33,531 nucleotides of DNA. Source: an uncultured Lachnospiraceae bacterium (lineage in GTDB: Bacteria; Bacillota; Clostridia; Lachnospirales; Lachnospiraceae). The position numbers were made by a program, and so were the translations under genes. Location: NCBI GenBank assembly GCA_947588855.1, contig CANQBN010000005.1:1-33531 (forward strand). Direction: 5' to 3'. Below, in pieces: positions 1 to 33,531 of the stretch; the first letter of the stretch is position 1, and each line of letters begins with the position of its first letter. The notes beneath the pieces were generated by a model. The model saw only the letters and a program-made list of their open reading frames with translations, was not told where the DNA came from and did not search any database.

Positions 1-257
1 GAATCCACCATGCGCTCCGCGTTCAGGTCCGGACGGAACGTCACGATATCGCCGTTCACTGTCGTATATGCCTTCAGTCCCTCAAAAACCTCCTGACAAT
101 ACTGCAGAATGCCTGCACACTCGTTCAGTACCACAGTGGCATCGGAAGTCAGGCCGCCCTCATCCCAGGCTCCGTCGATAAAATTTGACACATACCTCTG
201 GCTGGTCTCCCGATAGGCAAACCCTATCTCGCTCCAATTCAGATCTCTTTTCTCCAT
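1..257 (-). CDS. ilvE: Branched-chain-amino-acid aminotransferase, N-terminal part (truncated by window edge)
   Basis: Reverse-strand translation MEKRDLNWSEIGFAYRETSQRYVSNFIDGAWDEGGLTSDATVVLNECAGILQYCQEVFEGLKAYTTVNGDIVTFRPDLNAERMVDS matches the class IV BCAT N-terminus. Confidence 0.85.
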   Translation of the reverse strand, partial: MEKRDLNWSEIGFAYRETSQRYVSNFIDGAWDEGGLTSDATVVLNECAGILQYCQEVFEGLKAYTTVNGDIVTFRPDLNAERMVD

Positions 258-341
258 AGTTCCTCACTCCTTAACACATTTCTCGCTATTTTTAGGCTGC
301 CGCCCGGTTATCCGTAATTTCCCTCAACTGCAGTCTCATCT

Positions 342-370
342 ATTGTAGAATATTCATTTGGATTTTGCAA
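342..370 (-). promoter_or_regulatory. Putative sigma-A promoter for ilvE (TTGCAA - 17 nt - TACAAT)
   Basis: Minus strand reads TTGCAA-AATCCAAATGAATATTC-TACAAT, about 80 nt upstream of the start codon. Confidence 0.6.
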
Positions 371-488
371 GTCCGCAGATTATGTTTTCTGCCGTTATCG
401 GCAAGATTTTCCTTCCGCATCAAAAAAGGAGACCTTAAGCCTGTCCCGGCGTTGGGTCCCCATCTCGCTATTTTTATTCCGTCTCTTC

Positions 489-647
489 TCACGCTTCCTC
501 AAACTGGTCCTTGCCTACGCTGCACAGGGGACATACCCAGTCGTCGGGAAGATCCTCAAAAGCGGTTCCCGGCTCGATTCCGTTATCGGGATCGCCAACC
601 TCAGGATCATACTCGTAACCGCATACAACACATACATATTTCTTCAT
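489..647 (-). CDS. Rubredoxin
   Basis: [52 protein letters not shown], with two CxxC motifs (CVVCGY, CPLC) and the canonical rubredoxin layout. At 52 aa it falls below the ORF-track cutoff. Confidence 0.95.
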
Positions 648-910
648 AGCCAATCTCTCCTTTCTCTGTCTGCCTTCACCGCGCCCGGACAGAATCCTTG
701 TCTTCCGAAAATCCGCAGCTTATTGCTGTTCATGACATAGTTTACCACATATTTTTCAATTTTACCACTACCTGCAAAAAATAAAGTGGTGTTTCCGGAA
801 AAAGTGATGTATAATCTTCCAGAACACTGCGTTCTCAGAAATCCTGCGGTTCACATCCGTCGCGTCTGGCCTGTACCGGCCCAGCGGTTCGCCGAAGGAT
901 GACCCCTGCC

Positions 911-1042
911 ATGCCGTTTTATGTCGAGAAAGAATATCTTGACGTACGGTTTTATATCGAGAAAGAATATCTTGACGTACGGTTTTATATCGAGAAAGGA
1001 GACTTTGCCATGCAGTTTTCTATCGAAAAAGCCACCCCCGCG
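911..1042 (+). repeat. 33-bp tandem repeat, about 4 units, the last overlapping the start of the GNAT gene
   Basis: Units begin at 911 (ATGCCGTTTTATGTCGAGAAAGAATATCTTGAC), 944 and 977 (GTACGGTTTTATATCGAGAAAG...), and 1010 (ATGCAGTTTTCTATCGAAAAAG...). Confidence 0.9.
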
Positions 1043-1537
1043 GACTATCCTGTCTTTGCTGAAATCTCGCGTCAGGTCTGGCGGCTCTTAGACCACAAGG
1101 AATGGTTCGCCATGGACAATCCCGATTATACCTACCAGGTCCTTACCGGCGGCTGCGGCACCGGCTACAAGGCCGTGGCCGAGGATACCGGCGAAATCGC
1201 AGGCATCTTCCTGACGGAAGTGCCCAGCATGTCAAAAGAGAATCTGGGCCGGGACATCCATCTGCCGGAGACAGAGCTTCCAAAAGTGGCCCACATGGAT
1301 ACCGCCGCCGTCCTCCCAAAGTACCGGGGACATCACCTGCAGTATCTCCTCATGCAGGCGGCAGAGCAGGACTTGCAGGATCAGGGATACCGCTATCTGA
1401 TGTGTACCATTCACCCGGAAAATCACGCCAGTCTGAACACTGCCCTGCGGCAGGGATACCGAATCATGGCCGAAAAAGAGAAATACGGCGGCTACCGGCG
1501 GGCGATCCTTTTGAAGGAGCTTACTCCCTCCACTTAA
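1010..1537 (+). CDS. GNAT family N-acetyltransferase
   Basis: MQFSIEKATPADYPVFAEISRQVW...AAVLPKYRGHHLQYLLMQAAEQ...TIHPENHASLNTALRQGYRI. ATG at 1010 follows AAAGGAG; the longer ORF start at 899 only reads through the tandem repeat. Confidence 0.8.
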   Translation: MQFSIEKATPADYPVFAEISRQVWRLLDHKEWFAMDNPDYTYQVLTGGCGTGYKAVAEDTGEIAGIFLTEVPSMSKENLGRDIHLPETELPKVAHMDTAAVLPKYRGHHLQYLLMQAAEQDLQDQGYRYLMCTIHPENHASLNTALRQGYRIMAEKEKYGGYRRAILLKELTPST

Positions 1538-2078
1538 GACGGTGCAGTTCTCCCTGCAGATTCATTTTCTCAAACCCGTTCTGGCGAAGGGCCTCATAGA
1601 GAATAATGGACACGGAGTTGGACAAATTCAGGGAGCGGATATCGCCCCACATGGGAATCCGCACACAATTCTCCTGGTTCTCCAGCAGAAGTTCCTCCGG
1701 AATGCCGGCGCTTTCCTTGCCGAACATAATATAGTCGTCGGGCCGATAGCGGACCTCCGTGTAGACCTTCCGGGCCTTGGTGGTAGCCATATAAAGACGG
1801 CAGGATACGCCACTGTCCCGGTCCGAACCGACGGCGTATTGTTCCGGATCCTTCCCAATACAAAAGCCGGGATTCCGTTCCCGGAAATCCCGATAATCGT
1901 CATAGACAGTCAGGTCCAGCTTATCCCAGTAATCCAGGCCTGCCCGCATAAGCATTTTCTCATTCAGTTTAAAGCCGAGAGGCCGGATCAGATGGAGCCT
2001 GGTATTCGTGGCCACACAGGTCCGCCCGATATTGCCGGTGTTGGCCGGCATCTCCGGCTCAAGTAAAACGATATTCAC
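1521..2078 (-). CDS. trmL: tRNA (cytidine(34)-2'-O)-methyltransferase (SPOUT family), GTG start
   Basis: MNIVLLEPEMPANTGNIGRTCVATNTRLHLIRPLGF...IMFGKESAGIPEELL...IPMWGDIRSLNLSNSVSIILYEALRQ. Characteristic TrmL motifs. Confidence 0.92.
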   Translation of the reverse strand: MNIVLLEPEMPANTGNIGRTCVATNTRLHLIRPLGFKLNEKMLMRAGLDYWDKLDLTVYDDYRDFRERNPGFCIGKDPEQYAVGSDRDSGVSCRLYMATTKARKVYTEVRYRPDDYIMFGKESAGIPEELLLENQENCVRIPMWGDIRSLNLSNSVSIILYEALRQNGFEKMNLQGELHRLKWRE

Positions 2079-2133
2079 AGAGCAGCTTCCCCTTTACCTC
2101 TTCTCTCATGATCCGTATGCTGCCGCTTCGGCT

Positions 2134-3318
2134 TCAGCCTTCCGCGCTTTTCTCCTCATCCAGCCGCTTTACAAACCGCGCCATCCGCCCCAGAGCCTCT
2201 TTCAAACTCTTGAGAGAATAGGCGTAGGAAATACGAAGATAGCCGTCTCCGCAGGCTCCAAAGGCCGTACCCGGCACAACCGCCACCTTCTCCTCCCTCA
2301 GGAAACGGTTGGCAAACTCATCGGAGGAAATACCGAACCGCTTAATACTGGGAAACGCATAGAAAGCCCCTTCCGGTTCGAAGCATTCCAGCCCCATCTC
2401 ACGGAACGCGTTCAGAACAAACCTTCGCCGCTGATCATAGGACTCACGCATCATCTCCACATCGGCATCTCCGTTTTTCAATGCGTCAACCGCCGCGTAC
2501 TGGCTGGTGGTAGGTGCGCACATGATAGCGAACTGATGAACCTTCAGCATCTGTTCCAAAATAACCTTAGGAGCGGCCGCATAGCCCAGTCTCCAGCCGG
2601 TCATGGCATAGGATTTGGAGAATCCGTTGATCACCACCGTCCGGTCTTTCATGCCCGGAAGAGAGGCGATGGATACGTGTTGCTCCGGTCCGAAGGTCAG
2701 TTCACAGTAAATCTCATCGGAGATAACAAACAAATCCTTCTCAATCACAATATCGGCAATCTTCTGAAGCTCCTCCCTCCGCATGACCGCACCGGTGGGA
2801 TTGTTGGGAAATGCCAACATAAGAATCTTGGTCTTATCGGTAATCTTCTCCAGGAGCTTTTCCGGCGTCAGCTTAAAATGGTCTTTCTCTTCCAGATTAA
2901 TAATCACCGGTTTCCCGCCGGCCAGAATGGCACAGGGCACATAGGAGACAAAGCAGGGCTGGGGAATCAGCACCTCGTCCCCCGGATTCAGCATGGCCCG
3001 AAATGCCAAGTCGATGGCCTCGCTTCCGCCGACGGTCACCAGAATCTCCGACTCCGGGCGGTATGTCATATCGCAGCGCCGATACAGATAATTGCAGATT
3101 TCCTGTCTCAGTTCCTTCAATCCCGCGTTGGCCGTGTAAAATGTACGTCCCTTCTCCAGAGAATAGATGCCCTCTTCTCTCACATGCCAGGGCGTATCGA
3201 AATCCGGTTCGCCTACACCCAGGGATATTGCGTCCTTCATCTCGCTTACAATATCGAAAAATTTGCGGATTCCGGAGGGTTCCAACTGTACAATCGTGTC
3301 TGACAACGGATTTCTCAT
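2134..3318 (-). CDS. Pyridoxal phosphate-dependent aminotransferase, class I/II
   Basis: Contains AFPNNPTGAVM, ISDEIYCELTF, NGFSKSYAMTGWRLGYAAAP and the C-terminal RISYAYS motif. Confidence 0.93.
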   Translation of the reverse strand: MRNPLSDTIVQLEPSGIRKFFDIVSEMKDAISLGVGEPDFDTPWHVREEGIYSLEKGRTFYTANAGLKELRQEICNYLYRRCDMTYRPESEILVTVGGSEAIDLAFRAMLNPGDEVLIPQPCFVSYVPCAILAGGKPVIINLEEKDHFKLTPEKLLEKITDKTKILMLAFPNNPTGAVMRREELQKIADIVIEKDLFVISDEIYCELTFGPEQHVSIASLPGMKDRTVVINGFSKSYAMTGWRLGYAAAPKVILEQMLKVHQFAIMCAPTTSQYAAVDALKNGDADVEMMRESYDQRRRFVLNAFREMGLECFEPEGAFYAFPSIKRFGISSDEFANRFLREEKVAVVPGTAFGACGDGYLRISYAYSLKSLKEALGRMARFVKRLDEEKSAEG

Positions 3319-3797
3319 GGGGTAATTAACATCCTTTCATCCTGAATCTCTTCCACCAGAACGGTACCGTGATCCTTATATTTCTTCAACACAAAATGAG
3401 TGGCGGTGCTCAGCACGGAATCCAACGTGGACAGCTTGCTGGATACGAAAAGGGCCACCTCCTTCATGGTTTTTCCCTCAATAAATACGGTAAAATCATA
3501 GGCGCCGGACATCAGATACACCGCGTTCACCTCATTGTACTGGTAAATCCGCTCGGCGATCTTATCAAATCCCATGCCTCTCTGAGGCGTCACTTTCACC
3601 TCAATCAGAGCCGTCACTTTCTCCTGAGTGGTATTATCCCAGTTGATCAGGGTGTGATAACCGCAGATAATATGCTCCTTCTCCATCTGGGCAATCTCAT
3701 TGGCCACCGCCACTTCGCTCTCGCCCAGCATGACTGCCAGATCCTTCAGATCAATTCGGCTGTTCTTCTCCATCACTGCCAGAATCTTCTCTCTCAT
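3315..3797 (-). CDS. Lrp/AsnC family transcriptional regulator
   Basis: MREKILAVMEKNSRIDLKDLAVMLGESEVAVANEIAQMEKEHIICGYHTLINW... (HTH) followed by a RAM-type domain. ATG at 3797 has a GGAGG 9 nt upstream. ATGA overlap with the downstream aminotransferase. Confidence 0.85.
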   Translation of the reverse strand: MREKILAVMEKNSRIDLKDLAVMLGESEVAVANEIAQMEKEHIICGYHTLINWDNTTQEKVTALIEVKVTPQRGMGFDKIAERIYQYNEVNAVYLMSGAYDFTVFIEGKTMKEVALFVSSKLSTLDSVLSTATHFVLKKYKDHGTVLVEEIQDERMLITP

Positions 3798-3867
3798 AGT
3801 CCATATCCTCCTTCTCACTTATTTCTCTGCGTCGCTTTGCTGAAGACGCTCCTTCACGGAAATGTTT

Positions 3868-4443
3868 TCAAAAACTTCTCTCCGGCAACCGGTACAATTC
3901 GTCCTCTCTGGGCCGCTCCATAAATCCCTGGACCTGCCCGTATACAATCCGGCGACTGATTCCGGAATCCACTTTTCCAATAATACTGGCAGGTATCCCC
4001 TGCCCCGCCAGCGCTTCCGCCAGCCGTTCCCCATGGTCTGCGGCAAACAACATACAGTTCCTGCTGAGAAGCCGGTAAGGATTCAGCTTATAGCACTCGC
4101 AGATCTCTATGGTCCCCTGCTTTACGGGAATCCGCAGTAAATCTACGGTGAAACCCAGCATATAGGCACCTGAGATATTCCAAAGGGCGGTATAAATACC
4201 GCCCTCCCTTATCTCTTCCCATTCTGCAGCTCCCAGGCTTCTCCAGTCATGAGAACCGCTTTCGATGGCAGGCCCATACTGCTGCTGCATACTCCTGATA
4301 AAGCTTTCGGGAAAACAGCGAAGTAGCTCTTCTTCCCTGATCAGCGCAATCTGCCGGGAGCCTTCCAACCCTGCAAATCCGGCAGCCACCAAATCCTGCC
4401 CCGGCCGCAGACAGCCTCTGCTCTCCCTCTCAATATATCTCAT
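3868..4443 (-). CDS. AIR synthase-related (AIRS C-terminal domain-like) protein
   Basis: The C-terminal stretch (CMLFAADHGERLAEALAGQGIPASIIGKVDSGISRRIV) resembles the PurM/HypE C-terminal domain. No N-terminal AIRS ATP-binding domain is apparent. Confidence 0.55.
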   Translation of the reverse strand: MRYIERESRGCLRPGQDLVAAGFAGLEGSRQIALIREEELLRCFPESFIRSMQQQYGPAIESGSHDWRSLGAAEWEEIREGGIYTALWNISGAYMLGFTVDLLRIPVKQGTIEICECYKLNPYRLLSRNCMLFAADHGERLAEALAGQGIPASIIGKVDSGISRRIVYGQVQGFMERPREDELYRLPERSF

Positions 4444-4486
4444 GCACCTATTCTCCCAATAATATCCCTCGAACCCGAATCTGCCG

Positions 4487-4606
4487 TTAAAACTTCATGG
4501 CACCCAATACCAGGGGGGCCACCATGGCCAGCACCAGCAAAATTACAATAATGGAAGATACGATCTTCTTAGTTCTCTTATTTTTAAAATCAAACACAAT
4601 CTTCAC
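4487..4606 (-). CDS. Small single-pass membrane protein, 39 aa, GTG start
   Basis: (V/M)KIVFDFKNKRTKKIVSSIIVILLVLAMVAPLVLGAMKF*. Basic N-terminal stretch then about 20 hydrophobic residues. Its GTG overlaps the upstream exonuclease stop as GTGA (4603..4606). Not in the ORF track. Confidence 0.65.
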   Translation of the reverse strand: MKIVFDFKNKRTKKIVSSIIVILLVLAMVAPLVLGAMKF

Positions 4607-5331
4607 CTCTTCACTATTCTTCCATACTGGGAGATGATCTTATCCGTCAATCTTGAAATTTCATTCCTGGATAAACAATCCACCTGCACAGTTAGATTTA
4701 TTTTATGATATTTTGTCAATTCATGCAAGACTTCTTTTTGTCTTTTTGTCGCCGACTGCTCTTTTTTTACTTTATAAACCAATTTTTGAGGTGAAAAAAT
4801 GTCTGATTGACTGTCCCCGTACCGATTTATCAGTATCTGGTAAAGCTCATGAGCCGCTCTTGCGTCATGAAGAGCCCTGTGCGCGCCATTTAAAGATACC
4901 TGAAAATAACTGCAGGCACTGCCAAGCGATTTCGAAAGCTTCTCCGGCATAAACTTCCGGCACAACCGCAGAGTATCCAGCCCTTCCTTCTCAAAATTCA
5001 GACCTGCGTTTACCGCCGCCCGCTTCAGAAAGCTGTAATCAAACAAAATATTGTGGCCCAGAAGAGGCAGCCCTTCGCAGAATTCCGCATATTCCCCGAT
5101 CACCTGGCCGATCATTGGCTTCTTCTCAAGCATGTCGTCGCTGATTCCCGTCAGCTTCGAAATCTCCGTGCTCAGCTTCCGCCCCGGATTAATCAGTATA
5201 GTCTTCTCTTCCGCAATGCAACCGTTCACCACCTTGACAGCGGCAATCTCAATGATCTTTTCTGTTTTTGCACTCAGGCCTGTGGTTTCCAGATCCACTG
5301 CCACATAAGAATTTGTCAGCATTCTTTCCAT
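4603..5331 (-). CDS. DnaQ/PolC-type 3'-5' exonuclease
   Basis: VAVDLETTGLSAKTEKIIEIAAVKV (Exo I), GHNILFDYSFLKRA (Exo II), HRALHDARAAHELY (Exo III), plus an extra C-terminal module. Confidence 0.9.
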   Translation of the reverse strand: MERMLTNSYVAVDLETTGLSAKTEKIIEIAAVKVVNGCIAEEKTILINPGRKLSTEISKLTGISDDMLEKKPMIGQVIGEYAEFCEGLPLLGHNILFDYSFLKRAAVNAGLNFEKEGLDTLRLCRKFMPEKLSKSLGSACSYFQVSLNGAHRALHDARAAHELYQILINRYGDSQSDIFSPQKLVYKVKKEQSATKRQKEVLHELTKYHKINLTVQVDCLSRNEISRLTDKIISQYGRIVKR

Positions 5332-7193
5332 CTCTGCTCATCTATGCGCACAACCCTGGCATTATGGCTCAAGGGGCTGCGGCGCAGGTAATCAAAAAGT
5401 ATCGCTGACCCGTCTCCCATAATTTCCAGGTGGGCTATACTTGCAATCTGCCTGGCATCATACGCCTCATATCCCCGCAGGTATCGGGGACATTCCTTTT
5501 CTTCACGGAAAAATTCCCTAATTTTCTGTTTATAGGAGCCTAAATCTCTGGCAAAGGACGGCCTGCTCTTCACATTTTCTCTCAGATACAGATCGCATAT
5601 AAGCAAATCCCGGTACCGTTCCTGCCTCTGGTTACGCGCATCAGGCGTTTGATAGGACAGGCTCGCTCCCTTTTCTCCAGGGAACAGGTCAATTTCCCTT
5701 CCCGGCCTTTCACATAAAAAGCGGTATAGTATCTCATATCTCGCCAGCCTGCTGTGCCTGACTCCATTAAGGCCCTGATCTTCATAAAAGTCCGCCAGTT
5801 CCTCAAACATCCGGAAAGCAGAGGGATGCTCCTGCCTCATCGCCTTAAGAGTCAGCGCAAACTGACCGCTGTTGTAATAGACCTCCACCATTTCCTCCAC
5901 AGACTTCAGTTTCAAAACATCCTTATAACTGAGCCATCTGGTAGCCATCACCTCATAAGGAGGTTCCTCATGAAAGACCATATCGTATTCAGAGGTCATT
6001 TCAGCAATATAAGAACCTTTTAGAACTTTCAAAAATCCCAGTTGCAGCTGATCCGGCTCCATATCATACACTTCATCAAAGGACTGGCGGAACCGTTCGA
6101 GATTCTCACAGGGCAGTCCGGCAATCAAATCCAGATGCTGATGAATGTTGCCGAACTTTTTAATCCTGCCTACGGCTTCCCTAAGCCGTTCCAGATTCAT
6201 GGCACGGCGGATTTCACGAATCGCAGGCTCGTACGTAGTCTGTACTCCAATCTCCAGCTGAATCAGTCCGGACCGCATCTGCTCCATGACCGTCAGCTGC
6301 TCCTCATCGATCAGGTCAGCTGATATCTCAAAATGAAAATTCGTCACTCCGTTGTCATGAACCAAAAGATATTTCCAGATAGCCAGCGCATGACTTTTGC
6401 TGCAGTTGAAGGTCCGATCCACGAATTTCACCTGAGGAACTCTCTTATCCAGGAAAAAATCCAATTCCCGCTTCACCAGTTCCAGGCTACGGAAACGAAC
6501 CGTCTTATCGATAGACGACAGACAATAGCTGCACTGAAAAGGACATCCTCTGCTGCTCTCATAATAGATAATCCGGTGATCCCAATTCTCCAGGTTCTCA
6601 TAAGGGAACGGAAGCTCATCCAGGCTCAGAAGCTCCGCCGGGCCGGTGGTAACCATCCTGCCGGAAGAATCCCGGAAGACAATTCCGGGAATCCGGGCCA
6701 GTTGTTCATCATCCGGGACTACACTGTCCTTCCCTCCTACGGTACATAACGAAATATCCGTTCCGGACTCTTCATAAATCTTCACCAGCCAGGCAAAGGT
6801 TTTCTCTCCCTCTCCCGCCATAATACCTCTGACCGCAGGCTCTTCTGCAAGAATTTTCTCACTGTCATAGGATACCTCAGGTCCGCCCAGCCAGATATCC
6901 GTATCCGGCAGGACTTTCTTCAGGTTCCGAAGAATCTGCCGGATGTAAGTGATATTCCAGATATAGCAGGAGAACCCAACCACATCCGGCTTCCGCAGAA
7001 AGATATCCTTCAATATTTCGTCTGTCTGTTGATTGATGGTATACTCGCCAATCTCGATTTCTGACCGGCGCGTCTGTTTCCAGCCATCGGGCGCACAATG
7101 ATCCTTCTGCTTCTCCGCATAAGCTTTCAGGCTGTACACGCCCAGATTGGAATGGATATACTTGGCATTGACTGCCGTCAGCAAAAATCTCAT
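5316..7193 (-). CDS. B12-binding-domain radical SAM protein (DUF4080-like C-terminus)
   Basis: ESSRGCPFQCSYCLSS radical SAM CxxxCxxC; N-terminal cobalamin-binding-like fold (AVNAKYIHSNLGVYSLKAYAE..., DVVGFSCYIWN, WLGGPEVSYD). Confidence 0.85.
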   Translation of the reverse strand: MRFLLTAVNAKYIHSNLGVYSLKAYAEKQKDHCAPDGWKQTRRSEIEIGEYTINQQTDEILKDIFLRKPDVVGFSCYIWNITYIRQILRNLKKVLPDTDIWLGGPEVSYDSEKILAEEPAVRGIMAGEGEKTFAWLVKIYEESGTDISLCTVGGKDSVVPDDEQLARIPGIVFRDSSGRMVTTGPAELLSLDELPFPYENLENWDHRIIYYESSRGCPFQCSYCLSSIDKTVRFRSLELVKRELDFFLDKRVPQVKFVDRTFNCSKSHALAIWKYLLVHDNGVTNFHFEISADLIDEEQLTVMEQMRSGLIQLEIGVQTTYEPAIREIRRAMNLERLREAVGRIKKFGNIHQHLDLIAGLPCENLERFRQSFDEVYDMEPDQLQLGFLKVLKGSYIAEMTSEYDMVFHEEPPYEVMATRWLSYKDVLKLKSVEEMVEVYYNSGQFALTLKAMRQEHPSAFRMFEELADFYEDQGLNGVRHSRLARYEILYRFLCERPGREIDLFPGEKGASLSYQTPDARNQRQERYRDLLICDLYLRENVKSRPSFARDLGSYKQKIREFFREEKECPRYLRGYEAYDARQIASIAHLEIMGDGSAILFDYLRRSPLSHNARVVRIDEQRWKEC

Positions 7194-7196
7194 AAT

Positions 7197-7697
7197 CTAT
7201 ACCTGAATCTTCATAATCCTGCCGGTAGCGTTGTAGGGATAGTAACGGACACCCGCTGCGTCAAACATTCTCTTGGAAGCCCGATTCCCCGGCGTTTTGT
7301 CATATTTATCATCTGCGTAAATAACCGTCTTGATTCCGGCCTGAATGATAGCTTTGGCGCATTCATTGCAGGGGAACAGGGTCACATACAGCTTGCTTCC
7401 CTCCAGACTGCCTCCCCGATAATTGAGGATGGCGTTCAGCTCACTGTGGGCTACATAGACATACTTTGCATTGTAGGGATCCTCATCCGCGTTTTCCCGG
7501 TTCCAGGGAAACTCGTCATCGGAACAGCCTATGGGAAGTCCATTATATCCCATGGACATAATCTTATTGTCGGCGCTGACGATACAGCAGCCCACCTGAG
7601 TATTGGGATCTTTAGAACGCATACCGGACAATTCGGCAACTCCCATAAAATATTCATCCCATGAAATGTAATCGCTTCGTTTCTTACTGTCTGCCAT
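7197..7697 (-). CDS. comEB: dCMP deaminase family protein (ComEB-like)
   Basis: DYISWDEYFMGVAELSGMRSKDPNTQVGCCIV...VAHSELNAILN...TLFPCNECAKAIIQAGI: zinc-binding HAE-like (HSE) and PCxxC motifs. Confidence 0.88.
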   Translation of the reverse strand: MADSKKRSDYISWDEYFMGVAELSGMRSKDPNTQVGCCIVSADNKIMSMGYNGLPIGCSDDEFPWNRENADEDPYNAKYVYVAHSELNAILNYRGGSLEGSKLYVTLFPCNECAKAIIQAGIKTVIYADDKYDKTPGNRASKRMFDAAGVRYYPYNATGRIMKIQV

Positions 7698-8862
7698 GCT
7701 GCTCTTCCTCCTTCTTCTCGTTGGTATAAATCACATGATATCCGGCTGCTTTCGTCAGCCTGTTCATAATCGCCTGACCCAGATGATCTCTGGCAAAACT
7801 CTCTGAATAGATATAATCGACCTGCAGATCGTCAAACTCCCTCAGCACCGCAAACAGACTATGGGCAATGGTCTCCTGCTGACCGCGGATTCCCAGGCTG
7901 CGGACAATCCCCGCCGGATACTGGTTCTCTGTCTCATCGGTGCAGATAACGCCCACACGGTATCCCTGGGACAGCTTCTCCTGGACCAACCGGTTGATCC
8001 GGCCAATCACCGCCTCGCTGATCGGTTCCGACACAGGTTCTGGAACAGTAAGCTCTGCCGCATACCGCCCCTGCCCCATGCGCCTGGTCCCACCGCCAGC
8101 TTTGTTCTTCCGCTCTTCCACCAGTACAAGCTCTGCCTTGGGAGCATAGTGCCGGTACTTCATACCCGGCGCTTTCGGCCTCACATCCGCCGCCATCGGC
8201 CCTGTGATGGCCGGGTCAATATCCACATGCCCCACGGTTTCTTGAAGCATCTCCATGGTGACGGCGCCTGGCCGCAGAAGAATCGGCACATCTCCCGTCA
8301 CATCTACGATAGTAGACTCCACTCCAATTCCCACTGGGCCGCCGTCCAGAATCATCTCAATCCTTCCGTCCATATCCTGCATCACATGTTCTGCCGTAGT
8401 CGGGCTGGGTCTTCCGGAGCGATTGGCGCTGGGCGCCGCTATAGGCAGTCCTGCCAGAGCAATCAGACGATTAGCCACTGGATCGCTTGGCATCCGAACC
8501 GCTACCGTATCCAGGCCGCCTGTAGTTCCATAAGGCACAATACTGCTCTTGGGGAATATCATGGTCAGCGGTCCCGGCCAGAAGGCATCCATCAGTTTCC
8601 GGGCTGCTTCCGGTACTGACTGAACCAACGGTACAATCTCCTCCGCCGAAGAAATGTGGAGGATCAGCGGATTGTCTGACGGCCGCCCCTTAGCCGCGTA
8701 GATCTTCCGGGCCGCTTCCTCGTCAAGTCCATTGGCTCCCAGACCATAGACTGTCTCCGTGGGAAAGGCCACCAGACCTCCGGCGCACAAAATCTCAGCC
8801 GCCTCAGTCAGCAGACGGTCATCTATGTTATCGTTATCTATTTTTATTACTTTTGTAAGCAT
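7684..8862 (-). CDS. L-threonylcarbamoyladenylate synthase (Sua5/YwlC type)
   Basis: LCAGGLVAFPTETVYGLGANGLDEEAARKIYAAKGRPSDNPLILHI and PGMKYRHYAPKAELVLV (Sua5 C-terminal domain). Confidence 0.95.
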   Translation of the reverse strand: MLTKVIKIDNDNIDDRLLTEAAEILCAGGLVAFPTETVYGLGANGLDEEAARKIYAAKGRPSDNPLILHISSAEEIVPLVQSVPEAARKLMDAFWPGPLTMIFPKSSIVPYGTTGGLDTVAVRMPSDPVANRLIALAGLPIAAPSANRSGRPSPTTAEHVMQDMDGRIEMILDGGPVGIGVESTIVDVTGDVPILLRPGAVTMEMLQETVGHVDIDPAITGPMAADVRPKAPGMKYRHYAPKAELVLVEERKNKAGGGTRRMGQGRYAAELTVPEPVSEPISEAVIGRINRLVQEKLSQGYRVGVICTDETENQYPAGIVRSLGIRGQQETIAHSLFAVLREFDDLQVDYIYSESFARDHLGQAIMNRLTKAAGYHVIYTNEKKEEEQHGRQ

Positions 8863-8961
8863 ATAAATCAGAATCCCTTTTCAAATATGGCCTCTCAGTC
8901 GCCAAATAACCGGCCGCCGGGAAATCCTTCTGCCCGGACCAGGAAACAGCATCTCACAACA

Positions 8962-8990
8962 TTATACTTCCCACCGGAAAACTGCGCAAG
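8962..8990 (-). promoter_or_regulatory. Putative promoter for the minus-strand Sua5-led operon (TTGCGC - 17 nt - TATAAT); coordinates approximate
   Basis: Minus strand reads TTGCGC AGTTTTCCGGTGGGAAG TATAAT. Confidence 0.5.
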
Positions 8991-9083
8991 TCCTCTCAGC
9001 GAAATTACAAAACTTCACAATCATGCTTCTATTGCAAAAGCCGCTGGAATAAGCTGATATAAAGACTGTTTCCGAGGTCTTAC

Positions 9084-9866
9084 GTGAAATCCGATTCATC
9101 CTCCAACTTCATAATTTATGCCGTTGAGATTGCCATGGCAATACTTCTGCTGTTCTTCATCTTCAGCCTGTCCCGGCGGGCCGCCGCCATCACTGCAGGT
9201 TCCAAAGACAGCTCTGCCTCCGCGCAGACACGATTCTTCCCAAATTCCGCCCGATCACAGACATCTTCCAATACTCATTTCGGGCAAAGACCTGTTATCG
9301 TCCTGGACAGCGGCCACGGCGGTTTTGACCCGGGCAAAATCGGTATTGACGGCAGTCTGGAAAAGGACATCAATCTTCAAATCGCCCGGCGTGTAAGACA
9401 GTATTTAACGGCCGCTGACGTGGATGTCGTCATGACGCGGGATTCTGATACAAGTCTTTACGGTCCCAACGACAACAACAAAAAAATCGCTGACATGCGA
9501 AACCGCTGTCAGCTGATTAACGAGGCAAATCCTGCTCTTGTGGTCAGTATCCACCAGAACAGCTACCATGAGGAATCCGTGGACGGTGCCCAGGTTTTCT
9601 ATTACCAGAACTCTGAAAACGGAAAACGCCTGGCTGAAATTCTGCAGAGGCGCTTCGATTATGTCCTGGGCGACGCCAATACCCGCACCGCCCGGGCCAA
9701 CGACAGCTATTACCTGCTGCTCCACGTCAAAAGTCCCATCGTCATCGTGGAATGCGGATTCCTGAGCAACCGAGCTGAAGCTGAAAATCTCTCCACAGAA
9801 GAATATCAGGATAAAGTGGCGTGGACCATCCACATGGGAATCATGGAATATCTGAATACTTTATAA
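9084..9866 (+). CDS. cwlD: N-acetylmuramoyl-L-alanine amidase, sporulation CwlD type, GTG start
   Basis: N-terminal membrane segment, VIVLDSGHGGFDPGKIGIDGSLEKDINLQIA, VVSIHQNSYH, VIVECGFLSNRAEAENL: Amidase_3 motifs. Confidence 0.87.
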   Translation: MKSDSSSNFIIYAVEIAMAILLLFFIFSLSRRAAAITAGSKDSSASAQTRFFPNSARSQTSSNTHFGQRPVIVLDSGHGGFDPGKIGIDGSLEKDINLQIARRVRQYLTAADVDVVMTRDSDTSLYGPNDNNKKIADMRNRCQLINEANPALVVSIHQNSYHEESVDGAQVFYYQNSENGKRLAEILQRRFDYVLGDANTRTARANDSYYLLLHVKSPIVIVECGFLSNRAEAENLSTEEYQDKVAWTIHMGIMEYLNTL

Positions 9867-9868
9867 AT

Positions 9869-11290
9869 TTACTTCTGGAACACATTGTAATCGCACACCG
9901 CGTCTTCGAGAATCTCGTCCAGATACATGCTCTGGATATCCGTTCTGCTATATTCCTTCCACATCTGCCTTGCGGGCGCAGCCTCTGCCCACTCGGCTAT
10001 CTCCACTGCTTTTCCGGCTATGGAGTAACTGTTCATATAAGCATAATACTCTGCCATCATCCGCCGGTCTTCTTCCGTCAGATCTTTACCGGCCAAATTA
10101 CGATATGCTTTTTCAAAATATATACTCTGAAGGAAAGAATCTGCGTATTCCGCAAAATCCTGAAGATTCATATCCGGATCATCTTTCCTCTGCGCCCAGG
10201 CAGTTACATCCACAATCTCCGTATGATAATCAAAGGTATCCTCACCGAAATACTTCAATACGCCATACTGACACGGTGAGATTGCCAGGGAACTCGTAGT
10301 GATTTCCTCAATATCATAAAGCTCCGATTCTCGATAATGCTGAACATGGAGGTGTCCGCTTAAAAACAGTCTCACATCCCAATCTGTCAGCACCTGCTCC
10401 AGCTGCTCGGAATGCTCAATCATACAGTCATTCTGATAGATCCGGCTTTCATCCAAAAGATTATGATGTGCCACGGCAATAACATTACGGTCCTCATTCC
10501 AGGCTGTTTCCAGCCACGTTTCCAACCATTCATACGTTCCCGTACGGATCATACCTCCGACCTTTGCGCCATTCTCATACTGACAGCTGTCCAGCATAAA
10601 TACCCATGTACCGTCAGGCAGCTCATAAACATAGCTTAACGACACAGGATCTCTGCTTATCGCTTCCTCATAACCATATGCTCCATATACTTTTTCAAAC
10701 AACTCCGGACTGGTCGGTTCCGCAGGCATAGTCAAAGCGTCCAGATATTTGGCAGCTTTAGAGTTATTAATATCGTGATTGCCAGGAATAACCATTACAT
10801 CAATACCTGCCCGCTCTACCCGCTCCAGTTTCTGCGCCAAAGCCTCATGGCTGAACAGTTCTCCTTCCAGAGATAGATCCCCAGCCAGTATCAGGGCCTG
10901 CGGATTTCTCTCGATCACCGCATCCAGAAAGGCATCCGTAATCTCCCAGATATAGGAAACCACCTTGCCGTCTCCGGATTCGTTCATAGCATCAAACGCG
11001 ATTCCAAAGTCTGTCAGTTCTTTGGCAAGATAATGGATATCTGAAGCAATAATAATCTCCGGGTTGCTGATATCCTGTTCCTCATCCTGAAGCTCCAGAG
11101 ATTCAATAGTCATATCCTCCGGACTGAAATTCCGGATTTCCGGTCCTGACTGGGTTTCCTCGTCAATCCCTTCATTCACCTGTGTAACTTTCGGTCCTGC
11201 TGCTGATTCCGCCTCCGGTTGATAGTACGCGGAACAACCGACAAGCATCGCAGCTGCCATCAGCAGGAGCGCCGTTGCTCTCTTTTTCAT
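9869..11290 (-). CDS. Metallophosphoesterase lipoprotein
   Basis: MKKRATALLLMAAAMLVGCSAYYQ (lipobox LVGC); metallophosphoesterase motifs IASDIHYL, LAGDLSLEGE, IPGNHDINN, VAHHNLLD, LSGHLHVQHY. Confidence 0.9.
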   Translation of the reverse strand: MKKRATALLLMAAAMLVGCSAYYQPEAESAAGPKVTQVNEGIDEETQSGPEIRNFSPEDMTIESLELQDEEQDISNPEIIIASDIHYLAKELTDFGIAFDAMNESGDGKVVSYIWEITDAFLDAVIERNPQALILAGDLSLEGELFSHEALAQKLERVERAGIDVMVIPGNHDINNSKAAKYLDALTMPAEPTSPELFEKVYGAYGYEEAISRDPVSLSYVYELPDGTWVFMLDSCQYENGAKVGGMIRTGTYEWLETWLETAWNEDRNVIAVAHHNLLDESRIYQNDCMIEHSEQLEQVLTDWDVRLFLSGHLHVQHYRESELYDIEEITTSSLAISPCQYGVLKYFGEDTFDYHTEIVDVTAWAQRKDDPDMNLQDFAEYADSFLQSIYFEKAYRNLAGKDLTEEDRRMMAEYYAYMNSYSIAGKAVEIAEWAEAAPARQMWKEYSRTDIQSMYLDEILEDAVCDYNVFQK

Positions 11291-11303
11291 ATCAGCCTGC
11301 CTC

Positions 11304-12965
11304 TTAATCATTTACTTTCACAACGTTCCAAATATCTTCCGACTCTAATCCCAGCTTCCAGCAGCCCACTCCTGCCAACTCATATTGATCGATCAGCTGC
11401 ATCTTAAGCTCCAGGGAGCGCTCATCCTCCAACCAGATCTGACTGACAGAATCCTCACTTCGAAGTTCTCCATAATACTGCCCCAGTTCCTCCTGCCAGA
11501 ACAGTTCCACCTGATTTTCTTCTACCCAATCGGCGGCAGCGGCAAGCCCCAATGCGGACGATGTCGTCTGACCGTTCTTTTCCGTCCACACTCTGGTATA
11601 AAACGGAACCGCATTGATCACCTTCCCGGCAGGTACCTCATCCAGCGTGCGCTGGATTCCTCTCTCTACATACGGAAGAGACGCAACCGACCCCGCCTCG
11701 CCTCCGGCGTAATGCTCATCATATCCCATAATAATTACATAATCAGCCACGCGCCCCTGCTCGGCCCGATTATAATTCGCCGTGTAATCAGACGGAACAT
11801 AATTGTCAACCGACAGAATAATTCCGTTCTTCCGACAGTCAACCGACAATTCCCGGATGAACTGAACATAATGAGGCCTCGCCTCCGGCGATATACTTTC
11901 TATATCCAGATTGATTCCGTCAATCCCACAGGCCATCACATCTTCCATCAGACTGGCAATCAGCGCCCGCCTTACGGACGTCTGTGAAAATAAAATTTCG
12001 GAATTCACATCCTCTCCTTTGTTAAAATTATCAAGCACAGCCCACACCTGCATGCCCATCTCATGAGCTCTGGCCACATATTCCGGATCGGCATAAGATT
12101 TATAATGACCGTCATTATCCGTGAGCATAAACCAGGTAGGAGCAATGACGTTCACACCACTAGTATCTGCTATCAACGTCTCCAGCTTTTCATTATCGCG
12201 TTCATCAAAAATCTGGTGCCAAACCAGGCACACTCTCTGTTCAAGAGAAATATTTGAATATTCCGGTTCAACAAAACTGCTGGTCCTGGATTCCTGGGTA
12301 ATCCCTGTTATATGCCTGTTCTGCACATATCCGATATAACCGTTCTCCGTACGTACTTTAGACCACTCTTCCATCGCGTCCAGTATCCGGAAACCGGCTC
12401 CCTTTCCCACTGTCGTCATCACAGGGCTCTTGATTCCTCCCAGAACACGTACATCAGTCTTCCCGTCCGCAAATCCAATCGTCTCTTCGTCCCATAGATC
12501 ATCTATATATATGCGGTTATACCCTCCGTCAGAAAATATCTGACTGCAAATATCCGTATAGTTGGATACCACCCCTACAGACAGATACACTCCGTCTTCC
12601 TCTGCCAGAAGCATCGGGGCGCCGGAATTTCCGACAGTTCTCTTATCCGCATAGACAACCGCATCCGGCAGCGTATATACAAGCATCTTTTCTACATCAT
12701 CCCAGTAAAACTTCTCGTTCAGACGCTCATTCACCCAGTCAATCGGCAGATAAATCTGCCCGTCCCTGGCAATGGCCCTGGGTTCCATAAGTTCATTATT
12801 ATAAAAAATTGCCGTCTCTTCCCCGCTGAGATTCAGTTCTCCTGCCATATCCGCCTGTTCTCTGGTTGGAATATACTGTCCCAGCCACCGATACCCGATT
12901 ACGCCTCCCAATATCAATACCAGCAGCGCAACGACAACAACAACCGGTATCCAAGTTCGTTTCAA
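11304..12965 (-). CDS. Membrane-anchored glycosyl hydrolase family 18 protein with copper-amine-oxidase-like and SH3-like N-terminal regions
   Basis: N-terminal TM; FYNNELMEPRAIARDGQIYLPIDWVNERLNEKFYWDD; SH3-like KGAGFRILDAMEEWSKVRTENGYIGYVQNRHI; GH18 catalytic motif DGINLDIESIS. Confidence 0.85.
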   Translation of the reverse strand: MKRTWIPVVVVVALLVLILGGVIGYRWLGQYIPTREQADMAGELNLSGEETAIFYNNELMEPRAIARDGQIYLPIDWVNERLNEKFYWDDVEKMLVYTLPDAVVYADKRTVGNSGAPMLLAEEDGVYLSVGVVSNYTDICSQIFSDGGYNRIYIDDLWDEETIGFADGKTDVRVLGGIKSPVMTTVGKGAGFRILDAMEEWSKVRTENGYIGYVQNRHITGITQESRTSSFVEPEYSNISLEQRVCLVWHQIFDERDNEKLETLIADTSGVNVIAPTWFMLTDNDGHYKSYADPEYVARAHEMGMQVWAVLDNFNKGEDVNSEILFSQTSVRRALIASLMEDVMACGIDGINLDIESISPEARPHYVQFIRELSVDCRKNGIILSVDNYVPSDYTANYNRAEQGRVADYVIIMGYDEHYAGGEAGSVASLPYVERGIQRTLDEVPAGKVINAVPFYTRVWTEKNGQTTSSALGLAAAADWVEENQVELFWQEELGQYYGELRSEDSVSQIWLEDERSLELKMQLIDQYELAGVGCWKLGLESEDIWNVVKVND

Positions 12966-13126
12966 AATTGCTCCTCCTGTGTGGCACCATTGTTTTTTCA
13001 GCAGTATGTGTTAAGTATATCATATTTTCTTTATCTTTCATCTTAAATTTTCTTTAATTCCCACCCACCCTATGCCCCTGGTTTTGCTGCGGACGGAAAA
13101 TAGCGCTCTCCCGGGGCCCCACACTG

Positions 13127-13372
13127 TCATCGATTGTATACCCGGTCAAACCGTATTTCCTGAAGATTTCCTTCTGCCGCGCCGACATAATCGCACATAT
13201 AGAAAGAACCGTCTTCATTAACCTGGAAGATTTTCTCCCAATCTTCTTCCGTGGGAATCTCCCCATCGATATAAACCGGTATCCCTCTGGCCTCATAACG
13301 GCGGAGGCCGTCCACAAATTGTTTCTGCTCTCTATGTAGGTTTCCTTTCATAATATATACCTGCTCTTTCAT
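13127..13372 (-). CDS. Small protein of unknown function
   Basis: MKEQVYIMKGNLHREQKQFVDGLRRYEARGIPVYIDGEIPTEEDWEKIFQVNEDGSFYMCDYVGAAEGNLQEIRFDRVYNR. Protein-like composition; start uncertain (13423, 13372 or 13351). Confidence 0.6.
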   Translation of the reverse strand: MKEQVYIMKGNLHREQKQFVDGLRRYEARGIPVYIDGEIPTEEDWEKIFQVNEDGSFYMCDYVGAAEGNLQEIRFDRVYNR

Positions 13373-13435
13373 ATTTTCTGGAACGGAACTTTTTCTTCCC
13401 GAAGGCAATGCGTGACACATCATTGAAAAAGACCG

Positions 13436-14038
13436 TTACAGAATAGTTCTCATAAACTCCATCACCGGTTCATTGACAGTAAAGGCATCTACTGAAAAAG
13501 GAATCCGTCTCACGGTCGGTCTGCGTCTTTTATTCCACCTTAACCTGGATTCTTCGCTGCCAAAGGCAGCAAGACATAGCCAGCCATTTCTCACGCTCCA
13601 CTCTTCCCATGATTCCGGTTTCCAAAATGCCCCATCCTGCCATTCTGTAAAAGAAACTGTCAAAAACACTCTATGGCAGCGCAGCAGTTCTTCACAGACC
13701 GTCTCCTTCAGGGTTCCGAAATCGATCAGTATCTCTTCATAATCCATATGAAGACAATCCGCAAGAACGCTGCTTGTGGAGTTCGGATAAAAATCCACGT
13801 TCAGTATCCGATACCGGCTCTCCACCGCCGTAAGTCCAGTGCAGACGCTGCCGATTCGAACGAAATCGCCATGATTATTCCATTCAAGAATCGCCGTCTT
13901 TCGTCCGCATCCGCTGCAAAGGTAATTCGCCGCCAACACCAGGAAATGCGTTGTTCCTGTGCTCCGGCCGGCTCCCGCCGCTCCGATAATCCGTTGTTTT
14001 ACGACCGCTTGCTCCATCTTTTTTTGAAACAATTCCAT
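13436..14038 (-). CDS. Degenerate ParA/CpaE-like P-loop protein of unknown function
   Basis: RIIGAAGAGRSTGTTHFLVLAANYLCSGCGRKTAILEWNNHGDFVR (deviant P-loop) and EEILIDFGT (Walker B-like). ATG at 14038 overlaps the upstream kinase gene by 40 nt. Confidence 0.6.
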   Translation of the reverse strand: MELFQKKMEQAVVKQRIIGAAGAGRSTGTTHFLVLAANYLCSGCGRKTAILEWNNHGDFVRIGSVCTGLTAVESRYRILNVDFYPNSTSSVLADCLHMDYEEILIDFGTLKETVCEELLRCHRVFLTVSFTEWQDGAFWKPESWEEWSVRNGWLCLAAFGSEESRLRWNKRRRPTVRRIPFSVDAFTVNEPVMEFMRTIL

Positions 14039-15378
14039 AACCTGCCCCTCTTCTGCTGCTGGCACAAATTCAGCTGTTTTGAAACAAGTTCTCCGTAAAA
14101 GGAGCTTGCCTCTTCACCGGGCCGGAATGGATTTTCAAACATCGGCGCCCGATAGCTCCGGCCGGCCGCGCCGCCTCCCTCCTTGCGTTTCAACGCGCCG
14201 GGAAGCATAAAATTATAAAGAATGCAAAAATCTTCCTCAATTTGAGTCTGCTTTGCCCACCATTTTCCCTCCTTAACAAGCCAGACAGATGAAATCTCTC
14301 CTGCCGTTTTCTCAAGAGCAGATATGTCCGTTCCGTAATCCCGCACAATAACCGGATACCGGCAGGCCTTCAGGCTGACAGCCTGTCCATAGAGGGGACG
14401 CATGGGCAGTCCAAATATGGTATAAATCCCGTAAGAATCCGGACAAATATCCAAATTAATGGCCATAGTCCGCACGTCGTTGGAATGATTGGCTTCTTCG
14501 TAAAGAGTCAGATAGCCGCTCTGATTCAAAAAAACTGACAAACCGACTGCAAGATGAGTGACACCCACGCCGTGGCGCGTTCCGGCAAGGGCAATGATAA
14601 GAGGTGGTGATTGCGATTGACTTATACACTCTGTATTGGAACAAAGCCGCTGCAGCTCTTCCCTGAGTTCCAAGGCAGAGGCATACCGCTCTTCTCCATG
14701 TTGACGGAGACACTTCCGGATAACCGCCGATAATCTTCCAAATTCATCAGGTACTGGAACCTCCTGTTCTGACCGTCCTGTTAACAGATAACGCATAACA
14801 GCGCCAATTTGATATATATCTGTGTACACACCCAACTGCCCTCTGTGCCGCTGCTCCGGGGCAATATATCCTGGTGTTCCATACCGGCTGGACGCTTCAT
14901 TGGATCCCGTTTCTGTATCTGAATGGTCAAAATCCAGAAGCTTCACCTGTCCATGACAGACGATAAGATTTCTTGGCTGTAAATCCAGATATAATATGGG
15001 AATTTCTTCTGCTGAATGCAGATAATGGATCAGGTCACATATTTGAATGCCGTACTGAATAGCTGTTTCCTGATTCAGAGGACCCCGCTTATTCACAAGG
15101 TCGTAGAGAGAGTCTCCTTCCAGATACTCTTCAATGAGATAACTATACTGCGAATCGTCAAAAACATCATACACAATGGGAATTCCCGGGTGTCTAAGTC
15201 TCTTAAGCAGCAACGCTTCCTTCAGAAACTGCTCATAATCAGACGCTGCTTTAGGGACCTTCTTAATTGCCCTGTACTCCTTAAGCTCCACATGAAGCGC
15301 GAGATACACGGTTCCGCTTCTTCCCCGGCCCAATGCGCGTATTAACTGGTATTTTCCATACAGAATGGTGTCCTTAAT
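13999..15378 (-). CDS. Atypical Ser/Thr protein kinase fused to a degenerate P-loop (ParA/CpaE-like) domain
   Basis: IKDTILYGKYQLIRALGRGRSGTVYLA (G-loop), YRAIKKV, LDLQPRNLI, LLDFDHS, GTPGYIAPEQ, then IALAGTRHGVGVTHLAVGLSVFLNQSGYLTLYEEANHSNDVR. The ORF track starts at an internal TTG (15333). The RBS and kinase N-lobe put the start near 15378 (ATT) or 15381 (CTG). Confidence 0.8.
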   Translation of the reverse strand: MKDTILYGKYQLIRALGRGRSGTVYLALHVELKEYRAIKKVPKAASDYEQFLKEALLLKRLRHPGIPIVYDVFDDSQYSYLIEEYLEGDSLYDLVNKRGPLNQETAIQYGIQICDLIHYLHSAEEIPILYLDLQPRNLIVCHGQVKLLDFDHSDTETGSNEASSRYGTPGYIAPEQRHRGQLGVYTDIYQIGAVMRYLLTGRSEQEVPVPDEFGRLSAVIRKCLRQHGEERYASALELREELQRLCSNTECISQSQSPPLIIALAGTRHGVGVTHLAVGLSVFLNQSGYLTLYEEANHSNDVRTMAINLDICPDSYGIYTIFGLPMRPLYGQAVSLKACRYPVIVRDYGTDISALEKTAGEISSVWLVKEGKWWAKQTQIEEDFCILYNFMLPGALKRKEGGGAAGRSYRAPMFENPFRPGEEASSFYGELVSKQLNLCQQQKRGRLWNCFKKRWSKRS

Positions 15379-15504
15379 CAGTCACCTCCTTCTTCCAATA
15401 CCACCTCTTATGATTCATTCTAATATATTCAAAGGATTTTCGCAACTCACAAAACGAAAAATTCCATAAAATTTTTATAAAAAAAATTACATAGTAATTG
15501 ATAT

Positions 15505-15533
15505 TTGACCGTAACATATAGTATAGTTATATT
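15505..15533 (+). promoter_or_regulatory. Putative promoter for mecA (TTGACC - 17 nt - TATATT)
   Basis: ttgacc gtaacatatagtatagt tatatt, about 40 nt upstream of the mecA start. Confidence 0.55.
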
Positions 15534-15572
15534 AATTAATTTTATTCGTTTTGATAAAAGGAAGTGATTCAT

Positions 15573-16301
15573 ATGAAAATAGAGCGTATCAACGAAAATC
15601 AGATTCGGTGCACACTCACCAGTTTTGACCTGAGCGTGCGGAATCTTAATTTACGGGAACTGGCTTACGGAAGTGAAAAGGCCCGCAATCTGTTCCGGGA
15701 GATGATTCAGAAGGCTTCCAACGAAGTGGGGTTTGAGGCCGAGGATATTCCTCTGATGGTAGAAGCGATCCCTCTGTCTAATGAAAGCGTCATGCTGGTT
15801 ATCACCAAGATTGAAGATCCGGAAGAACTGGATACCCGTTTTTCCAAGTTCTCTCCTTCCGGTGATGAAGATTCGGATATTTTGTCAGAACTGGCCAGCG
15901 AACTTCTAGAGGGAGCGGATGGACTGGCGAAGCTTTTGGGCATTTCTGCCGCGGATGAATCCGAGACGGCTGATAATACAGACCCTTCTGATTTAGACAC
16001 CGCCAAATCTGCGGTCAGAGTTTACCTGTTTGACGGCCTTGACCGTGTATCGGAAGCCGCGCGCGCCTGCGGCAATCTGTATTCAGGAGTCAACACACTG
16101 TATAAAAAACCGGACACACACCAGTACTATCTGGTACTGAAGGCTGAGGGAAGCGACGACCTGGCCTTCAGCCGCACCTGCAACATTCTGGCAGAGTACG
16201 GCAGCAAACTGAAGCACGAATACGCCAGCGAAGCCTACTACGATGAACACTATGAAGCGGTTTGTCGGGATAAAGCTCTTCAGGTAATGAAAGATATATA
16301 A
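15573..16301 (+). CDS. mecA: Adaptor protein MecA
   Basis: MKIERINENQIRCTLTSFDLSVRNLNLRELAYGSEKARNLFREMIQKASNEVGFE; acidic linker; C-terminal domain with the LFDGLDRVSEAAR and LYKKPDTHQYYLVL motifs. Confidence 0.92.
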   Translation: MKIERINENQIRCTLTSFDLSVRNLNLRELAYGSEKARNLFREMIQKASNEVGFEAEDIPLMVEAIPLSNESVMLVITKIEDPEELDTRFSKFSPSGDEDSDILSELASELLEGADGLAKLLGISAADESETADNTDPSDLDTAKSAVRVYLFDGLDRVSEAARACGNLYSGVNTLYKKPDTHQYYLVLKAEGSDDLAFSRTCNILAEYGSKLKHEYASEAYYDEHYEAVCRDKALQVMKDI

Positions 16302-16309
16302 CTAAAAAC

Positions 16310-16338
16310 AGGCGGAAACCTATAAGGTTTTCCGCCTG
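16310..16338 (+). terminator. Rho-independent terminator after mecA
   Basis: AGGCGGAAACC-TATA-AGGTTTTCCGCCT hairpin followed by a T-rich stretch. Confidence 0.65.
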
Positions 16339-16384
16339 ACTTTATTTGTTCTATCAGGACTGCATCCTCTGTCGAACCGCAAAA

Positions 16385-16585
16385 CTAACGGGCCGCCAGG
16401 ACTTCGTTCATCTTGGACACCAGATCATCACAGTTGATGCCGTGCACCATGCATGCCTCCTCCAGACTTTCCGCCTGCGCAGACGGGCATCCCAGGCAAT
16501 GCATTCCGGCAGCCATCAGCATGTGAGGAATCAGTTCATCCATCTGAACCAACTGTCCGATCAACATATCTTTACTGATCTGCAT
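16385..16585 (-). CDS. DUF1858 domain-containing protein
   Basis: [84 protein letters not shown] is typical of DUF1858. Confidence 0.9.
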
Positions 16586-16791
16586 TGGTAACTCCTCCTT
16601 CCGTACATACTGATATTAATATAATACTTTTTCGGCCGCTTGGCAAGGGTGATTTTCCCAATGAACCGGCACAGGCAATGAAACAACTTGCTTTCATTTT
16701 TGTACAAAAGTACTTTTATTTTCCTCTTGAATATTCGGCGAATTTAGTATAAAATGTAGGCACATGTATAGAATATAAGGAGGATTTTGTT

Positions 16792-16962
16792 ATGGCACGT
16801 GTAATTAGTGATGCTTGTGTATCCTGTGGTACCTGTGAGGGCGAGTGCCCGGTTGGCGCTATCTCCCAGGGTGATGGACAGTACGTTGTTAATGCGGATG
16901 AGTGCATCGACTGCGGCGCATGCGAGGCTGCTTGCCCCACCGGCGCTATCAGCGAGGCTTAA
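16792..16962 (+). CDS. 2[4Fe-4S] ferredoxin
   Basis: MARVISDACVSCGTCEGECPVGAISQGDGQYVVNADECIDCGACEAACPTGAISEA*; two CxxCxxCxxxCP motifs; AAGGAGG RBS. Not in the ORF track on this strand. Confidence 0.97.
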   Translation: MARVISDACVSCGTCEGECPVGAISQGDGQYVVNADECIDCGACEAACPTGAISEA

Positions 16963-16999
16963 TCTTTGACGTTGTTGTCAATCCACACATACATAACAT

Positions 17000-17021
17000 G
17001 CCTCTTCCAACAGGAAGAGGC
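17000..17021 (+). terminator. Terminator hairpin after the ferredoxin gene
   Basis: GCCTCTTCC-AACA-GGAAGAGGC (perfect 9-bp stem) followed by ATTTGTCTGT. Confidence 0.7.
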
Positions 17022-17064
17022 ATTTGTCTGTCACAGCGTCTTATCCGTGAACCAGACAAATGCC
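17019..17064. promoter_or_regulatory. 12-bp perfect inverted repeat in the leader of the peptidase C26 gene
   Basis: GGCATTTGTCTG (17019-17030) and CAGACAAATGCC (17053-17064), 22-nt spacer. Confidence 0.7.
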
Positions 17065-17092
17065 AAAGGATATAAGGGAGTGCATACTTATT

Positions 17093-17842
17093 ATGAAAAA
17101 ACCTCTAATCGGGCTGACGCCCTCTCATAATATTGATACAGATGAAATTCATATGGGACCTTTGTATCCCAGGGCCATACGGATGGCAGGTGGAATTCCC
17201 ATCATTCTTCCGCTTGAACCGGACAGCGGTGAACTCCGGCAAACGGTTGAAGGACTGGACGGCATTCTCTTCACCGGCGGGCCGGACCCACACCCATTTC
17301 TGTTCGGCGAGGAAACCCTGTCGGGATGTGGGGAAATCTCTGTCAAACGTGATGCCATGGAAACAGAACTGCTGGAGCTCGCCATTGAATACGAAAAACC
17401 TGTTCTGGGCATATGCCGCGGTATTCAAATTATTAACGTGGGTCTGGGCGGAGACATCTATCAGGACCTTTATTCCCAGACAGAGCGCAGTATGCCCATC
17501 GCCCATAAGCAGCCGCCTCTTTGTTACGGTCCCTCTCATACGGTAACCGTAACCCCCGGATCCATGCTGGCAGACATCTGCCGGTCCGCGCTTTGCAGCA
17601 GCTCATCCGCTTCACCTCAGATGTTCCTTAAAGTTAACAGTTCCCATCACCAGGCTGTCCGGCGTCTTGCCCCGGGGCTTTCGGTCTGCGCCACAGCCCC
17701 CGACGGCATCATAGAGGGATTGGAAATGGAAGGTTATCCTTTCCTGCTGGGTGTCCAATGGCACCCTGAATACCTGTGGAAAAATGATCCCACTGCCGCC
17801 GCCATATTCAAAGCTTTCGTAGCTGCCTGCCGCTCAAAATAA
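17093..17842 (+). CDS. Gamma-glutamyl-gamma-aminobutyrate hydrolase family protein (peptidase C26), paralogue 1
   Basis: KKPLIGLTPSHN...GILFTGGPDPHPFLFGEE...PVLGICRGIQIINVGLGGDIYQDL...NSSHHQAVRRLAPGL...GVQWHPEYLW. Confidence 0.9.
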   Translation: MKKPLIGLTPSHNIDTDEIHMGPLYPRAIRMAGGIPIILPLEPDSGELRQTVEGLDGILFTGGPDPHPFLFGEETLSGCGEISVKRDAMETELLELAIEYEKPVLGICRGIQIINVGLGGDIYQDLYSQTERSMPIAHKQPPLCYGPSHTVTVTPGSMLADICRSALCSSSSASPQMFLKVNSSHHQAVRRLAPGLSVCATAPDGIIEGLEMEGYPFLLGVQWHPEYLWKNDPTAAAIFKAFVAACRSK

Positions 17843-18631
17843 CTTTTTACCGCTTTTTCCAAAACGCTTTTTTCTGAAAAAAGGAACTTTCGTGGCCGCG
17901 GCTTCCGCACGGCCTTTTCCTTTGTTCTGATAGGCCCGTATCGTCTCATCCAGCTGCTTGAACCGCTCTTCTTCTTTTTCATCACTGACCCGCAGGAGAT
18001 ATTCGACTTCTTTCATAACCCGGTCAGTTACATTTTCGCTGACCGCGTCGCTGACATCTTCCGTTATCTCCTGGCTGATCCTGGCCATATTTGCCTCCAC
18101 AGCCTGTCCGATAATATGGTTCATAATTTCCTGAAAACGAATCATTTTCTCTTCAGCATTCTGAAGTCTGGCAGAATCCGTCTCGGCCAGGCTGAAATCA
18201 CCGTTTGATTCATCACCGGAAGCTGCCGTTTCCGCATTTTCAGACCCGACAGACTGTTTCTGATTTTCGTTCGTCTCCCTGTTCCATTCTTTTGCCTCAT
18301 TGCCATTATTTTCTTTTGTCTTCAGATTCTGTTGAGTTTCCTTCCAGGCAGCTTTCATGTCTTCCTCCATAAGATCCTCGGTGATTACGATGTTTTCCAT
18401 CGCACCTGTCATTTTATTCAAAGCGTTTTTGATTGCCTTCAGCTGGTATCCTCTGTTTTTTAAATCTCTTATCTGGCAGAACAAGCGGATATGCATGTCC
18501 GTATAATATCTGTGACCCATATCGTTACGTGGGATGGCAAGTTCCAGCTCGTCCTCCCAGTATCGAAGAACATGGGTCTCCACATCCACCTGCTTAGCGG
18601 CATCCGATATCAAATAACGCGCTTCAGCCAT
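17834..18631 (-). CDS. MerR-like HTH protein with long coiled-coil and basic C-terminal tail
   Basis: ARYLISDAAKQVDVETHVLRYWEDELELAIPRNDMGHRYYTDMHIRLFCQIRDLKNRGYQLKAIKNAL, then a polar Q/N/E-rich linker, helical region, and the tail FFRKKRFGKSGKKLF. Confidence 0.85.
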   Translation of the reverse strand: MAEARYLISDAAKQVDVETHVLRYWEDELELAIPRNDMGHRYYTDMHIRLFCQIRDLKNRGYQLKAIKNALNKMTGAMENIVITEDLMEEDMKAAWKETQQNLKTKENNGNEAKEWNRETNENQKQSVGSENAETAASGDESNGDFSLAETDSARLQNAEEKMIRFQEIMNHIIGQAVEANMARISQEITEDVSDAVSENVTDRVMKEVEYLLRVSDEKEEERFKQLDETIRAYQNKGKGRAEAAATKVPFFRKKRFGKSGKKLF

Positions 18632-18733
18632 CCTGCTCTCTCCTTTGGTCCGTTAATTTCATACCTTGTTACCATATATATGCCTTGAGAAACGATATTA
18701 TGACTGACACTTTTAATCATATGCATCTTAAAA

Positions 18734-18759
18734 CAGCCGGGACATCATCGTCCCGGCTG
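18734..18759 (-). terminator. Terminator hairpin overlapping the 3' end of dnaB
   Basis: Minus strand CAGCCGGGAC-GATGAT-GTCCCGGCTG-TTTT. The dnaB stop codon lies in the loop. Confidence 0.75.
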
Positions 18760-20094
18760 CCTGGCGGCATTAGCATATTTTGTAAGATGCGGAATCCAAA
18801 CAAGATTTACCGTCCCGATCGGGCCGTTACGCTGTTTGGCGACAATAACCTCCGCCGTATCCTTTGCCTCAGAATCCTTATTATAATAGTCGTCCCTGTA
18901 AAGGAACATGACCACATCCGCATCCTGCTCGATGGCCCCTGATTCGCGGAGATCCGAAAGCATGGGCCTATGATCCGCCCTCGTCTCGCATGCGCGGCTC
19001 AGCTGTGAAAGCGCAACTACAGGCGCCTGTATCTCTCTGGCAAGCGCCTTCAGAGACCTGGAAATCTCAGAAATCTCCTGCTGCCGGTTTTCATTGTTGC
19101 GTCCACTGCCGCTCATCAACTGCAGATAATCGATAATAACCATGCCAAGTCCTCTTTCCAGTTTCATCTTGCGGCATTTTGAGCGGATTTCGGCGACGGT
19201 TATTCCCGGCGTATCATCAATCACCATATTGGAACCGCCGATTCTTCCCACAGCCTCCACTATGGAATCCCAGTCTGCATCATTCAGATTGCCCGTGCGC
19301 AGCTTCTGAGTATCCACGCCAGACTCAGCGGAAAGAATACGGTTGACCAGCTGTTCCTTGGACATCTCCAGACTGAATATCAGGCAGGGAATATTTTTTC
19401 GAACCGCCGCATGGTCTACAATATTCAACACAAACGCCGTCTTTCCCATAGACGGCCTGGCTGCCAGCAAAATTAGATCCGACGGCTGAAACCCTGCTGT
19501 CATGTAATCCAGGTCAACAAACCCCGTAGGAACCCCCGTCACGGTTTCCTTAGTCTTTGACGCGGCCTCCACCTTGTCCAGAACATCAAGAACCACCTGG
19601 CGAATCGGAACCAGTTCTCTTGAATCCCGGCTCTGCAGAAGATCGAAAACACGCTTCTCCGTATCTGCCAGAATATTCTCCAGGGAATCTCTTCCCAGAT
19701 AACAGTTATTGGAAATATCCTCAACCAGCCGGATCAGCCGGCGCAAAATCGCTTTCTCGTGAACAATAACGGCATAGGAGCGCACATTAGCCGATGTGGG
19801 AACCGTGGTGACAATATCTCTGACAAATTCCAGACTGGACACCTCAGGAGGCACGTCTTTCTCCCTCAGCCTGTTCTGAAGCGTCACAAGATCTACCGGT
19901 TTGCCTTCATTAAAAAGCTCCACCATGGACTCATACATGACACCGTACTGATGCTGATAAAAATCGTCCGCCGTCACAATCTCCATCGCTGAAAGAATCG
20001 CTTCTCTGTCCATCAGCATGGAACCAATGACTGACTGCTCAGCCTCAATGCTATGGGGAAGCACCCGTTTAATTAAAGCATCGTCCATGGCCAT
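18745..20094 (-). CDS. dnaB: Replicative DNA helicase
   Basis: LPHSIEAEQSVIGSMLMDREAI...DLILLAARPSMGKTAFVLNI...MVIIDYLQLMSGSGR...LSQLSRACETRADHRPMLSDLRESGAIEQDADVVMFLYRDDYY. Confidence 0.98.
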   Translation of the reverse strand: MAMDDALIKRVLPHSIEAEQSVIGSMLMDREAILSAMEIVTADDFYQHQYGVMYESMVELFNEGKPVDLVTLQNRLREKDVPPEVSSLEFVRDIVTTVPTSANVRSYAVIVHEKAILRRLIRLVEDISNNCYLGRDSLENILADTEKRVFDLLQSRDSRELVPIRQVVLDVLDKVEAASKTKETVTGVPTGFVDLDYMTAGFQPSDLILLAARPSMGKTAFVLNIVDHAAVRKNIPCLIFSLEMSKEQLVNRILSAESGVDTQKLRTGNLNDADWDSIVEAVGRIGGSNMVIDDTPGITVAEIRSKCRKMKLERGLGMVIIDYLQLMSGSGRNNENRQQEISEISRSLKALAREIQAPVVALSQLSRACETRADHRPMLSDLRESGAIEQDADVVMFLYRDDYYNKDSEAKDTAEVIVAKQRNGPIGTVNLVWIPHLTKYANAARQPGR

Positions 20095-20115
20095 TGCATT
20101 CTCTCCATTCCGGTA

Positions 20116-20562
20116 TTATTCTGCCTCAACCTTTACAGTCAGCTGAGCTGTTACATCTTTATGGAGCTTTACAGGCACCTGATGAACGCCCAATGTCTTA
20201 ATGGGTTCCGGAAGCACCAGCTTCTTCTTATCAAGCTCCACACCGATCTGCTCCTCCACAGCCCTGGCAATCTCCTTGCCGGAAACAGAGCCAAAAGCCT
20301 TGCCGTTTTCCCCGGCTCTGATAGCCAGAGTTACCGAAGACTGAGACAGCTTTTCACCCAGTTCCCTGGCCGCCTGCAGCTGCTGAAGAGCCACCTTTTC
20401 GGCATTCGCTTTCTGCAGTTTCAGTTCATTCAGATTCTTTGGAGTTGCCTCCACGCCTAACTTTTTGGGCAGAATATAATTTCTCGCGTAACCGTCGCTG
20501 ACCTTCACGACCTGCCCCTTTTTTCCCAATGCCTTTACATCTTCCAACAATACAACATCCAT
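20116..20562 (-). CDS. rplI: 50S ribosomal protein L9
   Basis: MDVVLLEDVKALGKKGQVVKVSDGYARNYILPKKLGVEAT; canonical bL9. Confidence 0.98.
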   Translation of the reverse strand: MDVVLLEDVKALGKKGQVVKVSDGYARNYILPKKLGVEATPKNLNELKLQKANAEKVALQQLQAARELGEKLSQSSVTLAIRAGENGKAFGSVSGKEIARAVEEQIGVELDKKKLVLPEPIKTLGVHQVPVKLHKDVTAQLTVKVEAE

Positions 20563-20577
20563 TCTGATTCCTCCTGA

Positions 20578-22626
20578 CTACTGCACTTCTCCATTGTCTA
20601 TCATCTCTTTGATCACAGCCTTAAGCCGCTCTTTGGCTTCTGCCATGGTCGTATCCGTAAGCTGTGCTCCAGCTATAGAACGGTGGCCGCCGCCGCCCAG
20701 CCTCTCCATCATTACCTGAACATTCACTTCATCGATCGAGCGGGCGCTCAGATAAATAACTCCGTTATACTGGGACAATACCACGGAACCCTTAATTCCG
20801 CGGATGCTCAGCAGCTCATTGGCAGCCTGGGCCGCCACGATCGTAGGATTCTCAATTCCTTCCGACGGGCATTCGCTTATGGCAAACGCGCCTTCAAAAA
20901 CCTCCGCCTGGCTGACCGCCTGCGCTCTGGCTTTGTAGTTAATCATCTCATCCCGGAACAGCTTGCGGACACGCGTCACATCCGCGCCGCTTCTCCGCAG
21001 GAACGCCGCTGCTTCAAAAGTCCGGACTCCCGTCTGGTTATTGAAATAATTGGTGTCAATTACAATACCTGCATACAAAGAATCCGCCTCCTGAGGCTTC
21101 ATCTTAATACCGTCCGCAATATACTGAAGCACTTCCGCAACCATCTCGCAGGTAGAAGATGCATACGGCTCTACATACGAAAGAACCGCATTATCAATAA
21201 TTTCGCTGCCCTGCCGGTGGTGATCCAGAACCACAATGGTTTTTATCATACGAAGCAGGGAGGGCGCTTCTGTAATACTGGGCCGGTTCACATCTACCAC
21301 TACAAGCATTGTAGACGAATCAACCGCCTCAACCGCCTGGTCACCGCTCAAAAACATGTCCGCAGGATAACCAGAGCTTTCCGTAAAGCGATCAATCATA
21401 GGACGGACCGACGATGTAATATCATTGATCACAATATGAGCCTTTTTATCCAGAGCCGCCGCGATTCGGTATATGCCTACCGAAGCGCCAAAGGAATCAA
21501 TATCTCCCAGTCTGTGCCCCATAATCAGGATCTTCTCTTTGGTGCTTATCAGCTCCCGAAGGGCATGTGCTTTCACTCTCGCCTTCACTCTGGTGGTCTT
21601 TTCCTTCTGCTGGGACTTTCCGCCAAAATATTCCGTCTTTTCATTGCTCTTAATGACTGCCTGATCGCCGCCGCGGCCCAGCGCCATATCTATCGCCATA
21701 CGGGCAAATTCGTAATTCTGCCCATAACTTTCTCCGCCCATTCCAAGTCCGATGCTCAGCGTCACCGCCATCTCATTGCCGATATTGACTGCCTTCACAT
21801 CATCCAGAATAGGAAATCTCTGTTCTCTGAGCTCCGGCACGTAGTGCTGCTTGATGACAAAGAAATATTTATCCTTTTCCATCTTCTTCACTACGCCGTT
21901 CAGGTTATTGACATACTTGTTAATCCGCCGGTCAATAAGAGCCATCAAAAGAGACCTTCGCACCTCCTCCACACTCTCCAGCGCCTCGTCATAGTTGTCC
22001 AGATAGATAAGTCCGGCCACCATGCGCTGATCAAAGATCTCCTGCTGATACCGAAGAATCTCCGTCTCGTCAAACAGATATACAGCCAGCAGATCCTGAG
22101 CGTCCTGATTGTGTTCCAGCAGTCCCAGCTCCTCATCATACGCTCCCAGGCGCAGAGGTTTAATATCCATACGGTAGTTTCTGTCTCCCAGCACCGTATG
22201 AATGCTGACGTTCTCTGAGAAATCCTTAAGCGTCTCTTTTGTCACGTCCGGAAACATCGCCATGAGAGTGCCGTTCTTCATCTTATTTTTCCTGGCTATC
22301 TCTGTAAACTGCTCGTTCATCCAGAGAAAACGTCCGTTCTCATCCGCGACTAAGTAAGGTACGTCCAGTTTTTCCAGCAGATTCTTCTGAACCCAGGCGT
22401 AATCCGCGGAAAACTCCACCAATCCGGCCATCAGCTTCTTCCGCCTGTACACATACAGCACAATAGATATAATCAGATACACTATTGTAAATCCGCACAT
22501 GGCAAGGCCGGCACCTGTATCAATGGCGCCGACAACCACATTCATGAGAATTACCAGGGCCCCCAGAAAAAGCGGCCACTGAAGATAGAGCCCCAACTGC
22601 CCTCTCACATTCCTTTTCTCATCCAT
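20578..22626 (-). CDS. gdpP: Cyclic-di-AMP phosphodiesterase (PAS-GGDEF-DHH/DHHA1)
   Basis: Two N-terminal TMs, PAS-like region, degenerate GGDEF, MGHRLGDIDSFGASVGIYR, VVLDHHRQ, DTNYFNNQTG, GGGGHRSIAGAQ. Adjacent to rplI and dnaB as in many Firmicutes. Confidence 0.95.
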   Translation of the reverse strand: MDEKRNVRGQLGLYLQWPLFLGALVILMNVVVGAIDTGAGLAMCGFTIVYLIISIVLYVYRRKKLMAGLVEFSADYAWVQKNLLEKLDVPYLVADENGRFLWMNEQFTEIARKNKMKNGTLMAMFPDVTKETLKDFSENVSIHTVLGDRNYRMDIKPLRLGAYDEELGLLEHNQDAQDLLAVYLFDETEILRYQQEIFDQRMVAGLIYLDNYDEALESVEEVRRSLLMALIDRRINKYVNNLNGVVKKMEKDKYFFVIKQHYVPELREQRFPILDDVKAVNIGNEMAVTLSIGLGMGGESYGQNYEFARMAIDMALGRGGDQAVIKSNEKTEYFGGKSQQKEKTTRVKARVKAHALRELISTKEKILIMGHRLGDIDSFGASVGIYRIAAALDKKAHIVINDITSSVRPMIDRFTESSGYPADMFLSGDQAVEAVDSSTMLVVVDVNRPSITEAPSLLRMIKTIVVLDHHRQGSEIIDNAVLSYVEPYASSTCEMVAEVLQYIADGIKMKPQEADSLYAGIVIDTNYFNNQTGVRTFEAAAFLRRSGADVTRVRKLFRDEMINYKARAQAVSQAEVFEGAFAISECPSEGIENPTIVAAQAANELLSIRGIKGSVVLSQYNGVIYLSARSIDEVNVQVMMERLGGGGHRSIAGAQLTDTTMAEAKERLKAVIKEMIDNGEVQ

Positions 22627-22687
22627 AATTTTTCTCCTCGTCATTACATTATATCACAAGGAAAGGATTTCGTCTATGCCGGAATTT

Positions 22688-23521
22688 TCACTCGTTCCTG
22701 TAGAACCGTACAGCCTGCCCCGCCAGAACAAAACGATTATTGTGATCGGCACCCGTACAGGTAGACAACAGAACCAACGGCGCTTTCTCCGCATGTTCCA
22801 CGGCAGGGATCTCATACCAGGAAAAGCTCTTCATCCGTTCAAGATACTGCCTTCTCTCATTCTCATCCGAAAATGCCGCCGGATAATATTCTTCCCTGGC
22901 CGCCACGTTTCCGGCAGCAAAGATCCGGCACCGATACACGCCGTCCGGAGTATATATGTCAAAATACGGGAAACGATCCAGATATGTTTTCTCACGGTAC
23001 TTCTTCAGCAGGCCGAACATGGTCCCATTCTTCATATTATGACCATATATAATCGTATTTTCATCCGTCATCATACCTTTGTTTCTGGCGTCCTGAAAAA
23101 TGCTTCCGGCTATATTGCGGGTATTACCGAACGTATGATTAAGGTAGTAATCATTATCATCCCCCTGTACCACGGGATAACTGATCTCCTGACCTGGGAA
23201 ATCGATCCAGGCCACAACATCATCGTTAACTTCAGACAGAGCATCGAAATCTATGGAAAGCGCTGGCGGAAAAAGCCCGTTCGAGTCAGACGACTCCTGC
23301 CCGCCGGGTTCTGTATCCGTCCGCTGCGCCCCTTCTTTGAAAATATCCTGTCTCACACAAACAGTATCGCGGACAAGCGCTTCATATTCTTCTTTGCCTT
23401 CCCGGTAAGCACGCCAATAGGAAATCAGCGTTCCTGCAGAAAGCAGGAAAAGAACTGCACAAAACAAGAACAACACTTTGATCAAAAAACGTTTTTTCAT
23501 AATTCTATAGTTCATTTCCAT
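22688..23521 (-). CDS. srtB: Class B sortase
   Basis: N-terminal TM; DVVAWIDFPGQEISYPVVQGDDNDYYLNHTF; IIYGHNMKNGTMFGLL; LLSTCTGADHNNRFVLAGQ (catalytic His, Cys, Arg). Confidence 0.92.
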   Translation of the reverse strand: MEMNYRIMKKRFLIKVLFLFCAVLFLLSAGTLISYWRAYREGKEEYEALVRDTVCVRQDIFKEGAQRTDTEPGGQESSDSNGLFPPALSIDFDALSEVNDDVVAWIDFPGQEISYPVVQGDDNDYYLNHTFGNTRNIAGSIFQDARNKGMMTDENTIIYGHNMKNGTMFGLLKKYREKTYLDRFPYFDIYTPDGVYRCRIFAAGNVAAREEYYPAAFSDENERRQYLERMKSFSWYEIPAVEHAEKAPLVLLSTCTGADHNNRFVLAGQAVRFYRNE

Positions 23522-24353
23522 TCAGGTACTGATATACATCACGGCGGCTGATACCCCGGTCCTTCGCCACCATGCGCATGGCCTCTTTATTCAAAACCCC
23601 CTGTTTTTCATAATAAGCCATATGCTCTTCTATCGTCATCTCCTGCCATGATCGGGCCAGTTCCTCCAACTTGGACTCTCTGCTCCTGCCCTCCAGGACA
23701 ATAACGCATTCTCCCTTCGGTTCCTCCTCTTCATACCGGCTCACCGCCTGTTCAAGGGTCGTCTGCCATGCCTCTTCATATTTTTTTGTCAGTTCCCGGC
23801 ATAATGTCATATTCCGGTCCCCAAGCGCCGACAGAAGTTCCGACAGAGTTTTCCGAAGCCGATGGGGAGCCTCATATATTATAATGGTACGCGTCTCCTC
23901 TCTCAGCTCTTCCAAAATCCATTGCCGTTCTTTCTTATCGGCAGGCAGAAACGCTTCAAAGCAAAATCTGCGCGTACTCAGACCGGAAAGCGTCAGCGCC
24001 GTTACACAGGCAGCCGGCCCCGGCAGGGAAGTGACCGATATCCCCGATTCATAGCACTGCTTCACCAGTTCTTCTCCCGGATCGGAGATACCGGGCGTGC
24101 CGGCATCCGTCACCAGAGCCACATTTACGCCCTGCTTCAATTGCTCCACCAGGTATCTGGCCTTCTCAATCTTATTAAATTCATGATAGCTGGTCATCGG
24201 CGTGTCGATGTGAAAATGGTTCAGAAGCTTAATACTGTGGCGGGTATCCTCCGCGGCAATCAAATCCACTTCTTTCAGAGTATTCAGAACTCTCAGCGTA
24301 ATATCTTCCAGATTGCCTATCGGCGTAGCGCAGAGATATAATTTGCCTTCCAT
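23505..24353 (-). CDS. rsmI: 16S rRNA (cytidine(1402)-2'-O)-methyltransferase
   Basis: MEGKLYLCATPIGNLEDITLRVLNTLKEVDLIAAEDTRHSIKLLNHF...VTDAGTPGISDPGEELV...LPGPAACVTALTLSGL. Confidence 0.97.
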   Translation of the reverse strand: MEGKLYLCATPIGNLEDITLRVLNTLKEVDLIAAEDTRHSIKLLNHFHIDTPMTSYHEFNKIEKARYLVEQLKQGVNVALVTDAGTPGISDPGEELVKQCYESGISVTSLPGPAACVTALTLSGLSTRRFCFEAFLPADKKERQWILEELREETRTIIIYEAPHRLRKTLSELLSALGDRNMTLCRELTKKYEEAWQTTLEQAVSRYEEEEPKGECVIVLEGRSRESKLEELARSWQEMTIEEHMAYYEKQGVLNKEAMRMVAKDRGISRRDVYQYLNGNEL

Positions 24354-24383
24354 TTTTGTCACCTCGTCTTACAACGTATAACT

Positions 24384-25121
24384 TTAATAACCATATTTTT
24401 CCCGGATCTCATCCGAGTAAACTCCCGGTTCTCTGAATACAATCACCGGAGCCTCCGTAATCAGCTGCGGATTACCGCCTCTCACAGCTTCTATAAGCAC
24501 CATATTTGCTTCTCTGTCCAGCAGGGGATGAACCATTTTCATCCGTTTCGGTTCAAGACGGTATTTTTTCAGAGTGACGATAATCTCTGTCAGCCGAACC
24601 GGGCGATGCACCATATAGAACCTGCCTCCGGGCCTCAGGATTTTAGCTGTCTCGCGAATCACGTCCTCCAGCGTGCACAGCACTTCATGCCGGGCAATTG
24701 CCTTGGGCAGATCCGGATTAGTCAGACCGCCTCCATTTTCCATATAAGGGGGATTGGAAGTAACAACGTCAAAGGAAGCCAGACCAAACAGCCGGCCGGC
24801 CTCCTTAATATCTCCCTGCACAATGGAAATCTCATCTTCCAAATGGTTGCAGACAACACTCCGCCTGGCCATATCTACCATATCCGGCTGAATCTCCAAT
24901 CCTGTGAAATGTCTGCCTTCCGTTTTTGCTTTTAAAAGAATCGGAATAATTCCCGTTCCGGTCCCCAGATCCAGAACATTCTCCCCGGATTTTACGCAGG
25001 TGAAACCGGACAACAGCACCGCATCCATTCCAAAGCAGAATTTCCGGCTGTTCTGAATAATCTTGTAACCACCCCGCTGCAGATCATCAAACCGTTCATT
25101 CTCCCGCAATTCAATCATCAT
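24384..25121 (-). CDS. tRNA1(Val) (adenine(37)-N6)-methyltransferase family protein
   Basis: FCFGMDAVLLSGFTCVKSGENVLDLGTGTGIIPILL...FDVVTSNPPYMENGGG: SAM-binding and NPPY motifs. Confidence 0.92.
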   Translation of the reverse strand: MMIELRENERFDDLQRGGYKIIQNSRKFCFGMDAVLLSGFTCVKSGENVLDLGTGTGIIPILLKAKTEGRHFTGLEIQPDMVDMARRSVVCNHLEDEISIVQGDIKEAGRLFGLASFDVVTSNPPYMENGGGLTNPDLPKAIARHEVLCTLEDVIRETAKILRPGGRFYMVHRPVRLTEIIVTLKKYRLEPKRMKMVHPLLDREANMVLIEAVRGGNPQLITEAPVIVFREPGVYSDEIREKYGY

Positions 25122-26034
25122 CTAACGCCGTTTCCCTCTCCGAACGGTCATAAGCCTCCAGACGCTTAAGTTCCTCCTCCTGAGGCGGATTCTGAGCATG
25201 CCCTTTGTCCTTTTTCTTCCGCGGTTTAAAATGCAGCTGATCCGTCCGATATTCTACAATCTCTTTCTCATCGTTATCGACTGTCACCAGCACCTTCACT
25301 AACTGACGCAGTACATTAACGCTGTGAACCTCTCCCCGCAAACCGTCGTCCGTCGTTACATAATCGCCCACAGCCGGCAGTTTGCTGTTCAGATATTCAT
25401 AAGTTTCCTCTTCATTCTTGAGACAGCACATAAGTCTGCCGCATACGCCGGAAATCTTTGTGGGATTTAAAGACAGATTCTGCTCTTTTGCCATCTTAAT
25501 AGATACCGGTATGAATTCGGACAAATACGTGTGACAGCACAGCGGTCTGCCGCAGATACCCACGCCGCCGACAATCTTGGTCTCATCCCGAACTCCTACC
25601 TGGCGTAGTTCGATCCTCGTCTTAAAAACAGATGCCAGATCCTTCACCAGCTCGCGGAAATCGATTCTTCCGTCAGCGGTAAAATAAAACAGTATCTTAT
25701 TGTTGTCGAACGTGTATTCCACGTCGATCAGTTTCATCTCCAGTCCGTGCTTTTTGATTTTCTCAAGGCAGATCTTAAACGCCTCTTTTTCCTTTCTCTT
25801 ATTCTCGGCCTCCCTGGCGTCGTCATCATCCGAGGCCAGGCGAATGACCGGCTTCAGCGGCTGTATCACCTTGTCGTCTTCCACTTCCCTATTGCCCAGC
25901 ACCACATAGCCATATTCTATTCCCCGCGCCGTCTCTACAATCACATGCTGGCCCACTTTTATATCGTATGTTCCCGGGGCAAAGTAATATATCTTTCCCA
26001 CATTGCGAAATCTCACTCCAATTACTGTCGTCAT
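25111..26034 (-). CDS. ricT: Stage 0 sporulation / PSP1 family protein (RicT/YaaT)
   Basis: VIGVRFRNVGKIYYFAPG...GRIDFRELVKDLASVFKTRIELRQVGVRDETKIVGGVGICGRPLCCHTYLSEFIPVSIKMAKEQNLSLNPTKISGVCGRLMCCLKNEEETY. Confidence 0.96.
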   Translation of the reverse strand: MTTVIGVRFRNVGKIYYFAPGTYDIKVGQHVIVETARGIEYGYVVLGNREVEDDKVIQPLKPVIRLASDDDDAREAENKRKEKEAFKICLEKIKKHGLEMKLIDVEYTFDNNKILFYFTADGRIDFRELVKDLASVFKTRIELRQVGVRDETKIVGGVGICGRPLCCHTYLSEFIPVSIKMAKEQNLSLNPTKISGVCGRLMCCLKNEEETYEYLNSKLPAVGDYVTTDDGLRGEVHSVNVLRQLVKVLVTVDNDEKEIVEYRTDQLHFKPRKKKDKGHAQNPPQEEELKRLEAYDRSERETALDDD

Positions 26035-26035
26035 C

Positions 26036-27025
26036 TTAATTCTCCTTTATCACCAGAAGCAAGAGCTCCATGGCAAGCTCCATATTTACATTGGCCGTCA
26101 GGCGAAGTTTCGTCCGGTCAATCGCCTCGAGAATCTTCTCAAAGCCGCCGTAGCCTGTCTCCCGGCTCAGCTGCTCAATAAATTCTGATTCTTTCCTAAA
26201 AAACAAAAGCTCAGTCTCTTCAGAAGTCTTAAACACCAGTGCGTCCCGATACCACATCTGTATAAAATCCAGGCACTCGTCAATATCCAGTTCTTCATCC
26301 TTCCACTGTCTGATTTTCTCCATCATCTCAGACAGATCCAGGTTTTTTACGTTCTTGAGCAAATAGACAAGTTCATCATACAAGTAACGGAAATCATCGG
26401 ATTCCGCCAGTCGGACAGCCTTTCCAAGATTCCCTCTGGCAAAAGCAGTATACAGCCTGGCATCGGCTTCAGACACTCCCCTGATTTCAGTCAGATAGTC
26501 CCGGACTTCAGAATCCCGCAGAGGTTGCAGCTTCAACTGAACACAGCGGGACAGAATCGTTGGCAGAAGCGCATCCGCGTTAGCGGTCAGCAGAAGAATA
26601 ATCGCGTAACCGGGAGGTTCTTCTATGGTCTTAAGCAGAGCGTTCTGCGCCTGAACCGTCATTTTCTCAGCTTCGTCCACTATATATATCTTGTAGCTGC
26701 CGTTATAAGGACGAATCATGACCGTATCGTTAATCTGGTCCCGGATATCCTCCACGCCAATGGACTGCGGCTTTTCATGAGATACCCGGATGAGATCCGG
26801 ATGATTGCCAGAGAGTACCTGCCGGCAGGAATGACACTTCATACAGGGCCGGTTCTGATCATTCTCACAGAGAAGTGTTAACGCAAAGGCGTTGGCCAGG
26901 GATTTTTTCCCCATACCGGCCTCACCTGCCAGAATATAGGCGTGAGATACCTTGCGGACCTGTATGGCTTTCTGAAAATGCCGCTTAACCGCATCATGTC
27001 CTAAAATGTCATCAAATCCCGGCAT
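26036..27025 (-). CDS. holB: DNA polymerase III delta' subunit
   Basis: MPGFDDILGHDAVKRHFQKAIQVRKVSHAYILAGEAGMGKKSLANAFA...ENDQNRPCMKCHSCRQV...VDEAEKMTVQAQNALLKTIEEPP. ATG at 27025 preceded by GGAGGAGG. Confidence 0.95.
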   Translation of the reverse strand: MPGFDDILGHDAVKRHFQKAIQVRKVSHAYILAGEAGMGKKSLANAFALTLLCENDQNRPCMKCHSCRQVLSGNHPDLIRVSHEKPQSIGVEDIRDQINDTVMIRPYNGSYKIYIVDEAEKMTVQAQNALLKTIEEPPGYAIILLLTANADALLPTILSRCVQLKLQPLRDSEVRDYLTEIRGVSEADARLYTAFARGNLGKAVRLAESDDFRYLYDELVYLLKNVKNLDLSEMMEKIRQWKDEELDIDECLDFIQMWYRDALVFKTSEETELLFFRKESEFIEQLSRETGYGGFEKILEAIDRTKLRLTANVNMELAMELLLLVIKEN

Positions 27026-27099
27026 GTCCCAGCCTCCTCCCTCAAAAGTATAACACAAATCAAAGAATGTGTATAGCGTTTCTTTTATCCAGAAATATC

Positions 27100-27783
27100 T
27101 CACAAAATCGAAGGATGAAGCCTTTCCCTGATCAGCTTATGAATCTCATCAGCCGGCTTTATATTTCCTTCCCCGTCGCAGCACGCGATCCGATCCCATC
27201 CGTATTTCTCCACCAGAATCAGGCTGTTATTGTAAGATCTGACCAGAAAATCCGGATTTGCTTCATGAATATCCTTGGCCGCCTGATGTGTTATCTTGTT
27301 CTCCCGGTCTTTCATAAGTCTCAGAGACACCTCCGGTTTCACATCCAGAAAAAACACATGATCCGGCACGGGCAGCCCGCCCTTCACATATTCAAAATCA
27401 TATTCCCAGTCCAGAAACGCCATCTTCTCTTCCAGAGAATCCAACTTGGAAGCCTGATGCAGCATGTTGCTGGTCACATATCGGTCACAGATAATGATAG
27501 AATCTTCCCCGTTTTCATAAAATGCTTTCCAATCTTTTAAATAAGAAGCGAAACGATCCACCGCATAGAAAGCCGAAGTCACATAGGCGTTGACTGCATA
27601 GGCGTCCGTGCCAAATTCGCTGCCCAGATACATCTTCACCAGAGTGGAAGAAGGACTGTCATAATTCGGGTAGGTTACCATTCGGACCTTCTTTCCCTGT
27701 CCTTTCAGATATTCGTATAAAAACCTTGTCTGAGTGGCCTTGCCGCTGCCGTCGCTGCCTTCAATGACAATTACCTTACCCAT
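27100..27783 (-). CDS. tmk: Thymidylate kinase
   Basis: MGKVIVIEGSDGSGKATQTRFLYEYLKGQGKKVRMVTYPNYDSPSS...IICDRYVTSNMLHQASKL. Start at 27783 or 27789. Confidence 0.93.
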   Translation of the reverse strand: MGKVIVIEGSDGSGKATQTRFLYEYLKGQGKKVRMVTYPNYDSPSSTLVKMYLGSEFGTDAYAVNAYVTSAFYAVDRFASYLKDWKAFYENGEDSIIICDRYVTSNMLHQASKLDSLEEKMAFLDWEYDFEYVKGGLPVPDHVFFLDVKPEVSLRLMKDRENKITHQAAKDIHEANPDFLVRSYNNSLILVEKYGWDRIACCDGEGNIKPADEIHKLIRERLHPSIL

Positions 27784-27810
27784 AATCATATCTCCTTTTA
27801 TCCCTTAAAG

Positions 27811-29298
27811 TCATGTCTCTCTGCCCGGCTGCCGCTGCCCTGTCCTCAGAACCGCCACATGAATGTATTCCGTACTGTAATCTTTCAGCCCCTGGACCGG
27901 CAGGTCCAGATTCCGGTATTCGCGTATCTTTCGGATAATCTCTTCATTTAATCTTTCTCCGGGCACTATAATGGGAAGCCCCGGCGGATACAGATAGACG
28001 TACTCTGCTGACACGCAGCCGACGCTTTCCTCCAACCTGACCCTCCGGACAACGCTTCCAACCGCGTCACGGATTGTCATCACACTTCCGGGGCCGCCGG
28101 TCTGGATCGGCTCCCTGCTCACACGCCTGTATCTTCCGCCTCCCATCGTCTTGTCAATTTCCTGAAGCGCCTGTTCCAGCCGCTTCAGGCCCTCCTCTGT
28201 ATCCATCAGCGTGGCAATGGCCGTCACATAACCGGGACCGCACATCTCCATCTCCAGATGATACCGGTTCCTCAGAAGCCCCATCAATTCTTCTCCATCA
28301 AGGCCGCTGTCGCCAACGGATATGATAAGTTTCGACAAGTCCAGCGCATATATGCCCGCCTGACCGGCCGCATCTTCATCCAACAGCCGAAGATGTCTCA
28401 TTCCAGTCAGATTTTTTCTCAATCCATTAAGACGTCCGGTAAACGCTTCCATCTTCTCGCGGCCAGGCCCGTCCATATACCGAATACACTGCTCAATCCC
28501 CGCCATGAATACATAGGACGGACTGCTGCTCTGGAACATCTGCAGATAGTGCTCCAGTCTCTCCTGCTCCACTCTTCCCTTCCGCAGATGGAGCACCGCC
28601 GTCTGAGTGAATGCCGGAAGCGTCTTATGAAGACTCTGAATCACCACATCCGCCCCCAGTTCAAGAGCAGACGCCGGAAATTCCCTTCCAAAAGAGAAAT
28701 GTGCTCCATGAGCCTCATCTACGATCAAAGGCAGATTATGCCGATGACAGATATCCGCGATTCCGCGGACGTCCGATACGATACCGTCATAAGTAGGCGA
28801 AGTAATGAAGACCGCTTCAAACTCCCCGGTTGTCAACATTTCATCGATCTCTTCCGGCAGTAATCCACCCTGCAGGCCGGTTTCTTCAAGGATCTGTGGA
28901 TAAATGTACCCGGCCCCGATTCCAAGAAGCTCCACCGCATGATAGGCGGACTTATGACTGTTGCGGGCTATGAGGAGTCTCTTCTCAGGTCTCCAGTCTG
29001 ACGCGGCGCAGATAGCCGCCAGAACGCCGCAGGTGCTCCCATTAACCAGGTAATAAGTCCGGTCCGCTCCATAAACTCCAGCCGCCCAGTCCATGGACTC
29101 CCGCACAATCCCTTCCGGATGATGCAGGTTGTCAAACCCTTCTATCTCCGTGATATCCACAGCATACGGATTGGGAAATCCGGCCGCCGGACCATCCTTC
29201 AGCTGCCGTTTGTGGCCCGGCATATGAAACGGATATGTATCTGATTGACAATATGAAATTAACGTATCGTAAAGTCTGGGATTCTTCTCATTCTTCAT
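27811..29298 (-). CDS. Orn/Lys/Arg decarboxylase family (aminotransferase class I/II-fold) protein
   Basis: PFHMPGHKRQ, LVNGSTCGVLAAICAA, VDEAHGAHFSFG, VIQSLHKTLPAFTQTAVLH (PLP lysine), YLYPPGLPIIVPGE. Confidence 0.95.
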   Translation of the reverse strand: MKNEKNPRLYDTLISYCQSDTYPFHMPGHKRQLKDGPAAGFPNPYAVDITEIEGFDNLHHPEGIVRESMDWAAGVYGADRTYYLVNGSTCGVLAAICAASDWRPEKRLLIARNSHKSAYHAVELLGIGAGYIYPQILEETGLQGGLLPEEIDEMLTTGEFEAVFITSPTYDGIVSDVRGIADICHRHNLPLIVDEAHGAHFSFGREFPASALELGADVVIQSLHKTLPAFTQTAVLHLRKGRVEQERLEHYLQMFQSSSPSYVFMAGIEQCIRYMDGPGREKMEAFTGRLNGLRKNLTGMRHLRLLDEDAAGQAGIYALDLSKLIISVGDSGLDGEELMGLLRNRYHLEMEMCGPGYVTAIATLMDTEEGLKRLEQALQEIDKTMGGGRYRRVSREPIQTGGPGSVMTIRDAVGSVVRRVRLEESVGCVSAEYVYLYPPGLPIIVPGERLNEEIIRKIREYRNLDLPVQGLKDYSTEYIHVAVLRTGQRQPGRET

Positions 29299-29385
29299 TT
29301 TCACGGCCCGCCTGCCCGCCTCTTGAAACGCCGGTTTTCTTCCGCCTGAATCTCTGCTTTTCCGCCATTCGGACGGTTTACCAAC

Positions 29386-29414
29386 ATCTTATCATAATTT
29401 CTCAATCCCGTCAA
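29386..29414 (-). promoter_or_regulatory. Putative promoter for the decarboxylase-tmk operon (TTGACG - 17 nt - TAAGAT)
   Basis: Minus strand TTGACG GGATTGAGAAATTATGA TAAGAT. Confidence 0.6.
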
Positions 29415-29419
29415 AATTC

Positions 29420-29448
29420 TTTACAAACAGCCGCCTGTTTTTTATAAT
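29420..29448 (+). promoter_or_regulatory. Putative divergent promoter (TTTACA - 17 nt - TATAAT)
   Basis: tttaca aacagccgcctgttttt tataat upstream of the 29538 CDS. Confidence 0.6.
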
Positions 29449-29537
29449 GATGAGATCAGGACAAGACCGCAGCGCCAGCGCGCAGAAAACCGGCACCGCA
29501 TACGCCGGCGTTGGAAGAGATCAGGAAAGGATTCATT

Positions 29538-29768
29538 ATGAGACAGATTGAATTTAAAATGGAGCGTCAGGGATTGGTAAAGATTGGACAGGAGGTGGAG
29601 ATTACTGCCCACGAGGCCCTGAGCGGAACCAGCTACATCATAGAGCCGGCTGTCGCCATGTCCGCGTGCTATAAGGGCCGGGACAGACTGAAATCTACGA
29701 AGGGAATCGTCCGTGATATCAAGGAAAATTCCCGGGGATACTACGTAATTGCGGAATTCGATGAATAA
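29538..29768 (+). CDS. Small conserved-looking hypothetical protein
   Basis: MRQIEFKMERQGLVKIGQEVEITAHEALSGTSYIIEPAVAMSACYKGRDRLKSTKGIVRDIKENSRGYYVIAEFDE. ATG at 29538 after GGAAAGGA; own promoter. Confidence 0.7.
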   Translation: MRQIEFKMERQGLVKIGQEVEITAHEALSGTSYIIEPAVAMSACYKGRDRLKSTKGIVRDIKENSRGYYVIAEFDE

Positions 29769-29839
29769 AAAAAGCTCTTTCCCCGTGTTTCTTTCATAAT
29801 ATAAACTGACACTGCGAATCCCTGCATAGACATACCGCC

Positions 29840-29866
29840 TTTCGCGCCACGCGAAACCGGTACCGG
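29840..29866. promoter_or_regulatory. Hairpin TTTCGCG-CCA-CGCGAAA abutting palindrome CCGGTACCGG in the leader of the glycosyltransferase gene
   Basis: Perfect 7-bp stem at 29840-29856 and 10-bp palindrome at 29857-29866. Confidence 0.5.
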
Positions 29867-29894
29867 CAGATGATTCCGGCAGGAGGAGGATACT

Positions 29895-30914
29895 TTGGTT
29901 ACTGTCAGCTTATGTATGATCGTAAAGAATGAAGAAACCGTACTGGCCCGCTGCCTGAAAACGGCCGGGATCTATGCCGATGAAATTATTATCATCGATA
30001 CCGGTTCCGAAGACCGGACCATGGAAATCGCCAGGCAGTACACAAAACAAATATATGAATTCCCGTGGAGCGATGATTTTGCCGCCGCACGGAACGAATC
30101 TTTTTCCAGGGCGTCTATGGATTACTGCATGTGGCTGGACGCAGATGATGTAGTGACGGAAGAGAACGCTCAAAAACTGCGGCTGTTAAAGGAGACCCTG
30201 GATCCATCCACAGATATTGTAATGATGAACTATACCATAGCGGAAGACCCAAACGGCCGGCCGCTTTTTTCTTATTACAGGGAGCGCCTGATCCGCAACA
30301 GCCGGAGATTCCTCTGGGAAGGACCCGTCCATGAAGTCATTGCTCCCCGGGGAAACATTCTCTATTCTGATATTACCGTCTGCCACCGGAAAACAGGTTC
30401 CGGCGATCCGGACCGGAATCTCCGTATCTACGAAAAAATACTGACCCAAGGCGGTCATCTCAACGAGCGGGGACAATTTTACTATGCCAGAGAATTATAT
30501 TTTCACAAACGATGGCAGGAATCTGCCAACGCCTTCGTTCAATTCCTGCAGGGCGACGGCTGGACGGAAAATCAGATCGAGGCCTGCCTGAATCTGGCGG
30601 AATGTTACCGGAACCTTGGACTTCATCAGCAGAAGCTGACCACCCTGTTTCACAGTTTTCAATTGGATTCCCCAAGAGGAGAGATCTGCTGCGAAATCGG
30701 ACGGCATTTTCTGGAATCCGGTCAGTATAAAACGGCCGCCTTCTGGTATGAAACCGCTCTCCGGACCGAACCGCCTGACCGGAAGGGCGCATTCGTCCGG
30801 TGGGACTGCTACGACTCCCTGCCGAAAGCCAACCTGGCAATATGCTATAAGTATCTGTATAAACCGGAGGAGGCCGGAAAGGGGACGAACCAAACCTGTA
30901 CCCCGGACATATGA
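29895..30914 (+). CDS. Family 2 glycosyltransferase with TPR-like C-terminus, TTG start
   Basis: VTVSLCMIVKNEETVLARCLKTAGIYADEIIIIDTGSEDRTMEIARQYTKQIYEFPWSDDFAAARNES...YCMWLDADDVV (GT2 SunS/WaaE-like). AGGAGGAGG precedes the TTG. Confidence 0.9.
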   Translation: MVTVSLCMIVKNEETVLARCLKTAGIYADEIIIIDTGSEDRTMEIARQYTKQIYEFPWSDDFAAARNESFSRASMDYCMWLDADDVVTEENAQKLRLLKETLDPSTDIVMMNYTIAEDPNGRPLFSYYRERLIRNSRRFLWEGPVHEVIAPRGNILYSDITVCHRKTGSGDPDRNLRIYEKILTQGGHLNERGQFYYARELYFHKRWQESANAFVQFLQGDGWTENQIEACLNLAECYRNLGLHQQKLTTLFHSFQLDSPRGEICCEIGRHFLESGQYKTAAFWYETALRTEPPDRKGAFVRWDCYDSLPKANLAICYKYLYKPEEAGKGTNQTCTPDI

Positions 30915-30948
30915 TACACTAGAACGCTGAGAAAACAGGAGTAATCAT

Positions 30949-32202
30949 ATGTTCTTTAATCCAAATTTTGGTTGTAATAACATGGGGCCCATAGACAACT
31001 GTTACGAAAACGGCGCCGGCTGTTCTATGAATTGCTGCCCGCCGCCCAATCCTCCCGGCTGCTGCCACGGACCTCAAAGACCGATATCTCCGGGAGTACC
31101 TGTTCCTTCAGAGAATCAGGGACCGGCCGGATCAACAGGACCTACAGGACCTCAGGGGCCAATGGGTCCGCAAGGACCGCAGGGACTGCAGGGACCGCAG
31201 GGACCTCAGGGACTTCCCGGAGCAACCGGAGCCGCCGGTCCTCAAGGACCTGCCGGTCCTGCCGGAGTAACGGGGCCTGCTGCCATCGTAACGGCCGGCA
31301 CCGTGATTACCGGCGCTCCCGGAACTGATGCAGCCGTCACTAACGTAGGCACCGCACAGGCGGCCATCTTGAACTTCACCATCCCCGCCGGACCTACAGG
31401 ACCTCAGGGCCCCCAGGGAGCACAGGGACCGCAAGGCACAGCCGGAGCGGTCGGCGCAGTCGGACCGCAGGGACCTGCCGGTCCTATCGGGCCCACCGGA
31501 CCTGCGGGACCGCAGGGTGCTGCCGGGGCGCAGGGAATCGCAGGTGCAACCGGACCTCAGGGACCCGTTGGCCCCCAGGGCGCAACCGGGCCTCAAGGGC
31601 CTGTTGGACCGCAGGGTGTTACCGGACCTCAGGGTGTTACCGGACCTCAGGGACCGATGGGGCCGGCCGGAACGCCTGCGACCATCACAGTCAATCCGGT
31701 GGTTGTGGGACCTGCCGGCTCCGCGCCTTCCGTCGCCTCTTCCGGCACCGGAAGCAATGTAACCCTCACTTTCACACTGCCTGCTGCCCCGGAACCCAAC
31801 GCCCTGACAGCAGTCAATGCGGCGGCCACACCGGGAACCAACGGAACCGCCCTTGCCCTGACCGCCAATCAAGCCTCCACAGGTACAGCCGTCACTCACA
31901 CCCCGGGAAGTTCTGAAATTACACTGACAGAGCCGGGCACCTACGAGATTTCCTACAATACCACGGCTTCCATTCCTACCGGAACGGTTCCCGGCACTGT
32001 AAGCGCTTATCTTGCCAGCGGCGGCGCCGCCATCCCCGGCACTACTGTCAGCAGCACCGTATCCACTGCCGCCGATACGGCAGCACTGGCAGCCACTACC
32101 ATCGTAACAGTACCCGACGGCACCGCTGCCATTACTCTGGTGCCCAACAGCGCCGACACTACCTTCACCAACACGGCAGTTACCGTGCGCCGGATTGCCT
32201 GA
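30949..32202 (+). CDS. Collagen-like triple-helix repeat protein (BclA-like architecture)
   Basis: Cys-rich N-terminus, 18 Gly-X-Y triplets (31120-31281), 36-aa interruption, 32 Gly-X-Y triplets (31390-31677), then a beta-rich C-terminal region ([56 protein letters not shown]...). Confidence 0.92.
31120..31677 (+). repeat. Gly-X-Y coding repeat region, two blocks separated by a non-collagen interruption
   Basis: Repeated GGACCNCAGGGA-type 9-mers; includes an exact 18-bp tandem duplication GGTGTTACCGGACCTCAG at 31615-31650. Confidence 0.9.
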
Positions 32203-32287
32203 TGCCAAATCATCTCATGAAGAACCGTGAGAAATACGGCAGCATCACAAGGCATACTACAGAGCCGTCATAAGAGCGCATATTATA

Positions 32288-32316
32288 CAAACAAAGCGTC
32301 ACTGGCGCTTTGTTTG
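32288..32316. terminator. Perfect 11-bp inverted repeat, likely (bidirectional) terminator
   Basis: CAAACAAAGCG-TCACTGG-CGCTTTGTTTG. Confidence 0.6.
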
Positions 32317-32330
32317 CATACTGACGTAAC

Positions 32331-32369
32331 AAAACGGCCGCCCGGTCAGTATCTTTCTGGCCAGGCGGC
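32331..32369 (-). terminator. Putative terminator for the minus-strand peptidase C26 gene
   Basis: Minus strand GCCGCC-T-GG...CC-G-GGCGGC followed by CGTTTTG. Confidence 0.5.
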
Positions 32370-32438
32370 TGCCTGCTGCCGCGTCATCTGCTAATCTGTT
32401 ACTCTCATTTCTTAATGCCTTACTATATTCGGCAGATA

Positions 32439-33155
32439 TCAGCTTTCCTTCTGGCAGGCTTCAATCAGCCCCGCAAACAAAGGACGCATACTGTCCTCCA
32501 CCGCAAACATGGCCTCCGGATGCCACTGGACGCCAAGGCCGTAAGGATAATCCTCAAGCTCCACGCCCTCCACGATGCCGTCCTCCGCATGAGCTGTAAT
32601 CACAAGCCCTCTGCCCAACTCCTTCACGCTCTGATGATGAAAGCTGTTGGTCCACGCCGTATCTCCGAACATCTCATGAATGCGGCTTTCTTTTTCAATA
32701 TGCACCAGATGGCTGTAATCGCCGCTGTCAGTCGCCTGAAAGTGCTTCATCACGTCCCCGCAAAGAGTTACGTCCTGGTACAAAGTGCCGCCGCAGGCCA
32801 CATTCAGCACCTGATGTCCCCGGCAGATCGCCAGGAACGGCTTTTTTGCAGCGATTACTTTCCGCATAAGAGGAATCTGGCACCGGTCCAGCACCAGGCT
32901 GGTATCGCTCAGAAGCCTGTGGGGATTCTCTCCGTAAAAGCTTGGAGATATGTCTACTCCGCCGGAGAAGAGGAAACCGTCCATTTTCTCCACATACGCG
33001 TCCAGCAAGGTCTCATCGTCAGTGACAGGAATCAGAGCGGGAAGTCCTCCCGTCTTTATAATCGCGTCAACGTACGTATCGTTGATCACATGGGTCACGC
33101 CGTTTCCGTTGGGTCTCTTAAAATTAACCGTCGTAATTCCAATCTGGGGGATCAT
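32439..33155 (-). CDS. Gamma-glutamyl-gamma-aminobutyrate hydrolase family protein (peptidase C26), paralogue 2
   Basis: MIPQIGITTVNF...GFLFSGGVDISPSFYGENP...PFLAICRGHQVLNVACGGTLYQDV...NSFHHQSVKELGRGL...GVQWHPEAMFAVED. Confidence 0.9.
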   Translation of the reverse strand: MIPQIGITTVNFKRPNGNGVTHVINDTYVDAIIKTGGLPALIPVTDDETLLDAYVEKMDGFLFSGGVDISPSFYGENPHRLLSDTSLVLDRCQIPLMRKVIAAKKPFLAICRGHQVLNVACGGTLYQDVTLCGDVMKHFQATDSGDYSHLVHIEKESRIHEMFGDTAWTNSFHHQSVKELGRGLVITAHAEDGIVEGVELEDYPYGLGVQWHPEAMFAVEDSMRPLFAGLIEACQKES

Positions 33156-33284
33156 AATAAGCCGCCTCTTTTTCTTCGGATTTTATCGTGACTAAGTATA
33201 TCATTAATGGTGATTCTTGTAAATCACAAAAAATCGTCCTAATATATCTGTCAATTCACCTATATAATTATACAAATTTGTTCA

Positions 33285-33314
33285 TTGACAGATAGTACAC
33301 TAAAGTGCTACAAT
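33285..33314 (+). promoter_or_regulatory. Strong sigma-A-like promoter (TTGACA - 18 nt - TACAAT)
   Basis: ttgaca gatagtacactaaagtgc tacaat upstream of the lipoprotein gene. Confidence 0.7.
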
Positions 33315-33406
33315 GTAAAAGTTAATATGTTTGTCTTTCCCATACGAACACTTGTCTGTTACAGGAAAGACAACAAAAGCAAGAACGTAAAGCGAGGAGG
33401 AAATTT

Positions 33407-33531
33407 ATGAAAAAGAACATGAAAAAAGTATTTGCTCTTGTTCTGGCTGCATCCATGGTTACACTTGCAGGATGCGGCGGCGGAAATGATTCCGGCAGCG
33501 CCGGCGGTTCCGCCGAGACCACTGCCGCGGC
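33407..33531 (+). CDS. Secreted lipoprotein, N-terminus only (possibly an ABC-type substrate-binding protein; truncated)
   Basis: MKKNMKKVFALVLAASMVTLAGCGGGNDSGSAGGSAETTAA: signal peptide, lipobox LAGC, GS-rich linker; GAGGAGG RBS. Confidence 0.75.
   Translation, partial: MKKNMKKVFALVLAASMVTLAGCGGGNDSGSAGGSAETTAA

Follow-up and report, generated by a model that had tools for sequence, protein, structure and literature searches.

A Lachnospiraceae kinase fused to a degenerate TadZ/ParA-like domain, its stand-alone paralogue and an unusual translation start region

In a contig from an uncultured Lachnospiraceae bacterium we found a Hanks-type kinase whose C-terminal domain and the protein encoded by the next gene are homologues with a ParA/MinD/TadZ fold. 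Our tentative reading, to which we give slightly less than an even chance, is that the pair forms a conserved signalling module of the Lachnospiraceae in which pseudo-ATPase domains would dimerise to place or gate an envelope-linked kinase under restricted translation. The window, that is, the whole stretch analysed, comprises 33,531 nucleotides (contig CANQBN010000005.1, assembly GCA_947588855.1) and comes from a MAG that is 94% complete with 5.45% contamination, is Lachnospiraceae-like and has a 'Hungatella sp.' MAG as its nearest named relative. A preliminary description had pointed by eye to an atypical kinase and an adjacent P-loop protein, and both open reading frames (ORFs) and all the motifs quoted for them are indeed present on the minus strand, the two genes overlapping by 40 nt (13999-14038) as it stated. 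The genes and domains of the locus are as follows.

15573-16301, plus strand: mecA, the divergent neighbour (Pfam MecA, 1.6e-65).
13999-15378, minus strand: kinase of the Hanks type with a TadZ/ParA-like pseudo-ATPase domain at its C-terminus (Pfam Pkinase, 3.9e-37).
14065-14610 (borders approximate), minus strand: degenerate P-loop domain at the kinase C-terminus (AGTRHGVGVTH ... RDYGT; alignment, and hhalign against the stand-alone family, E 2.4e-30).
13436-14038, minus strand: stand-alone paralogous P-loop protein (AGAGRSTGTTH ... IDFGT; AlphaFold and Foldseek).
13127-13351, minus strand: small protein of about 74 amino acids, a conserved companion downstream of the P-loop gene (within 2.5 kb in 58/93 loci), with no Pfam family at the cut-off.
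11304-12965, minus strand: membrane-anchored GH18 protein with an SH3 domain, a conserved downstream gene (Pfam GH18, 1.6e-19; SH3_3, 2e-7).
9869-11311, minus strand: calcineurin-like phosphoesterase with a lipoprotein-type signal, in the same operon direction.

Elsewhere, the window encodes a collagen-like protein with long Gly-Pro-Gln/Gly-X-Y repeats (30949-32202, plus strand) and an acetyltransferase-like ORF (899-1537, plus strand) with a near-perfect N-terminal tandem repeat (FYVEKEYLDVR FYIEKEYLDVR FYIEKGDFAMQ). By eye only, we also noted two paralogous class I glutamine-amidotransferase-like proteins (17060-17842, plus strand; 32439-33155, minus strand) and a sortase-like protein with an LSTCTG motif (22688-23521, minus strand).

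Read from the ATT at 15376-15378 to its TAA stop, the kinase ORF has 459 residues. Its AlphaFold model (pLDDT 89.7) matched S. aureus PknB and others in Foldseek at E about 1e-16, and in an alignment of 85 homologues the VAIK lysine (K40), the alpha-C glutamate (E55), the catalytic aspartate (D133), the DFG aspartate (D150), the APE glutamate (E176) and D188 are all invariant, so that an active Ser/Thr kinase is predicted from its intact catalytic residues. The window kinase is nevertheless non-canonical in the way first described, having YLDLQPRN in place of the HRD loop and DFD in place of DFG while keeping the VAIK lysine, the catalytic aspartate, the asparagine and APE. Among the 85 homologues, 50 have K and 32 have Q at the HRD lysine position, 59 have G and 24 have D at the third DFG position, and the catalytic-loop asparagine, present in the window kinase, is a histidine in 23; judged from this alignment, the Lys-to-Gln, DFG-to-DFD and Asn-to-His exchanges are a property of the clade. 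The last of these is unusual given that the other catalytic residues are intact. Two homologous ORFs (L102/L157 and L130) contain an internal in-frame TAA and are possibly broken copies or assembly errors. A search for PASTA domains gave a score of 108.7 against a cut-off of 450, the best match being restricted to the kinase domain. The anti-phage kinases MAD6 and PD-T4-6 gave no match outside the kinase domain, and no defence context was seen at the locus; since the match is to the kinase domain only and the locus has a fixed core synteny, an anti-phage kinase was ruled out.

The alignment by eye of the kinase C-terminus with the next protein proved to be real: profiles built from 62 stand-alone and 53 fused domains matched each other over 184 columns with a probability of 99.84 and an E value of 2.4e-30 (hhalign). 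The stand-alone protein, which starts with the ATG at 14038, is a single domain of 200 residues, and its AlphaFold model (pLDDT 92, pTM 0.88) has as its top Foldseek matches in the PDB the ParA-type partition proteins, TadZ of Eubacterium rectale (3fkq, E 3.5e-6, rank 2), BcsQ and MinD. Strands and helices follow the same order in the C-terminal part of the kinase model, and the structure comparison thus shows one fold in both regions rather than unrelated ones. A direct sequence search of the PDB with the kinase C-terminus returned nothing useful. A TadZ profile, made up mostly of proteins from Tad-like loci of the Lachnospiraceae themselves, matched the stand-alone profile with a probability of 98.9 (E 3.7e-17), and ParA proteins gave a weak sequence-profile match. 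The suspected CpaE/TadZ-style degeneracy extends to every copy, the P-loop lysine being missing in 62/62 stand-alone and 53/53 fused domains; its position is taken by V, T, A, C or L in the former and by T, V, A, C, N or S in the latter. The signature lysine is K in 15 of the 53 fused copies and is mostly lost in the stand-alone protein. G..G.T and DxG are invariant, and a histidine directly follows the P-loop threonine in 58/62 stand-alone and 50/53 fused domains.

These conserved features bear on a competing view, which we regard as rather unlikely, that the pseudo-ATPase domains are not positioners but ligand sensors that bind, but do not hydrolyse, a nucleotide or nucleotide second messenger and turn the kinase they are attached to on or off. 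The retention of a nucleotide-binding fold with its invariant G..G.T and DxG would suit such sensors, and known CpaE proteins likewise lack the P-loop lysine (KGGVGSS), with the signature lysine replaced by arginine or histidine in some of them (PMC8513845). However, the motif is degenerate in both copies, the conserved histidine after the threonine has no known role, and ligand sensing alone does not explain why two paralogues are kept.

The distribution of the two genes speaks to their joint action. Kinase matches, a count that includes PASTA kinases, were found in 259 of 397 genomes of the family, and 93 kinase loci of the Lachnospiraceae were drawn from this survey together with earlier loci. 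The C-terminal P-loop domain is present on 91 of these 93 kinases and the stand-alone partner gene lies next to the kinase in 80/93 loci, a conserved co-occurrence of the kind that a neighbourhood survey had been suggested to look for; mecA is divergent in 82/90 loci and a GH18 wall-protein gene lies nearby in 85/88. Beyond the Lachnospiraceae, other families of the order have the pair too. A tree built from 145 domains has a branch with 98% support that parts 76 kinase-attached domains from all 62 stand-alone ones, and seven further kinase-attached domains, each from a locus that lacks a partner gene, nest at several places within the stand-alone clade. Counted by locus, a partner-type domain sits on the kinase itself in nine of the 13 loci that have no separate partner gene (the tree shows seven such domains), a sequence pattern which suggests that the original domain of the kinase was repeatedly lost and the partner fused in its stead. 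Because a partner-type domain on the kinase thus usually replaces the partner gene where this is missing, the two P-loop proteins probably act together, and this is our main evidence for it. Of the tandem duplication and fusion first proposed for this locus, the common origin stands and the local event does not: the split between fused and stand-alone domains runs family-wide along the 98% branch and the pair extends into other families, which rules out a local tandem duplication and places the domain duplication, as far as the tree can date it, as an ancient one.

The module that we favour would thus have two components, a Ser/Thr kinase with an attached TadZ/ParA-like domain that is catalytically dead, and a stand-alone paralogue of that domain. 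The two pseudo-ATPase domains would form a ParA/TadZ-like sandwich heterodimer, and the heterodimer would place the kinase at the envelope or switch it. Kinase targets would lie in the envelope, and the output would concern the co-transcribed wall and envelope proteins, namely the GH18/SH3 protein, the phosphoesterase lipoprotein and, in some lineages, a CpaB-like SAF protein. Translation initiation may keep the level of the kinase low or conditional, so that kinase number would be small. The signalling or positioning role suggested in the preliminary description is likewise putative.

The SAF-domain (CpaB/RcpC-like) membrane protein gene directly follows the P-loop gene in 18 of the 93 loci (L048, L049, L050, L052, L054, L058, L062, L063, L069, L073, L111, L117, L118, L119, L125, L126, L128 and L136), with no pilus genes seen nearby; it is missing from most kinase loci, the window among them. 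One might therefore see in the module an accessory regulator of a Tad/Flp pilus whose borrowed TadZ-like and CpaB-like parts act in trans, which we consider improbable. Besides the SAF gene in these 18 loci, the TadZ-family homology of the P-loop domains (E 3.7e-17) would agree with such a role, as would the T2SSE/TadA-type ATPase present in 22 of 22 genomes tested, the four T2SSE/TadA-type loci that were read resembling Tad loci. However, these Tad-like loci lie elsewhere and have a TadZ-like gene of their own, the kinase loci show mecA, GH18 and phosphoesterase genes and no pilus genes around them, and most of them, the window included, do without the SAF gene.

Beyond what the preliminary description had covered, namely in addition to the envelope-gene context, the kinase gene lacks an ordinary start codon and has a predicted hairpin at the Shine-Dalgarno sequence (SD). 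No ATG, GTG or TTG is found at the natural 5' end of the window kinase gene, the frame being closed by a TGA (15382-15384) and continuing as CTG ATT AAG GAC ACC. We think it possible, if short of probable, that the kinase family is expressed from an initiation site at which canonical start codons are avoided, and that in the window's clade the SD is in addition hidden by a hairpin. The elements of this region are as follows.

15417-15445, minus strand: conserved promoter, with a -35 TTGCGA (15440-15445), a 17-nt spacer and a -10 TAGAAT (15417-15422) (genus alignment).
15396-15409, minus strand: conserved element AAGAGGTGGTATTG of the 5' leader, immediately downstream of the predicted transcription start (genus alignment).
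15382-15391, minus strand: Shine-Dalgarno sequence AAGGAGGTGA, a full match to the anti-SD core.
15376-15378, minus strand: near-cognate ATT where a start codon would be expected, 6 nt downstream of GGAGG, with CTG (15379-15381) and TGA (15382-15384) before it in frame.
15362-15390, minus strand: predicted hairpin of AGGAGGTG (15383-15390) with CACC(A)TTCT (15362-15370), the ATT lying within its variable loop (folding predictions).

A TTG at 15333 was rejected as the start, as it has no SD and would cut off the first strand of the kinase fold with its conserved LFGKY. A strong SD is present in 53 homologues, and in these the codon 6-8 nt past the SD core is ATA in 12, ATT in six, ATC in six, TTA in four, ACG in three, GTA in two and canonical in one. 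ATH thus stands at start spacing in 24/53, compared with 18/212 in four flanking codon bins (Fisher 3.5e-9, shared ancestry ignored). A more generous count that accepts any SD-spaced canonical codon makes a canonical start possible in 31 of 92 homologues, and 22/92 have no in-frame ATG, GTG or TTG before the glycine loop, some of them across more than 45 codons. Among the control genes, canonical starts were found in 61/61 mecA and 30/35 GH18 genes at an SD score of 15 or more, and in almost all PASTA kinases. The order does use ATT starts, since nearly all the infC copies scored, from the genus as well as from other families within the order (L159-L186), have an ATT start preceded by a conserved GGAGGTG SD. 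Where kinase homologues have an ATG, it is as far from the glycine loop as the SD-spaced site is, and in another family of the order most kinases start with ATG or TTG. The start-codon class changes at least seven times on the kinase tree, and close relatives differ (ATT in the window, ATC in L035, ATA in L003). Because ATH stands at start spacing in only nine of the 19 genomes of the window's genus, with GTC, ACC, GAG, GAA, GGA, GAT or GCG in the others, the initiating codon is not fixed there; half of the genus lacks so much as a near-cognate codon at this spacing. In Listeria, ATT and ATC starts are found in infC and rnhC, respectively, and ATA or ATT reduced the output of rsbW (PMC13068326); in S. 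aureus reporters, non-canonical starts yield about 10% of the output of ATG (PMC13009471). Kinase synthesis could accordingly be gated by initiation fidelity (the level of IF3), by translation of a leader ORF, or through initiation with next to no codon requirement.

The leader element of the window opens an upstream ORF of eight codons, GTG...TGA (15404 to 15378), whose TGA overlaps the ATT. Promoter, TAAGAG[AG]TG, SD and a CACC[ACG]TTCTG block are conserved in the genus alignment, and the few bases between them vary in length and sequence; the motif TAAGAG[AG]TG[AG]TATTG can still be made out at some distant kinase loci of the Lachnospiraceae. Most members of the genus have a short leader ORF, and between them these ORFs occupy each of the three possible frames with respect to the kinase. 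We therefore weighed whether the kinase starts instead at the leader ATG or GTG (AAGAG-RTG), close to the mRNA 5' end, directly if this is in frame and otherwise by coupling or recoding, the ATT being no start at all. Conservation of the RTG in most of the genus, its in-frame, stop-free run into the kinase in four of 19 genomes, and the overlap of TGA and ATT in the window would all fit; the RTG is, however, in frame 0, 1 or 2 by species with stops intervening, is replaced by GCG, ATT or ACC in other members, and wide-family homologues with an ATG have it at the SD-spaced site, and we hold a leader start to be quite unlikely. A programmed frameshift from the leader ORF was ruled out as a general solution, as the offset is 0, 1 or 2 between species and no common slippery site exists.

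As to the hairpin, the 3' partner segment of the SD is CACCATTCT. Over a 55-nt start region the mean folding z is -1.78 in the genus and -1.60 in the clade, and the SD is predicted to be unpaired to a fraction of 0.17 and 0.23, respectively, compared with about 0.5 in the controls (mecA, PASTA kinase and infC starts), whose folding z is near 0 or above. In other Lachnospiraceae kinases an SD hairpin is not predicted and the values are like those of the controls. Pair counts gave 90.3% of cells paired, which 8 of 500 shuffles equalled or exceeded, with 43-85% for slid controls. Covariation is slight, with two pairs changed on both sides, and RNAalifold returned no consensus hairpin structure. 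A helix in which GAUGGU of the 5' element would pair with ACCAUU was given up, because the pairing of the SD with CACCNUUCU is better. Masking of the SD in the window's clade is plausible from these folding predictions; it is not proven, because the stretches that pair are under constraint as SD and as coding sequence as well.

That the two P-loop regions are unrelated, the kinase end being an ordinary linker and the similarity due to chance, is a negligible possibility: neither region alone matches Pfam, but the hhalign E value of 2.4e-30 and the common order of secondary structure in both models leave it almost no room.

We found no description of the kinase/P-loop module in the open-licence literature; each of its parts is of a known kind, and the combination and the start region are variants not described there. 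If true, the proposal adds an undescribed envelope kinase pathway to a major gut family, with a former positioning ATPase and its paralogue as the building blocks, together with a large conserved case of non-canonical translation initiation beyond infC. ORF finding limited to ATG, GTG and TTG clips the window kinase within the glycine loop, and if annotation pipelines clip likewise, the kinase family is mis-annotated and the effect at its start hidden.

To conclude, the locus resembles several known systems and departs from each. With TadZ/CpaE (for example 3fkq) the window domains have in common the SIMIBI ParA/MinD fold, profile homology and, as in CpaE, the missing P-loop lysine. Unlike those proteins, they lie outside a Tad operon, are fused to or partnered with a kinase and carry a GxGVTH motif with a nearly invariant histidine, and the stand-alone protein, one domain of 200 amino acids, has no N-terminal receiver-like domain. 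The positioning ATPases ParA, MinD and BcsQ share the fold and are the top structural matches, whereas their KGGxGKT with both lysines is missing here, the P-loop lysine being gone in every copy of the window family. PknB/StkP-type PASTA Ser/Thr kinases have the same Hanks fold and catalytic residues, whereas the window kinase has a pseudo-ATPase domain as its C-terminus in place of PASTA domains, its start is putatively non-canonical, and its clade has the HRD Lys-to-Gln and DFG-to-DFD exchanges. Finally, infC (AUU/AUA), pcnB (AUU) and S. aureus ccpN (AUA) and cvfC1 (AUU) combine a strong SD with AUU, AUA or AUC at start spacing (PMC13009471), as the kinase gene does in the window and elsewhere in its family but in only nine of the 19 genomes of the window's genus; in contrast to infC-type genes, the kinase is a signalling gene, and its codon drifts between ATT, ATC, ATA, TTA and ACG among relatives and sometimes back to ATG.
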